A stretch of DNA of 64,000 nucleotides from NCBI GenBank assembly GCA_030431875.1, contig JAUIIG010000004.1:26212-90211 (forward strand), in the 5' to 3' direction. The stretch is from Alphaproteobacteria bacterium (lineage in GTDB: Bacteria > Pseudomonadota > Alphaproteobacteria > Sphingomonadales > Sphingomonadaceae). This document shows, one piece after another, positions 1 to 64,000 of the stretch. How positions within the stretch are numbered: position 1 is the stretch's first letter; every line of letters begins with the position of its first letter. Both the position numbers and the translations under genes were made by a program. The notes beneath the pieces are model-generated. The model saw only the letters and a list, made by a program, of their open reading frames with translations. It did no database searches and had not been told where the DNA came from.

Positions 1-799
1 CCTTGGTATAGGCAATCGCTTCGTCGAGGCACCGCTGCGCCCCGCCCAGCGAGCAGGCGCCGATGTTGAGCCGCCCGCCATCGAGCCCGGCCATGGCGAA
101 GCCGAAGCCCTCGCCCTCGCCGCCGATACGGTTGGCCACGGGCACGCGGCAATCCTCGAAGATCAGCTGCGCGGTGGGGCTGGCGTTCCAGCCCAGCTTC
201 TTCTCGGGCGCGCCGTGGCTGAGGCCGGGCGTGCCTTTCTCCACCGCGAGGCAGGTGATGCCGCGCGTCTTGTGCTCACCCGTACGTACCATGACGAGGT
301 AGACGTCGTTGACGCCGCTGCCCGAAATGAACTGCTTGGTGCCGTTGACCACGTAATGGTCGCCATCGAGCACCGCACTGGTCTTGAGCGCCGCGGCGTC
401 CGACCCGCTGCCGGGTTCGGTCAGGGCATAGCTGGCGAGCTTCTCCATGGTGACGAGCTCAGGCAGAAGGCGACCTTTGAGGTCTTCGCTGCCGAACCGG
501 TCGATCATCCATGCCGCCATGTTGTGGATCGAGATAAAGGCGCTGGTGGCGGGGCAGCCGTAGGCCATGGCCTCCATGATCAGCGCGGCTTCAAGCCGTC
601 CGAGGCCGATCCCGCCGGACTCCTCCGAAACGTAGATCGCACCGAAGCCGAGCTCGCCCGTCGCCTGGATCACGTCGCGCGGGAAGTGGTGTTCCTCGTC
701 CCACTTGGCGGCGTTGGGGGTGATCATGTCGGCAGTGAACCGCTGCGCCATCTCCTGGATGGCCAGCTGATCGTCAGTAAGGCTGAATTGGTCGGTCAT
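1..799 (-). CDS. Acyl-CoA dehydrogenase family protein (probably isobutyryl-CoA dehydrogenase), 3' end truncated by window edge
   Basis: Reverse-strand translation MTDQFSLTDDQLAIQEMAQRFTADMITPNAAKWDEEHHFPRD...YALTEPGSGSDAAALKT has acyl-CoA dehydrogenase motifs. ATGA overlap with the upstream gene; next to mmsA. Confidence 0.88.
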   Translation of the reverse strand, partial: MTDQFSLTDDQLAIQEMAQRFTADMITPNAAKWDEEHHFPRDVIQATGELGFGAIYVSEESGGIGLGRLEAALIMEAMAYGCPATSAFISIHNMAAWMIDRFGSEDLKGRLLPELVTMEKLASYALTEPGSGSDAAALKTSAVLDGDHYVVNGTKQFISGSGVNDVYLVMVRTGEHKTRGITCLAVEKGTPGLSHGAPEKKLGWNASPTAQLIFEDCRVPVANRIGGEGEGFGFAMAGLDGGRLNIGACSLGGAQRCLDEAIAYTK

Positions 800-1359
800 T
801 CTAGTTCACTCGCGTCAATCGGTTCGTTGCCAAGGATGACACCCCAACCGAAATTGTATGCTTGATCACAGCGGTCGGAACCCTCCCAAGCGAAGGAGAG
901 CCGGTCGAAGTAGCGATTGTCAGCCCTGTTGCCGCCAAGGCCCTCGCCCGAGATCAATACCAAAGGTCTCCACTCTGGCTCCTCGCCCGGACGTATGGCA
1001 AAGACCATGTAGTTGACGAAACGACCGTTCTCGAAGCGATAGATGCGTCGTTCCGTGTTGCGGATCACCGGCCCTTGGTCCGGTCGCCGATGGTCAGCGA
1101 ATATCTCTCCCAATGTGTAACGAATGACACGGCCATCCGCAGTCCGAATGGCAATGCCGCCATTGTGGATGCCACTGTAGTCAAGATAAGCGACCTCGCC
1201 CTCCTGCGGCGAGATAACCATCTGGCGAATGCAGACCCTTGCCGGACCAGGTGTGGAGAACTCTTCAGCCGGCCCGATTTCGAGGCCGTTCACCGTTGTC
1301 GGCGGCTCAACCTGAACGACTGCCAGCAGGGGCAAGAGGATCGCGGGCGTCATGCTCAC
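796..1359 (-). CDS. Hypothetical protein with N-terminal hydrophobic/signal-like segment
   Basis: 187-aa ORF with GTG or internal ATG start, coupled to both neighbours by 4-nt overlaps (1356-1359 and 796-799). No family recognised. Confidence 0.7.
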   Translation of the reverse strand: MSMTPAILLPLLAVVQVEPPTTVNGLEIGPAEEFSTPGPARVCIRQMVISPQEGEVAYLDYSGIHNGGIAIRTADGRVIRYTLGEIFADHRRPDQGPVIRNTERRIYRFENGRFVNYMVFAIRPGEEPEWRPLVLISGEGLGGNRADNRYFDRLSFAWEGSDRCDQAYNFGWGVILGNEPIDASELE

Positions 1360-2855
1360 CCCATCGTCGGAATGACAAAGGCGTTCGAGCCGTCACCGCC
1401 GCCATCGGGCCAGCGCTGGGTGACCTTCTTGGACTTGGTCCAGAAGCGCAGGCCTTCCATGCCGTACTGGTCGATATCGCCGAAGCCCGAACGCTTCCAG
1501 CCGCCGAACGAGTGGTAGCTCACCGGCACCGGGATCGGCACGTTGATGCCGACCATGCCGACATTCACCCGCGCCGCGAATTCGCGCGCGGCGTGGCCGT
1601 TGCGGGTGAAGATCGCCACGCCGTTGCCGTACTGGTGCTCACTCGGCAGGCGCAGGGCCTCCTCGAAGTCCTTGGCGCGCACGATCTGCAGCACCGGACC
1701 GAAGATTTCCTCCTGGTAGGAGGACATGTCGGGCGTGACGTGGTCGATCAGTGTCGGGCCGACGAAGAAGCCGTTCTCGTGGCCCTGCAGGCTGAAGCCG
1801 CGACCGTCGATGACGATCTCCGCGCCTTCCTTCTCGGCACTGTCGATCCAGCTTTCGATGCGCGCCTTGTGTTCGGGCGTCACCACCGGGCCGTAGTGGG
1901 CTTCGGGGTCCGTCGACACGCCGACGCGCAGCGCATTGATCGCGGGGATCAGCTTTTCCTTCAGTCGCTCGGCAGTATCTTCGCCCACCGGCACCACCAC
2001 GGGCAGCGCCATGCAGCGTTCACCAGCCGAACCGAAAGCGGCACCGGCAAGGTCGTTCACCACCTGGTCGAGGTCGGCATCGGGCATGACCACGCCGTGG
2101 TTCTTCGCCCCGCCGAAAGCCTGTACGCGCTTGTGGTTCGCGGCGCCGCGGGAGTAGATGTACTGCGCGATGTCGCTCGAACCGACGAAGCTGACGGCAG
2201 CGATATCGGGGTGGTCGAGGATGGCGTCGACCATTTCCTTGTCGCCGTGCAGCACTTGCAGCAGGCCTTCCGGAGCGCCCGCTTCGAGGAACAGCTCGGC
2301 CAGCCGCACCGGTACCGAAGGATCGCGCTCGGAGGGCTTGAGGATGAAGGCGTTGCCCGCCGCAATCGCCATGCCGAACATCCACATCGGGATCATGGCG
2401 GGGAAGTTGAACGGAGTGATGCCCGCACCTATGCCAAGCGGCTGGCGCATCGAATATACGTCGATGCCCGGCCCCGCGCTGGTGGTGTACTCGCCCTTGC
2501 CCGCCTGCGGGATGCCGCAAGCGAACTCGATCACTTCGAGCCCGCGCTGCACGTCGCCCTTGGCGTCGTCGATGACCTTGCCGTGTTCGCTCGAAAGCAG
2601 CTCGGCCAGTTCCTGCATGTTGTCTTCGATCAGCTGCTTGAACTTGAACATCACCCGCGCGCGGCGCTGCGGATTGGTGGCGGCCCAGCCGGGCTGGACC
2701 TGCTTGGCGGTCTCGACAGCGCGCGCCAGCAGCGCGGCATCGCCGAGCGCGACTTCGGCCTGGACCTCTCCGGTCGAGGGGTTCCACACCTGGTGCTTGC
2801 GGGCGTTTCCAGTCGTCCTGCTGCCGCCTGTGATGAAATGATCGATCTGTCGCAT
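1356..2855 (-). CDS. mmsA: CoA-acylating methylmalonate-semialdehyde dehydrogenase
   Basis: 499 aa; MRQIDHFITGG...STGEVQAEVALGDAA...GERCMALPVVV...EEIFGPVLQIVRA, MmsA-type ALDH signatures. Confidence 0.93.
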   Translation of the reverse strand: MRQIDHFITGGSRTTGNARKHQVWNPSTGEVQAEVALGDAALLARAVETAKQVQPGWAATNPQRRARVMFKFKQLIEDNMQELAELLSSEHGKVIDDAKGDVQRGLEVIEFACGIPQAGKGEYTTSAGPGIDVYSMRQPLGIGAGITPFNFPAMIPMWMFGMAIAAGNAFILKPSERDPSVPVRLAELFLEAGAPEGLLQVLHGDKEMVDAILDHPDIAAVSFVGSSDIAQYIYSRGAANHKRVQAFGGAKNHGVVMPDADLDQVVNDLAGAAFGSAGERCMALPVVVPVGEDTAERLKEKLIPAINALRVGVSTDPEAHYGPVVTPEHKARIESWIDSAEKEGAEIVIDGRGFSLQGHENGFFVGPTLIDHVTPDMSSYQEEIFGPVLQIVRAKDFEEALRLPSEHQYGNGVAIFTRNGHAAREFAARVNVGMVGINVPIPVPVSYHSFGGWKRSGFGDIDQYGMEGLRFWTKSKKVTQRWPDGGGDGSNAFVIPTMG

Positions 2856-2994
2856 CTGCGCCGCGCCTCTCTCTCCGTCTTACGGATAATACGATGGCCC
2901 ATGGCCATGTGTTCCTGCAAGCGGCTCACTTGCGCGGAGATGGTTTCAAATGCAACCGGAAACCGCTGCACGGCGCTGTGCGGGCGGCAAGAGG

Positions 2995-3070
2995 TGGTGA
3001 GCCCTGCTGGGTTCGAACCAGCGACCTACTGATTAAAAGTCAGTTGCTCTACCGACTGAGCTAAGGGCCC
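2995..3070 (-). tRNA. tRNA-Lys (anticodon TTT)
   Basis: Reverse complement GGGCCCTTAGCTCAGTCGGTAGAGCAACTGACTTTTAATCAGTAGGTCGCTGGTTCGAACCCAGCAGGGCTCACCA folds as a cloverleaf. CCA is encoded; anticodon loop CTTTTAA. Confidence 0.97.
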
Positions 3071-3102
3071 CCAAGGGAGTGGCAGCGCGTGGCTGCGGGC
3101 GC

Positions 3103-3596
3103 TCACCTAGGCACGGGGCTGCCATGGGTCAAGCGCGCATGAAGCTGGCGCAGCGTCAGTCCGGTAAGCGGATCGCGCCAGCCGGGCGCAATCGCCGCTG
3201 CCGGGCCGAGCACGAAGTCGCGATCGCGGAACAGCGGGTGCGGGACGAGCAATTCGGGCGAGGCGAAAATGCCGCCGTCCCAGAGGACGATATCGAGATC
3301 GAGCGGGCGGGCGCGCCAGCGCTGGCCGCGCCGCTTGCGACCGAAGGCTTCCTCGGCCTCCTGCAGGCAATGCAGCAGTGCTGGTGGGGCAAGCTTGCTC
3401 TTCAGAAGGATCGCCGCATTGGCATAGCGCCGCTGCGACGGACCCACGGGCGCGGAATCGATGATCGACGAGCGCGCTTTCACCTTGCCGAGCGTCTCGT
3501 CGAGAATGTCCATCGCCGCTGCGACGACGGCGCGTGGGCTGCCGAAATGCGGGTGCCGCTGGTTGCTGCCCAAGGCAATCAGGTAGCGGTGCTTGC

Positions 3597-3600
<4 letters not shown>
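3103..3600 (-). CDS. folK: 2-amino-4-hydroxy-6-hydroxymethyldihydropteridine diphosphokinase
   Basis: 165 aa; YLIALGSNQRHP, RARPLDLDIVLWDGG, LLVPHPLFRDRDFVLGP HPPK signatures. Confidence 0.93.
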
Positions 3601-4460
<860 letters not shown>

Positions 4461-4466
4461 GGCTGT

Positions 4467-4955
4467 CTAGCTCGAATGGTCGGCAATGATGCGCCAGCTA
4501 CCGTCTTCGCGCGCAAAGACAAGACTCGTCAGGCCGCTCGCCGGTTCGCGGTCGTCGGGATTGGTGAGCACATAGCGCCCGATATAGAGCACATGGCCTT
4601 CCCCAAGCGGGCGGACGTCCTGCGTCTCGAAGGTCAGCACGCCGCGCTGCGAGGGGTCGGGATCGGACCAGTCGTAGGCTGCGCGGTAACGCTCCTCCAT
4701 GGCTGCTCGCCCGCGCACCAGACCGCCGGAGCCGACGAAGCTGGTCTCGGGCGCTTCAGAGTAGATGCCGAGGAAGGCGTCCATGTCGCCGGTGTTCCAG
4801 CCTTCGGCACTGGCGAGCATTTCGGCCTCGATCTCGCCCTGCACCTGCGCTGCGTCGACTACCTGCTCGGGCAGCGCCGCATCGCGCGCGCTGAAGTAGT
4901 CGCAGCCTGCCAGCGCCAGCAGCGCGGCCAGGGCGATTGCCGGGCGAGCGATCAC
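4467..4955 (-). CDS. SnoaL/DUF4440-like lipoprotein
   Basis: Probable GTG start giving VIARPAIALAALLALAGCDYFS (lipobox LAGC), then NTF2-like fold sequence EAEMLASAEGWNTGDMDAFLGIYSEAPETSFVGSGG. GTGA overlap with the upstream ORF. Confidence 0.72.
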   Translation of the reverse strand: MIARPAIALAALLALAGCDYFSARDAALPEQVVDAAQVQGEIEAEMLASAEGWNTGDMDAFLGIYSEAPETSFVGSGGLVRGRAAMEERYRAAYDWSDPDPSQRGVLTFETQDVRPLGEGHVLYIGRYVLTNPDDREPASGLTSLVFAREDGSWRIIADHSS

Positions 4956-5914
4956 GGACGCTTGCGGAACAGCAGGGTCATGCGGTCGCTCTCGCCGATC
5001 TCGGCGCGGCGGGCGCGTTCCTGGCTTCCTTCGGGGGCACCGCGATAGCTGGGCGGCAGGCTCCACACGCCGCCTTCCCAGTTCGCCGGATCACGCGGGT
5101 TGGCATTGATCTCGCTCGCGGCCACCAGTTCGAAGCCGTAGGCATTGAACAGGGCGATCACGTCTTCCTGCTGCTGGTAGCCGTTGTCGCCCAGCGTATA
5201 GGCGGCGGGCGCGTCGCGGCGCGCGCGGTGCTGCACCACGCCGACCAGGCCGTCATCCTTCAGCATGGTGCGCATGGCCACCATGGCATCGTGGAACCAG
5301 CCGTACCGGCGCATGTTGTGGATCTCGCGGAAGATCAGCACGCGGTCTGCCGTCCCGGCAAAGCTGTCCAGTTCGTCGTCGGTGTTGAGCCCGAATACGC
5401 GGGCGCCTTCAAAGCCGACCCAGTCGCGCGCGTCCGAGGGGATGCGCGAGGAGGCATTGCGGTAGAGATCCCAGTAACCGCCTTCGGCAAAACGGTCGTC
5501 CAGCCGGGGGTTGAGGCCGATGTAATTGCCGTCACGACCGAGGTAGGGGATCAGCACGCGCGAATACCAGCCGCCAGCGGGCATGTAGTCGACCACGGTC
5601 ATGCCCGGTTCGACACGGAAGAAATCGAGCGTTGCAGCCGGATGGCGGTACACATCACGGGCGCGGTCCTCATCCCGGCGCGGGTGGGCAAGCGCCGCCT
5701 GCAGCGCCTGCGCTGCCGTCACGGGCGTAGGCTGCGTTTCCTGCGGCTGTTGCTGGGGCTGCTGCTGATTGCGACCCGTCAGCACGTCCAGCACGCCGCG
5801 CAGCAGCTGTTCGCCGGAGGACGGCTCCTCTTGCTGTTGCTGCGCCAGGGAAGGCGCGGACAGGACCGGGGTAAGGGCCAGGACGGTGGCGGCAAGGATC
5901 TTGGCAAGGTGCAT
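4952..5914 (-). CDS. Exported class I methyltransferase-like protein
   Basis: 320 aa; signal peptide MHLAKILAATVLALTPVLSAPSLAQ, then DEDRARDVYRHPAATLDFFRVEPGMTVVDYMPAGGWYSRVLIPYLG. Confidence 0.75.
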   Translation of the reverse strand: MHLAKILAATVLALTPVLSAPSLAQQQQEEPSSGEQLLRGVLDVLTGRNQQQPQQQPQETQPTPVTAAQALQAALAHPRRDEDRARDVYRHPAATLDFFRVEPGMTVVDYMPAGGWYSRVLIPYLGRDGNYIGLNPRLDDRFAEGGYWDLYRNASSRIPSDARDWVGFEGARVFGLNTDDELDSFAGTADRVLIFREIHNMRRYGWFHDAMVAMRTMLKDDGLVGVVQHRARRDAPAAYTLGDNGYQQQEDVIALFNAYGFELVAASEINANPRDPANWEGGVWSLPPSYRGAPEGSQERARRAEIGESDRMTLLFRKRP

Positions 5915-6723
5915 CAGTCAGCCTTTCGGAACAGCAAGGTCATACGGTCGCTTTCACCGATAGCTAGCATAGCCTCGCGGTTGCTGTCGCCTCCCGCCAG
6001 CACGGGCGGCAGGGTCCATACGCCGCCTTCCCAATTGGCGGGATCGTCCGGGTTGGCATTGATCTCGCTCGCGGCGACCAGTTCGAAGCCGTTGATCGTG
6101 AACAGGGCAATGACATCCTCCTGCCGCAGGTAACCCCTGCCGCCATTGGCATAGGAATAGGAGGCATCTGCCGGCGCGCGGTGCTGCACCACGCCAACCA
6201 TGCCATCGTCCGCCAGCAGGCGGCGCATGGTGCGCAGCTGGGTATCCGCGATCTCGTTGTTGAGCATGCCGTGCAGCGAACGGAAGACCAGGATGCGGTC
6301 GACCGACCCTTCCACCCCGTCGGGAATTTCGTCGCTCTCGAATGCCGTGACACTGTCGCCGCCGGTCATGCCGCTGGCCTCGATCGAAGCGTGGAACCGC
6401 TCCGCCCAGCTGGCCTGGCCTTCCTCGCGCGGGCCGGTGTCGGGCTGCATCGCCAGGTAGTGGCCTTGCGGGGCGATCCACGGCAGCAGCACGCGGGTGT
6501 ACCAGCCGCCACCGGGGCCATATTCCAGCACCCGCATGGTCGGCTCGACCTCGAAAAAGGCCAGCGTCTCCGCCGGGCGGCGATACTGGTCACGAGGGGC
6601 ATCGTCGGCGCGGTGCTCGCTGGACAGGACCTGTTCCAGCGAGGGCGCTTCGGCGTGATGGTCTGCCAGGGCCGGACTGGAAACCGCCAGCGCGGCAGCA
6701 GCGAAAAGGGGGGCAAGGCGCAT
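5914..6723 (-). CDS. Exported class I methyltransferase-like protein (paralog of previous gene)
   Basis: Start at MRLAPLFAAAALAVSSPALADHHAEA, then DDAPRDQYRRPAETLAFFEVEPTMRVLEYGPGGGWYTRVLLPWIA. 1-nt stop/start overlap with 4952..5914. Confidence 0.75.
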   Translation of the reverse strand: MRLAPLFAAAALAVSSPALADHHAEAPSLEQVLSSEHRADDAPRDQYRRPAETLAFFEVEPTMRVLEYGPGGGWYTRVLLPWIAPQGHYLAMQPDTGPREEGQASWAERFHASIEASGMTGGDSVTAFESDEIPDGVEGSVDRILVFRSLHGMLNNEIADTQLRTMRRLLADDGMVGVVQHRAPADASYSYANGGRGYLRQEDVIALFTINGFELVAASEINANPDDPANWEGGVWTLPPVLAGGDSNREAMLAIGESDRMTLLFRKAD

Positions 6724-6804
6724 GGTATTCTCCAAAACTTTCGATTGGAGACTAACTAGCTGGCGCAGGGGAGATGACAAGCGGGCCAAAGGTCCCCATG
6801 TCCC

Positions 6805-7356
6805 ATGCCAAAGGAGAATTCGATGAGCGAACAGGCCATCATTGCAGGCGGTTGTTTCTGGTGCACCGAAGCGGTGTTCAACGACGTGGTCGGGGTGACC
6901 GGCGTCGAAAGCGGCTATATCGGCGGCACGACCGAGAACCCGACCTACAAGGAAGTCTGCTCGGGCAGCACCGGCCATGCCGAGGCGATCAAGGTCACCT
7001 ACGATCCCGACACGGTGACCCTGGCCGAAATCTACGACATGTTCATGGGCACGCACGATCCGACCCAGCTTAACCGACAGGGCAACGACGTGGGCACGCA
7101 GTACCGCAGCGCCATCTTCCCGCTCGACGATGCCCAGCGCGTGGAAGCCGAAGCCGCAATCGCGCGGTGGAACGAAGGCCATGCCGGACAGACCGCCGTC
7201 ACCACCATCGAAGGCCCCGCCACATGGTATCCGGCGGAAGACTACCACCAGGAATACTGGGAAGGCGAAGGCCAGCGGAATCCCTATTGCTTGGCGGTGA
7301 TTCCGCCCAAGCTGATGAAGCTGCGCAAGAGCTTCGCCGACAAGGTGAAGAGTTGA
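6805..7356 (+). CDS. msrA: Peptide-methionine (S)-S-oxide reductase
   Basis: 183 aa; AIIAGGCFWCTEAVF, STGHAEAIKVTYDP, HDPTQLNRQGNDVGTQYRS. Confidence 0.96.
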   Translation: MPKENSMSEQAIIAGGCFWCTEAVFNDVVGVTGVESGYIGGTTENPTYKEVCSGSTGHAEAIKVTYDPDTVTLAEIYDMFMGTHDPTQLNRQGNDVGTQYRSAIFPLDDAQRVEAEAAIARWNEGHAGQTAVTTIEGPATWYPAEDYHQEYWEGEGQRNPYCLAVIPPKLMKLRKSFADKVKS

Positions 7357-7366
7357 TCCTGGTTTG

Positions 7367-7470
7367 CGAAGCCGCCTCCGCGGCTTCGTCCTCGCTAGAC
7401 GCGCTCCGCTATGCTACGCGCCCGCTGCGGGCGGGCGGTCGCCCTTGCAGACGGCTGACGCCGGCCGTCC
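7367..7470. repeat. Partial copy of dispersed palindrome-terminated intergenic element (one end module)
   Basis: Perfect 9-bp stem CGAAGCCGC-CTCC-GCGGCTTCG followed by TCCTCGC, then GCGCCCGCTGCGGGCGGGCGGTCGCCCT, which matches 19106..19334 (27/28). Confidence 0.75.
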
Positions 7471-7508
7471 TTTGTCAATTTTCGGGAAACTGCTCAGGCT
7501 AACCTGAG

Positions 7509-8765
7509 TTAACCTCGGCCGGCGGCAGGTTTCCGCCATCGGGCGATGAAAAAGCCGTCCATTCCGCCGGCCTCGTTAAGACATCCCGGATCGGTGCGGA
7601 CCCAGCCTTCGGGCGTGGGTTGGATGCCGTCCGGCAAGTCTGCACTGGTAATTGGAAAGGGCTCGAGGGCCAGTTCGGCATCAATCCGGCGCGCCTGTTC
7701 TTCGCCCTCTTCGGTTTCGAGCGAGCAGACCGCGTAGACGAACACACCGCCCGGCTCGAGCCAGCCGGCGGCGCGGGCGATCATGGCGCGTTGCAGGTCA
7801 ACCGCTTCGGCGATCTGGCGCTGACCGATACGGTGGATCACTTCCGGGTGGCGGCGGCAGGTGCCGGTGGCGGTGCACGGCGCGTCGAGCAGGATCGCGG
7901 CAAACTGTTCTTCTGGCTGCCACTCCAGCACATTCTCGATCACAGTGCTTGCGTCGAGGCGCGTACGGGCGAGGTTTTCGCGCAGGCGCAACATGCGTCG
8001 CGCGTTGTTGTCGAGCGCGGTGACCTGCCAGCCCGCCGCAGCCAGCGCCATGGTCTTGCCGCCCGGTGCGGCGCAAAGATCGAGCGCGCGGCCGGCACCT
8101 TCTCCAAGCAGGTTCGGCGCGATCGAGGCAGCAATGTCCTGCACCCACCATGCACCCTGTTCGTAGCCCTGCAGGTCTTCAACGGCTGAACCACGCGGCA
8201 GGCGCACATGGCCTGCGGCAAGGCTGGTGCCGCCCAGCTTCTCCGTCCATTCGTCAGTTTCCGCGGGCACCTTCAACGCGAGGTCGAGCGGCGGCGGCAC
8301 GGCAATCCCGGCAGCGATGGCCCCGGCACGCTCGCCCCAGCGTTCCGCCACGGCGGGCGGCAGCGTGGGCACTCCGGGCAAGCTCACCTCTTGCCGTGTC
8401 AGCGTGGCGAAGACGCCGTGCGCCAGCTTGCGCGGTCCGCCGTCGAGCAGTGGCAGCGCGGTCGCCACCACGGCGTGCGGCGGGGTTTCCAGCCGCAGCC
8501 ACTGCGCCAGCATCATGCGCAGCACCATGCGCGCCTTTGCATCGTCGGGCAGCACCTGTTTCGTCGCGCTGTCGATCAGCGCATCGAGATCGACCAGCCA
8601 GCGCAGCACTTCTACGGCAATGGCGCGGGCCAAGGCGCGGTCGCTCGGCTGACCGAGGCTGTTCGCCGCCCCGCCCGCCTGCTCCAGCGTCTCGCCCCGG
8701 CGCAGCACGGCATCAAGCATCTTCAGCGCAGCGCGGCGCGGTTGCAGTCCGGGGGTCTTGGCCAT
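7509..8765 (-). CDS. 16S rRNA (cytosine-C5) methyltransferase, RsmB/Sun family
   Basis: 418 aa; NusB-like N-terminus, ALDLCAAPGGKTMALAAAGWQVTALDNNARRM, LLDAPCTATGTCRRHPEV, YAVCSLETEEGEEQ. Confidence 0.9.
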   Translation of the reverse strand: MAKTPGLQPRRAALKMLDAVLRRGETLEQAGGAANSLGQPSDRALARAIAVEVLRWLVDLDALIDSATKQVLPDDAKARMVLRMMLAQWLRLETPPHAVVATALPLLDGGPRKLAHGVFATLTRQEVSLPGVPTLPPAVAERWGERAGAIAAGIAVPPPLDLALKVPAETDEWTEKLGGTSLAAGHVRLPRGSAVEDLQGYEQGAWWVQDIAASIAPNLLGEGAGRALDLCAAPGGKTMALAAAGWQVTALDNNARRMLRLRENLARTRLDASTVIENVLEWQPEEQFAAILLDAPCTATGTCRRHPEVIHRIGQRQIAEAVDLQRAMIARAAGWLEPGGVFVYAVCSLETEEGEEQARRIDAELALEPFPITSADLPDGIQPTPEGWVRTDPGCLNEAGGMDGFFIARWRKPAAGRG

Positions 8766-8822
8766 GGGGTGCCCCTAGGGCCAGTTGCGCTCCCGCACCA
8801 GAGGCAGCATATTGCGCCCATC

Positions 8823-8978
8823 ATGAAACGCGCGACCAAACGTCCCGAAGGCTTCGTGAAGCCTGCCCACTGGAGCAACGACCCCGTCCCTGTGCCCAAG
8901 GCGCCGAAGGAGGACGAGGAGCTCAGCCCCACCCGCTATGGCGACTGGGTGCACAAGGGTATCGCTGTCGACTTCTGA
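8823..8978 (+). CDS. DUF1674 / SdhAF4-like small protein
   Basis: 51 aa MKRATKRPEGFVKPAHWSNDPVPVPKAPKEDEELSPTRYGDWVHKGIAVDF; C-terminal PTRYGDW..KG.a.DF is characteristic of DUF1674. Confidence 0.88.
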   Translation: MKRATKRPEGFVKPAHWSNDPVPVPKAPKEDEELSPTRYGDWVHKGIAVDF

Positions 8979-9596
8979 TTACTCGGTCGCGGTATCCCGG
9001 GCGAAGACCAGCGACACCGATACAGGCACCTGCGTGGTGATCGAATCGAGATTGGCAAGCGATTGCAGCTCGGCCAGGCCTTCGTCCAGTCCGAAGCTGC
9101 TCGCCGATACGACCAGCGGCTGCGCCGTTTCGACCTTCACCAGGTCATCACCGATGCGCGTCACCAGCAGGTCTGCCGGCATGGTGACGCTGCCGCCATG
9201 CAGGTTCACCGTCAGGTCAACCGTGGTTTCCAGCGCATCGCCGACGGACAGGCCCGCGAAGTCGGCAGGATCGACCACGGCGAGCGCCGTTGCAGTCGGG
9301 AACTCGGCCACCTGGAACAGGATGTCGCGCATGCGCTCGTTGCGGATATCGACATTGGTCTCGACCGAAGCGAGGCCGATATCGACCATGGCCCCGCCAT
9401 CAGCAGCAATGCTGCCCGACAGTTCCCCGAAGTGATGCACCTCCGCGACCTGGCTTGCCTTCACGGTGACGAAGGACACCTGCGAGCGATCCCCGTCGAG
9501 CACCCAAGCCCCGTCGAGAGGCGCTTCGGCAGGTTCCTGCGCGCATCCGGCCAGCAGGGCAGTGGCGGCGAGGGTCGTGGCAAAGAGGGCTTTCAT
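8979..9596 (-). CDS. YceI-family lipoprotein
   Basis: MKALFATTLAATALLAGCAQEPAE lipobox; GAWVLDGDRSQVSFVTVKASQVAEVHHFGELSG..NVDIRNERMRDILF is YceI-like. Confidence 0.85.
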   Translation of the reverse strand: MKALFATTLAATALLAGCAQEPAEAPLDGAWVLDGDRSQVSFVTVKASQVAEVHHFGELSGSIAADGGAMVDIGLASVETNVDIRNERMRDILFQVAEFPTATALAVVDPADFAGLSVGDALETTVDLTVNLHGGSVTMPADLLVTRIGDDLVKVETAQPLVVSASSFGLDEGLAELQSLANLDSITTQVPVSVSLVFARDTATE

Positions 9597-9677
9597 CGTG
9601 TGGTCTCCTCGGGATTGCATTTCGCGCGATTCATCGGTGATCGCGGCGGTTAGCACAAGGGGCCAAAGGGCCAGTGC

Positions 9678-10286
9678 TCAGCGATCGTCCTGATCTTCCC
9701 CGTCATCGGCATGTTCTGGCGCGGGGCCGAAGAACCGCGTCCAGTCGATCTTCACCATGGCCACCAGGCCCGCCAGCAGCACCAGCTGGATGGCGATGCC
9801 CCACGGACTGGTCAGCGATTCGCGGAAGATATCGCCCAGCGAAGTGTACTGGTCAGCGATCTTCGCGGTGATTGCGTAGAAGCTGTAGGACACCAGCCGC
9901 CCGGCGAAGAAGGCCAGCATGAAGGGCAGGATGCGCACGCCAGCCAGCCCGACGGCTGCGAACTGCTGCGCCGAGGGCAGTGGCGAAACGGCGAAGAACA
10001 CCAGCGCCATCAGGCCATGGTGCCGCTGCCGCTCGAAGGCGGCACGCGCGGCGGCGAGACTGCGCTTGGTCTTGTCAGACACCCGTCCCGCCAGCAGCCG
10101 GAAACCGTGGGCAAGGAGAAAGCGACCGGACGATGAGGCCACGGCAGCCGTCACCACCAGAACTGGCAGCGGCAGGTTACTGGTCAGGCCGAAGAAAACG
10201 ATCACCGACCAGGTCGGCGGCCCGAACGCCGGCAGCAGGTTGATTAGGAAGACCGCCGCAAAGAGGATGAGCATTTCGGTGGCCAT
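9678..10286 (-). CDS. Integral membrane protein (small-transporter/VTT-like topology)
   Basis: 202 aa with several hydrophobic segments: MLILFAAVFLINLLPAFGPPTWSVIVFFG, VFFAVSPLPSAQQFAAVGLAGVRILPFMLAFFAGR. Confidence 0.65.
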   Translation of the reverse strand: MATEMLILFAAVFLINLLPAFGPPTWSVIVFFGLTSNLPLPVLVVTAAVASSSGRFLLAHGFRLLAGRVSDKTKRSLAAARAAFERQRHHGLMALVFFAVSPLPSAQQFAAVGLAGVRILPFMLAFFAGRLVSYSFYAITAKIADQYTSLGDIFRESLTSPWGIAIQLVLLAGLVAMVKIDWTRFFGPAPEHADDGEDQDDR

Positions 10287-10289
10287 GGC

Positions 10290-10925
10290 TTAGCGGATCA
10301 CGCGACCTCCCTCGACAAATTCGAGCCAAGCCAGGTCCATCACGTGGCGCACCAGCGGCAACAGGCGTTCAGGCTGGTTGCAGCCGATGTTGACCGAGGA
10401 AAAGCTGTAATCGTCTCCTTCGGCACGCTCCATCTCCAGCAGCTGGCAATGCATGTAGAGTTCGCCCCCGTCCCAGGTGCCTACCGAATGGTCGAAGGTG
10501 CCGCTCTCCTCGGCCAGCGCATTGAGCTGCGCCAAATCCGCTGCTGACAGATCGCGGCGGCGTGTCTCCCGTTCTTCCCACCCGCTTTCCAGCCTGTCTC
10601 CTCCGCCGAACTCGATCCAGGCGCGGCCGTCGTCGCGTTCGCTGATCACGGCGTAGCGGAAAAACACCGAATGGCCGTGGGTAAAGGTGAAACGCGTGAT
10701 CCGGGCGATCCCTTCAGGCGTGCCGTGCCACAGCGGCCCCTGTCCCGCGCCGCACAGCTGGCTTTGCGACCATCCGGCATAGGCCGTGCTTGACCAGACT
10801 TCCGACGGCAGCAGGTTGCACTGCGGTCCGGCCTGCCGGTGCGTCGCGGATTCACCGATGGCAGCAGGTGTGGTGCAGGCGCAGACCAAACCCGCCAGCA
10901 ATCCGCTGGCGAACCTCAGATCCAT
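10290..10925 (-). CDS. Hypothetical lipoprotein/exported protein
   Basis: ATG overlapping the end of hemH gives MDLRFASGLLAGLVCACTTPAAIGE (lipobox-like). Confidence 0.65.
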   Translation of the reverse strand: MDLRFASGLLAGLVCACTTPAAIGESATHRQAGPQCNLLPSEVWSSTAYAGWSQSQLCGAGQGPLWHGTPEGIARITRFTFTHGHSVFFRYAVISERDDGRAWIEFGGGDRLESGWEERETRRRDLSAADLAQLNALAEESGTFDHSVGTWDGGELYMHCQLLEMERAEGDDYSFSSVNIGCNQPERLLPLVRHVMDLAWLEFVEGGRVIR

Positions 10926-11938
10926 CCGCCCAGCTCGCGGCGGATGATCGTCTCCAGCATGGCCATGCCCGGCGCGCTGGTGTTGAGGCAGGAGAGCGTG
11001 GCGAACTTCTCGCCGCCGGCTTCGAGGAACTGTTCCTTGCCGCGGATCGCCAGCTCTTCCAGCGTTTCGAGGCAGTCGGCGGAGAAGCCCGGCGCGGCGA
11101 TGGCGAGGCGCTTCGTGCCCATGGCCGCTTCTTCCTCCAGCGTGGTGTCGGTCGCCGGTTCCAGCCACTTGGCGCGGCCGAAGCGGCTCTGGAACGTCGT
11201 CACCATGCGCAAATCCGGACGGCCAAGCGCTTCCTCGAGCAGTCGCGCAGTCTTGCGGCAGTGGCAATGGTAGGGATCGCCAAGGTCAAGCGTGCGCTGC
11301 GGCATGCCGTGGAAGCTCAGCAGCAAGACCTCGGGCACGAAATCGAGCGCGTCGAGCTGGCTGCCGAGGTCCTTGGCGAGCGCGTCGATATAGGCGGGGT
11401 CGTCGTGATAGGGCGGCAGGGTGCGCAGACTCGCCTGCCAGCGCCGCTTGCGCAACCAGTCCGCCGCCTTGTCGACCACGGTCGCGGTCGTGGCGGCGCA
11501 ATATTGCGGATAAAGCGGGGCGAGGAGCACGCGTTCGCAGCCACCGTCCATCAGCGATTCGAGCGCTTCTGGGATCGACGGCTTGCCATAGCGCATGGCC
11601 CATTCGACCGTGACGGAATCGCCCAGCCGTTCCTGCAGGCCGACCGCCTGGTCCGCCGTGATCGCGGCCAGCGGAGAGCCCTTGTCAGTCCAGACTTCCT
11701 TGTAGGCCGCCGCGCTCTTGGCCGGACGGGTGTTGAGGATAATGCCGCGCAGGATCGGCTGCCAGACAGCGGCGGGAATCTCGATCACGCGCTTGTCCGA
11801 CAGGAATTCGCCAAGGTAGCGGCGCACCGCGCCGGTCTCGGGCGCCTCGGGGGTGCCAAGGTTCACCACCAGCACGCCCACTTTTCCCGATTTCACCGGC
11901 GGATGGTCCGCCGACAGCTGTTGCTGTGTCCAGGTCAT
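10916..11938 (-). CDS. hemH: Ferrochelatase
   Basis: 340 aa; VLVVNLGTPEAPETGAVRRYLGEFLSDKRVIEIP, LLLSFHGMPQRTLDLGDPYHCHCRKTARLL. Confidence 0.96.
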   Translation of the reverse strand: MTWTQQQLSADHPPVKSGKVGVLVVNLGTPEAPETGAVRRYLGEFLSDKRVIEIPAAVWQPILRGIILNTRPAKSAAAYKEVWTDKGSPLAAITADQAVGLQERLGDSVTVEWAMRYGKPSIPEALESLMDGGCERVLLAPLYPQYCAATTATVVDKAADWLRKRRWQASLRTLPPYHDDPAYIDALAKDLGSQLDALDFVPEVLLLSFHGMPQRTLDLGDPYHCHCRKTARLLEEALGRPDLRMVTTFQSRFGRAKWLEPATDTTLEEEAAMGTKRLAIAAPGFSADCLETLEELAIRGKEQFLEAGGEKFATLSCLNTSAPGMAMLETIIRRELGGWI

Positions 11939-14208
11939 ACCAGGGCCGATAGCAGCGGCAGGCGGCGCAAGCGAAGCCCTGTTGCGCTGAAAAATGCATT
12001 GGCTACTGCCGGGGCGACCGGCGGCACGCCGATCTCACCGGGATCGAAAGGGGCCTCATCGCTGTCGACCAGCTCCACTTCGATCTCCGGACAGTCTGCC
12101 AGCGCCGGAAGGTCCAGCGCTGCCAGCCGCTGCTGCGCGGGCAGGCCTTGCGCGTAGTCGACACCACATCCCAGCGCCATGGCGAGGCCGAAGACCAGCC
12201 CGCCCTCGACCTGCTGCAATGCAATGTCGCGGTTGACCACGCGGCCCAGGTTGGCGCTGGCGAACAGTCGCCGCACGCGCACGCCGCCTTCACCGGCACT
12301 GGCTTCGGCGACCACGGCAATCCGTCCGACTGCGTCTCCCAGTTGCATGCGGTGACAGGCGATCCCCTGCCCGCTACCCGCCACGCCGCCGTCCCATTCG
12401 GCCAGCCGCGCGGCGCGTTGCAGCACGTCGGCCAGTAGCGCGTCCTGCCCCAGCATGGCCACGCGGTAGCTCATCGGCTCGCGTTCGAGGCGGTGGGCGA
12501 GTTCGTCAATGAAGCTCTCCCGCATGAAGCAGGTCACGCCATCGGCCTGCCCACGCATGGGCGCCGTCGGCAGCAGCAGGCTGACCGGCACATGTTCCAC
12601 CGAGAGGTCGGGGATATTGTAGGGCGGCGACAGGCCCGCGACCGCCATCGGATCAGCCTCGCCTTCCAGCGCGTCGATGGCAGCCCAGGTCACTTCGTTG
12701 TCGAACAGACGCCGGCCGAATTCGCGCATGGTGGGCGGGCTGGCGACCCGTGCGCGCAGGCGGCGGATATTGCCCGAATCGTCGGTCTCGGCGGCCATGA
12801 CCCCGGCCATGGGTGCGCGCGGATAGCTGGCGACCATTTCCTGCCAGCGCGACCAGGTCAGCTGCACCGGCTGGCCTGCCTCGCGCGCCAGCAGGGCGAC
12901 TTCGATCGCCACCTGGTTGTCCAGCCGCCGGTCAAAGCTGCCACCAGCTGCCACCGGGTAGAGCACGACACGGGACGCGCTCATGTCCAGCGCCTTGGCC
13001 GCCGCCTCGCGGGCAGCCTCGGGTGCCTGCGTGGGCAGCCACAGTTCCAGCGTGCCATCCTGCAAACGCGCCGTGGCCGTAGTGGTCTCGATCGTCGCAT
13101 GCGCGCCCGGTGCCGCATCGTACCTCAGCGCGAGATCGAAATCGTAGCCCTCGATGCCGTTGCCGCGTTTTTCGATGATGGAACCGCCCGGCGCACTCAG
13201 GGCATCGGCGAGCAGGTCTTCCATGCTGGTCGTATTGACCGGGCGTTCGACCGCAAAGCGCGGGGCGATCTTCTGCAGCGCCTGTTCGGCAGCCCACCAG
13301 TTATCGGCAATGGCGGCCAGCCAGCGCTTCGATTCGACCAGCTTGATCAGCCCGCGTTGCCCCGCCGCCAGCGAGGCATCGTATTCCAGCAGCTCGCACT
13401 TGTCCTGCGGGCCGTGACGGATGGCGGCATAGACCATGCCCGGCAAGCGCACGTCACCGGCGAAGACATAGGTGCCATCGACCTTGGACGGCAGGTCCAG
13501 CCGGGGAAAGGCGAGCGGCAGTTCGCGTTCGGCAACGCCGTCCACCGGCGCACTTTCGGCAGGAGCCTCGGACCGCAAGGGCGGCGGATCGGGCGGATCG
13601 TGGCGCCCGGCCTCCAGCGCCAGGTCTGCGAAGCTGGCGGCATTGGCATCGTGGTAGATCACCCCGTTTTCGGCGCGACACTGTTCCCATGGCACGTCCC
13701 AGCGCTCAGCCGCAGCCATGGCAAGCATGGCCCGCGCGGCAGCACCCGCCTCGCGGCAGGCCTGCTCGTAAGCGGCCAGGGTGGTGCCGCCAGCGGTTAC
13801 GGTGAAGCGGTTGTCCTGCGCCCAGTTGCGCAGCAAGAGGTCGTCCGGCTCGTTCGCCAGCGCGGGGATGGTCGGCCGCCACAGCGGCGACCATGCAGCG
13901 GCCAGCGGGACATTGGCATAGGCCCCGCTGACAGGAGCGGGCTCGACCGCCACCTGCCGCCAGTCCGCGCCCAGTTCCATGGCGACGATCTGCGGCAAGA
14001 GGGTGGTGACGCCCTGCCCCATTTCCAGCTGCGGCACGGCAACGGTAACGACGCCATCTTCGGCGATCTTCAACCAGGCATCGACGGCGATCTCGCCGTC
14101 ACCCGGTTGCAGGGGATTGTCGAACGAGCGCGGCACCAGGCTCCAGGCCACCAGCAGGCCGCCGCCGACGGCGGCCCCTGCCAGCAATCCGCGCCGCGTG
14201 ACCTTCAT
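11935..14208 (-). CDS. Xanthine dehydrogenase family / isoquinoline 1-oxidoreductase beta-like molybdopterin-binding subunit, Tat signal
   Basis: 757 aa; MKVTRRGLLAGAAVGGGLLVAW, VPQLEMGQGVTTLLPQIVAMELGADW, PYNIPDLSVEHVPVSLLLPTAPMRGQADGV. Confidence 0.87.
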   Translation of the reverse strand: MKVTRRGLLAGAAVGGGLLVAWSLVPRSFDNPLQPGDGEIAVDAWLKIAEDGVVTVAVPQLEMGQGVTTLLPQIVAMELGADWRQVAVEPAPVSGAYANVPLAAAWSPLWRPTIPALANEPDDLLLRNWAQDNRFTVTAGGTTLAAYEQACREAGAAARAMLAMAAAERWDVPWEQCRAENGVIYHDANAASFADLALEAGRHDPPDPPPLRSEAPAESAPVDGVAERELPLAFPRLDLPSKVDGTYVFAGDVRLPGMVYAAIRHGPQDKCELLEYDASLAAGQRGLIKLVESKRWLAAIADNWWAAEQALQKIAPRFAVERPVNTTSMEDLLADALSAPGGSIIEKRGNGIEGYDFDLALRYDAAPGAHATIETTTATARLQDGTLELWLPTQAPEAAREAAAKALDMSASRVVLYPVAAGGSFDRRLDNQVAIEVALLAREAGQPVQLTWSRWQEMVASYPRAPMAGVMAAETDDSGNIRRLRARVASPPTMREFGRRLFDNEVTWAAIDALEGEADPMAVAGLSPPYNIPDLSVEHVPVSLLLPTAPMRGQADGVTCFMRESFIDELAHRLEREPMSYRVAMLGQDALLADVLQRAARLAEWDGGVAGSGQGIACHRMQLGDAVGRIAVVAEASAGEGGVRVRRLFASANLGRVVNRDIALQQVEGGLVFGLAMALGCGVDYAQGLPAQQRLAALDLPALADCPEIEVELVDSDEAPFDPGEIGVPPVAPAVANAFFSATGLRLRRLPLLSALV

Positions 14209-14211
14209 GGC

Positions 14212-15180
14212 CTAGCCCTGGCCACCTGACAGGTAATTGGCGACTTGCGCCGCGATCCCGGCAAAGTGCGGGCCGTGCTGGGTCTCGTTGGCGGCCGGCG
14301 GCTGGCCGCTGTCGCTCGCCACGCGGATTTCCATCGCCAGCGGCACCCGGCCCAGGAAGGGCACGCCCAGCGCCTGCGCGGCAGCCTCGGTCCCGCCCTG
14401 CCCGAAAGGTGCGCTCACCGCGCCGCATTCGGGACAGAGATAGCCCGCCATGTTCTCCACCAGCCCGATGATCGGCACCTTGGCCTGTTTGAACAGGTCG
14501 ATGGCGCGGGTGGCGTCGATAAGTGCAAGGTCCTGCGGGGTGGAGACCACAACGGCACCGGCCGGCTTGAAGTTCTGCAGCATCGACAGCTGCACGTCGC
14601 CCGTGCCCGGCGGCAGGTCGACCAGCAGCGTGTCAGCCTCGCCCCAGTCGGCTTCCATCAGCTGTTCCAGCGCCTTGCCCACCATCGGCCCGCGCCAGGC
14701 AATCGCCCGGCCCGGCTCGATCAGCTGGCCCATGGACAGCATGGTAACGCCGAATTCGGTTTCGACCGGGATCAGCGTCTGCCCCTCGGCCCGCACTTTC
14801 TCGTTGGCGGTGCCCAGCAACAACGGCTGCGACGGGCCGTAGATGTCGGCATCGACCACGCCCACCTTCATGCCGCTGTTGGCTAGCGCCACGGCAAGGT
14901 TGGCGGTGAGGGTCGACTTGCCGACGCCGCCCTTGCCCGAGCCAACCACCACGATCTTGCGTTCGCGCTTGTCGGCCATCAGCGCCACGCGCACTTCGTT
15001 GACCTCGGGCAAGGCGCCCACGGCCTGCTCCAGCTCGCGCTGCAATTGCGCCATGGCGCTGCGGCCAAGGCCGCTGGCGTCAGCAACGATGGTGGCCACA
15101 CCCTCGGCAAATTTGGCCGAGCGGACCATGCCGGACAGTTCTGCAGGGATGGCGGATTTGATGACGTCTTCGCTACTCAT
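14212..15180 (-). CDS. apbC: Mrp/NBP35-family Fe-S cluster carrier ATPase
   Basis: 322 aa; IVVVGSGKGGVGKSTLTANLAVALA, VGVVDADIYGPSQPLLLG, ENMAGYLCPECGAV. Confidence 0.92.
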   Translation of the reverse strand: MSSEDVIKSAIPAELSGMVRSAKFAEGVATIVADASGLGRSAMAQLQRELEQAVGALPEVNEVRVALMADKRERKIVVVGSGKGGVGKSTLTANLAVALANSGMKVGVVDADIYGPSQPLLLGTANEKVRAEGQTLIPVETEFGVTMLSMGQLIEPGRAIAWRGPMVGKALEQLMEADWGEADTLLVDLPPGTGDVQLSMLQNFKPAGAVVVSTPQDLALIDATRAIDLFKQAKVPIIGLVENMAGYLCPECGAVSAPFGQGGTEAAAQALGVPFLGRVPLAMEIRVASDSGQPPAANETQHGPHFAGIAAQVANYLSGGQG

Positions 15181-15274
15181 GGAGCGGTGGACTAGCGCGT
15201 CCCCGCGCCAAGGTCAGCATTATTGCTCACCAGACCCCCTGTTTTTTGGAGAAAGCGTTCCTATAGAGGAAGGC

Positions 15275-16510
15275 ATGACAATTTTGGGCGGGTTTTTCGA
15301 AAGGTTTGGCCTGGCAATGGCTGGCAAGCGCAATCCCTGGGGCCAGCCCCCGGGCGGTGGTGACGGTGGTAGCAACGATGGCGGCTCCGGCGGCGGCGAT
15401 GACGGGACTGGCGACACTCCCGAAGCTGGCGCCGGTAGTAGCGGCGGCGATGCACCGCCCCCGCGCGGTCCGCGCAATCCCTGGCTGCCGGGTGGCGGCA
15501 ACGATCGCGGCCGGCGGTCGGCAAATATCGAGGATATCTTCAAGGGCCGGGGCGGCCCGCGCCGTGGTGGCGGCTCCGGCGGTGGCGGCGGCGGACCGAG
15601 CTTCCGCATTCCGCAGCGCCCCGACGGCAAGAGCTGGTTCCCCATCGGCATGGCCGCGATTGTCGCGGTCTGGATCCTGGTCACCTCGATCCACTTCATC
15701 CAGCCACGCGAGCAGGGCGTGGTAACCTGGATGGGCGGCCAGTATTCGCGCACGCTCAGCCCTGGCACCCAGTACACGCTGCCCTGGCCGATCCAGATGG
15801 TGGAGGTGGAAAACGTCTCCATCATCCGCCGCAACACCATCGGCGAAGGCGAGGAAAACCTGATCCTGACGGGCGACCAGAACCTGGTCGACCTCAGCTA
15901 TCTCGTGCGCTGGAACATCAAGGACCTCGTCCAGTACAAGTTCCAGCTGGCGGACCCGACGGAGACGCTGCAGGAAGCCGCCGAATCGGCCATGCGCGCC
16001 GCCGTTGCGGAAACCGATCTCGACACAGTGCTATCGGGTGAAGGCCGCGAACAAGTGGAAACGCGCGTCCGTTCCAAGATGCAGACAATTCTCGATTCCT
16101 ACGGTGCCGGCATCCAGGTGCAGGGCGTGGAAATAGCCCGGACCGAGGCTCCGCAGCAGGTGATCGAGGCCTTCAACGATGTGCTCGCCGCAAGGCAGGA
16201 CGCCGAGCGCAATCTCAACGATGCGCGCCGTTACGAACAGCAGGTGCTGGCCCGCGCTGAAGGTAGCGCGGCGGAGTTCAACGAGATCTACGAGCAGTAT
16301 CGCCTTGCTCCCGAAGTGACGCGCAGGCGCCTCTATTACGAAACCATGGAAGCCGTGCTGCGCGACACCGACAAGACGATTGTCGAAGCCGATGGCGTGA
16401 CGCCTTACCTGCCGCTGCCCGAAGTGCAGCGCCGCCGTAACGCCTCGCAGGGACCGACGCTGACGGTGACCCCGTCCGAAGGCCAGCAAGCCGCACAGGG
16501 AGGCCAGTAA
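15275..16510 (+). CDS. hflK: FtsH protease modulator HflK (start 15275 or 15317)
   Basis: MTILGGFFERFGLAMAGKRNPWGQPPGGGDGG...QPREQGVVTWMGGQYSRTLSPGTQYTLPWPIQMVEVENV; adjacent to hflC. Confidence 0.92.
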   Translation: MTILGGFFERFGLAMAGKRNPWGQPPGGGDGGSNDGGSGGGDDGTGDTPEAGAGSSGGDAPPPRGPRNPWLPGGGNDRGRRSANIEDIFKGRGGPRRGGGSGGGGGGPSFRIPQRPDGKSWFPIGMAAIVAVWILVTSIHFIQPREQGVVTWMGGQYSRTLSPGTQYTLPWPIQMVEVENVSIIRRNTIGEGEENLILTGDQNLVDLSYLVRWNIKDLVQYKFQLADPTETLQEAAESAMRAAVAETDLDTVLSGEGREQVETRVRSKMQTILDSYGAGIQVQGVEIARTEAPQQVIEAFNDVLAARQDAERNLNDARRYEQQVLARAEGSAAEFNEIYEQYRLAPEVTRRRLYYETMEAVLRDTDKTIVEADGVTPYLPLPEVQRRRNASQGPTLTVTPSEGQQAAQGGQ

Positions 16511-16511
16511 C

Positions 16512-17348
16512 ATGTGGCAGCGCTACAAGAGCCTTTTCATCTTCGCCATCGTGGCCGTGGTCGTGGCGATGAGCTCGACCGTGATCGTGCCGGAAACGCA
16601 CCAGGCTGTGGTGATCCGCACCGGTGAACCGGTGCGTGTGATCAACCGTTTCGACCCCGACCAGGCCTATGGCGAAGGCGCGGGCATCGCCTGGCGTATT
16701 CCTCTCCTCGAGCGGGTACAGATGGTCGACCGGCGGATCCTTGCCCTCGACATGGAAGACGAGACCGTGCTGTCGGAAGACCAGCAGCGGCTCGAGGTCA
16801 ACGCCTATGCCCGTTACCGCATCTACGATCCGGTACTGTTTGTGGAGACTACTGCGAGCGAGGAACAGCTGGTCAACCAGCTCGAACCCATCCTTACCTC
16901 GGTGCTGCGGCAGGAGCTGGGTCGCAACGAATTTGCCGACCTGCTGACGCCAGAACGTGGCCGCGCCATGACGGCGATCCGCAACGCGCTGGACCGGCAG
17001 GCCCGCCAGTACGGTGCCCAAGTGATCGACGTGCGCATCAAACAGGCTGACTTGCCCGTGGGCACGCCGCTGGATGCCGCCTTCAACCGCATGCGGTCGG
17101 ACCGGCAGGAAGAGGCGGAGACGATCCGCGCCGGCGGCCGCCGCGATGCGCAGATCATCGAGGCCGAGGCCGACGCCCGCGCCGCGCAGATCTACGCCGA
17201 GGCCTACAACCAGGACCCGGGCTTCTATGATTTCTACCGCGCCATGCAGTCTTACCGCATGACCTTCATGTCGGGCGACGGCGAGAGTGCGATCATCATG
17301 AGCCCGGATAACGAGTACCTGCGGCAGTTCCGCAGCCCCGGTCGCTAG
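16512..17348 (+). CDS. hflC: FtsH protease modulator HflC
   Basis: 278 aa; IVPETHQAVVIRTGEPVRVINRF, DVRIKQADLPVGTPLDAAFNRMRSDRQEEAETIRAGGR. Confidence 0.94.
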   Translation: MWQRYKSLFIFAIVAVVVAMSSTVIVPETHQAVVIRTGEPVRVINRFDPDQAYGEGAGIAWRIPLLERVQMVDRRILALDMEDETVLSEDQQRLEVNAYARYRIYDPVLFVETTASEEQLVNQLEPILTSVLRQELGRNEFADLLTPERGRAMTAIRNALDRQARQYGAQVIDVRIKQADLPVGTPLDAAFNRMRSDRQEEAETIRAGGRRDAQIIEAEADARAAQIYAEAYNQDPGFYDFYRAMQSYRMTFMSGDGESAIIMSPDNEYLRQFRSPGR

Positions 17349-17501
17349 GCCCTTGCAGGCTGTCGATTACATCTGTCGTTAAACGCGTGTTCAGCCTCAC
17401 TGGAGTGTGTGGCGACCCTCGGGACGACAGAACTTGAAACCAATCCGGCCGCCGGGCGCTATTTCCGGCGAGACCGCTTGAGACGAAGGACATAAAAGGA
17501 C

Positions 17502-19043
17502 GTGAAGCCTGTGCGATACTCCTACGCTATCACTTCGGCCCTGCTTGCAGGTGGCGCTACCGTAACCATGCTGACCGGCTTCCCTGCCGGGGCGCAGGTG
17601 GCCCAGAACGACCGCATCCACATGGAAAATGCCGTGCCCGTGGCAGGCGCTCCGGCCAGCTTCGCTGACCTTACCGAGGTGCTGCAGCCGGCAGTGGTGA
17701 ACATTTCCACCCGCCAGTCGATCCAGGTCCCGCAGCAGCAAAGTCCGTTCGACCAGTTCTTCAACCGCCGTCGCGGCGGCGGCGGCAACAATGGTCCAAC
17801 CACGCGCGAGGCAACCTCGCTGGGTTCGGGCTTCATCGTCTCGGCAGACGGCTATGTCGTCACCAACAACCACGTCGTCGCGCCCGATGCGCGCGCCACG
17901 CTGGAAGAGGTGACCGTGACCCTTCCCGACGGGCAGGAATACGAAGCCGAACTGGTCGGCACCGATCCCTCGTCCGACCTCGCCGTGCTGAAGATTTCGC
18001 GCGCCGAGCCCTTCCCCTTCGTGCGCTTCGGCGACTCGGCCCAGGCCCGCGTGGGTGACTGGGTGATCGCCATCGGCAACCCCTTCGGCCTTGGCGGAAC
18101 GGTCACCAGCGGCATCGTCTCGGCGGTGCAGCGCAACACCGGCCAGGGCGGCGCCTACGACCGCTACATCCAGACCGACGCGGCCATCAACCGCGGCAAT
18201 TCCGGCGGCCCACTGTTCGACATGCAAGGAAATGTCATCGGCATCAACAATGCCATCCTCTCGCCTTCGGGCGGCAGTGTCGGCATCGGCCTTGCCATCC
18301 CGGCAGAAGACGCCTCGCCGATCGTGCAGGCGCTGATCAACGGCGAGGAAATCCTGCGCGGCTATATCGGCGTGCGCATCCAGCCGGTCGACGATGACAT
18401 CGCCGAGGCGCTGGGCATCGAGGAAGACCGCGGCGAGCTGGTGCAGAGCGTCCAGCCCGGCGAAGCCGCCGAAGCGGCTGGCCTGCGCGCTGGCGACGTG
18501 GTGGTATCGGTCAACAACGAGGACGTGACGCCCGAGAACACCCTGTCGCGCATCGTCGCCAACATCGCTCCCGGCACCCGCGTACCGCTGACCTATATCC
18601 GCAACGGCGAACGCAACCGCGTGACCCTGACCGTCGGTCGCCGCCCGAGCGACGAGGAACTGATGCAGCAGCAGATGTTCCAGAACGAAGACGAAGCGGC
18701 ACCGCAGGACAACACGCCCGACAAGGGTGCCGGCCTGATGCAGGAACTGCTAGGAATCGACGCGGTCGAGATTACCCCGCAGATCGCGCGCCAGCTGGGC
18801 GTGGCGGACGACACCACCGGTATCGCCATCACCGCAGTTGATCCGAACTCGGATGCAGCACGGCGCGGGCTGGCCCGCCGGGTGATGATCCTGGGCGCCA
18901 ACGGCCAGTCGATCGCCAATGTCGAGGAGCTGGAAGCCATCCTCTCCGACGCGCGCGACGCAGGCCGCGAAGCCGTGCTGCTGCGCCTGCAGGCACCGGG
19001 CGGACTGACCCAGTCGGTGCCCGTGCGATTTATGGATCAGTAA
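17502..19043 (+). CDS. Do/DegQ-family periplasmic serine protease with PDZ domains
   Basis: 513 aa; GSGFIVSADGYVVTNNHVV, DLAVLKI, TDAAINRGNSGGPLFDMQGNVIGINNAI, two PDZ-like regions. Confidence 0.95.
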   Translation: MKPVRYSYAITSALLAGGATVTMLTGFPAGAQVAQNDRIHMENAVPVAGAPASFADLTEVLQPAVVNISTRQSIQVPQQQSPFDQFFNRRRGGGGNNGPTTREATSLGSGFIVSADGYVVTNNHVVAPDARATLEEVTVTLPDGQEYEAELVGTDPSSDLAVLKISRAEPFPFVRFGDSAQARVGDWVIAIGNPFGLGGTVTSGIVSAVQRNTGQGGAYDRYIQTDAAINRGNSGGPLFDMQGNVIGINNAILSPSGGSVGIGLAIPAEDASPIVQALINGEEILRGYIGVRIQPVDDDIAEALGIEEDRGELVQSVQPGEAAEAAGLRAGDVVVSVNNEDVTPENTLSRIVANIAPGTRVPLTYIRNGERNRVTLTVGRRPSDEELMQQQMFQNEDEAAPQDNTPDKGAGLMQELLGIDAVEITPQIARQLGVADDTTGIAITAVDPNSDAARRGLARRVMILGANGQSIANVEELEAILSDARDAGREAVLLRLQAPGGLTQSVPVRFMDQ

Positions 19044-19064
19044 GAGCAACTGAACGTTTCAAAG

Positions 19065-19098
19065 GGCCGCTCCTGCCTTGGCGGGGGCGGCCTTTTTT
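19065..19098 (+). terminator. Rho-independent terminator of the Deg protease gene
   Basis: GGCCGCTCCTGCC-TT-GGCGGGGGCGGCC followed by TTTTTT, directly after the stop at 19043. Confidence 0.88.
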
Positions 19099-19105
19099 GG
19101 TTTTT

Positions 19106-19334
19106 CGCTCACGCCTCCGCGTGAGCGTCCTCGCTATGCGCGCAGCAAAGCTGCGCCCGCTGCGGGCGGGCAGTCGCCCTAGCGGGCCTGCGGCCCGTTG
19201 CCGGAGCCCGTGGGCTACAAAGCGCTGGCTTCGTCCGCGACCAGCGGACGACCGAGCGCGACTGCGCGACCCGCAGGTGCCGCGTAGCGTAGCGGAGCGA
19301 ACAGCGCCGAGGACGAGCCTGCGGAGGCAGGCTC
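19106..19334. repeat. Dispersed palindrome-terminated intergenic element, full-length copy
   Basis: Left end CGCTCACGC-CTCC-GCGTGAGCG-TCCTCGC; right end GAGGAC-GAGCCTGC-GGAG-GCAGGCTC. Colinear with the reverse complement of 22157..22397. Confidence 0.8.
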
Positions 19335-19389
19335 ATGAGACAAAAGATCTAGCGAGGACCCACCGACGGAGGCGGCCTCGACAAACGAA

Positions 19390-21651
19390 CTAATCCCTCC
19401 GCTCCAGGATCAGTGCATCGACGCCCCGCTTCCGGTCGGGCTTGTCGTCGGGCATCTGTCGCCCCGTGGCCCGTTCAAGGAAGTCGTCGCTGGCCGCTGG
19501 CGGGGCCTCGCGCGAGCTGGAGCCTGAACCGGACTGGGCCGGGCGCTCGGTATTGCGGCGCGGGTCAATATTCTCGCGCACCACGTTCTCGCCCTCGCCT
19601 TCGACGCCGAAGGCTTCGTCGAACCGTTCTTCGGTGCTGCGCGGCTCGACCAGGTTCCCCTGGTCGTCGATGTAGAAATAATAGTCGTCGTTCTCGCCGT
19701 AGTAGAACTCGTCATCCGGCTCGAGCTGCCAGGCCGGCAGCTGCAGGTCGGTGTCGAATTCCTCCACCGGCCGGTCGCGCACGGCATAGCGCATATAGGC
19801 GGCGAAGGCGCGCGCGGGCGCAGTGCCGCCCTGCAGGCCGGGCACGCGGCCATTGTCGTCGCGGCCCATCCAAACGCCGGTCGTGATGCCGCTGGAGAAA
19901 CCCACGAAATAGCCGTCGCGGCTGGAATTGGTGGTGCCGGTCTTGCCCGCCACGGGGCGTCCGATCTGCGCCGCGCGCCCGGTGCCCGTGGCCACCGCCG
20001 TCTGCAGCAAGTCGGTGATCCCGGCGGCAACATAGTCGGGAACCAGCGTGTAAGGCCGCGTCTCGCGGTGGCGGTAGATTTCCTCGCCGTCTGCCGTGGT
20101 GACCCGAATGATGCCGTAAGGCTCCACCGACTGCCCGCGCGCCGACACCGCAGCATAGGCGCGGGTCATGTCGATCAGCCGCACCTCGCTGCTGCCCAGC
20201 ACCATGGCCGGATAGGTAGAGATCGGCGAGGTAATGCCGAACCGCCGCGCCATCGACGCGACGTTGGAGAAGCCCACCTCGTTACCCAGCTGTGCCGCGA
20301 CCGAGTTCTTGGAATAGGCAAAGGCCGTGCGCACGTCGATTTCGCCGGCGTAGTTGCCGCCCGAATTGCGCGGCGACCAGCCGTCGATCGTCACCGGCAC
20401 GTCCTGCACGTGGTCATCGGGCCGGTAGCCCGCTTCGAGTGCGGCAAGGTAGACGAACAGCTTCCACGACGATCCCGGCTGGCGCATGGCATCGGTGGCG
20501 CGGTTGTAGTTGGAGGTGACGTAGTCCGTCCCGCCGACCATGGCGAGGATCGCCCCATCGCGGTCAAGGCTGACCAGCGCGCCCTGCGCGCCATCGGGGG
20601 CATTGGTCTGGATTGCCGTCGTCGCGGCGGCCTGCATGCCCACGTCGAGCGTGGTCCAGACCTCGATCGGTTCGAAATTGTCATCCGGCAGCAGCAGGTC
20701 GAGCTGCGGCAGCGCCCAGTCGGTAAAGTAGCGCATCGAATTCTGCCCGACATCCTCGCGCAGGTTCACCGTGTCGAGGTTCACTTCGCGCGCCTCAGCC
20801 GGATCGAGATCGCCGTAGTTGACCATCTGCTGCACCACCACGTTGGCGCGGTCGATCGCGCGCTGCGGATCGGCGGTGGGGGAATAGCGGCTGGGCGCCT
20901 TGACCATCCCGGCGATGATGGCCGCTTCCTCCAGCGTCAGTTCGCGAGCGGAATGGCTGAAGAACCGGCGACTGGCGGAATCGATGCCATAGGCCCCGCC
21001 GCCGAAATAGACACGGTTGAGGTAAAGCTCGAGGATCTGCTCCTTGGAGAAGCGCCATTCCAGCGCCATGGCCAGAACCGCCTCGCGGATCTTGCGATCC
21101 AGCGAGCGGTTGGAATTGAGGAAGACGTTGCGCGCCAGCTGCTGGGTAATGGTGGAGGTGGCGCTGACCTGCCGGTCTTCGGCCACGGCATTGTAGACCG
21201 CGCGGGCCAGGCCCATCGGATCGACGCCGAAGTGCGAATAGAAGCGGTGGTCTTCCACCGAGACCATGGCGTGCTTCATCACGTCGGGGATTTCGTCCGC
21301 CGTCAGCCACTGGCCGTAGCTTGGCCCCATTTCAACGATTTGCGACCCGTCGCGCGCACGCACGACGATGGTCTGCCCGTGCTGGCTCTCGCGCAGCGCG
21401 GCGTAGCTGGGCAGGTTGCGGGAAGCGAAATAGACCGCGGTGGTCAGGGCAATCACGCCGAGCAGGGCCGCAAAGGTGCCGATCAGGAAGAGGCGCTTGG
21501 TCCACTTCCACAGGCGCGACTTCCAGCCGCCCGCGCGTGCCTCGCGCTGACGCGCCTCCGAAGCCGCCTTTTGCGACCGGTACCCTCGCTTGTTGGAGCT
21601 CGTGCCCCGACGCCTGGCCATAAGCCGTCTTATCCTGTCAGCAGGCGCCAA
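19390..21651 (-). CDS. Penicillin-binding protein 1A family (transglycosylase/transpeptidase); start may be 21621
   Basis: 753 aa; VSVEDHRFYSHFGVDPMGLARA, TITQQLARNVFLNSNRSLDRKIREAVLAMALE, RQPGSSWKLFVYLAALE, GKTGTTNSSRDGYFVGFS. Confidence 0.94.
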   Translation of the reverse strand: MAPADRIRRLMARRRGTSSNKRGYRSQKAASEARQREARAGGWKSRLWKWTKRLFLIGTFAALLGVIALTTAVYFASRNLPSYAALRESQHGQTIVVRARDGSQIVEMGPSYGQWLTADEIPDVMKHAMVSVEDHRFYSHFGVDPMGLARAVYNAVAEDRQVSATSTITQQLARNVFLNSNRSLDRKIREAVLAMALEWRFSKEQILELYLNRVYFGGGAYGIDSASRRFFSHSARELTLEEAAIIAGMVKAPSRYSPTADPQRAIDRANVVVQQMVNYGDLDPAEAREVNLDTVNLREDVGQNSMRYFTDWALPQLDLLLPDDNFEPIEVWTTLDVGMQAAATTAIQTNAPDGAQGALVSLDRDGAILAMVGGTDYVTSNYNRATDAMRQPGSSWKLFVYLAALEAGYRPDDHVQDVPVTIDGWSPRNSGGNYAGEIDVRTAFAYSKNSVAAQLGNEVGFSNVASMARRFGITSPISTYPAMVLGSSEVRLIDMTRAYAAVSARGQSVEPYGIIRVTTADGEEIYRHRETRPYTLVPDYVAAGITDLLQTAVATGTGRAAQIGRPVAGKTGTTNSSRDGYFVGFSSGITTGVWMGRDDNGRVPGLQGGTAPARAFAAYMRYAVRDRPVEEFDTDLQLPAWQLEPDDEFYYGENDDYYFYIDDQGNLVEPRSTEERFDEAFGVEGEGENVVRENIDPRRNTERPAQSGSGSSSREAPPAASDDFLERATGRQMPDDKPDRKRGVDALILERRD

Positions 21652-21725
21652 GCGCCCGGCAATGTCCCGTTTTGCGGGATGTCATGCATAGGGCAATGCT
21701 AATCCAGCGTGAACGGCTTACGCGT

Positions 21726-22136
21726 TCAATCGCCTTGGTTTTCCTCCGGTTCGAACTCCAGAGCGGCGGAATTGATGCAATATCGCAGGCCTTCGGGGCC
21801 CGGACCGTCCGGGAAAACGTGGCCAAGGTGGCCTTCGCAATTGGCACAGACGACCTCGGTGCGCACCATGCCGTGCGACATGTCCTGGTTCACTTCGACC
21901 GCTTCAGCCGCCGCCGGGGAGGTAAAGCTGGGCCAGCCCGAGCCGCTGTCGTACTTCGCATCGCTCATGAACAGCGGCTGCCCGCACCCGGCGCACTTGT
22001 ATTCGCCTGCGGCCTTGTTCTTCTCGTACTTGCCGGTGAAGGCCCGCTCGGTCCCCGCCTCGCGCAGGATACGATACTGCTCGGGCGTCAGCTTCTCGCG
22101 CCATTCGGCTTCGGTGAGGGTGATCTTCGAGGTCAT
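21726..22136 (-). CDS. msrB: Peptide-methionine (R)-S-oxide reductase
   Basis: 136 aa from [80 protein letters not shown]. Confidence 0.96.
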
Positions 22137-22156
22137 GAGGGAGTTCCTTGTTTTAC

Positions 22157-22397
22157 GCACCCGCCTCCGCGGGTGCATCCTCGGTGCTGTTCGCTCCGCC
22201 CTTCGGGCTGCGCGGCACCTGTGGTCGCGCAGTCGCGCTCGGTCGGTCGCTCGTCGCGCCCGAGGCCAGCGCAAACATTTCCTGAAGCGCAATATCGGAT
22301 CGCCGCAGGCGAACCGCAAGGCCGACCGGCCGTCCGCAACGGGCGCGCAGCGAAGCGAAGCGCATCTTGCGAGGACGAAGGCGCGGAGGCGCCTTCG
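22157..22397. repeat. Dispersed palindrome-terminated intergenic element, full-length copy in inverted orientation
   Basis: Left end GCACCCGC-CTCC-GCGGGTGC-ATCCTCGG; right end GCGAGGA-CGAAGGCGC-GGAG-GCGCCTTCG. Reverse complement aligns along its length with 19106..19334. Confidence 0.8.
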
Positions 22398-22405
22398 CAA
22401 ACAAG

Positions 22406-23077
22406 TCACGCATTCACGTCCGCGTAGTGGCGTGGCGGGGGCAGGCCTTCCATCTTCTGCGTCAACAGCGGGGCAAAGCTGGGGCGGCTCTTCATCACGC
22501 GGTACCAGTTGCGGGCGCTGGAATGGTCGGACCATTCGAGGCAGTCGAGGTAATCGATCACCGACAGTTGCGCGGCCGCGGCAAAGTCCGCCAGGCTCAG
22601 CTGCGCCCCGCCCAGCCAGCGGTTATGGTCGACGAGGAAGTCGATGTAATCGAGGTGGTCGTGCAACACCCGCGTCGCCTGCCGCAGCACGCGGCTGTCG
22701 GGCGACTGGCGCAGGAACAGGCGCTTCTTCATCTTTTCGTGCAGCAGCGGCGCGGTGACATCGTAGTAAAGCGCATCGTCGAACAGGGCGACCAGCCGGC
22801 GGATTTCCGCTCGCGCCTGCGCCGAACCGGGCAGCAGCGGGCTCTTGCTTTCGACCTCTTCGAAATACTCGCAGATCGCCTGGCTGTCAGCCAGCGTCAG
22901 GCGGCGTTCCTCGTGGTAGAGGACCGGCGTCTTGCCTGCCGGGTTGCGACGGTGGAAGTCGTCGTCGTCTTCCCACGGATAGGCCAGCCGGAGCGCAAAG
23001 GGCACCTTCTTCTCGCTCAAGGCGAGCTGCACCTTGCGGCTGAACGGACAGAGCGGGAAATGGTAAAGCTGCCACAT
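22406..23077 (-). CDS. Glutathione S-transferase family protein
   Basis: 223 aa; [57 protein letters not shown]. Confidence 0.88.
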
Positions 23078-23151
23078 GTTTATGCGCTGCCTAATGCCGC
23101 ATGGACCGCGCGCGGTCCAGCGGCCAAGTGCCAGTTATGCGACGCTCTGCG

Positions 23152-23505
23152 CTATTCTTCGGGAAGCAGGCCAAGGCAGACCGGCACGACCTGGTCCAGC
23201 GTGTCGTTGTCGATCATGTCCTGCGCCTCGGCAGACAGGGCGGCCTGGATCTGCTCCCGGTCCAGCCCTGCCTCGTCCATGACCCGCGCGCTCGCCTGCA
23301 CGAAGAACTCGCGCCCGCGCTCGCCCAGGGCGGGATAGCGCATAGCCTCGGCATTGCCGTTGTCCTGCCCGTAGGCAACCAGCGCGAAAGCGGCAGAGCA
23401 GCGCACGAGCATGCGATGCTCCACCCCCAGCTGCGGCGGGGCAGACTGGGCCATGGCGAACGTGGGCGTTGCAGCAAGGGCGATGGCGAGAAGGGCGCGG
23501 ATCAT
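23152..23505 (-). CDS. Hypothetical exported protein
   Basis: Start at MIRALLAIALAATPTFAMAQSAPPQ (signal peptide); no family recognised. Confidence 0.65.
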   Translation of the reverse strand: MIRALLAIALAATPTFAMAQSAPPQLGVEHRMLVRCSAAFALVAYGQDNGNAEAMRYPALGERGREFFVQASARVMDEAGLDREQIQAALSAEAQDMIDNDTLDQVVPVCLGLLPEE

Positions 23506-23515
23506 GCGGCCTGCC

Positions 23516-24073
23516 TTAGATCGGCGAAAATGAACGCGAGCCTTCTGCTGCGCGGTCAAGCTCGCGCACCGGGTTTTCCGGGCGGCTGGCGCGGCCATGC
23601 AGGAACTCGTTGCGGATGTTGCGGTACTTGAACTTCCACTCGCCATCGACGCGGACCAGCTCGTCCTCGTAGGTGCCGAAACTACCCATCGTCGGCGAAA
23701 GGCGCATGCCGTCGGGACTGCCGTGCGAAGGAACCTTGGGGCCGTCGTTGGCCGATTCGAACCAGAACCCGGTGTGCCAGGCCTTGTCGCCTTCGACGCG
23801 GATTACCGAGTGGCACAGGATGTGGCGCAGGATCGCGGGATTGCCGTCGATGTCCTTGAAGATAGTGCCGACCCGTTCCTTGAACTCCTTGGCTTCGGCC
23901 CGGATATTCTCGCGCCCCTTGGTCTGCCCGCCGGCATAGTCGAGCGTGCCGTCCTCGGCGAAGGTCTCGGCGTACATGTCGAAATCGTTCCAATCCATCG
24001 CCAGCAGGTAGCGCGCCATCAGGTCTTCGATCTCGGCGCGGTCCTGGGCGTAGGTGGCAGGGTACTTGGGCAT
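23516..24073 (-). CDS. NTF2/SnoaL-like family protein
   Basis: 185 aa; YAQDRAEIEDLMARYLLAMDWNDFDMYAETFAEDGTLDYAGG...GEWKFKYRNIRNEFLHGR. Confidence 0.85.
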   Translation of the reverse strand: MPKYPATYAQDRAEIEDLMARYLLAMDWNDFDMYAETFAEDGTLDYAGGQTKGRENIRAEAKEFKERVGTIFKDIDGNPAILRHILCHSVIRVEGDKAWHTGFWFESANDGPKVPSHGSPDGMRLSPTMGSFGTYEDELVRVDGEWKFKYRNIRNEFLHGRASRPENPVRELDRAAEGSRSFSPI

Positions 24074-24188
24074 GGGGCGAATCCTCTCCGTCTTGATAAT
24101 AGTTGACTTTGTTTGACCTGCGTCATGGTATCCCCGGCGTTGCCTGACAAGGATTGCTGCAACAGTCCAAGCAGGTTGGGAGAGATTT

Positions 24189-25601
24189 ATGGCAGGACCC
24201 CTGGTGGCCGATGTGCCCGCTTCCGCCCCGGAAACGGGTGAGGCACCGGCGGCAGAACGGCAATGGCCGAGCGAGGCAGCGGGCTGGTACGCGCTGTTTG
24301 TCATCGTCCTGACCATGTTCCTGACCTTCTTCGACCAGACGGTGTTCGCCATGCTGGCGGAAAAGATGCGCGCCAGCTTCAACCTGAGCGATTCCGCGCT
24401 GGGCTTCCTGCTCGGCCCGGCCAGCGTGATCGCCTTCGTCTTCGTCGGCATCCCGCTGTCGCGCCTCGTCGACATCTTCCCGCGCAAGAAGGTGCTGGCG
24501 GCAGGTATCGCCGTGCTTGGCGCGATCACCGCGCTGGGTGGCCTCGCGCAGAACTTTGCCCAACTGGTGGGCACCCGGCTGTTCGTCGGCGCGGGCGGGT
24601 CTGCGCACGGGCCGGGCTCCTACTCGCTGCTGGCCGACGCCTTTCGCCCGGTCCGCATCCCGATCGTCTTCGCGCTGGTGCAGTTCGGTTTCGTGCTCGG
24701 CCAGTCGGGCGGCACCTGGGGCGGCGGCCAGCTGATCGCCTGGACCGAGCAATTCCCCGACCGGATCGCGTTCCTCGGCCTGTCGATCTTCAACTGGCAG
24801 CTGGTACTCATTATCATCGGCCTGCCCGGGCTGCTGGCGGCGATCCTGTTCCTGCTGGTGCGCGAACCGCCGCGGCGTTCGCCGCCCGAGTCCGCGCGGC
24901 TGGTGCCACCCGATGCGCCCGTGAGCCGCAAGGTGCTCGCCTTCACCGGCTTCGACGCCATCCGCGCGATCAACCTGCGCGGCGCGACCTACTGGCCGCT
25001 GTTCGCCGCACTGGCGCTGTCCGCCATCGAGAGCCAGGGCCTGCCAGCTTGGCGGGTGCCCTTCATCAGCCGCACCTATGGCTGGACCGAGGCCGATATC
25101 GGCAACCTTCTCGGCCCGCTGTTGTTCGTCGCCTCGATCACCGGCATCATCGTTGGCGGCATTTTCGTCAGCTGGATGAACCGCAAGTACAAGGACGGCA
25201 ATATCCGCGCCTGTGCGATCGTCTTCACCTGCACCACCACCTTCGCCATCCTGACCCCGCTGATGCCCTATGCCGAACTGGCGCTGGGCTGCATGGCGGC
25301 CACGGCCATGTTCGGGCTCGCAGGCGCACCAGCGCAGAATGCCGCCATCCAGCGCATCGCGCCCAACGAAATGCGCGGGCAGGTGACGGCGCTCTACCTG
25401 TTCATGTTCACCTTCTTCGGCGCGATGGGCAGCTTCGTGATCGGCTCGGTCAGCGACCTCGTCGTGGGCGATCCGGCCAAGCTGTGGCAGGCGCTGCTGA
25501 TTGTCGCCGCCGTGTTCATGCCGATCGCCACCCTGTTCATGTGGCGGGCCATCCGGCCCTACCGTGAAGAGGTCGAAAGGCTCGAAGCACTGGGCATTTG
25601 A
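24189..25601 (+). CDS. MFS transporter
   Basis: 470 aa with 12-TM-like hydrophobicity; LGFLLGPASVIAFVFVGIPLSRLVDIFPRKKVLAAGIA. Confidence 0.9.
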   Translation: MAGPLVADVPASAPETGEAPAAERQWPSEAAGWYALFVIVLTMFLTFFDQTVFAMLAEKMRASFNLSDSALGFLLGPASVIAFVFVGIPLSRLVDIFPRKKVLAAGIAVLGAITALGGLAQNFAQLVGTRLFVGAGGSAHGPGSYSLLADAFRPVRIPIVFALVQFGFVLGQSGGTWGGGQLIAWTEQFPDRIAFLGLSIFNWQLVLIIIGLPGLLAAILFLLVREPPRRSPPESARLVPPDAPVSRKVLAFTGFDAIRAINLRGATYWPLFAALALSAIESQGLPAWRVPFISRTYGWTEADIGNLLGPLLFVASITGIIVGGIFVSWMNRKYKDGNIRACAIVFTCTTTFAILTPLMPYAELALGCMAATAMFGLAGAPAQNAAIQRIAPNEMRGQVTALYLFMFTFFGAMGSFVIGSVSDLVVGDPAKLWQALLIVAAVFMPIATLFMWRAIRPYREEVERLEALGI

Positions 25602-25635
25602 TCAATCAACGTTGACTCCGTCCCGCCCCTCTCAC

Positions 25636-25658
25636 ATTTGTAAGCACAACATACAAAT
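25636..25658. promoter_or_regulatory. Palindromic operator ATTTGT-N11-ACAAAT upstream of the NTF2-like gene at 25674
   Basis: ATTTGTAAGCACAACATACAAAT has perfect 6-bp inverted arms. It resembles 41768..41788 next to the marR-like gene. Confidence 0.6.
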
Positions 25659-25673
25659 TGGGAGAGAATCGGT

Positions 25674-26426
25674 ATGTCGGAACCTGGCCCTGAAGACAGG
25701 ATAGCCGCGCTCGAGGCCAAGCTGGCCGAGATGGACAAGCGCCTCACCCAGCGCGAGGACGAGCTCGACGTCAAGAAGCTGCAGTACCTCTATGGCTACC
25801 TGATCGACAAGTGCATGTACGACCAGGTCATCGACCTGTTCAGCGACGATTGCGAAGTGCGCTTTTTCGGCGGCGTGTTCAAAGGCAAGGCCGGTGTGCG
25901 GCGGCTCTATGTCGACCGTTTCCGCAAGCGTTTCACCTACGACAACAACGGTCCGATCGACGGCTTCCTGCTGGATCACCCGCAGCTGCAGACGATCGTG
26001 GACATCGATCCCGACGGCAAGACCGCGCGGCTGCGTGGCCGCAGCACGATGCAGGCTGGCCGCCACAAGGATTACGAAGGCGATGCACCGCACCTCAAGA
26101 CGCGCCAGTGGTGGGAAGGCGGTCTCTACGAGAACGTCTACACCAAGGGCGACGACGGCAAGTGGCGAATCAAGCTGCTCAACTATTTCCCGCACTGGCA
26201 CGCCGACTTCGACAAGGGCTGGGCCAATACCGAGGCGGAATATGTGCCCTTCCTGTCGACCCTCTACCCGGAAGACCCGGCCGGACCGGACGAACTCTAC
26301 GACGACTTCTGGCTGTGGCCGACGCACAAGCTGCTGCCCTTCCACATGAAGCACCCGATCACGGGTGAGGAAATGACGGCGGATCGCTGGGAAGGCGATG
26401 TGGCGCGCGAGCAGGCGAAGGGCTAA
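25674..26426 (+). CDS. NTF2/SnoaL-like family protein with N-terminal coiled-coil
   Basis: 250 aa; IAALEAKLAEMDKRLTQREDELDVKKLQYLYGYLIDKCMYDQVIDLFSDDCEVRFFGGVFKGKAGVRRLY; SnoaL_4-like. Confidence 0.82.
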   Translation: MSEPGPEDRIAALEAKLAEMDKRLTQREDELDVKKLQYLYGYLIDKCMYDQVIDLFSDDCEVRFFGGVFKGKAGVRRLYVDRFRKRFTYDNNGPIDGFLLDHPQLQTIVDIDPDGKTARLRGRSTMQAGRHKDYEGDAPHLKTRQWWEGGLYENVYTKGDDGKWRIKLLNYFPHWHADFDKGWANTEAEYVPFLSTLYPEDPAGPDELYDDFWLWPTHKLLPFHMKHPITGEEMTADRWEGDVAREQAKG

Positions 26427-26525
26427 GGCCTGTCCGCCAGCCTCGCACCAGCGGGGTCCCAGAACAGCATTTCAGGCACGCGGGACCGCGTCCCGCAGCC
26501 ACCGGTATGACGAGGTAGAAAGCAG

Positions 26526-27956
26526 ATGACCCAGTACCCCAGCCTCCACATGATCATCGACGGCGAGCAGGTTTCCGGCGGTGGCCGCCGCACCTTCGAT
26601 GTCGTCAATCCCGTGACCGGGGAAACGCTGGCCGAACTGCCGCTGGCAGACCCGGCTGACCTCGATCGGGCACTGGAAGTGGCGCAGAAGGGCTTTGCCA
26701 TCTGGCGCAAGTCCACGCCGCAACAGCGCGCCGCCGTGCTGCAGGGCGCTGCCCGGCTGATTACCGAGCGCGGGGACGACCTCGCCCGCATCGCCACCAT
26801 GGAAGAGGGCAAGCCTATCGCCGAGGCGAAAATGGAACTGATGATGGTGACCGGATGGTTCAACTTCGCCGCTGGCGAAACCAGCCGTCTCTATGGCCGC
26901 GAACTTGTGCGCCCGGTGGGCCAGCGCTCCACCGTGCGGTGGGAGCCGGTCGGCCCCGTCGCCGCTTTCGCTCCGTGGAACTTCCCGCTCGGCAACCCCG
27001 GACGCAAGCTGGGCGCGGCCATCGCGGCGGGCTGCTCGATCATCCTCAAGAGCGCGGAGGAAACCCCGGCGTCAGCGCTGGGCATCCTGCAGGCGCTACT
27101 CGATGCGGGCCTGCCCAAGGAAGTGGCGCAGGCCGTGTTCGGCGTTCCCGATGAAGTCAGCCGCCACCTGCTGGGGTCGCCCATTATCCGGAAACTGTCG
27201 TTCACCGGCTCGACCGTGATCGGCAAGCACCTGGCCAAACTGTGCGCGGACAACATGATCCGCACCACCATGGAGCTGGGCGGCCATGGCCCGGTGCTGG
27301 TGTTCGACGATGTCGATGTTGACCGCGTGCTCGCCACTGCGGCACCGGGCAAGACCCGCAACTGCGGCCAGGTCTGTGTCAGCCCGACGCGCTTCATTGT
27401 GCAGGAAAATGTCTTCGAGCGTTTCCGCGACGGCATGGCCGAACGTCTCGCTGCGACCAAGGTCGGCAACGGCCTTGAAGACGGGGTGCAGATGGGCCCG
27501 ATGGCCAATCCGCGCCGCCCCGATGCGATGGAGAAATTCGTCGCCAATGCCCGCGACAAGGGTGCCAGGGTGAATACCGGTGGTGAACGCATCGGCAACC
27601 AGGGCTATTTCTTCCAGCCGACCGTGCTGAGCGAGATTCCGCTGGACGCCGATATCATGAATGAGGAGCCGTTCGGCCCCATCGCGCTGGTCAATCCCTA
27701 TGCCGATGAAGAGGCGATGATCGCCGAGGCCAACCGCCTGCCCTATGGCCTGGCCGCCTATGCCTGGACCGACAACGTCCAGCGCCAGCGCCGCCTGGCA
27801 GCCGAGATCGAGGCCGGCATGGTCGGCATCAATAGCCACATGATCGGCGGCGCCGACGCCCCGTTCGGCGGGGTGCAGTGGTCCGGCCACGGCAGCGAGG
27901 ACGGCCCTGAGGGCGTGAAGGCCTGCATGGTCTTGAAGGCGGTCCACGAGGGCTAG
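26526..27956 (+). CDS. NAD(P)-dependent aldehyde dehydrogenase
   Basis: 476 aa; SFTGSTVIGKHLAKLCADNMIRTTMELGGHGPVLVFDDVDVD, RNCGQVCVSPTRFIVQ, NEEPFGPIALV. Confidence 0.92.
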   Translation: MTQYPSLHMIIDGEQVSGGGRRTFDVVNPVTGETLAELPLADPADLDRALEVAQKGFAIWRKSTPQQRAAVLQGAARLITERGDDLARIATMEEGKPIAEAKMELMMVTGWFNFAAGETSRLYGRELVRPVGQRSTVRWEPVGPVAAFAPWNFPLGNPGRKLGAAIAAGCSIILKSAEETPASALGILQALLDAGLPKEVAQAVFGVPDEVSRHLLGSPIIRKLSFTGSTVIGKHLAKLCADNMIRTTMELGGHGPVLVFDDVDVDRVLATAAPGKTRNCGQVCVSPTRFIVQENVFERFRDGMAERLAATKVGNGLEDGVQMGPMANPRRPDAMEKFVANARDKGARVNTGGERIGNQGYFFQPTVLSEIPLDADIMNEEPFGPIALVNPYADEEAMIAEANRLPYGLAAYAWTDNVQRQRRLAAEIEAGMVGINSHMIGGADAPFGGVQWSGHGSEDGPEGVKACMVLKAVHEG

Positions 27957-27990
27957 CAATTTCAACGCGCTGATTGGGAGAGCAAAGCGC

Positions 27991-29046
27991 ATGACAAGTG
28001 AACTGAAGACGGGCGGCCAGCACGGCTACCTGCGCATCGCCACAGAAGAAGCCTTCGGCACTGCCGAGCAGATGGACGCCATCCTGCGGCTGGTGAAGGA
28101 AGGCCGCGCCGACAAGGGCACGGTTTCGCTGTGGGGTTTCTACGGCACCAGCCCCAGCGAGCGCACCACCTTCATCCGCGAGCGCCTGCTCGACCTCGGC
28201 CCGCTGCGCATCGCGGCGATGGACGAGAGCGGCATCGACAAGGCCGTGCTCGCGCTGACCAGCCCGGGCGTGCAGTCGTTGTTCGACCTCGACGAGGCAA
28301 AGGGCATCGTCACGCGCGCCAACGACCAGTTGAAGGACGCCTGCGAGCGCTATCCGGACCGCTTCTACGGCATGACGGCAATCTGTCCGCAGGATCCGGA
28401 ATGGTCCGCGCAGGAATTGAAGCGCGGCAAGGAAGAGCTGGGTTTCCACGGTGTACAGGTGAACTCGCACACCCACGGCCACTATCTCGATGAAGAGCAG
28501 TTCGACCCGATCCTGCGCACCTGCGCGGACATGGACATCCCGCTCTACATCCACCCGCAGGGCCCACCCGACAACATGATCGGCGGCATGGTGGATGCCG
28601 GCCTGGAGGGCGCAATCTTCGGCTTCGCAATGGAGACGAGCTACCACGCGCTGCGCATGCTCACGACCGGCGTGTTCGACCGCTATCCCTCGCTCAAGCT
28701 GGTACTGGGCCACGGCTGCGAGGGCCTGCCGTTCTGGATCGATCGCTTCGATTACATGTTCAACGCGGGCGTCCGCTCCAAGCGCTACGAACGGCTCAAG
28801 CCGTTGCAGCACAACCTGCACCATTACCTGCGCACCAATGTCTGGGGCACCAATTCGGGCCTGCCCAGCCCGACCTCGATCAAGCTGATGATGGAAGTCA
28901 TGGGCGAAGACCGCGTCTGCTACGCCATGGACTATCCGTATCAATTTGTACCGGACGAGGTCCGGCGTCTTGACGCCATGGACATTTCGCAGGAGCAGAA
29001 GGTGAAGTTCTTCCAGAAAAACGCGGAAGCGCTGTTCGGGATATGA
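27991..29046 (+). CDS. Amidohydrolase-family decarboxylase, 5-carboxyvanillate decarboxylase (LigW)-like
   Basis: 351 aa; LKTGGQHGYLRIATEEAFGT, DKAVLALTSPGVQSLFDLDEA, ELGFHGVQVNSHTHGHYLDEEQFDPI, CYAMDYPYQFVPDEVR. Resembles LigW/ACMSD-family non-oxidative decarboxylases from memory. Confidence 0.82.
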   Translation: MTSELKTGGQHGYLRIATEEAFGTAEQMDAILRLVKEGRADKGTVSLWGFYGTSPSERTTFIRERLLDLGPLRIAAMDESGIDKAVLALTSPGVQSLFDLDEAKGIVTRANDQLKDACERYPDRFYGMTAICPQDPEWSAQELKRGKEELGFHGVQVNSHTHGHYLDEEQFDPILRTCADMDIPLYIHPQGPPDNMIGGMVDAGLEGAIFGFAMETSYHALRMLTTGVFDRYPSLKLVLGHGCEGLPFWIDRFDYMFNAGVRSKRYERLKPLQHNLHHYLRTNVWGTNSGLPSPTSIKLMMEVMGEDRVCYAMDYPYQFVPDEVRRLDAMDISQEQKVKFFQKNAEALFGI

Positions 29047-29056
29047 GGGGAGCCCT

Positions 29057-30739
29057 GTGAGCGACACACCCAACTCTGCACCTGAGGCTGCAGGCGCGGC
29101 ACCGGGTGTGCCGATCGCTCCGGCATCCACTGAGGCGCCCGACAACAATCGGATCAGCCGCTATGGCTGGCATGCCATTATCCTGATGTCGTCGGCGCAG
29201 ATGATGAGCCTGCTCGACCGGCAGATCCTCTCCATCCTCGCCAACGACATCCGCGAAGACCTGGGCATCGGCGATGCCGAGATGGGCCTGCTTTACGGCA
29301 CCGTCTTCGCGCTGTTCTACGCGCTGTTCTCGCTGCCGCTGGGACGGCTGGTGGACGGCTGGATCCGCACCAAGCTTCTAGCGATCTGCCTTGCGGGTTG
29401 GTCGTTCTTCGCCGGTCTTTCCGCCTTCGCGCAGGGCTTCACCCTGCTGGCGATCTCGCGTCTTGGCGTGGGCATTGGCGAAGCCGCAACCCAACCGGCG
29501 GCCAACTCCGTGCTGTTCGACAGCCTGCCCAAGGGCCGCCGCGGCCTAGCCATGGGCGGCCTCGGCGTCGGCCTGGCGCTGGGCCTGGGCCTGTCGATGG
29601 CGCTGGGCGGCGTGGCGGCCGAATGGTGGGACAACCGCGTTGCCGCTGGCGGCGCGAGCTTCGGCTTTGCCGGGTGGCAGTTCGCCTTCCTCGTCGCGGC
29701 CCTGCCCGGCTTCCCGCTAGCCTGGCTGATCTACCGCCTGCGCGAGCCCGAGCGCGGCGCGATGGACGGTATCAAGACCAAGCCCGACCCGGCCCCGTTC
29801 AAGGCCAGCGCAGGCGTGCTCGGCGCTGTTACGCCTGGCACCAACTGGCTGAACCTGTACCGGCACGATGCCGGGGCCAAGCAGTGGACCATCAACCTTG
29901 TCGGCCTGGCCGTAATCATCGGCTTCTGTGCGCTGATGGTGAAGATCACTGGCGACTTCTCGCCGCGTCCCGCACTCGACTTCCACGCCTTCACGCTCAA
30001 CCCGCACGTGCTGCAATGGAGCGTCTTCGGCTTCGGCGCCTTCGTCGTGCTCAACTTGTTCCAGAACTTCCGCCTGACCGACAAGCCGACCTTCAAGGTC
30101 GCACTCAACCCGTCACTGCTGCTGCTGATGGTGATGGGCGGCTTGCAGACCGCGATCAACTACGGCGTGATGTTCGCCAGCCCGCAGATCCTGATCCGCC
30201 AGTTCGACATGTCGATGGCCGACGTGGGCCTGCAGTTCGGCCTGCTCTCTGCCGTGCTCGCCACCATCGGCGCGCTCGTGGCCGGGCCGCTGGCCGACTG
30301 GCTGGGCAACAAGATGGGCACGCGCGGAATGATCTACCTCGTGCTGCTCTCGCTGGGTATCTCACCCTTCTTCGGCATCTGGACCTACAGCGCCGAAGTG
30401 CTGAGCGACTTCTATATCCGCTACACCATCTTCTCGCTGATCCTCACGCTGTGGCTGCCGCCAACCTATGCCTTGCTGCTGGGCCTGGCCTTGCCGCGCA
30501 TGCGCGGGATCATTTTCTCGACCTACCTCGTCATCATGACGCTGCTCGGCCAGGGCCTCGGTCCCTATGTGGTCGGCATCATTTCCGACCAGAACGGCAA
30601 TGACCTGGCGGCCGCGCTGATCTCGCTGATGTGGGTCTGCCCGGTAATCGTGGGGCTGCTGCTGGTGGTGCTGACGCGCTACGGCAAGGACGAGGCCAGC
30701 ATGCTCGACCGCGCACGCGCGGGTGGTGAAGAGGTCTGA
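29057..30739 (+). CDS. MFS transporter (spinster-like)
   Basis: 560 aa, GTG start; MMSLLDRQILSILANDIREDLGIGDAEMGLLYGTVFALFYALFSLPLGRLVDGW. Confidence 0.9.
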   Translation: MSDTPNSAPEAAGAAPGVPIAPASTEAPDNNRISRYGWHAIILMSSAQMMSLLDRQILSILANDIREDLGIGDAEMGLLYGTVFALFYALFSLPLGRLVDGWIRTKLLAICLAGWSFFAGLSAFAQGFTLLAISRLGVGIGEAATQPAANSVLFDSLPKGRRGLAMGGLGVGLALGLGLSMALGGVAAEWWDNRVAAGGASFGFAGWQFAFLVAALPGFPLAWLIYRLREPERGAMDGIKTKPDPAPFKASAGVLGAVTPGTNWLNLYRHDAGAKQWTINLVGLAVIIGFCALMVKITGDFSPRPALDFHAFTLNPHVLQWSVFGFGAFVVLNLFQNFRLTDKPTFKVALNPSLLLLMVMGGLQTAINYGVMFASPQILIRQFDMSMADVGLQFGLLSAVLATIGALVAGPLADWLGNKMGTRGMIYLVLLSLGISPFFGIWTYSAEVLSDFYIRYTIFSLILTLWLPPTYALLLGLALPRMRGIIFSTYLVIMTLLGQGLGPYVVGIISDQNGNDLAAALISLMWVCPVIVGLLLVVLTRYGKDEASMLDRARAGGEEV

Positions 30740-30743
30740 TACA

Positions 30744-32282
30744 ATGCCCAATGTCCGTGATGCCGCCTTCGCCGTGTTCGAACATTTCGGTGTAGACCGG
30801 CTGTTCGGCAATCCCGGCTCTACCGAGCTGCCCATGCTCAAGGGTATGCCCTTCCCCTATATAATGGGTCTCAACGAGGCCGTGGTGGTGGGCATGGCGG
30901 ACGGCTTTGCGCGCGCGTCAGGCAAGCCAGCGCTGGTCAACCTGCACTCCGCCGCCGGCACCGGCCATTCGCTGGGCAACCTGTTCACCGCGTGGAAGAA
31001 CAACGCGCCCGTGGTGGTGACGGCGGGCCAGCAGGCACGCTCGATCCTGCCCTACGATCCATTCCTCTATGCCGAGCGGCCGAGCGAATTCCCACGGCCT
31101 TACGTCAAGTATTCGGTCGAACCCGCGCGCGCCGAAGACGTGCCGCTGGCCCTCGCACGCGCCTTTGCCATTGCCCTTACACCGCCGATGGGACCCGTCT
31201 TCGTCTCGATCCCGGTCGACGACTGGGAACGCGAGTGCGAGATGCCGGGGTTGCCCGATCTCGACACGATCACCCTGCCTTCGGACAATGGCATAGACCG
31301 GCTCGCCGCGCTGCTGGATGGGGCCAGTAATCCGGCGCTGGTTGTGGGCACCGGAGTTGCCAATGCCGGCGGCTGGCAGGCTGCCATTGCGCTGGCCGAA
31401 AAGACCGGCTGTGCGGTCTTCGCCGCGCCCTATGCGGCGCGTGAGACCTTTCCGGAAAACCACCCGCAGTTCGCGGGCTTCCTCAACGCCTGGCGCGATC
31501 AGATCCGCGACGCGCTCGATCCCTTCGACGCCATCCTCGTCGCCGGAGCACCGGTGTTCACCTACCATGTCGAAGGCAGCGGCCCTCACTGGCCCGCCCA
31601 CGCCAGGCTGATGGCGCTGAGCGACGATCCGCAGCACCTCGCCAACCTGCCCGGCGGCGGCGGTGTGCTGGGCAATCCGGCTGCCGGTCTCGCCAGGCTG
31701 GCCGAACGCGCCAAGGCGCGCGACTACGCCGGCCCCCGCCACCAGTTCATCACCCCTGAGCCGCAGATGACGGCTGCCTACGTGCTCAGCCGCATCGCCG
31801 CGCAGCGCCCGGAAAATGCCGTCATTGTGGAGGAGGCGCCGACCGCGCGGGGACCGGAGCACCAGACCCTGCCAATCGTGCGCGAGGGCGGTTTCTACTC
31901 CTGCGCCAGTGGCGGGCTTGGTTATTCGCTGCCCGGCGCGCTGGGCGTCTGCATGGGACAAGGCGACAAGGTGATCGCCATCCTCGGCGACGGCGCGGCC
32001 ATGTACACGATCCAGGGGCTGTTCACCGCGCACCAGCAGGGCCTGCCGGTCAGCGTCATCATCATGAACAACGCCGCGTATGCCGCACTTATGGGATTTT
32101 CCGGCGAGTTCGGCATGAATAGCGTGCCCGGTTGTGACCTGACAGGTCTCGACTTCGTCCAGTTGGCAAAGGGTCAAGCAATTGCAGGTCGCAGAGTCGA
32201 CTCGGTCGACAGCCTTGATGATGCCTTGCGCTGGAGCTTCGAGTCGCCAGAGCCGACTCTGTTGGATTTGCGCATCGCCTAG
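30744..32282 (+). CDS. Thiamine-diphosphate enzyme, benzoylformate decarboxylase-like
   Basis: From MPNVRDAAFAVFEHFGVDRLFGNPGSTELPMLKGMPFPYIMGLNEAVVVGMADGFARASGKPALVNLHSAAGTGHSLGNL; ThDP motif GDGAAMYTIQGLFTAHQQGLPVSVIIMNN. Confidence 0.88.
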   Translation: MPNVRDAAFAVFEHFGVDRLFGNPGSTELPMLKGMPFPYIMGLNEAVVVGMADGFARASGKPALVNLHSAAGTGHSLGNLFTAWKNNAPVVVTAGQQARSILPYDPFLYAERPSEFPRPYVKYSVEPARAEDVPLALARAFAIALTPPMGPVFVSIPVDDWERECEMPGLPDLDTITLPSDNGIDRLAALLDGASNPALVVGTGVANAGGWQAAIALAEKTGCAVFAAPYAARETFPENHPQFAGFLNAWRDQIRDALDPFDAILVAGAPVFTYHVEGSGPHWPAHARLMALSDDPQHLANLPGGGGVLGNPAAGLARLAERAKARDYAGPRHQFITPEPQMTAAYVLSRIAAQRPENAVIVEEAPTARGPEHQTLPIVREGGFYSCASGGLGYSLPGALGVCMGQGDKVIAILGDGAAMYTIQGLFTAHQQGLPVSVIIMNNAAYAALMGFSGEFGMNSVPGCDLTGLDFVQLAKGQAIAGRRVDSVDSLDDALRWSFESPEPTLLDLRIA

Positions 32283-32286
32283 GCCC

Positions 32287-32303
32287 GTTAAGTCCGTCTT
32301 AAC
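32287..32303. promoter_or_regulatory. CtrA-like binding site TTAA-N7-TTAAC (alternatively a small hairpin after the ThDP gene)
   Basis: GTTAAGTCCGTCTTAAC starts 5 nt after the stop at 32282 and about 260 nt upstream of the adhesin. Confidence 0.45.
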
Positions 32304-32564
32304 GAACCTTGCCCGGGCATTTACCGCGCAATTTATCCACTCAAACCGGCTCAATCAGGCACAATTCGTCGATTTTTTGCATTTTGGACGTGCGAAATCT
32401 AAAAATATCCCTAGCGTGTGCAGAGTCCGGAATCGGGCTTTTGCCGCAATCGGGGGATTGCGACACACATCAGGGGGGCATCCATGACTACCAGGGTCAG
32501 TCTCTCCTTTTTTGTCGATCCCCGCGGCTTCCGCACGGTTCGGTAAACAGGAGGAATCTCTACA

Positions 32565-35500
32565 ATGCCCAGTTCGAAAACAGCGCCGAAGTCTTTCGGC
32601 AAGATGACCACGATGGCGCTCGGCGCTTCGGGTCTCGCAATTGCAACGGTTGCCATGGTCGGCGCCAGCGCTGGCACTGCACAGGCGCAGAACTCTGACG
32701 AGTGCATCGTCGAGCGCAACGACGGCCCCGTCGTCGTCTCCGGCAGCGCCACAGGCCCGGACTCGCTCGCTTGCGGCGACGGTGCCGTAGCCAATGGCGC
32801 CAACACGACCGCGATCGGGGCAGATGCGCAGTCGACCGGCGGCAACAGCACTGCCGTTGGTGATGGAGCCTCGGCAACGGGTGCCAACTCCACCGCAACC
32901 GGCTTCGGCAGCGAAGCCAGCGGCGTCACCTCCACCGCCACTGGCTATCTGGCCCAGGCCACCGGCAACGGTTCGGTAGCGACAGGTTCGGTCGCAATTG
33001 CATCAGGCAGCGCATCGACGGCAACCGGTCGACTGACCGAAGCAACCGGCGCACGCAGCACCGCTACGGGTAACTCCGCCCGTGCCAACGGCAACCGCGC
33101 GACTGCCACCGGTGCAGACGCCATCGCATCCGGCGTTGAATCGACCGCCACCGGCACCGACGCCATCGCATCGGGCACCGGCTCGGTCGGCATGGGTTTC
33201 CAGTCACGCGCAGCCGGCGACGGCTCGGTCTCCATCGGCCAGAGCAGCCAGGCCTTCCAGGACGGCTCGACCTCGGTCGGTAACGACACGATTTCCAACG
33301 GCCTCGGCGCGACGGCAATCGGTAACCTTGCGGCATCTACGGGTGACCGCTCGACCGCTGTTGGTGATAATGCCGACGCAACCGGCGACGATGCGTCGGC
33401 GCTCGGCTCGGACGCCAGCGCCAACGCCGCCGCCTCGATCGCCATCGGCCTCTCTTCTGCTGCCACTTCCACCAACAGCACGGCCATCGGCACGGACGCG
33501 CGTACGACGGGTACCAACGGTATCGCGATCGGTACCGACACCCTGGTGCAGGGTGCTTCCTCGATCGCCATGGGCGATGGCTCGCGAGCAGTGGGCGACA
33601 ATGCGATTGCCCTGGGCGTTGGCGTAACGGCTGACACCAACGAAGTCGTGATCGGCAATGCCGCCAACACCTACGCCCTGACGGGCCTCGGCACCGGCGG
33701 TGCAGACGAAACCGTCCGCGTCGGCGCGGATGGCGAACTGTCCTCGGTTACCGACGACGTCTTCGACGACCTGATCGACGATGGCACGGGCGCAGACAGC
33801 GCCGAATATGGCGACAATGCCGTGGCATCCGGTGCTGGTTCGACCGCACTTGGTGACAACGCAGCGGCCACCGGAGCCAACTCCAGCGCGACTGGCTTCA
33901 ACTCGTCCGCAAGTGCAGACGGTGCGACAGCGAATGGTGCTGGAGCTTCCGCTTCGGGCACGAACTCGCTTGCCACGGGCAGCGGTGCGAACGCATTTGC
34001 CGAAAATGCCGCAGCCTTAGGTGCAGGCTCGTCCGCAGACAATAACGGTACGGCAGTCGGCACCTTTGCCGCTGCAGCCCAGAACGGAACCGCAACCGGT
34101 TCGTTCTCCAATGCCGCAGTCGGCGCTGTCGCCAATGGCTTTGGCGCCAACGCTTCGGGCACCGATGGCGTGGCCATTGGCCAGTTCGCTGGTGCGACCG
34201 ATACCGATACCTTCGCGGGTGGCCGCAATGCGCAGGCCAGCGCCGACGGCGCAATCGCCATCGGTGCGGACTCGGTAGCCAACCAGGGTGGTGCCGTTGC
34301 CGTGGGTGACAATGCCCAGGCGACCAACACCCAGGCAGTTGCCATCGGCCAGAACGCAGTCGCCAGCGGTTCGACCGCTGTCGGTGGCGGCTCCGCTGCC
34401 ACGGGTGCCAACTCGGCAGCCTTCGGCATCAACGCCACGGCTTCGGGCGACGACAGCACCTCGCTGGGCGAAAACTCCGATGCCACCGGCGCGGATTCCA
34501 CCGCAGTCGGCCAGAACGCCCAGGCGACTGCCGATGACGCCAGCGCATTCGGTGACGATGCTACCGCCAGCGGTGCCAATTCGACCGCAGCCGGTGCCAG
34601 CGCCGTCGCTGCAAGTGTCGGTGACTCGGCCTTCGGTGCCGGTGCATCGGCTACCGGCGGCAGCGCTACTGCGATCGGTATCAGCACTTCGGCTTCGGGC
34701 GCAGGCAGCACGGCTGTCGGCGTCGGTTCGACCGCGACTGACACTGCTGCATCCGCCTTCGGCTTCTTCTCGACTGCTTCGGGCGTGGGCAGCGCCGCGT
34801 TCGGTCCGGTGGCGACTGCCACCGGTTTCGAGTCGGTTGCAGTAGGCGGCACGTCTTCATCGACCGCAGACGGCGCAGTTGCCGTCGGCGGCCAGTCGAC
34901 TGCTTCGGGTGTTCAGTCGATCGCTGTCGGCCAGTTTTCGAGCGCTTCCGGCCTGCTTGCCACGGCCAGCGGTTCGGGCAGCAGCGCCAGCGGCGAATCG
35001 TCGGCGGCCTTTGGTGAGAACAGCGCGGCTTCTGCGCTGGGTGCTTCCGCCCTGGGCGCACAGTCGGTGGCATCGGCCGAAGGCTCCACCGCAGTAGGCG
35101 CAGTCTCGACCGCCAGCGGCGACGCTTCGACGGCTGTTGGTGTCAACGCCACGGCTTCCGGCGAAAGCTCGGTCGCTCTTGGTGATGACGCTGCTGCCTC
35201 GGCCGCCTCGTCCATCGCCATCGGTGAACAGGCAGCAGCATCGGGCGATAACTCGTTTGCTGCCGGTGCCAACTCCGCCGCAAGCGGCCTTGACGCGGTT
35301 GCCCTGGGCAACGGTGCGACCGCATCTGACGAAGACGCTCTGGCCCTTGGCCAGGGTGCCCAGTCGACCGGCTTCCACTCGACTTCGGTCGGTGCGGAAT
35401 CGCAGGCAACCGGTGCAGGTGACACCGCGGTCGGCTGGCAGGCTTCCGCCACCGGCGGCCAGTCGACCGCAACCGGTCGCCAGGCTTCGGCCAGCGGCTT

Positions 35501-38285
35501 CCAGTCGAGCGCCTACGGCCAGTCGGCCAACGCAGCCGGCGCACAGTCGGTCGCCAACGGCTTTGGCTCGCAGGCTACGGCAGACGGCAGCGTTGCCATC
35601 GGTAACGCAGCCAACGGTGCAGGCGTAGATTCCTTCGCAGGCGGCACCAACGCCAATGCGGCGGAAGAAGGCACTGTAGCCATCGGCCGCAACTCCAACG
35701 CACTGTCGACCGGTGCAGTCGCCATCGGTGACGGTGCCACGGCTGACGGCTCGACCGCAGTGGGTGCCGGCGCAACGGCCGTCGGTGCCGACACGGCAGC
35801 CTACGGTGCCAATGCACAGGCAGTTGCTACCCATGCGACTGCCCTGGGTGAGAACTCGCTCGCCAATGGCGTTGGTTCGACCGCAGTCGGCCAGCTGGCA
35901 TCGGCCACGGCAAGTGCTGCATCGGCACTTGGTGAAGCTTCGGTCGCAAGTGCTGGCGGCTCGACGGCCGTCGGCTCGGTCGCGACCGCAACCGGCAATG
36001 CCTCGACGGCGGTTGGTCGCCTGTCGGTCGCTTCCGGCGGCCTCGCCAGTGCACTGGGCGCCGAAGCGGTAGCCAGCGGAGACCGCAGCGTCGCTGTCGG
36101 TAACCAGGCCGTATCCAGCGGTACGCAGAGCACCACCACCGGTGTGTTCTCGCTCGCTTCCGGTACGGGCTCGACCGCCAACGGTTACCAGGCCAGTGCA
36201 ACGGGCACCGACTCGGTGGCCGTGGGTATCGACTCGGTAGCCAGCGACGAAGATGCAGTGGCCATTGGCCAGACGGCAATCGCCAGCGGCTTCCACTCCA
36301 CTTCGGTAGGTGCGGAATCGCAGGCAACCGGTGCTGGTGACACGGCCCTGGGCTGGCAGGCTTCGGCCACGGGTGGTCAGGCGACCGCTACGGGTCGCCA
36401 GGCTTCGGCCAGCGGCTTCCAGTCGAGCGCCTATGGCCAGTCGGCCAACGCCTCTGGCGCCCAGTCGACCGCTTCCGGCTTCGGCGCGGCGGCTTCGGGC
36501 ATCAGCGCGACGGCAACGGGTACCGGGGCCAACGCCTCGGCTGACCGTGCCACGGCGAGCGGCAGCAATGCCTCGGCATCGGGTGTGGCCAGCGCCGCAT
36601 ACGGTAACGAAGCCAACGCCTCGGGCACTGACAGCGTCGCTGTCGGCCAGCAGTCGGTAGCTTCGGCAACCGATGCCACGTCGGTGGGTGCACGCGCCAA
36701 TGCCACTGGCGAAAATGCCACGGCACTGGGTACCGACACTGATGCAACCGGGCTCGACTCGGTCGCCATCGGCAACGGCGCACAGGCAACCGACGAAGAC
36801 GCAGTGGCCCTGGGCCAGACGGCGATCGCCAGCGGCTTCCACTCCACCTCGGTGGGTGCGGAATCGCAGGCCACCGGCGCTGGTGACACGGCCCTGGGTT
36901 GGCAGGCTGCAGCCACGGGTGGTCAGTCGACCGCCACGGGTCGCCAGTCGTCGGCTTCGGGCCTCCAGTCGAGCGCCTACGGCCAGAGCAGCTTTGCCAG
37001 CGGCGACGGCTCGGTTGCTGTCGGCTTCGCAGCCAACTCGACCGCGGGCGATGCCATCGCCATCGGTTCGGCCGCCAGCGCAACCGGCGGTGCCGGCATT
37101 GCCATGGGCCTGAACTCGGCAGCGACCGGTGCGACCAGCGTTTCCATCGGTGCCGCTTCGGCGGCTTCCGGCCTCGACGCAGTTGCCATGGGTAACGGTG
37201 CTGTGGCCAGCGACGAAGACGCACTGGCTCTCGGCCAGGGTGCCCAGTCGACCGGCTTCCACTCGACCGCGGTCGGTGCGGAATCGGTTGCTTCGGCAGC
37301 CGGTGACACGGCCCTCGGCTGGCAGGCTTCGGCCACCGGCGGACAGGCCACGGCCACGGGTCGCCAGGCTTCGGCCAGCGGCTTCCAGTCGAGCGCCTAC
37401 GGCCAGGGTTCCAGCGCTGCTGGTGCCCAGTCGCTGGCTGGTGGCTTCGGCTCCAGCGCAGCCGGCGGCCAGTCGATCGCTCTGGGTAACGCTGCAGTAG
37501 CAAGCGCCGAAGACGCGGTTGCCATCGGTGACCTCGCCCAGGCCGGGTTCCACTCGACGGCAGTCGGTGGCGAAGCACTGGCCAACGGCACGGGGGCCAC
37601 GGCCTTCGGCTGGCAGGCCAATGCCTCGGGCAACCAGTCGACCGCTGTGGGTCGCCAGGCAGCTGCCTCGGCCCTGCAGTCGACCGCCATCGGCCAGAGC
37701 GCCACGGCAGCCTTCGACGGTTCGACCGCCATCGGCTTCGGTGCCACCAGCACCGCTGCCAACCAGGTCGCCCTTGGCGGCACGGGTAGTGCGGTCCGCA
37801 TCGGCGACATCGCTGCCAGCACTGCTGCGCAGATCGATGCCGGCGAAGTGATGACCGTCGACGCCAACGGTGTCGTGGGTGTCGATCCGAGCGTCCGCGC
37901 CGACATCGCCGCCAACACGGCAGCGATTGCGGTCAACTCGGGCCTCATCGCCACCAACGCCGGCAACATCGCCGCCAACGCGGCTGCGATCGGTGTCCTG
38001 CAGGGTCAGACGGCTACCCTCTTCGATCTCACCGCACAGAACGCCCGCGGCGTTCGTGAGGCGAACGAAGGTGTGGCAATGGCCCTGTCGATGGAATCGC
38101 CGGTCCTGATGCCGACCGACAGCTTCGGCATCTCCGGTGGCTTCGGCTATTACAACGACCGTGTCGCCGGTTCGGCCAGCTTCGCCGCCCGGATCAGCGA
38201 CAACGCGCAGTTCACCGGTGGCTTCGGCATCGGCTTTAGCGAAGGCGAAGTTGGCGCCCGCGCCGGCTTCCAGGTCACCTGGTAA
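32565..38285 (+). CDS. Trimeric autotransporter adhesin, YadA-like head repeats with C-terminal YadA anchor
   Basis: 1906 aa; signal-like N-terminus, about 1700 residues of TAxGxxAxAxG(x)NSTAxG head repeats, C-terminal GVAMALSMESPVLMPTDSFGISGGFGYYNDRVAGSASFAARISDNAQFTGGFGIGFSEGEVGARAGFQVTW. Confidence 0.92.
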   Translation: MPSSKTAPKSFGKMTTMALGASGLAIATVAMVGASAGTAQAQNSDECIVERNDGPVVVSGSATGPDSLACGDGAVANGANTTAIGADAQSTGGNSTAVGDGASATGANSTATGFGSEASGVTSTATGYLAQATGNGSVATGSVAIASGSASTATGRLTEATGARSTATGNSARANGNRATATGADAIASGVESTATGTDAIASGTGSVGMGFQSRAAGDGSVSIGQSSQAFQDGSTSVGNDTISNGLGATAIGNLAASTGDRSTAVGDNADATGDDASALGSDASANAAASIAIGLSSAATSTNSTAIGTDARTTGTNGIAIGTDTLVQGASSIAMGDGSRAVGDNAIALGVGVTADTNEVVIGNAANTYALTGLGTGGADETVRVGADGELSSVTDDVFDDLIDDGTGADSAEYGDNAVASGAGSTALGDNAAATGANSSATGFNSSASADGATANGAGASASGTNSLATGSGANAFAENAAALGAGSSADNNGTAVGTFAAAAQNGTATGSFSNAAVGAVANGFGANASGTDGVAIGQFAGATDTDTFAGGRNAQASADGAIAIGADSVANQGGAVAVGDNAQATNTQAVAIGQNAVASGSTAVGGGSAATGANSAAFGINATASGDDSTSLGENSDATGADSTAVGQNAQATADDASAFGDDATASGANSTAAGASAVAASVGDSAFGAGASATGGSATAIGISTSASGAGSTAVGVGSTATDTAASAFGFFSTASGVGSAAFGPVATATGFESVAVGGTSSSTADGAVAVGGQSTASGVQSIAVGQFSSASGLLATASGSGSSASGESSAAFGENSAASALGASALGAQSVASAEGSTAVGAVSTASGDASTAVGVNATASGESSVALGDDAAASAASSIAIGEQAAASGDNSFAAGANSAASGLDAVALGNGATASDEDALALGQGAQSTGFHSTSVGAESQATGAGDTAVGWQASATGGQSTATGRQASASGFQSSAYGQSANAAGAQSVANGFGSQATADGSVAIGNAANGAGVDSFAGGTNANAAEEGTVAIGRNSNALSTGAVAIGDGATADGSTAVGAGATAVGADTAAYGANAQAVATHATALGENSLANGVGSTAVGQLASATASAASALGEASVASAGGSTAVGSVATATGNASTAVGRLSVASGGLASALGAEAVASGDRSVAVGNQAVSSGTQSTTTGVFSLASGTGSTANGYQASATGTDSVAVGIDSVASDEDAVAIGQTAIASGFHSTSVGAESQATGAGDTALGWQASATGGQATATGRQASASGFQSSAYGQSANASGAQSTASGFGAAASGISATATGTGANASADRATASGSNASASGVASAAYGNEANASGTDSVAVGQQSVASATDATSVGARANATGENATALGTDTDATGLDSVAIGNGAQATDEDAVALGQTAIASGFHSTSVGAESQATGAGDTALGWQAAATGGQSTATGRQSSASGLQSSAYGQSSFASGDGSVAVGFAANSTAGDAIAIGSAASATGGAGIAMGLNSAATGATSVSIGAASAASGLDAVAMGNGAVASDEDALALGQGAQSTGFHSTAVGAESVASAAGDTALGWQASATGGQATATGRQASASGFQSSAYGQGSSAAGAQSLAGGFGSSAAGGQSIALGNAAVASAEDAVAIGDLAQAGFHSTAVGGEALANGTGATAFGWQANASGNQSTAVGRQAAASALQSTAIGQSATAAFDGSTAIGFGATSTAANQVALGGTGSAVRIGDIAASTAAQIDAGEVMTVDANGVVGVDPSVRADIAANTAAIAVNSGLIATNAGNIAANAAAIGVLQGQTATLFDLTAQNARGVREANEGVAMALSMESPVLMPTDSFGISGGFGYYNDRVAGSASFAARISDNAQFTGGFGIGFSEGEVGARAGFQVTW
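35328..37720 (+). repeat. Five long intragenic repeats (about 70 residues each) inside the adhesin head
   Basis: Units starting DEDA(L/V)A(L/I)GQ..(G)FHST(S/A)VGAES..GDTA(V/L)GWQA.ATGGQ(S/A)TATGRQ(A/S)SASGFQSSAYGQ begin near 35328, 36246, 36793, 37211 and (divergent) 37507. An identical 41-mer occurs at 35475, 36393 and 37359. Confidence 0.88.
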
Positions 38286-38327
38286 GACCTTAGGGTCACA
38301 ACGAACCTCCTCCGAACTGGGGAGCTT

Positions 38328-38351
38328 GGGGGCGGCCGAAAGGTCGCCCCC
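38328..38351 (+). terminator. Hairpin with GAAA tetraloop downstream of the adhesin
   Basis: GGGGGCGGCC-GAAA-GGTCGCCCCC followed by ATTCATTT. Confidence 0.65.
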
Positions 38352-38402
38352 ATTCATTTGTGCTAAGGCGTTCGGCGCGCTGCCTCGCGCTGACCGGCCA
38401 CA

Positions 38403-38446
38403 ACAAGAAAGGCGCGGCAGGAGCTAACCTGCCGCGCCTTTCTTGT
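38403..38446. terminator. Bidirectional intrinsic terminator between convergent genes
   Basis: Perfect 19-bp inverted repeat ACAAGAAAGGCGCGGCAGG-AGCTAA-CCTGCCGCGCCTTTCTTGT. Confidence 0.88.
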
Positions 38447-38472
38447 GCACCGCGCTGCTGCCGGTCAGGCGA

Positions 38473-38934
38473 TCAGGTCACCCGCCACACCCACAGCTTG
38501 ATCGAATTGGCATAGCGCGCACCGCTGCAGATGAAGATCGACTTGTTGAGCCACTCGTAAGGGCCATCAGGCGCGATGAATTCGGGCACGGTGCGGAAAT
38601 AGTATTCGGACGGATCGACGTCCTCGCCGGCCACCAGCCGCCGCATCACCTCCACCGGGCCATGGCGCAGCCCCTTGTTGCGAATCTGGATCAGCGCGCC
38701 GTCGTCGGTTTCGATGGCGTAGATGGCATCGGCAACAGTCACCCCGTCGTGCCGGGTCAGCTGCCAGTCGGCCGAATTGCCCATCAGCTTGCCCGAGATT
38801 CTCGGCCCCTTCACATGGCCGCCGGCGATGATCGGGATGATCCGCCGCGTGCCGTCATGGGTTTCACCGATCTGGCGTGGCTCTTCGAGCTCGCCGCTCG
38901 CCTCGTAGACGAATTCCAGTCCTGGTTGGATCAA
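38473..38934 (-). CDS. DUF3237 family protein
   Basis: Probable TTG start after GAGAGGAGAGG; GTRRIIPIIAGGHVKGPRISGKLMGNSADWQLTRHDGVTVADAIYAIETDDGALIQIRNKG. Confidence 0.83.
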   Translation of the reverse strand: MIQPGLEFVYEASGELEEPRQIGETHDGTRRIIPIIAGGHVKGPRISGKLMGNSADWQLTRHDGVTVADAIYAIETDDGALIQIRNKGLRHGPVEVMRRLVAGEDVDPSEYYFRTVPEFIAPDGPYEWLNKSIFICSGARYANSIKLWVWRVT

Positions 38935-39000
38935 TATACCTCTCCTCTCACGGCACGACTGTTCGGCGCAAAGCAGGCCGCGCGTCAAGCCGTGGCGGGA

Positions 39001-40263
39001 TCAGTCGAACGGGGTATTGGCAACGCGGGCAAAGTACTCGGCCACCTGCTCTTCCAGCTCCGCACCCGGCGGAAAGTGGCTGAGCTTGACGATGACCGTC
39101 CGGCTGGCCGGGTGGACATAGATGAACTGTCCGGCCAGGCCGACAGCCGAATAGGCGCCCGGTTCGTGGCCCAGTTGCCAGGTCTGGTAGCCATAGCCCG
39201 GCATGGGGCTGGCCGGATCGAGCGGCAGCATGGTGGTCATTTCGCGCACCCAGCCTTCGGGCAGCACGCGGCGATTGCCGACAGCGCCCTCGTCGAGCAT
39301 CAGCTGCCCCAGCCGCGCGAAATCGCGCAGCGTGGCGTTGAAGCCCATGCCCGCCAGCGCGCGTCCCGCACCAGACGGTCCGTCGGCCAGCCAGAAGGCA
39401 TTGCGCTCCGCCCCCAGCGGTTGCCACAGGCGCTCGGTCGTCAGCCGCGCCAGCGGCGTGCCGGTGGCGTTCTCCAGCACGCGACCCAGGACGGCGGTAT
39501 CGAGCGTGGCGTAGTTGAAACTGGTCCCCGGCGCCTCGCGACGCCCGATGCCGATGCCGAAATCGGCAAAGCGCGCGCGGTTGAGCACGATGGCGGTTTC
39601 ATGGATGCAGGCCGCGAGGCTGGGGTTCTCGCCGAAGTCATAGCGTTCGACGATATCCGCGCCGCTGCGCATCTGCAGCAACTGGCGGATCGTCACACCG
39701 TCGTATCCGCCGCCGCGTAGCGCGGGCCAGTAGATTACCGCCGCCTCGTCGAGCGAGCGGATCTCGCCGCGTGCCAGCGCCTGTCCCACCAACATGGCGA
39801 TGATCGTCTTCGACATCGAAAAGCCGATGTGCCGTTCGTCAGCACTGAAGCGGTTGCGGTAATCCTCGAACACGATCTGCCCGTCGCGCAGCACCAGCAT
39901 GGCGTCGGTATAGGTCGACTGGGCAAATTGCTCGTAGCCCTCGGGCATCATGAAGCCCTCTGCCACTTGCCACGGGCGCGCGTTTGCGGACCGTTCGACC
40001 CGGCGATTTGCCCAGACCTCGCTCGCCTCGCGGAAGGTGAAGGAATTCACTTCCGGATCGAGCAGGTGCCGCCGCATCGAAATGGTCGCGGGCGAGGGAT
40101 CACGGAAGACTATGTCCGGGCCGGAAGGCGCCGGGTCGAGCGGCGCAAGGTCGCGGCAGGCAGGTGCCACGTCCCATTGCCGCCACGAGTCGTCCGCAGA
40201 TTGTGCCTGTGCCGGCGCAGTGACCAACATTGCTGCGACTGCTGCGCCGACAAACAGGCGCAT
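39001..40263 (-). CDS. Serine hydrolase, beta-lactamase/class C family, exported
   Basis: 420 aa; signal peptide; HIGFSMSKTIIAMLVGQAL (SxxK), YATLDTAVLGRVLENATG (YxT/N-type). Confidence 0.87.
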   Translation of the reverse strand: MRLFVGAAVAAMLVTAPAQAQSADDSWRQWDVAPACRDLAPLDPAPSGPDIVFRDPSPATISMRRHLLDPEVNSFTFREASEVWANRRVERSANARPWQVAEGFMMPEGYEQFAQSTYTDAMLVLRDGQIVFEDYRNRFSADERHIGFSMSKTIIAMLVGQALARGEIRSLDEAAVIYWPALRGGGYDGVTIRQLLQMRSGADIVERYDFGENPSLAACIHETAIVLNRARFADFGIGIGRREAPGTSFNYATLDTAVLGRVLENATGTPLARLTTERLWQPLGAERNAFWLADGPSGAGRALAGMGFNATLRDFARLGQLMLDEGAVGNRRVLPEGWVREMTTMLPLDPASPMPGYGYQTWQLGHEPGAYSAVGLAGQFIYVHPASRTVIVKLSHFPPGAELEEQVAEYFARVANTPFD

Positions 40264-41744
40264 CAGGCCGGCTCCGCCACTTTCAGCCCGATGTCCTCGC
40301 TACGGGCGAAGTTGCCGTGCAGGCCGAAGCGCAGGCGGATCGGCACGTGGACCGTCGCCACCGGACCCTTCTCGATATCGAGCGCGTCGAAGATCAGCAG
40401 GTCGGTGTTGCGGTTCTCCAGCCGGTTGCAGAGCATGACGATCCAGCCGTCGCCTTCGGGGGCGTCAGGCGTGCGCGGGATGAAGCAGGGCTCCTGCAGG
40501 GACGAGACCGGGCCGCACCACCAGTGCTGCTCGCTGCCGTCTTCCAGGTTCTTGAGGAACAGGCAGTTCATCAGGAAGCCGCCAGCGCTGCCGCCCTTCA
40601 TCTCGCAGGGGCGCGACATGTCCATCTCCAGGCCCCAGGTGTACTGGTTCTTCAGCCCGGTGAAGCGGTCGTCGATGCGCGGGAATTCGCTGGCGGTCTC
40701 GGTCAGCTGGGTGATCTCGTCGAATTCGTCGGTGTTGCTCGACAGGTCGACGGTCCAGCGGGTCAGCTTGCTCATCGCTTCGGCGCCGTTGAATTCGGCG
40801 CCATGCACGTCGGGGAAGAAGGGGAACATGTTGTTCTTCGCTTCGGGCACCACGAAATGGATCTTGGTGCCTTCCTGCCAGGCGTTGACAACGTGGCTGG
40901 CAAAGCAGTTGTCACGCTTGAACCAGCGGATGTCCTCTTCCTTCAAGTCGTCACGGCGCGGGATGATGCCGAGGTAGACCGGCATGGTGGTATCAAAGCC
41001 GAAGTGGGGCATGCCCTTTTCAAGCCGTTCCCAGCTGCCGATCGAGGGCACGACGTGCAGCACCAGGTAATCGTCGGTGATCGCGAAGTCGTGCATCATG
41101 CAATAGTAGGGGGTCTTGAACCACACCTCGCGCACGAGCTCGTTGTCGGGGCTGATTTCCACCAGCGCGCAATCGTCGCTGCAGATGCCCGATGCGGCAT
41201 AGCACAGCGACACCATGTTGCCGGTCTTGGGATCGATCTTGGGGTGGGCCGTGAAGGTCTCGCTCTTCATCGCGCCGTCCCAGGTCTGCACCTGCTCGCG
41301 CTCCATGGTGACAGGGTCCATCATCAGCGCCGGGCTGTCTTCCTTCATCGCCCACAGCTTGCCGGCGAAGACCCAGGCATTGGTGTTGCCGGTGGCACGG
41401 TAGGTGCCCTTGGTCACCGGGTCGTCGGTCAGCGGGTTGCGATAGTGGCCCCACAGCGCCTTGCCCGCGTCGTGTTCCATCTGCCAGCGGTCGGTCTTGG
41501 CCCAGCGCTGCCGGAAGTCCACCTGCCCGTCATGGATGTGGAAGCGGGTGATCATGCCGTCGCCGTCGAAGGCAATCGAATCGCCCAGCATCGGCGGGAA
41601 TTGCGGATCGGGCTGGACGCGGAAGAAGGCGCCGTCGATCTCCTTGGGAATCTCTCCCTCGTAGGAGAGGTCTTCGATATCCGCCTCTACCCGGCTGGGG
41701 GTGTTGAATCCGGTAAAAGTCGGCGTGTCGGGGAATTTTGCCAT
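40263..41744 (-). CDS. Carotenoid oxygenase family protein (lignostilbene dioxygenase-like)
   Basis: 493 aa; DGAFFRVQPDPQFPPMLGDSIAFDGDGMITRFHIHDGQVDFRQRW, FTAHPKIDPKTGNMVSLCYAA, MMHDFAITDDYLVL. Confidence 0.9.
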   Translation of the reverse strand: MAKFPDTPTFTGFNTPSRVEADIEDLSYEGEIPKEIDGAFFRVQPDPQFPPMLGDSIAFDGDGMITRFHIHDGQVDFRQRWAKTDRWQMEHDAGKALWGHYRNPLTDDPVTKGTYRATGNTNAWVFAGKLWAMKEDSPALMMDPVTMEREQVQTWDGAMKSETFTAHPKIDPKTGNMVSLCYAASGICSDDCALVEISPDNELVREVWFKTPYYCMMHDFAITDDYLVLHVVPSIGSWERLEKGMPHFGFDTTMPVYLGIIPRRDDLKEEDIRWFKRDNCFASHVVNAWQEGTKIHFVVPEAKNNMFPFFPDVHGAEFNGAEAMSKLTRWTVDLSSNTDEFDEITQLTETASEFPRIDDRFTGLKNQYTWGLEMDMSRPCEMKGGSAGGFLMNCLFLKNLEDGSEQHWWCGPVSSLQEPCFIPRTPDAPEGDGWIVMLCNRLENRNTDLLIFDALDIEKGPVATVHVPIRLRFGLHGNFARSEDIGLKVAEPA

Positions 41745-41767
41745 CGTAAGTCCTCTCCTTGCGGATA

Positions 41768-41788
41768 ATTGTATGCTCTACTAACAAT
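41768..41788. promoter_or_regulatory. Palindromic operator ATTGT-N11-ACAAT between the carotenoid oxygenase and the marR-like gene
   Basis: ATTGTATGCTCTACTAACAAT lies in the divergent intergenic region; resembles 25636..25658. Confidence 0.6.
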
Positions 41789-41815
41789 CTCGGCAAGGCA
41801 GAGGAAAAAAGCACA

Positions 41816-42295
41816 TTGGCGGATGCCGCATTGATTCAGGACAAGACTTTGGCAGCGGGCTCGGAAACGGGAGCGCCGGAGTTTGGCGAACTTGACGGGA
41901 TCGTCGGTTTCCACCTGCGCCTGGCCCATGGCGCGGTGTATCGCCACTTTACGGAGACCTTTGTCGAACTGGACCTGACGCAAAAGCAGGTCAGCGTGCT
42001 GTGGCTGGTGGGAGAGATTCCGGGGCTGGCGCAGATCGAGGTGGGCACGCGACTGCGCATGGACCGGGCCACCACCATGACCATCGTCAACCGCCTGCAA
42101 TCGCGCGGCTACCTGCGGCGCGAACGGTCTGACAGCGATGGCCGCAAGCAGGCGCTGCACCTCACTGAGGCAGGCGAAGCCGCCCTGGTGAAGGCCAAGG
42201 CCAGCATTGCCGAACACGAGAAGTGGTTGAAAAGCCGGTTCACACCCGAAGAATCGGAAAAACTGGTGGAAATGCTCACGCGAATCCACGAATAG
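41816..42295 (+). CDS. MarR family transcriptional regulator (start uncertain, TTG 41816 or upstream 41759)
   Basis: LDLTQKQVSVLWLVGEIPGLAQIEVGTRLRMDRATTMTIVNRLQSRGYLRRERSDSDGRKQALHLTEAGEAAL winged-helix MarR sequence. Confidence 0.9.
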   Translation: MADAALIQDKTLAAGSETGAPEFGELDGIVGFHLRLAHGAVYRHFTETFVELDLTQKQVSVLWLVGEIPGLAQIEVGTRLRMDRATTMTIVNRLQSRGYLRRERSDSDGRKQALHLTEAGEAALVKAKASIAEHEKWLKSRFTPEESEKLVEMLTRIHE

Positions 42296-42325
42296 GGGCG
42301 TTCCAGGGAAGAGGACAAAGTCAAA

Positions 42326-43699
42326 ATGGCCGCACCGGCAGGCGGGGGCAGCAACCCCATCAACGTTATCAACGAAACGCCCATGGGGGTCCGCCAGTGG
42401 ATGGTGGTAATCCTGATGGTGCTGCTTAACGCCCTCGACGGGTTCGACGTGCTCTCCAGCGCCTTTGCCGCGCCCGGCATTACCGCCGACTGGGGCATCC
42501 CGCGCAGCGAGCTGGGCATCGTCCTCTCCGCAGAGCTGGTGGGCATGGGCTTCGGCTCGGTGCTGCTGGGCGGCGCAGCTGACAAGTTCGGCCGCAAGAA
42601 CACCATGATCGCCTGCCTGATCTTCATGGCCGCGGGCATGTGGATGGCAGGTCACGCCAATGGCGTGGGCGACATGTTCATCTACCGCTTCATCACCGGC
42701 ATCGGCATCGGCGGCATGCTTGCCGCGACCAATGCCGTGACGGCAGAATGCACCAACAACAAGTGGCGCAAGGCTGCCATCGCGGTCTACGTGGCGGGCT
42801 ACCCGCTGGGCGCGATCCTGGGCGGCATTGCCGCTTCGGAATGGCTGCTCGAAGCCTATGGCTGGCGCGGCGTGTTCGACTTCGGCGCCATCGTCACCGC
42901 GGCCCTGATCCCGGTGGTCTTCCTGATCGTGCCGGAAACCGCTCCCTACCACGCCAGCAAGGGCAACCTCGCAGGTGTGAACAAGACCCTGGCCGCCTAC
43001 GGCAAGCCGGCGATCGAAGCCCTGCCCGCCGCCGCCGCCAATGCGACCAAGCCCAAGGTGACCGATATCCTGTCGAACCGCCAGCTGCGTCCGGTGACGC
43101 TGTTGCTGGCCTTCGGCTATGCCTTCCACACGATCACCTTCTACTACATCCTGAAATTCGCCGTGCAGATCGTGGCCGACTACCCGCCGGGCTATCCCCC
43201 GTCGGACGCCGCAACCGTGCTGACCTGGGCCAATGTCGGCGGCTTTGCCGGTTCGGCCCTGTTCGGCTTCGTCATGGCGCGTCTTGGCATCAAGTGGCCG
43301 ACCGCGCTGATGCTGCTGCTCGGCTCGGTGGCCGTGGCCGCCTTCGGCCTCGGGCGCGAGACGCTGTCGGGCTGGCAATGGGCGACCATTATCACCGGCT
43401 TCTTCACCAATGCAGCGATCAGCGGCTACTACGCCGCCTTCGCGCGCGGTTTCCCGGCCTATGCCCGCGCTACCGGTACCGGCTTCGTGCTGGGCATCGG
43501 CCGTCTCGGTGCGGCCGGCAGTCCGCTGATTGCCGGTGCCCTGTTCGCCTGGCTGGGCAACGACGAACTGCTGGTGGTGTCCTGCATCATGGCCATGGGC
43601 TCGGTGATCTCGCTGATCCTGTTCCTGATGCTGCCCGAACGCGAGGGCGACGAGCTGGTGGGAGCCGCAGAGTCGACCACCGAAAAGACCTTCGGCTGA
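42326..43699 (+). CDS. MFS transporter, aromatic acid:H+ symporter-like
   Basis: 457 aa; WMVVILMVLLNALDGFDVLSSAFAAPGITADWGIPRSELGIVLSAELVGMGFGSVLLGGAADKFGRK. Confidence 0.88.
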   Translation: MAAPAGGGSNPINVINETPMGVRQWMVVILMVLLNALDGFDVLSSAFAAPGITADWGIPRSELGIVLSAELVGMGFGSVLLGGAADKFGRKNTMIACLIFMAAGMWMAGHANGVGDMFIYRFITGIGIGGMLAATNAVTAECTNNKWRKAAIAVYVAGYPLGAILGGIAASEWLLEAYGWRGVFDFGAIVTAALIPVVFLIVPETAPYHASKGNLAGVNKTLAAYGKPAIEALPAAAANATKPKVTDILSNRQLRPVTLLLAFGYAFHTITFYYILKFAVQIVADYPPGYPPSDAATVLTWANVGGFAGSALFGFVMARLGIKWPTALMLLLGSVAVAAFGLGRETLSGWQWATIITGFFTNAAISGYYAAFARGFPAYARATGTGFVLGIGRLGAAGSPLIAGALFAWLGNDELLVVSCIMAMGSVISLILFLMLPEREGDELVGAAESTTEKTFG

Positions 43700-43741
43700 C
43701 CCGAACGGGCAAGCCGGAAAGCAAAAGGAAGAGACGAGACC

Positions 43742-44854
43742 ATGAAGACCCGCGCCGCCGTAGCCTTCGAAGCCAAGAAACCACTCGAAATCGTCGAACT
43801 GGACCTCGAGGGCCCGAAGGAGGGCGAGGTGCTGGTGCAGATCATGGCCACCGGCATCTGCCACACCGACGCCTATACCCTTGATGGCTTCGACAGCGAG
43901 GGGATCTTCCCCTCGGTGCTCGGCCATGAAGGTGCAGGCGTGGTGCGCGAAGTCGGCGCGGGCGTTACCTCGGTGAAGCCGGGTGACCACGTGATCCCGC
44001 TCTACACGCCGGAATGCGGCAAGTGCAAAACCTGCCTAAGCGGCAAGTCCAACCTGTGCACTGCGATCCGTGCCACGCAGGGCAAGGGCCTGATGCCGGA
44101 CGGCACCAGCCGCTTCTCCTACAAGGGCCAGACGATCTACCACTACATGGGCTGTTCGACCTTTTCGAACTTCACCGTCCTGCCCGAAATCGCGGTCGCC
44201 AAGATCCGCGAGGACGCCCCGTTCAACACCTCGTGCTACATCGGTTGCGGGGTGACGACGGGTGTCGGTGCCGTGACCAAGACCGCGCAGGTCCAGCCGG
44301 GCGACAATGTGGTGGTGTTCGGCCTCGGCGGCATCGGGCTCAATGTGATCCAGGGCGCCAAGATGGCGGGTGCCAATGTCATCCTCGGCATCGACATCAA
44401 TCCCGAGCGCGAGGAATGGGGCAAGCAGTTCGGCATGACCCACTTCCTCAACACCAAGGGAATGAGCCGCGAAGACACGATCGCCAAGATCGTCGAACTG
44501 ACCGACGGCGGGGCGGACTTCAGCTTCGATGCTACCGGCAACACCGAAGTGATGCGTACCGCGCTGGAATGCTGCCACCGCGGCTGGGGCACCTCGATCA
44601 TCATCGGCGTGGCCGAGGCGGGCAAGGAAATCTCCACCCGCCCGTTCCAGCTGGTCACCGGCCGCAACTGGCGCGGCACGGCCTTCGGCGGGGCCAAGGG
44701 TCGCACTGACGTGCCGGTGATCGTCGACATGTACATGGACGGCAAGATCAAGATCGACCCGATGATCACCCACACGCTGACGCTGGACGAGATCAACAAG
44801 GGCTTCGACCTCATGCATGCGGGTGAATCGATCCGCAGCGTGGTGGTCTACTGA
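43742..44854 (+). CDS. adhC: S-(hydroxymethyl)glutathione dehydrogenase / class III alcohol dehydrogenase
   Basis: 370 aa; [68 protein letters not shown]. Confidence 0.96.
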
Positions 44855-44990
44855 TCCTGTTTCCGGCCGACGGGGGCATTTTTCTGCCCTCCCCGGCCAA
44901 TCAGTCTTTCACAAGACCGAAAATTTCGGCTATGTGATGAAATGAATCGCGACGAGCGAGCGATGCTGCGCGCGTAGAGGAGAGAGAACC

Positions 44991-45371
44991 ATGCTGAACC
45001 ACGTCTTCCTCGGCACCAACGATGTCGAGAAATCCCGCAAGTTCTACAATGCCACCATGAGCGCCATCGGTGTCTCGGCTGCCGGCGAATATCCGCACCT
45101 GACGGTCTACGCCAACGAAGGCGGCGCGGTTGCTGTCGGCAAGCCCGCCAACGGTGAAGCCGCTTCGGTTTCGAACGGCGCGACGCTGGGCCTCAAGGCT
45201 GCCAACTACGACGAAGTGAACGCCTGGCACGCTGCCGGCCTTGCCAATGGCGGCACCGACGAAGGCGCCCCCGGCGTGCGTCCGAACAGCCCCGGCCAGA
45301 TGTACGGCGCTTACCTGCGCGATCCGGACGGCAACAAGATCTGCGTCTTCTGCCCCAACGCCGAAGGCTGA
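44991..45371 (+). CDS. VOC family (glyoxalase/bleomycin resistance-like) protein 1
   Basis: 126 aa; MLNHVFLGTNDVEKSRKFYNATMSAIGV...YGAYLRDPDGNKICVFCP. Confidence 0.9.
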   Translation: MLNHVFLGTNDVEKSRKFYNATMSAIGVSAAGEYPHLTVYANEGGAVAVGKPANGEAASVSNGATLGLKAANYDEVNAWHAAGLANGGTDEGAPGVRPNSPGQMYGAYLRDPDGNKICVFCPNAEG

Positions 45372-45432
45372 TCGCAAACTGGCGGGCAACTGCGGAAAAG
45401 ACGCTGTTGCCCGCGAACAGGAGGATTGCCCC

Positions 45433-45813
45433 ATGTACAGCCACATGATGGTCGGCTCGAACGACCTCGAAAAAGCCAAGACCTTCTATGATGCCGTGTT
45501 CACCGCCATCGGCGGCAAGCCCGGCATTACCGATCCCAAGGGTCGGCTGGTCTACCTCCACAACGGCGGGATCTTCCTCGTCACCAAGCCGATCAATGGT
45601 GAGCCGGCCTGCGTTTCCAACGGCAGCACCATCGGCTTTGCCATGGATAGCCCGGAACAGGCCGACGCCTGGCATGCTGCCGGTGCGGCCGCAGGCGGTA
45701 CCGAGATCGAAGACCCGCCCGGCATGCGCGAGATGAACGGGACGAAGCTCTACCTCGCTTACCTGCGCGATCCCGACGGCCACAAGCTGTGTGCCCTGCA
45801 CCGGCCGGAGTAA
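45433..45813 (+). CDS. VOC family (glyoxalase/bleomycin resistance-like) protein 2
   Basis: 126 aa; MYSHMMVGSNDLEKAKTFYDAVFTAIGGKPG...YLAYLRDPDGHKLCALHRPE; tandem paralog. Confidence 0.9.
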   Translation: MYSHMMVGSNDLEKAKTFYDAVFTAIGGKPGITDPKGRLVYLHNGGIFLVTKPINGEPACVSNGSTIGFAMDSPEQADAWHAAGAAAGGTEIEDPPGMREMNGTKLYLAYLRDPDGHKLCALHRPE

Positions 45814-45823
45814 GGGAAGCGCA

Positions 45824-46678
45824 ATGACCCTCGAAACCGTCAGCCAAGCACGCTGTTTTACCGGCACCCAGGGCGTCTATCGTCACGATAGCAGCTCGAC
45901 CGGCACGCCCATGACCTTCGCGGTCTACGTGCCGGACCATGCCGAGGGCGAGAAGCTGCCGGTTCTGTGGTGGCTGTCGGGCCTGACCTGCACCCACGAA
46001 AACGCCATGATCAAGTGCGCCTATCACAAGGCCTGCGCCGATCATGGCGTGATCCTGGTCGGCCCCGACACCTCCCCACGCGGTCCGGACCTGAACGGCG
46101 ACGAAGTGCCTGACGACGAGGCCTACGATTTCGGCCAGGGCGCGGGCTTCTATGTCAACGCGACCGAAGAACCCTGGGCCAAGCACTTTCACATGCGCGA
46201 CTACGTCGAGCAGGAACTGCCCGCGTTGGTGGCTGACAACTTCCCCATCGACATGGACCGGCAGGGCATCTCGGGCCACTCGATGGGCGGCCACGGCGCG
46301 CTCACCGTATCGCTGCGCAATCCCGGTCGCTTCCGTTCGACCAGCGCCTTTGCCCCGATCGTATCACCGCTCAATTGCCCGTGGGGCGAGAAGGCGCTGA
46401 CCGGCTATATCGGCGCGGACAAGGCCGCATGGCGCGAATACGATGCCTGCGCCCTGATCGAAGACGGCGCGCGCCTGCCCAACCTGCTGGTGGACCAGGG
46501 CGCAGCAGACAATTTCCTCGAAGAACAGCTGAAGACGCACCTGCTCGAAGCAGCAGTGGCCGAGGCTGGAATGGACGCCACCATCCGGATGCAGCCGGGC
46601 TACGACCATTCCTATTTCTTCGTATCCACTTTCATTGCGGACCACATCGCATGGCACGCAGAGAGGCTGAAAGCATGA
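45824..46678 (+). CDS. fghA: S-formylglutathione hydrolase
   Basis: From MTLETVSQARCFTGTQGVYRHDSSSTGTPM; LPVLWWLSGLTCTHENAMIK, GISGHSMGGHGALT, GYDHSYFFVSTFI. Confidence 0.96.
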   Translation: MTLETVSQARCFTGTQGVYRHDSSSTGTPMTFAVYVPDHAEGEKLPVLWWLSGLTCTHENAMIKCAYHKACADHGVILVGPDTSPRGPDLNGDEVPDDEAYDFGQGAGFYVNATEEPWAKHFHMRDYVEQELPALVADNFPIDMDRQGISGHSMGGHGALTVSLRNPGRFRSTSAFAPIVSPLNCPWGEKALTGYIGADKAAWREYDACALIEDGARLPNLLVDQGAADNFLEEQLKTHLLEAAVAEAGMDATIRMQPGYDHSYFFVSTFIADHIAWHAERLKA

Positions 46679-47103
46679 GCGACAAGAGCCACATCATCGG
46701 CGAGATCATCGCCCGCCACCACGAACGTGAAGGGCCGCTGCTGCCCATCCTCAACGACGTGCAGGCCGAGTTCGGCTGCGTCGATAGCGAGGCGGAAGCC
46801 ATGATCGCGCACGGGCTGAACCTCAGCCGCGCCGACGTGCACGGCGTGGTCAGCTTCTACCACGACTACAAGAGCGAAGCCGACCCGCGCCCCGTGGTGC
46901 AGGTCTGCCGCGCCGAAGCCTGCAAGGCCCGCGGGGTCGAACAAATCATCGATGCAGCCAAGAATGCGGCTGGCGAGCGGGTTAAGGTGGTGCCGGTCTA
47001 TTGCCTCGGCCTGTGCAGCGCCGGTCCCGCCGCACGCACGGGCGACGACCTGCACGTGCGCCTCGACGCTGACAGCATCGCCAAGCTGGTTGAAAACGCA
47101 TGA
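46675..47103 (+). CDS. fdsG: NAD-dependent formate dehydrogenase gamma subunit
   Basis: 142 aa; EGPLLPILNDVQAEFGCVDSEAEAMIAHGLNLSRADVHGVVSFYHDY, thioredoxin-like 2Fe-2S subunit. Confidence 0.92.
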   Translation: MSDKSHIIGEIIARHHEREGPLLPILNDVQAEFGCVDSEAEAMIAHGLNLSRADVHGVVSFYHDYKSEADPRPVVQVCRAEACKARGVEQIIDAAKNAAGERVKVVPVYCLGLCSAGPAARTGDDLHVRLDADSIAKLVENA

Positions 47104-48620
47104 CTATCGTGAAGATTTCCGACGACGCGCTGGCCCGGGCGGCTGGCGCAGACAAGCTCGCTACCGCCTTCGAGGCCAAGGGCTGTGAAGTGCAACGCAC
47201 CTCCAGCTGGGGCATGCACTGGCTCGAGCCGCTGGTCGAAGTGGACGGCAAAGGCTTCGGCCCGGCTACGCTGGCTGATGTCGACACTATCCTCGATGGT
47301 TCCAGCGACAAGGGCATTGGCGAGATCGCCGCGCATCCCTTTATCGCTGGCCAGACGCGCTACACCTTCGCCCGTGCGGGCAAGACCCGCCCGCTGAGCC
47401 TCGACGACTACAAGGCGACCGGCGGCTGGGCAGGCCTTGAACGCGCCCGCAAGATCGGCAGCGAAGCGATTGTCGAAGAGGTAAAGACCTCCGGCCTGCG
47501 CGGTCGTGGCGGTGCGGGCTTCCCTACCGGCATCAAGTGGGACACGGTCCGCAAGGCCGAAGCCAGCCAGAAGTACATCGTCTGCAACGCAGACGAAGGC
47601 GACAGTGGCACCTTTGCCGACCGCGCCGTGATGGAAGGCGATCCCTTCGCCCTGATCGAAGGCATGGCCATCGCCGGTGAAGCCGTCGGCGCAACGCGCG
47701 GCTATGTCTACCTGCGCAGCGAATATCCCGACGCGATCCGCAAGATGAACGCCGCGGTGGACCTGTGCGCCGAAATCATCGCACCTTTCGTGGTCGAGAT
47801 TCGCGTCGGCGCCGGTGCCTATGTCTGCGGCGAGGAAACCAGCCTGCTCAACAGCCTCGAAGGCAAGCGCGGCGAAGTTCGTGCCAAGCCGCCGCTGCCC
47901 GCGCTCGAAGGCTTCCTTGGCAAGCCGACGGTGGTCAACAACGTGCTCAGCCTTGCCGCTGTCCCGCACATCCTCACCGAGGGGGGAGCAGAGGCCTACA
48001 AGGACGTGGGCTTTGGCCGTTCGCGCGGCACCATGCCGATCCAGCTGGCCGGCAATATCAAGCACGGCGGCCTCTACGAGATCGGTTTCGGCGTCACGCT
48101 GGGCGAGCTGGTGAACGATATCGGCGGCGGCACGGCTTCAGGTCGTCCGGTCAAGGCCGTGCAGGTCGGCGGACCGCTGGGCGCCTATATCCACCCTGAC
48201 CAGTTCGACATCGTCTTCGACTACGAGACCTTCACCGCCGCTGATGCCCTGATTGGCCATGCGGGCGTCACCGTGTTCGACGATACGGCGGACATGCTCG
48301 GCATGGCGCGCTTCGCGATGGAATTCTGCGCCGAGGAGAGCTGCGGCAAGTGCACCCCCTGCCGTATCGGTGCGGTGCGCGGGGTCGAGATCATCGACCG
48401 CATCGCCGCCGGTGGCCGCGAGCGCGACGTGATCGAGCTGGCCCCGCAGATGCACAACACGGTCAAGGATCGCGGTCGGACCGTTGCAGAGGAAGTCGAG
48501 CTGCTGACCGACCTGTGCGAGACGATGAAGTTCGGCTCGCTCTGCGCACTGGGCGGCTTCACGCCGTACCCGGTGATGAGCGCGCTCAAGCACTGGCCGG
48601 AAGAGTTCGGCCAGAAATGA
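47100..48620 (+). CDS. fdsB: NAD-dependent formate dehydrogenase beta subunit (NuoF-like)
   Basis: 506 aa; GLRGRGGAGFPTGIKWDTVRKAE, YIVCNADEGDSGTFADRAVMEGDPFALIEGM, ESCGKCTPCRIG. Confidence 0.95.
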   Translation: MTIVKISDDALARAAGADKLATAFEAKGCEVQRTSSWGMHWLEPLVEVDGKGFGPATLADVDTILDGSSDKGIGEIAAHPFIAGQTRYTFARAGKTRPLSLDDYKATGGWAGLERARKIGSEAIVEEVKTSGLRGRGGAGFPTGIKWDTVRKAEASQKYIVCNADEGDSGTFADRAVMEGDPFALIEGMAIAGEAVGATRGYVYLRSEYPDAIRKMNAAVDLCAEIIAPFVVEIRVGAGAYVCGEETSLLNSLEGKRGEVRAKPPLPALEGFLGKPTVVNNVLSLAAVPHILTEGGAEAYKDVGFGRSRGTMPIQLAGNIKHGGLYEIGFGVTLGELVNDIGGGTASGRPVKAVQVGGPLGAYIHPDQFDIVFDYETFTAADALIGHAGVTVFDDTADMLGMARFAMEFCAEESCGKCTPCRIGAVRGVEIIDRIAAGGRERDVIELAPQMHNTVKDRGRTVAEEVELLTDLCETMKFGSLCALGGFTPYPVMSALKHWPEEFGQK

Positions 48621-49147
48621 TCTTGGGGGCAGTCCTTGCGGGCGGCAGGTCCTCGCGGTTCGGCAGCGACAAGGCGCTCGCCGAATTGCAGGGCCATACG
48701 CTGATCGCGCGCGCGGTTGATGCCCTTTCCGGCCATGCCGACCACGTGATCGTCGTCGGGCGCGAACAGGCGCCTGCACCGACCATCCCCGACTGGCCCC
48801 AGGCCGACATGGGCCCGCTGGGCGGCATTGCCGCTGCCCTGCGCTATGCCGAGGACGAGGACTACGACAGCGTGCTGACCTGCGGGGTCGACTCGGTCGA
48901 CCTGCCCGACAGCCTGCTGGACGACCTGTCTCCGCCTTCGGCTTACCTTGAATCGCAGCCCGTGATCGGGCATTGGAAAAGCAACAGCGCAGACATCGTT
49001 TCCGGCATCCTCCAGAGTGAAGGACGCCACTCGATGCTGGCTTTCGCAAAGGCCGCCAACGCGCGCGGCGTGAAAGCCACTTACGCGCCAGCAAATATCA
49101 ATACGCCCGCAGACCTTGCGGCGATGGAGCAAGACCATGGGATATGA
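48617..49147 (+). CDS. mobA: Molybdenum cofactor guanylyltransferase
   Basis: 176 aa; MILGAVLAGGRSSRFGSDKALAELQGHTLIARAVDAL, ADMGPLGGIAAALRYA. Confidence 0.92.
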   Translation: MILGAVLAGGRSSRFGSDKALAELQGHTLIARAVDALSGHADHVIVVGREQAPAPTIPDWPQADMGPLGGIAAALRYAEDEDYDSVLTCGVDSVDLPDSLLDDLSPPSAYLESQPVIGHWKSNSADIVSGILQSEGRHSMLAFAKAANARGVKATYAPANINTPADLAAMEQDHGI

Positions 49148-51992
49148 ACCACCCAAGGATTTCGGCACCCCGGAATCGCAGTCGACGGAAAAGGTCACCC
49201 TGACGATCGACGGTCGCGAAGTGACCGTGCCCGCGGGTACCAGCGTCATGCGCGCTGCCAGCGAGAGCGGCGGCAAGATCCCCAAGCTGTGCGCCACGGA
49301 CAACGTGAAGGCCTTCGGCTCTTGCCGCCTGTGCCTGGTCGAGATCGAAGGTGCGCGCGGCACGCCCGCCTCCTGCACCACGCCGGTCGCCGATGGCATG
49401 GTGGTGAAGACCCAGACCCCGCGCCTCGAAAAGCTGCGCAAGGGCGTGATGGAGCTGTACATCTCCGATCACCCGCTCGACTGCCTCACCTGTTCGGCCA
49501 ACAACGACTGCGAACTGCAGGACGAAGCCGCTGCCGTGGGCCTGCGCGACGTGCGCTACGGCTATGAAGGTGCCAACCACCTCGGCACCGACAAGGACGT
49601 TTCGAACCCCTATTTCAGCTTCGCGCCCGACAAGTGCATCGTCTGCAGCCGCTGCGTGCGTGCCTGCGGCGAGGTGCAGGGCACCTTCGCGCTGACCGTG
49701 GACGGACGCGGCTTCGCCAGCGTCATTTCCGCCGGGCAGGACGAGGACAACTTCCTCTCCAGCGAATGCGTTAGCTGCGGTGCCTGCGTGCAGGCCTGCC
49801 CCACCAGCGCGCTTATGGAGAAGAGCGTTACCGAGATCGGCAAGCCCGAACGCTCGGTGGTCACCACCTGCGCCTATTGCGGCGTCGGCTGCACCTTCCG
49901 CGCCGAAATGCGCGGCGAACAGCTGGTGCGCATGGTTCCCTACAAGGACGGCAAGGCCAACCGCGGCCATAGCTGCGTGAAGGGCCGCTTCGCCTATGGC
50001 TATGCCAACCACCAGGACCGCATCACCTCGCCGATGATCCGCGATTCCATCCAGGATCCGTGGCGCGAAGTCAGCTGGGAAGAGGCTCTCGCCTTCACCT
50101 CGGGCAAGCTCAAGTCGATCAAGGCAGAGCACGGCGCCACCGCGCTGGGCGGCATCACCTCCAGCCGCTGCACCAACGAGGAAACCTTCCTCGTGCAGAA
50201 GCTGATCCGCGCCGTCTTCGGCTCCAACAACACCGATACCTGCGCCCGCGTGTGCCACTCGCCGACCGGTTACGGCCTGAAGACGACCTTCGGTACTTCT
50301 GCCGGTACGCAGGACTTCGATTCCGTCGAACACACCGATGTCGCCCTGGTGATCGGCGCCAACCCGACCGACGGCCACCCGGTCTTTGCCAGCCGCCTGA
50401 AGAAGCGCCTGCGCGCAGGGGCCAAGCTGATCGTGATCGATCCGCGCCGCATCGACCTGGTGCGCACCCCGCATGTCGAGGCCGCGCATCACCTGCCGCT
50501 GCAGCCCGGCACCAATGTCGCTGTGCTGACCGCCATGGCTCACGTCATCGTCACCGAAGGCCTCGCCAACACCAAGTTCATCGAGGAACGCTGCGACACC
50601 GACGCCTATGCCGAATGGGCCGCCTTCGTTTCCGAAGAGCGCCATTCGCCCGAGACGCTCGAAGCCGTCACCCGCGTTCCTGCCGAAGACCTGCGCGAAG
50701 CTGCACGGCTCTATGCCACCGGCGGCAACGGTGCGATCTACTACGGCCTGGGTGTAACCGAGCACTCGCAGGGTAGCTCGACGGTCATGGCCATCGCCAA
50801 CCTCGCCATGTGCACCGGCAATATCGGTCGCAAGGGCGTGGGCGTGAACCCGCTGCGCGGCCAGAACAACGTGCAGGGCGCCTGCGACATGGGCTCCTTC
50901 CCGCACGAGTTGCCGGGCTACCGCCACCTGTCGGACGGTGCCACCCGCGAACTGTTCGAAAAGGACTGGGGTGTGTCGCTCGACCCGAACCCGGGCCTGC
51001 GCATCAACAACATGCTCGATGCCGCCGTCGATGGCAGCTTCAAGGCGATCTACATCCAGGGCGAGGACATCCTGCAGTCCGATCCCAACACCCAGCACGT
51101 GGCCGATGGCCTCTCGGCGATGGAATGCGTGATCGTCCACGATCTCTTCCTCAACGAGACCGCCAACTACGCCCATGTCTTCCTGCCGGGCTCCACCTTC
51201 CTCGAGAAGAACGGCACCTTCACCAATGCCGAACGCCGCATCCAGCCGGTGCGCAAGGTGATGGAAGCGGCCAATGGCGGCTACGAGGACTGGCAGGTTA
51301 CCCAGATGCTCGCCAACGCCCTTGGCGCCGACTGGAATTACAGCCACCCGAAGGAAATCCTTGCCGAGATCGCCCGCCTGACGCCCAGCTTTGCCGGCGT
51401 GTCGTGGGAGATGCTGGAACAGCGCGGCTCCATCCAGTGGCCCGTCAACGAGAAGCACCCGGATGGCTCGCCCGTCATGCACATCGAGGGCTTCGTCCGC
51501 GGCAAGGGCCTGTTCGTGGTCACCGACTACGTGCCCACCGACGAAAAGACCGGTCCGCGCTTCCCGCTGCTGCTGACCACCGGCCGCATCCTCAGCCAGT
51601 ACAACGTCGGCGCGCAGACGCGGCGCACGGCCAACACCGTCTGGCACCCGGAAGACCTGCTGGAAATGCACCCCGTCGATGCCGAGAACCGCGGCCTCAA
51701 AGACGGCGACTGGACCAAGCTGGCCAGCCGCACCGGCGAGACGACCTTGCGCGTGAAGGTTACCGATCGCGTGGCCCCGGGCGTGGTCTACACCACGTTC
51801 CACCACCCGGCGACGCAGGCCAACGTGGTCACCACCGACTTCTCCGACTGGGCCACCAACTGCCCCGAGTACAAGGTAACGGCGGTGCAGGTGACGGCCT
51901 CCAACGGTCCGACCGACTGGCAGGAAAGCTATGAAAGCTGGTCCGAGAAGTCGCGCCGCATCCAGGACAGCGAAATGGAGCCTGCGGAATGA
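49137..51992 (+). CDS. fdsA: NAD-dependent formate dehydrogenase alpha subunit
   Basis: MGYEPPKDFGTPESQSTEKVTLTIDGREVTVPAGTSVMRAASESGGKIPKLC; Fe-S cluster motifs; VCHSPTGYGLKTTFGTSAGTQDFDSVEHTDVALVIGANPTDGHPVFASRLKK. Confidence 0.96.
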   Translation: MGYEPPKDFGTPESQSTEKVTLTIDGREVTVPAGTSVMRAASESGGKIPKLCATDNVKAFGSCRLCLVEIEGARGTPASCTTPVADGMVVKTQTPRLEKLRKGVMELYISDHPLDCLTCSANNDCELQDEAAAVGLRDVRYGYEGANHLGTDKDVSNPYFSFAPDKCIVCSRCVRACGEVQGTFALTVDGRGFASVISAGQDEDNFLSSECVSCGACVQACPTSALMEKSVTEIGKPERSVVTTCAYCGVGCTFRAEMRGEQLVRMVPYKDGKANRGHSCVKGRFAYGYANHQDRITSPMIRDSIQDPWREVSWEEALAFTSGKLKSIKAEHGATALGGITSSRCTNEETFLVQKLIRAVFGSNNTDTCARVCHSPTGYGLKTTFGTSAGTQDFDSVEHTDVALVIGANPTDGHPVFASRLKKRLRAGAKLIVIDPRRIDLVRTPHVEAAHHLPLQPGTNVAVLTAMAHVIVTEGLANTKFIEERCDTDAYAEWAAFVSEERHSPETLEAVTRVPAEDLREAARLYATGGNGAIYYGLGVTEHSQGSSTVMAIANLAMCTGNIGRKGVGVNPLRGQNNVQGACDMGSFPHELPGYRHLSDGATRELFEKDWGVSLDPNPGLRINNMLDAAVDGSFKAIYIQGEDILQSDPNTQHVADGLSAMECVIVHDLFLNETANYAHVFLPGSTFLEKNGTFTNAERRIQPVRKVMEAANGGYEDWQVTQMLANALGADWNYSHPKEILAEIARLTPSFAGVSWEMLEQRGSIQWPVNEKHPDGSPVMHIEGFVRGKGLFVVTDYVPTDEKTGPRFPLLLTTGRILSQYNVGAQTRRTANTVWHPEDLLEMHPVDAENRGLKDGDWTKLASRTGETTLRVKVTDRVAPGVVYTTFHHPATQANVVTTDFSDWATNCPEYKVTAVQVTASNGPTDWQESYESWSEKSRRIQDSEMEPAE

Positions 51993-52273
51993 GCAAGAAC
52001 CAGCTGGAAACGGTCACCCGCTTCGCCAACCAGATCGCCAAGAATTTCATGGCGCTGGGCCGCGAAAAGGCGGTGCTGGCAACGGCCGATCACATCGAAA
52101 GCTTCTGGGACCCGCGCATGAAGGAGACCATCTTCGATGGCGACCGCAGCGGGCTGGACGATGTCGCGGCGGAGGCGATCGCGCACCTCTACGAGAAGGG
52201 CCACCCCGGCTCGCAGACGCGCGCGACGGAGTTCTCCAACACCCACGGCCTCGTCAGCTCGGATGCCGGATAA
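51989..52273 (+). CDS. fdsD: Formate dehydrogenase delta subunit
   Basis: 94 aa; MSKNQLETVTRFANQIAKNFMALGREKAVLATADHIESFWDPRMKETIF. Confidence 0.92.
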   Translation: MSKNQLETVTRFANQIAKNFMALGREKAVLATADHIESFWDPRMKETIFDGDRSGLDDVAAEAIAHLYEKGHPGSQTRATEFSNTHGLVSSDAG

Positions 52274-53039
52274 CCCAATCGAAGTCCGCAAGGACGGCAG
52301 CTCTGCCCCGGCAGAGCGCTCATGGGTGCCCGAAATCCCGGTGGCGCTGGAGTTCAACGGCCTCAGTTATGCGGTGATGATGGCAACGCCATCGGACCTC
52401 AAGGATTTCGCACGCGGCTTTGCCCTGACCGAGGGACTCGCCAGGACACCTGCCGACATCACCGACATCGGCGTGGCCGAAGTCGACAAGGGCTGGATTG
52501 TCCGCGCACAGTTGTCGGGCCTCGGGATCGAGAAGCTGACCGAGCGCGTGCGCACCCGTGTTGCCGAATCGAGCTGCGGCCTGTGCGGGATCGAGAACCT
52601 CGAAGCGGTCAGCACGCCGCTGCCGCCTGTAGCGGCCCACGAGGCATTGGACCCGCAAGCGATATTCGCCGCGCTTTCGAAGCTGCGCGACCACCAGCCA
52701 CTGTCAAAGGCAACCGGTGCCGCCCACGCCGCAGCGTTCTGCGCGCCTGACGGCACCATCCTCCACGCCCGCGAGGACGTGGGCCGCCACAATGCCATGG
52801 ACAAGCTGGTGGGCGCCCTCGCCGCTGCCGGACAGGACCCGGCCGAAGGCTTCATCCTCTCCAGCGCTCGCTGTTCCTACGAGATCGTCGAGAAGGCCGT
52901 TCGTGCGGGTGCCACGCGGCTGGTCACCATTTCGTTGCCGACTTCGATGGCTGTGGAGCGCGCCAAGGCGGCAGGCCTCAGCCTGTGGTGCCTTGCGCGG
53001 GACGACAGCGTGATCCGTGTGAACGAAGGCGCGGCCTAG
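52263..53039 (+). CDS. fdhD: Formate dehydrogenase accessory sulfurtransferase
   Basis: MPDNPIEVRKDGSSAPAERSWVPEIPVALEFNGLSYAVMMATPSDLKDFARGFALTEGL; SSCGLCGIENLEAV, FCAPDGTILHAREDVGRHNAMDKLVG. Confidence 0.95.
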   Translation: MPDNPIEVRKDGSSAPAERSWVPEIPVALEFNGLSYAVMMATPSDLKDFARGFALTEGLARTPADITDIGVAEVDKGWIVRAQLSGLGIEKLTERVRTRVAESSCGLCGIENLEAVSTPLPPVAAHEALDPQAIFAALSKLRDHQPLSKATGAAHAAAFCAPDGTILHAREDVGRHNAMDKLVGALAAAGQDPAEGFILSSARCSYEIVEKAVRAGATRLVTISLPTSMAVERAKAAGLSLWCLARDDSVIRVNEGAA

Positions 53040-53437
53040 TCGAATCCTCGATAGATGCCGCCAGCATCGCTTGCGGTAACGAACTCTTCGAAGTCCATAT
53101 TGGCTAGCGAGAGATTGTTCTCCGGGCTCCAAAGATGATCAGGCGGGCAGCGGAAACTCTGCGAGGGAGACTTCGGGTTCACGCAAAGCAGGGTGCCGTC
53201 CCCTACCTGCGCGCGTTCATCGGCAAATATCACCAGTCTGAAACCGCATTCCTGCGCGAGCTGCGCCCAGTCCTCTACGGAATTTCCGCCAAGATCCGGC
53301 CGCTCGACCACTTGAACCCATGCGCGGAAACCGTCGTCATTCTCGCGTTCAATCTCGCCGAGCAGACGCAGCCAAGCCGCGTCTTCAGAGAAACAAAGGC
53401 GCACCAGCGGTGTATCTTCGCCAGTAAAGACGCTCAT
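53036..53437 (-). CDS. Conserved hypothetical protein (DUF6924-like)
   Basis: 133 aa; PLVRLCFSEDAAWLRLLGEIERENDDGFRAWVQVVE...FRCPPDHLWSPENNLSLANMDFEEFVTASDAGGIYRGF. Confidence 0.65.
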   Translation of the reverse strand: MSVFTGEDTPLVRLCFSEDAAWLRLLGEIERENDDGFRAWVQVVERPDLGGNSVEDWAQLAQECGFRLVIFADERAQVGDGTLLCVNPKSPSQSFRCPPDHLWSPENNLSLANMDFEEFVTASDAGGIYRGFD

Positions 53438-53441
53438 GCCA

Positions 53442-54029
53442 TCACCTGCTCAACCGGAACACCGCATGCTCGGCGCGCCAGTTGGCATTGCTGCCGCCAA
53501 TCTCCCGGCCCGCAGCGAAGAACCAGCAGCCCTTCACCTGCACCCCGCGAGCATCCACGAAATCGCGAAAGTCGGCGACGGTCAGGTGGTGGATATTGTC
53601 GGTCTCGTACCAGCTCACCGGCAGGTGGCGCGTCACCGGCATCTTGCCGTTGGCGAGCAGCGACAGGCGCATGCGCCAATAGGCAAAGTTGGGGAAGCTG
53701 ACGAAGGCCTCACGCCCCACGCGCAGCAGCTGGTCGAGCAGCCAGTCAGGCCGCGCTGCCGTCTGCAGCGTCTGGCTGAGGATGGCGACGTCGAAGGCGC
53801 CGTCGGGATAGTCGGCAAGGTCGCGGTTGGCATCGCCCTGCACCACGGAAAGGCCGCGCGCGACGGCCTTGGCCACTTCCTCGGCGTCGATCTCCATCCC
53901 GCGCGCGTCGCAAAGCTTCTGCGCCTGCAGCTCAGCCATCAGTGCGCCGTCACCGCAGCCCACGTCGAGCACCCGTGCGCCCTGCGGCACGAGGCTGGCG
54001 ATCTTGGCAAGGTCAGGACGCAGGCTCAT
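53442..54029 (-). CDS. metW: Methionine biosynthesis protein MetW
   Basis: 195 aa; LRPDLAKIASLVPQGARVLDVGCGDGALMAELQ...NFAYWRMRLSLLANGKMPVTRHLPVSWYETDNIHHLTVADF. Confidence 0.95.
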   Translation of the reverse strand: MSLRPDLAKIASLVPQGARVLDVGCGDGALMAELQAQKLCDARGMEIDAEEVAKAVARGLSVVQGDANRDLADYPDGAFDVAILSQTLQTAARPDWLLDQLLRVGREAFVSFPNFAYWRMRLSLLANGKMPVTRHLPVSWYETDNIHHLTVADFRDFVDARGVQVKGCWFFAAGREIGGSNANWRAEHAVFRLSR

Positions 54030-54466
54030 GCGGACACCTGGTACACGTCGGGGAACAGGCGTTCCATGCCGCGTTCGGGGTGGCCGAGCGCGGTCCAGCC
54101 GAGCTTGTTGTACAGGCCATGCGCATCCACCGTAAACAAGACCCAGCGGCGTAGTCCCTGCAGTTCGGGATGGTCATGCAAGGCGATCACCATGGCCTTC
54201 GACAGGCCAAGGCCGCGATGGTCCTCCAGCACGTAGACGTCCGCGAGATAGGCGAAGGTGGCGCGGTCAGTAACGACCCGCGCGAAACCGACTTGCTGGC
54301 CGTCCCTGAACACCGCCACGCACAGGCTGTTGGCAATTGCGCGCTGCACGGTCGCCAGCGGGATGCCGGGTGACCAGTAGCTGCGCGACAGGTAGGCATG
54401 CGCGGCGACCGGGTCGATCCGCGACTGGTCATCCGTCAGCTCGTATCCGGCGGGAAGCGCGCTCAT
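54026..54466 (-). CDS. GNAT family N-acetyltransferase
   Basis: 146 aa; [64 protein letters not shown]. Confidence 0.9.
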
Positions 54467-55566
54467 CCGATGAACCCTGTTACCACCTGATCGAGCGCGG
54501 GCACGTCGAGCAGGAAGGAATCGTGGCCATAAGGCGCTGACAATTCGACGAAACTTACCGGCGCGGCGACGGCGTTGAGCGCGTGGACCACCTCGCGCAT
54601 GTCAGCCGTGGTGTAGAGCCAGTCGGTATCGAAGCTGACGAGGCAGAAGCGCGTGTCCTTCGCCCCCGCGAAAGCATCGGCCAGCAGGCCGCCCGCCTCT
54701 TCCGCAAGGTCGAAATAGTCCATCGCGCGAGTGATGTAGAGGTAGCTGTTGGCGTCGAACCGGTCGGTGAAGGACAGGCCCTGGTAGCGCAGGTAGCTTT
54801 CCACCTGGAAGTCCGCGTCGAAGCCGAAGCTCTTGGCCTCGCGGTCCTGCAGCTGTCGCCCGAACTTCTCGGTCAGCCCCTGTTCGGACAGGTAGGTGAT
54901 ATGCGCCGCCATGCGCGCTACGGCGAGACCCTTGTCCGGGCTGTTACCGTCGTAATAGTCGCCCCCGCGCCAGTTGGGATCGGCCATGATCGCCTGCCGG
55001 CCCATCTCGTGGAAGGCAATGTTCTGCGCCGAGTGGCGCGCCGTGGTGGCAATCGCCAGCACCCGCCCGGTCCGCCCGGGGAAATTCGCCGCGCAGGATA
55101 GTGCCTGCATCCCGCCCATCGATCCGCCGACCACTGCGTGCAAGGTCTCGATCCCCAGCGCGTCGAGCAGCATCATCTGCGCGCGCACCATGTCGCGGAT
55201 GGTGATGACCGGAAATTCCATGCCATAGGGCTTGCCGTCGGGGCCAAGGCTGGCCGGGCCAGTCGATCCCATGCACGAGCCGATCACGTTGGCGCAGATC
55301 ACGTGGTAGCGATCGGTATCGATTGGCTTGCCGGGGCCGACCATGCGTTCCCACCAGCCGGGCTTGCCCGTCACCGGGTGCTGGCCAACCACGAACTGGT
55401 CCCCCGTCAGGGCGTGGAAGATGAGGATCGCGTTGGATTTGTCCGCCGCCAGCTCGCCCGCCGTTTCATAGGCCACCTGCACACCCGCCAGCTCGCGTCC
55501 GCTGTCGAGCGGAAGCGGCGCATCGAGCGTCACGCTGCGGAAGGAGGTGGTGGAAGTCGTCGCCAT
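54463..55566 (-). CDS. metX: Homoserine O-acetyltransferase
   Basis: 367 aa; [78 protein letters not shown]. Confidence 0.95.
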
Positions 55567-55640
55567 GATCTGTGCGCCACCGATTGGGGGAGGCGAAGCA
55601 GGCTGTCAATCGCCGTAAATGGCCGCTATGCGCCCTTTCC

Positions 55641-56756
55641 GTGACTGACGATACGCGCCCCACTCGCCCGAGCATGAAGCCCTATGTGGCAGCGATCCAT
55701 GCCTATGTGCCCGGCAAGAGCGCGGGCGCGGACGGCAAGCCGCTGGTCAAGCTGTCGGCGAACGAAAACCCGCTAGGCACCTCGCCTGCGGCACTGTCGG
55801 CGCTGGCAAGCATCGGCAAGCCTGCGGGCTACCCCGATCCGGACTCGAAAGAACTGCGCGCGGCTATCGGCGAATTGCACGGGATCGACCCGGCGCAGAT
55901 TGTCTGCGGCACGGGCTCCGACGAACTGCTCAACCTGGCGGTGCAAGCCTTTGCCGGGCCGGGCGACGAGGTGCTGTTCAGCCGCAACAGCTTTGCTGTC
56001 TATCCTATCGCCACCCGCCGCTGCGGCGCGACCCCCGTGGAAGTGGACGACCGCGATTTCCGCGCCGATGTCGATGCCATGCTGGCTGCTGTCACGCCGA
56101 ACACGCGGGTGGTTTTTCTCGCCAACCCGAACAATCCCACCGGCACCTACCTGTCGCGCGATGACGTGGCCAAGTTGCATGCCGGGTTGCCCGATGACGT
56201 GCTCTTCGTGCTCGACCAGGCCTATGCCGAATATGTCGCGCCCGAAGCAGCCGATGGCGGCCTGGAACTGGCCGAGCGCCATGAGAACGTGCTGGTCACC
56301 CGCACCTTCTCCAAGATCTACGGCCTCGCTGCCGAACGCGTCGGCTGGGCCACCGGCGCGCCGCACCTGGTCGACGCCCTCAACCGCATCCGCGGGCCCT
56401 TCAATGTCACCGGCAGCGCGCAGCGCGCCGCCTTAGCCGCGCTGGGCGACCAGGACTTTGTCGAGGCCAGCCGCGCCCACAACGCCGAGGTGCGCGAACG
56501 CTTTGCCGAGCGCATGCGGATGCTGGGCAATCGCGGAGTTTCCGTCGTGCCGAGCGAGGCCAATTTCGTGCTCGTCGGGTTCGAAGGCGAGGTAACGGCC
56601 AAGGCTGCCCAGGATGCCATCGCCGGCGCAGGCTTTGCCGTGCGCCACCTGCCCGAACTCGATAGCTGCCTGCGCATTACCGTGGGCACAGCCACGCAGA
56701 TGGACGAGATCGCGGACTTGCTGGCCCAACTGACAGGCGGCTCGAATGCGCTTTGA
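55641..56756 (+). CDS. hisC: Histidinol-phosphate aminotransferase (start GTG 55641 or ATG 55674)
   Basis: [69 protein letters not shown]. Confidence 0.95.
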
Positions 56757-57669
56757 GAAGGTCGCCATTATCGGCCTCGGCCTGCTGGGCGGCTCCATCG
56801 GCCTTGCCGTGCAAGAGCACCTGCCCGGCCTCGCCACCAGCGGCTTCGATGCCGATCCAGCCGTGCGCGAACGGGCACGCGAACTTGGCCTGTGCCAGAC
56901 AATCGCCGACGACCCGGCCGAAGCCGTACACGATGCAGACCTCGTCATCCTTTGCGTACCGGTGGGCGCCATGGGCGCTGCTGCAGAAGCGCTTGCCCCC
57001 GGTCTCCGCCCCGATGCGGTGATCAGCGATGTTGGCTCTTCCAAGCAGTCGATCGCAGCGGCGCTCTCTGCCGTCCTGCCGGATCACTTGGTGATCCCCG
57101 CGCACCCCGTCGCCGGTACCGAGCAGAGCGGTCCTGATGCAGGCTTTGCCAGCCTGTTCCACCAGCGCTGGTGCATCATCACCCCGCCCGATGGCGCGCC
57201 GCAGGACAAGGTCGACGACCTCGCAGAGTTCTGGAAGGCGCTCGGCTCGACAGTCGAGATCATGGATGCGGAGCACCACGACATGGTGCTGGCCGTTACC
57301 AGCCACATCCCCCACCTCATCGCCTACACCATCGTCGGCACCGCCAGCGACCTCGAGGAAGTGACGCGCGGCGAGGTGATCAAGTACTCGGCGGGCGGTT
57401 TCCGCGATTTCACCCGCATTGCCGCTAGCGACCCCACCATGTGGCGCGACGTCTTCCTCAACAACAAGGACGCCGTGCTGGAGATGATGGACCGCTTCCT
57501 GACCGACCTTGCGATGATGCGCGAGGCAATCAAGGCGGGCGATGGCGACCTGATGTTCGACCAGTTCAGCAAGACCCGCGCAATCCGCCGCCGGATCATC
57601 GAACTGGGCCAGGACGACGCGCGACCGGACTTTGGGCGCAGTCACGACGAAGTAGGCAAGGAGGACTAG
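56746..57669 (+). CDS. tyrC: Prephenate/cyclohexadienyl dehydrogenase
   Basis: 307 aa; [58 protein letters not shown]. Confidence 0.93.
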
Positions 57670-57672
57670 GGC

Positions 57673-58440
57673 ATGAGCGAGCACGTCATCATCCATCAGG
57701 CGGCCGGCGTGCTGACGCTGACGCTGAACCGGCCCGACAAGAAGAACGCCCTCACCGATGCCATGTACGGCGCGCTGTCCGACGCCATGGAAGCAGCGCA
57801 GGGCGACGCCGCCGTGCGCGTGGTGGTGATCCGCGGCAATGGCGATATGTTCTGCGCGGGCAACGACCTTGGCGATTTCCTCGCGGCGGCGGGCCGTGGC
57901 GGCAGCACCGAAGCCAACGTCCACCGCTTCATCCGGCTGCTGGGCAGCTATCACAAGCCGCTGGTGGCTGGCGTGCAGGGCCGCGCGGTGGGCATCGGCA
58001 CCACCATGCTGCTGCACTGCGACCAGGTCGTGCTGGCCGAGGATGCGCTGCTGACAACACCCTTCGTCGGGCTGGGCCTGGTACCCGAAGCCGCATCCAG
58101 CGTGCTACTACCCAAGCTGGTGGGCCACCAGCAGGCTTTTGCGATGCTGGCGCTGGGTCAGGCAATGGACGCGCAGGCCGCACAGGCAGCTGGCCTCGCC
58201 AGCATGGTCGTGCCCAATGCCGGCCTCGACGAGGCGGTGGCCAAGGTTGCCGCAGGTATCGCCGCTTTGCCGCCGGGCGCGGTGCAGGCGACCAAGGCAC
58301 TGATGCGCGATTCCGAGGCCATCGACGCGGTGATCCTGCGCGAATCCAAGGTCTTCGGCGAACGCCTGCAAAGCGCCGAGGCGCGCGAAGCCTTCACCGC
58401 CTTCATGGAAAAGCGCGCGCCGGATTTCAGCCAGTTCTAG
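57673..58440 (+). CDS. Enoyl-CoA hydratase/isomerase family protein
   Basis: 255 aa; LTLTLNRPDKKNALTDAMYGALSDAM, VVIRGNGDMFCAGNDLGDF, GVQGRAVGIGTTMLLHCD. Confidence 0.92.
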   Translation: MSEHVIIHQAAGVLTLTLNRPDKKNALTDAMYGALSDAMEAAQGDAAVRVVVIRGNGDMFCAGNDLGDFLAAAGRGGSTEANVHRFIRLLGSYHKPLVAGVQGRAVGIGTTMLLHCDQVVLAEDALLTTPFVGLGLVPEAASSVLLPKLVGHQQAFAMLALGQAMDAQAAQAAGLASMVVPNAGLDEAVAKVAAGIAALPPGAVQATKALMRDSEAIDAVILRESKVFGERLQSAEAREAFTAFMEKRAPDFSQF

Positions 58441-58524
58441 GGCGGTTCCTTACGATGTTGGACACCACTCTACACGCCGCGCCCGTCTGCGAGTATGCGT
58501 GCCTTCGAATGTGGCGGATGACCA

Positions 58525-60810
58525 TTGCAGATATCTGAGACCAGACCTTTTTGGCGGCGGTTGCTGTCCTGGAGAGCGCTTGGTCGGGCTGCGGCGGTCG
58601 GAGCATCACTAGCACTCCTTGGCGCGCTGGTCATCGCCCAGTTCTTTCCGGACATTTGGGCAGGCCTCGGCCGGGTGGCTTCGCGACAGTATCTCGCGTG
58701 GGAGGACTGGTATTACGATCGCCAGGTATCAGAGGCCGAATTCGCTCTCGAAGATGCCCAAGCCAGAGCCAACCTCCCGCGTTACCGGGTAATTGCTGCC
58801 ATCTCGCCGACGGATCGCACCCCGTTTTCCGGGCTTATGCTGGAACCGGCCGACAGGTGGAGCCGCAGCCTCGGCAACAGCGCATCCCAACGCTTTTCGG
58901 CAGCGACACAGATTTCGCCGGACAATGTCCAATCGCTGCAGGTGGCCTGGACCTTCGAAGCCGAGCAGGTCGGCAATGTGCAGGCGACACCCGTATTCGA
59001 CGGAGAGCGCCTCATTGCGCTCCTGCCCGGTGACCAGATCGTTGCACTCGATCCAGCATCCGGCAGGCAGCTCTGGTCACACAGGGCCGGAAATGAGGCC
59101 GCGCGGCGCGGGTTCGTGCTCGATGCGCACTCGGGCGATGACTCGGCGACACTCTTCTTTGCCGACGGGCGAGACCTTGTCGCCCTCGATGCCGCAACAG
59201 GCGAACCCTATCGCCCCTTCGGCAATGGTTCGGTTCGCCTGTCTGGTCCTTCCAAAGTGGCACCGGCGATATGCGGGGACCTGGTCGTCAGCGCCAATAC
59301 CGGCGCGCGCACTACTGTCGAAGCCTTCGACAAGCATACCGGTGAACGGGCTTGGAGCGTGCATCTTACCCCTGACGAACTGCCCGAAGGTACAGGCGGC
59401 AGGCCTTCGCGCCAGGAGGGCGGCAACCCATGGGGCGGCTTTGCCGTCGATCAGGAGCGCTGCATTGCCTTTGTCAGTACCGGCAATCCGGGCCCCGTCC
59501 TGGTTGGCGTGGAGCGCCCCGGACCGAACCCAGGCACCAACAGCGTCATCGCGGTCGACCTCACCGAGGGGCGCGTGCTCTGGCGCTTCCAGGAAACGGC
59601 GCACGACCTCTGGGACCTGGACCTGCCTGCTTCGCCGGTGCTTGCCTCGGTAACGATTGACGGCCGCCGCTCGGACGTCGTGGCCACGCCGACCAAGGCT
59701 GGCAATACCCTCCTGCTGGACCGGATCACCGGGCAGCCGATCTTCGACTGGCGGCTGGAGCGGGCTCCCGTGTCGCGCGTGCCCGGCGAGCGGACGGCTG
59801 AATACCAGCCTGCCCCGGTCCTGCCCGAACCGTTTGCACGCCAGCGCTTTGGCCTGGCCGAGCTCGAAGGTGAACCCGCCGAACGGCGCAACTTCCTCCT
59901 GGCCGCGCTGGAGAACGCACGTTTCGGATTTTATGTCCCGCCCGACCCCGGATACCCGCTGGTGTTCTATGGCTTGCATGGCGGGGCAGAGTGGCCGGGA
60001 GCGGCCGTTGACCCGGTCAGCGAATCCTTCTTCGTTGCAGCCAACAACGTTCCGTCGATCCTGCGCCTGATCCCCGAGCAAGTGGTGTCGCTCGACGACA
60101 ACCATCCCGGCAGGGCCGTCTACCTCGAAAACTGCGCCGCCTGCCACGGCAGCGAGTTGGAGGGCGGAATCGGGCCAAATATCCTGGATGCCGGCCGACG
60201 TTTCTCCCGCGAAGCCCTCACCTCGATCATCCTGAACGGGCAGCAGGCCATGCCCGCTGTCAGCTTGTCGGACAACGAGCGCAACGCAGTGGCGGAATAC
60301 CTGGGATCAGGCACTTCATCGGCGACCTTGCTGCCCCGCTACCGTCGGGCCGAATACGAGAGGTTTTATGACGCTGAAAGACTACCCGGCACGCGCCCGC
60401 CCTGGGGAACGCTGACCCGGATAGACCTCTCTACCGGGCGTATCGCATGGCAAGTACCTCTCGGCATTGATCGCCAACAGGAAGCCCTCGGACGCAGCGG
60501 GACAGGTACGGAGAATTTCGGCGGATTGCTCGCAACGGCCAGCGGCCTCCTCTTTGCAACGGGCACGAAGGACAGGATGTTGCATGCCTTCTCGACTGCG
60601 TCGGGCGAACGGCTGGCTTCCTTCGACCTGCCCTTCAATGGCTCCGCGCCTCCGATGACCTTCGTCTTTCGCGGCGAACAATATGTGGTCGTTCCCGCAA
60701 CCGGTGGCGGCACGCTCAGGAACTACGATCCGGACGTTGCCGTGGGCAATACGCTGGTGGCCTTCAAGCTTCGACCCGAAGCGCCGAGACGCCCTCAAGC
60801 GACGCGGTAG
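58525..60810 (+). CDS. Membrane-anchored PQQ-type quinoprotein dehydrogenase with inserted cytochrome c domain
   Basis: 761 aa; N-terminal TM; propeller repeats; VWRFQETAHDLWDLDLPASPVL-type motif (LWRFQETAHDLWDLDLPA); AVYLENCAACHGSELEGGIGPNI (CxxCH). Confidence 0.88.
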   Translation: MQISETRPFWRRLLSWRALGRAAAVGASLALLGALVIAQFFPDIWAGLGRVASRQYLAWEDWYYDRQVSEAEFALEDAQARANLPRYRVIAAISPTDRTPFSGLMLEPADRWSRSLGNSASQRFSAATQISPDNVQSLQVAWTFEAEQVGNVQATPVFDGERLIALLPGDQIVALDPASGRQLWSHRAGNEAARRGFVLDAHSGDDSATLFFADGRDLVALDAATGEPYRPFGNGSVRLSGPSKVAPAICGDLVVSANTGARTTVEAFDKHTGERAWSVHLTPDELPEGTGGRPSRQEGGNPWGGFAVDQERCIAFVSTGNPGPVLVGVERPGPNPGTNSVIAVDLTEGRVLWRFQETAHDLWDLDLPASPVLASVTIDGRRSDVVATPTKAGNTLLLDRITGQPIFDWRLERAPVSRVPGERTAEYQPAPVLPEPFARQRFGLAELEGEPAERRNFLLAALENARFGFYVPPDPGYPLVFYGLHGGAEWPGAAVDPVSESFFVAANNVPSILRLIPEQVVSLDDNHPGRAVYLENCAACHGSELEGGIGPNILDAGRRFSREALTSIILNGQQAMPAVSLSDNERNAVAEYLGSGTSSATLLPRYRRAEYERFYDAERLPGTRPPWGTLTRIDLSTGRIAWQVPLGIDRQQEALGRSGTGTENFGGLLATASGLLFATGTKDRMLHAFSTASGERLASFDLPFNGSAPPMTFVFRGEQYVVVPATGGGTLRNYDPDVAVGNTLVAFKLRPEAPRRPQATR

Positions 60811-61250
60811 ACTGCCAGCCGTACCGTGGAACCGACTTTCCCCCCTTGCGCGAGGAACAGCGACTTGCCGACCCAGGCATAGTCCGGGTGTCCGCTGTCG
60901 AGGCGGATTGCCGTGCGCATGTAGTATTCGGAAGCTGGCACCTCTTCACCAGCAGCGATGCGCGCGTGGATCTCTGGCGAAGCGTGGCGAATGCCGCGGC
61001 TGACCACTTCGATCATCGCGCCATCGTGGGTTTCAATGCCGTAGCGCGCGTCAAGCTCGGCCACGCCGTGGTGCGTAACGGTCTGCCAGTCCGCGCCGAC
61101 ATCCAGGATCCGGCCCTGGATCAGCGGTCCGCTGACGGTGCCGCCGACAATCGGGATGATCCGCCGCACACCGGTGGCACAGCTGCCCAGTTCGTGGGGC
61201 GGAGACAGTTCCACCGTGAAATCGCAGGCATGTTCGAGCGCGATCGTCAC
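60795..61250 (-). CDS. DUF3237 family protein (second copy)
   Basis: 151 aa; GVRRIIPIVGGTVSGPLIQGRILDVGADWQTVTHHGVAELDARYGIETHDGAMIEVVSRG; clear relative of 38473..38934. Confidence 0.87.
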   Translation of the reverse strand: MTIALEHACDFTVELSPPHELGSCATGVRRIIPIVGGTVSGPLIQGRILDVGADWQTVTHHGVAELDARYGIETHDGAMIEVVSRGIRHASPEIHARIAAGEEVPASEYYMRTAIRLDSGHPDYAWVGKSLFLAQGGKVGSTVRLAVYRVA

Positions 61251-62539
61251 GCGGGAACCTGCTCCACCCGGGCACCTGCTGGAATGGTGCGCGGCGCGGC
61301 GTTCAGCGCTTCGCGGGCGAAGCCGGCGGCGCGCTGGTAGGCCAGCATGAATTCCGCGCGTTCGGCGGCGGGGATGACATCATCGATGTTCTCGAAGGTG
61401 CCGCCGCAGCGATCTTCCACCATGTTCAGCAAGCCGAAGGGCCCGGCCCCGCGATTGCGCAAGGCCAAGCCGCCCACCGGGCCGCACAGCTTTTCGTCAT
61501 AGGCGCGCAGCATGGCGGGGTTGACGCCATGTTCGAGCATCAGCTGCCCGATCACCCGGGCATCGATGATCGCCTGCGAGGCGCCGTTGGAGCCCGTAGG
61601 ATACATCGGATGCGCGGCATCGCCCAGCAGCGCTACCGGCCCGTCGACCCAGGTCGGCAGCGGATCGCGATCGATCATCGGGTTCTCGTAGACCACTTCC
61701 GACTGCTGCAACAGCGCAGGCAAGTCGAACCAGTCGTAGACGAAGTCCGCGAAATCATGCGCGAAATCAGCAAGGTGGACTTCGCGGAACCAGCCCGACT
61801 TGGTCCAGTCGTGGGTGTCGTCGAAGGTCTTTTCGGCGATCCAGTTGATGTCTGCCATGCCTTTCTCGTCCGGGTGCGAGATGGGATAGAACACCACCCG
61901 GTGGCGGCTGGTGCCGAGCCCGACGAAGGATGATCCCGAACGGATCGGCACGCTGCGGGCGGTACCGCGCCACATGATCGTGCCGCCCCAGTGGATGTCC
62001 GGCTGGTTCGGGTGCATCTGCGCGCGCACTTCGGAATGGATGCCTTCTGCGCCAAACAGCAGCGCGCCGGTGAAATCCGCAGTCGAGCCGTCTGCCTTGT
62101 GCACGAGGGCGGTGACCGAACCATCGGCTTCCTTGCGGTAGCCGGTGACCTTGTGCCCCAGCTTGACCGCATCCGGGCCCAGCCGCTCGACCACCTTGCG
62201 ATAGAGCATCAGGTGGAACTTGCCGCGATGGACCGCGTACTGGTGCCAGTTGTAACCCGCCAGCTTGCCGCGGGCTTCGGAATAGATGTCACGCCCGTTG
62301 AGGCCCACCAGCGCCCACTCGCGCGCGGGAATGCCCACCTCGTCCATATCGGCTGCACCGATGCCGAGGTCTTCGAGCTCGCGCACTGCGTTGGGCTGGA
62401 TGTTGATGCCAACACCCAGCGGGCGCAGTTCGCGTACGCTTTCGAACAGAATACAGGGTATGCCGACCTCGTGCAGGGTCAGCGCGAGGGTGAGCCCGGC
62501 GATACCTGCCCCTGCTATCAGCACACGATCTTCAGGCAT
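61247..62539 (-). CDS. FAD-dependent aromatic-ring hydroxylase-type monooxygenase
   Basis: 430 aa; VLIAGAGIAGLTLALTLHEVGI, GINIQPNAVRELEDLG, PVALLGDAAHPMYPTGSNGASQAIIDARVIG. Confidence 0.92.
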   Translation of the reverse strand: MPEDRVLIAGAGIAGLTLALTLHEVGIPCILFESVRELRPLGVGINIQPNAVRELEDLGIGAADMDEVGIPAREWALVGLNGRDIYSEARGKLAGYNWHQYAVHRGKFHLMLYRKVVERLGPDAVKLGHKVTGYRKEADGSVTALVHKADGSTADFTGALLFGAEGIHSEVRAQMHPNQPDIHWGGTIMWRGTARSVPIRSGSSFVGLGTSRHRVVFYPISHPDEKGMADINWIAEKTFDDTHDWTKSGWFREVHLADFAHDFADFVYDWFDLPALLQQSEVVYENPMIDRDPLPTWVDGPVALLGDAAHPMYPTGSNGASQAIIDARVIGQLMLEHGVNPAMLRAYDEKLCGPVGGLALRNRGAGPFGLLNMVEDRCGGTFENIDDVIPAAERAEFMLAYQRAAGFAREALNAAPRTIPAGARVEQVPA

Positions 62540-62685
62540 TTACGCACAACTCCTGCTGCCACCGGGCGGCAGGACTCAGCCCGTCGCCACAAGGGCGCGT
62601 GCGTATCGCCGCCACCTGGGCGGCACAACGGCTTTTAAAATTACCTTTGAAACCGCTTTTGTCGCAAGAAGGCGGGTAGCAACGG

Positions 62686-63651
62686 CTACTCGGCCGCTTC
62701 CAGCGCCGCGTGTTCCTTCGCCGCGAGGAAGCGTTCGGCGTCGAGCGCGGCCATGCAGCCGGTGCCTGCTGCCGTCACGGCCTGGCGATAGGTGTGGTCC
62801 ATCACGTCGCCGCATGCAAAGACGCCGGGGATCTCGGTCTTGGGCGTGCCCGGATCGACAATCAGGTACCCGCCGCCGTCCATCGGCAGCTTGCCCTTGA
62901 ACAGTTCGGTCGCGGGCGCATGGCCGATGGCAACGAAGGCGCCGTCACATTCCAGCGTGGACTTCTCGCCCGTCACCGTATCGACCAGTTCGAGGTGGTG
63001 CAGCTTGCCGTCCTCGCCTTCCACGAAACGCTCGACGGTCTTGTTCCACAGGGTCGAGATCTTGGGATTGGCGAAAAGGCGATCCTGCAAGATCTTCTCG
63101 CTGCGCAGTTCGTCGCGGCGGTGGATCAGGGTCACGTCGTCGGAGTGGTTGGTGAGGTAGAGCGCCTCTTCCACGGCGGTATTGCCACCGCCGATCACCG
63201 CCACCTTCTTACCGCGGTAGAAGAACCCGTCGCAGGTGGCGCAGGCCGATACGCCCTTGCCGCCCAGTTCCTGCTCGCCCGGAACGCCCAGCCACTTGGC
63301 CTGGGCGCCGGTGGAGATCACCAGCACGTCGCCCACGTATTCATCGCCGCTGTCGCCAGTGGCGCGGAACGGCGAACCGCCCGCCAGGTCCACGTCGACA
63401 ATCGTGTCCCACATCATGCGCGTACCCACGGCCTCGGCCTGCTTGGTCATCTGCTCCATCAGCCACGGGCCCTGGATGACGTCGGCAAAGCCGGGATAGT
63501 TCTCGACATCGGTGGTGATGGTCAGCTGGCCGCCCGGTTGCAGGCCCTGCACCACGATCGGCTGCATCCCCGCGCGCGCACCGTAGATGGCGGCAGACAG
63601 GCCGGCCGGGCCGGAACCGATGATGAGCATGCGGGTGGTGTGGGTGGTCAT
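62686..63651 (-). CDS. trxB: Thioredoxin-disulfide reductase
   Basis: 321 aa; MLIIGSGPAGLSAAIYGARAGM, VSACATCDGFFYRGKKVAVIGGGNTAVEEALYL, GVFACGDVMDHTYRQAVTAAGTGCMAALDAERFL. Confidence 0.97.
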   Translation of the reverse strand: MTTHTTRMLIIGSGPAGLSAAIYGARAGMQPIVVQGLQPGGQLTITTDVENYPGFADVIQGPWLMEQMTKQAEAVGTRMMWDTIVDVDLAGGSPFRATGDSGDEYVGDVLVISTGAQAKWLGVPGEQELGGKGVSACATCDGFFYRGKKVAVIGGGNTAVEEALYLTNHSDDVTLIHRRDELRSEKILQDRLFANPKISTLWNKTVERFVEGEDGKLHHLELVDTVTGEKSTLECDGAFVAIGHAPATELFKGKLPMDGGGYLIVDPGTPKTEIPGVFACGDVMDHTYRQAVTAAGTGCMAALDAERFLAAKEHAALEAAE

Positions 63652-63797
63652 GACAGTGCGAATCCTTTGGTGCGGCCATTGGAGTTAGGGAGCCGCCCGA
63701 TTCGGTTCAAGCGAGTGCAGGTTCCCCTCAACAGCCAATCGCGCCCTTGCGGCAATGACCGATTGAACCCGCCCAAGGTGCGCTCTACGGAGCAGCC

Positions 63798-64000
63798 ATG
63801 TCCATCACACCGCAAAACTGGTTCACGCTGGAAAGCCAGCAGCTCTTGAAGGCCCGGATCGAAGGCAAGCAGCGCCAGTTCGACGTGCGTCGCTTCCTCT
63901 TCCAAGGTGGCGACACCGACCTGATTCCCGACGGTACGGGCAACATCATCAACGACTCCACGATCGGTGGGTCGCCCGAGGACAACGCGTTCTACCTGCA
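63798..64000 (+). CDS. Hypothetical protein, truncated by window edge
   Basis: ATG then open frame MSITPQNWFTLESQQLLKARIEGKQRQFDVRRFLFQGGDTDLIPDGTGNIINDSTIGGSPEDNAFYLQ to the window end. Confidence 0.55.
   Translation, partial: MSITPQNWFTLESQQLLKARIEGKQRQFDVRRFLFQGGDTDLIPDGTGNIINDSTIGGSPEDNAFYL

Follow-up and report, generated by a model that had tools for sequence, protein, structure and literature searches.

The closest described relatives of the element analyzed here, in both behavior and host range, are the CGTC-REPs, which occur in sphingomonads without a dedicated transposase (Di Nocera et al. 2013, PMC3733652). That study defines CGTC-REPs by an unpaired tag (CGTC, TGTC or CCTC) on one end, a CCA-like tail, and complementary A-T residues at the first and second stem positions; their heterogeneous stems of 8 to 9 bp enclose loops of 4 to 5 nt, they form inverted dimers that often have structured spacers, and they lie within ~20 bp of the 3' ends of convergent or unidirectional ORFs, the same gene context that REPs favor (PMC3733652). 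Our element resembles them in stem length, loop length, stem heterogeneity, dimeric arrangement and location, but it has neither the unpaired CGTC tag nor the CCA tail: its CG is the outer pair of the stem, and just TC is unpaired, on the other side, followed by CTCG. Furthermore, its stems begin with C-G and G-C pairs (in >90% of A ends, one of the end types introduced below) rather than with A-T, and it has a constant CTCC loop, an inner TCCTCG flank, a T-rich outer border, a folded interior of ~190 bp and asymmetric A and B ends. The GTAG REPs and REPINs are likewise mobile non-autonomous repeats with an inverted hairpin pair and a 3'-end location, but our element has no unpaired GTAG or close variant of it at the hairpin foot (its consensus reads YTTG...stem...TCCTCG), its own genome has no RAYT, and its interior is much longer. 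Bacterial MITEs (Correia, ERIC, RUP and similar) are dispersed non-coding repeats of 100 to 300 bp with inverted termini, and our element is also short, non-coding, multi-copy and bounded by inverted termini; in contrast to MITEs, these termini are conserved in structure and not in sequence, no target duplication was detected, and no parental IS was found at the loci examined. BOX elements and BIMEs are modular, mosaic and intergenic as well, but, judged from their general description, their sequence and module types are apparently unrelated to those seen here, and the fungal mitochondrial double-hairpin elements, which are mobile and have two hairpins, belong to another type of genome, differ in sequence and serve as an analogy only. 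We found no earlier description of a family with these hairpin ends in the open-access literature searched, and an unnamed relative may be present within the figures of Di Nocera et al. (PMC3733652). Our best reading is that the element lies outside the described GTAG and CGTC REP superfamilies.

The element was recognized in a stretch of 64,000 nucleotides (the window) from a 2.96-Mb assembly whose genus we infer to be Aurantiacibacter. On direct inspection of the sequence, the five hairpins that the earlier note had placed at 7367, 19106, 19315, 22157 and 22376 are found at these coordinates (Table 1), and every arm pair that it named does pair: the CTCC/GGAG loop and the inner TCCTCG flank are constant in all five, and the stems differ from one another and pair perfectly. 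The window contains six matches to the pattern CTCC-N9-TCCTCG, where dinucleotide shuffles predict 0.16 and 0 of 100 shuffles reached six. The sixth match, absent from the earlier note, belongs to a chimeric copy next to the penicillin-binding protein (PBP) gene; the two arms of this remnant each resemble a different stem allele, and its 9-nt border adjoins the stop codon of that gene (CTA, 19390-19392). The half element at 7367, with its single hairpin end, lies between msrA (stop at 7354-7356) and a convergent rsmB-like gene (stop at 7509), and the full element further along is flanked by msrB, which starts near 22136, and a GST gene, whose TCA stop is at 22406-22408; these two genes are arranged in tandem on the minus strand.

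Table 1. Coordinates of the element and its parts in the window.
Position	Strand	Feature	Remark
7357..7468	+	Half element: border 7357-7366, hairpin CGAAGCCGC-CTCC-GCGGCTTCG at 7367-7388, A-type interior	Right limit approximate
19095..19105	.	T-rich outer border of the left (A) end, directly 3' of the T-run of the degQ intrinsic terminator	From sequence and border consensus
19106..19127	+	A-end terminal hairpin CGCTCACGC-CTCC-GCGTGAGCG, followed by TCCTCGC	
19128..19314	+	Structured interior: A flank TCCTCGC, further covarying hairpins, B flank CGAGGA	
19315..19334	-	B-end terminal hairpin GAGCCTGC-GGAG-GCAGGCTC, inverted, preceded by CGAGGAC	
19335..19346	.	A-rich outer border of the right end, ATGAGACAAAAG	
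19350..19389	-	Second A-type end, a remnant with unpaired arms CCCACCGAC / GCGGCCTCG	
22150..22405	-	Full element: B-end hairpin 22157-22176, A-end hairpin 22376-22397	

Measured from one outer stem edge to the other, a full copy spans 194 to 293 bp (median 238), and it consists of a T-rich border, a hairpin, TCCTCG, the folded interior, CGAGGA, a second hairpin and a mirrored A-rich border, in that order. Each terminal hairpin combines a variable 9-bp stem beginning with CG and a CTCC loop, and the T-rich border outside each stem (YTTG plus 4-5 nt; consensus T[AT]G-TTTG-TTTT[GT]) refines the earlier description. A ends continue with CTAGACGC and B ends with GTGCTGTTCGC, and a third end type, C, reads CCTCAAGCGCC. 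We observed that C-type ends (CCTCAAGCGCC-GGGCG...TTGGCTTTCCTCGC; e.g., at loci L046, L195 and L196) have the T-rich border in common with the other ends. Two-ended copies with A or B ends were A-B in 46 of 47 cases and A-A in one, in a sample where B-B copies would be underrepresented, since most loci were retrieved with a pattern for A ends. Like the copy at 7367, many others are half elements. Relative to shuffled sequences, 19095-19346 folds exceptionally well, with z -6.6 for RNA and z -6.0 for DNA, and its minimum-energy form is a four-way junction. The outer arm of this junction, in which the two outer borders would pair together, is not supported, as it showed no left-right covariation (5.25 of 9 pairs, the same as shuffled). 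Nor do the two ends of a copy tend to avoid having the same stem (3 identical of 47, against 1.6 expected). Two further arrangements were seen at single loci. In genome G014 (L079, about 1480-1775), a B end of 45 bp is tandemly duplicated with two different stems (CGCACCCGC and CGAAGCCGC). On the 3' side of purQ in G017 (L261, about 1969-2018), a solitary hairpin, CGCAGCCGC-ATCC-GCGGCTGCG, has a T-rich left and an A-rich right border and no TCCTCG flank; it could represent either a minimal unit or a scar left by excision.

Within its own genome, the pattern CTCCGCN{5,9}TCCTCG has 40 matches, a few of which are stemless and due to chance, compared to 3 for a reversed-pattern control. A covariance model of the A half-module identifies at least 29 A-modules in this genome. 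Within the taxonomic family, it detects the repeat in 40 of the 151 genomes and in 27 of the 91 genera, with 0 matches among ~189 genomes of the same class outside it. Named matches in the scan of our collection were mostly to Aurantiacibacter, Qipengyuania, Erythrobacter and Porphyrobacter. Plasmid and phage records gave no match with blastn, and Rfam 15 returned nothing at its gathering thresholds in the window except a tRNA, and no match at E<=1 in 19080-19360. The earlier note had named two outcomes that would refute it, namely copies no more frequent than in control sequence and covariation that vanishes as more copies are aligned; instead, the copies are far above the controls and the covariation persists.

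The position of the copies relative to genes, which were called with a home-made caller checked on the window, is strongly biased. Gaps that carry an element are convergent in 51, tandem in 54 and divergent in 4 cases, compared to 42, 239 and 119 for element-free gaps at the same loci (convergent versus divergent odds ratio 36, p 5e-19). Where an A end faces a stop codon, the commonest distance from that codon to the start of the stem is exactly 8-9 bp (38 of 86). The 3'-UTR location suggested in the earlier note is supported, with copies just past stop codons and between convergent or tandem genes. A stop triplet directly precedes the border in 34 of 76 stop-facing ends and in 0 of 26 start-facing ends; since start-facing borders never have one, the stop codon is the gene's own. 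We therefore rejected a stop codon supplied by the element as a general rule, the C-termini of GST and PBP also being intact; purQ is an exception (see below). Tandem copies occur in both orientations (19 sense and 17 antisense ends). At convergent 3' ends, intrinsic terminators are rarer with an element (8 of 102) than without (17 of 84; p 0.017), a comparison made across non-orthologous sites. The element itself was dismissed as an intrinsic terminator, given that its T-run lies 5' of the hairpin and TCCTCG lies 3' of it.

Several lines of evidence bear on mobility. At the degQ/PBP site, the element is found in 5 of about 30 genomes inspected (G000, G002, G005, G044 and G053), and most of the other genomes have a short spacer there, usually with a terminator. 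The carriers are scattered on a three-protein tree, sister genomes G041 and G045 are empty, and the element has opposite orientations in G000 and G005; the pattern would require roughly four gains or roughly ten losses, a polarity that rests on this small tree of three proteins. In the sister pair G045/G053, the element of G053 occupies the place of the terminator that G045 has kept. The own-genome purQ (L260) ends in ...ESVISSFAHASA, at a TGA within the terminal hairpin of an element, where its relatives end in ...ESVIGSLVGA, and at purQ of G002 a C-type end is nested within an A-type hairpin. Taken together, patchy site occupancy, nested insertion, purQ fusion and terminator replacement suggest that the element is probably mobile, and along with the copy number they lend weight to the earlier proposal of a MITE/REP-like non-autonomous element. 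Part of the patchiness could, however, be explained by losses. Direct repeats across the borders of 51 two-ended copies were no more frequent than in shuffled pairs, which is compatible with old copies or with a duplication-free mechanism, and no gene-carrying version, with an ORF between two ends, was found among the loci examined. The suggested link to a RAYT/IS200-type transposase is not supported in this genome: PF01797 (Y1_Tnp) has 0 matches in the own genome, which is 96% complete, with positive controls, and a match was present in one genome among 15 other members of the genus tested. At the msrB site, most genomes of the genus have an element at the same position, with end types (A, B, C) that vary by species. 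Here (L193-L222), the copies have a site-specific core, TATCGGTTCGC...GCGAACCGCAAGG, in common, with end types swapped around it; in several species the outer border provides the ribosome-binding region of msrB, and in L197 and L200 a different inverted repeat (GCGTCTTTGCGTG / CGCAAAGACGC, and GCGTCTCCGCGTG) takes the place of the element.

The stems vary while remaining paired. When A ends were anchored on the flank alone, 98 of 138 had a perfect 9-bp stem, and 40 distinct perfect stems, with the CTCC loop and TCCTCG flank in common, were observed in total. Across 36 diverse modules, 97.9% of cells are paired, both sides have changed in 102 cells compared to 27 in shuffled modules, and the covariation score is 0.401, against 0.098 when shuffled and 0.018-0.070 when slid; the interior helices covary as well. 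The collection scan left the middle five stem pairs free but fixed the CTCC loop and the GC and CG stem ends, which overstates the constancy of the loop and ends for its loci. To separate DNA from RNA, we considered the exceptions to pairing. Non-Watson-Crick cells in 93 A modules comprise 15 G-U, 13 A-C and 13 others out of 1,488, and G-U makes up 1.0% of cells compared to 5.6% in 17 tRNAs from the same loci, a control that is fair for G-U against Watson-Crick pairs only, because aragorn brackets allowed pairs alone. Selection on RNA tolerates G-U, and G-U is no commoner than A-C, which argues for maintenance at the DNA level; strong covariation without a G-U excess thus favors maintenance of a DNA palindrome over RNA selection. 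When A and B ends are read on the A-to-B strand, there are 26 G-U and 12 A-C cells outside the outermost pair, a weak hint of RNA-level constraint. The earlier note left open whether selection or mobilization acts on DNA structure or on RNA structure; with G-U pairs rare and no commoner than A-C mismatches, the answer leans towards DNA. Template switching between hairpin arms produces paired changes in one step, and among the one-step compensatory changes in rRNA that have been ascribed to it, loops of 4 nt are overrepresented (PMC8794818). Several unpaired hairpins, including the chimeric remnant beside PBP, look like two half-alleles joined within the constant loop, as a crossover between copies would give.

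We consider it reasonably likely that the element is a chromosomal repeat of the Erythrobacter clade that is dispersed, non-autonomous and REPIN/MITE-like, mobilized in trans, with stems kept by template switching. An enzyme supplied in trans would move the copies, recognizing their constant parts (loop, flank and border) together with the shape of the hairpin, and not the letters of the stem. New copies would survive mainly right past stop codons, the least harmful place for them, and could take over the gap between convergent genes. Template switching during replication would then copy a change in one arm to the other in a single step, keeping the arms paired and probably homogenizing the stems, and unpaired hairpins would be removed by selection or through the need for transposition competence. 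A side role in 3'-end formation or in blocking convergent transcription is possible. In a more specific version, which we regard as doubtful, a recombinase that reads shape, loop and flank places copies directly past stop codons, leaving the stems free to diversify.

The strong covariation, the exceptional RNA fold, the position just past stop codons, the scarcity of terminators at element-bearing convergent ends and the G053 copy standing where its sister has a terminator are also what a functional structured RNA of 3' UTRs would show, one that forms transcript ends, stabilizes mRNA or terminates transcription, with its pairing under RNA selection and its spread owed only to its usefulness there. 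We think this unlikely, as G-U is rare and not above A-C, the fold is equally exceptional as DNA, the T-run precedes the hairpin rather than following it, Rfam has no match even at E 1, the same gene pairs are patchily occupied, and tandem copies occur in both orientations. Membership in one of the tagged superfamilies, as a RAYT-moved GTAG-REP or a CGTC-REP, would account for the inverted hairpin pairs and the gene context, and CGTC-REPs are indeed known from sphingomonads as transposase-less repeats (PMC3733652); as the defining tag, tail and stem features are absent and the own genome lacks a Y1 transposase, we judge this very unlikely. Least probable of all, in our view, is that these are old, immobile, vertically inherited intergenic elements that are often lost, their seeming mobility arising from loss and from gene conversion between copies. 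The msrB copy, at a constant position in most genomes of the genus with varying end types, and the chimeric hairpins, which fit a crossover in the constant loop, agree with such a history; the occupancy of the degQ/PBP site would require about ten losses, and neither the opposite orientations at that single site nor the nested insertion and the purQ fusion sit well with it.

The element is thus a real, lineage-restricted palindromic repeat, and probably a mobile one. Its most general interest lies in the strong covariation that lacks G-U intermediates. Compensatory change is usually taken as proof of a functional RNA, and a probably mobile repeat with strong covariation and without the expected G-U intermediates provides a natural test set for the extent to which DNA template switching alone can generate covariation, as well as a caution for RNA discovery based on covariation. 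How palindromic repeats spread without a transposase, a question that Di Nocera et al. left for the CGTC repeats (PMC3733652), is raised again here, with occupied and empty sites already available to address it. If a shape-reading recombinase is at work, the family would represent a mobile system whose ends are coded by structure and whose preferred targets are 3' ends, and should copies take the place of terminators, they would also supply convergent gene pairs with new 3' ends.
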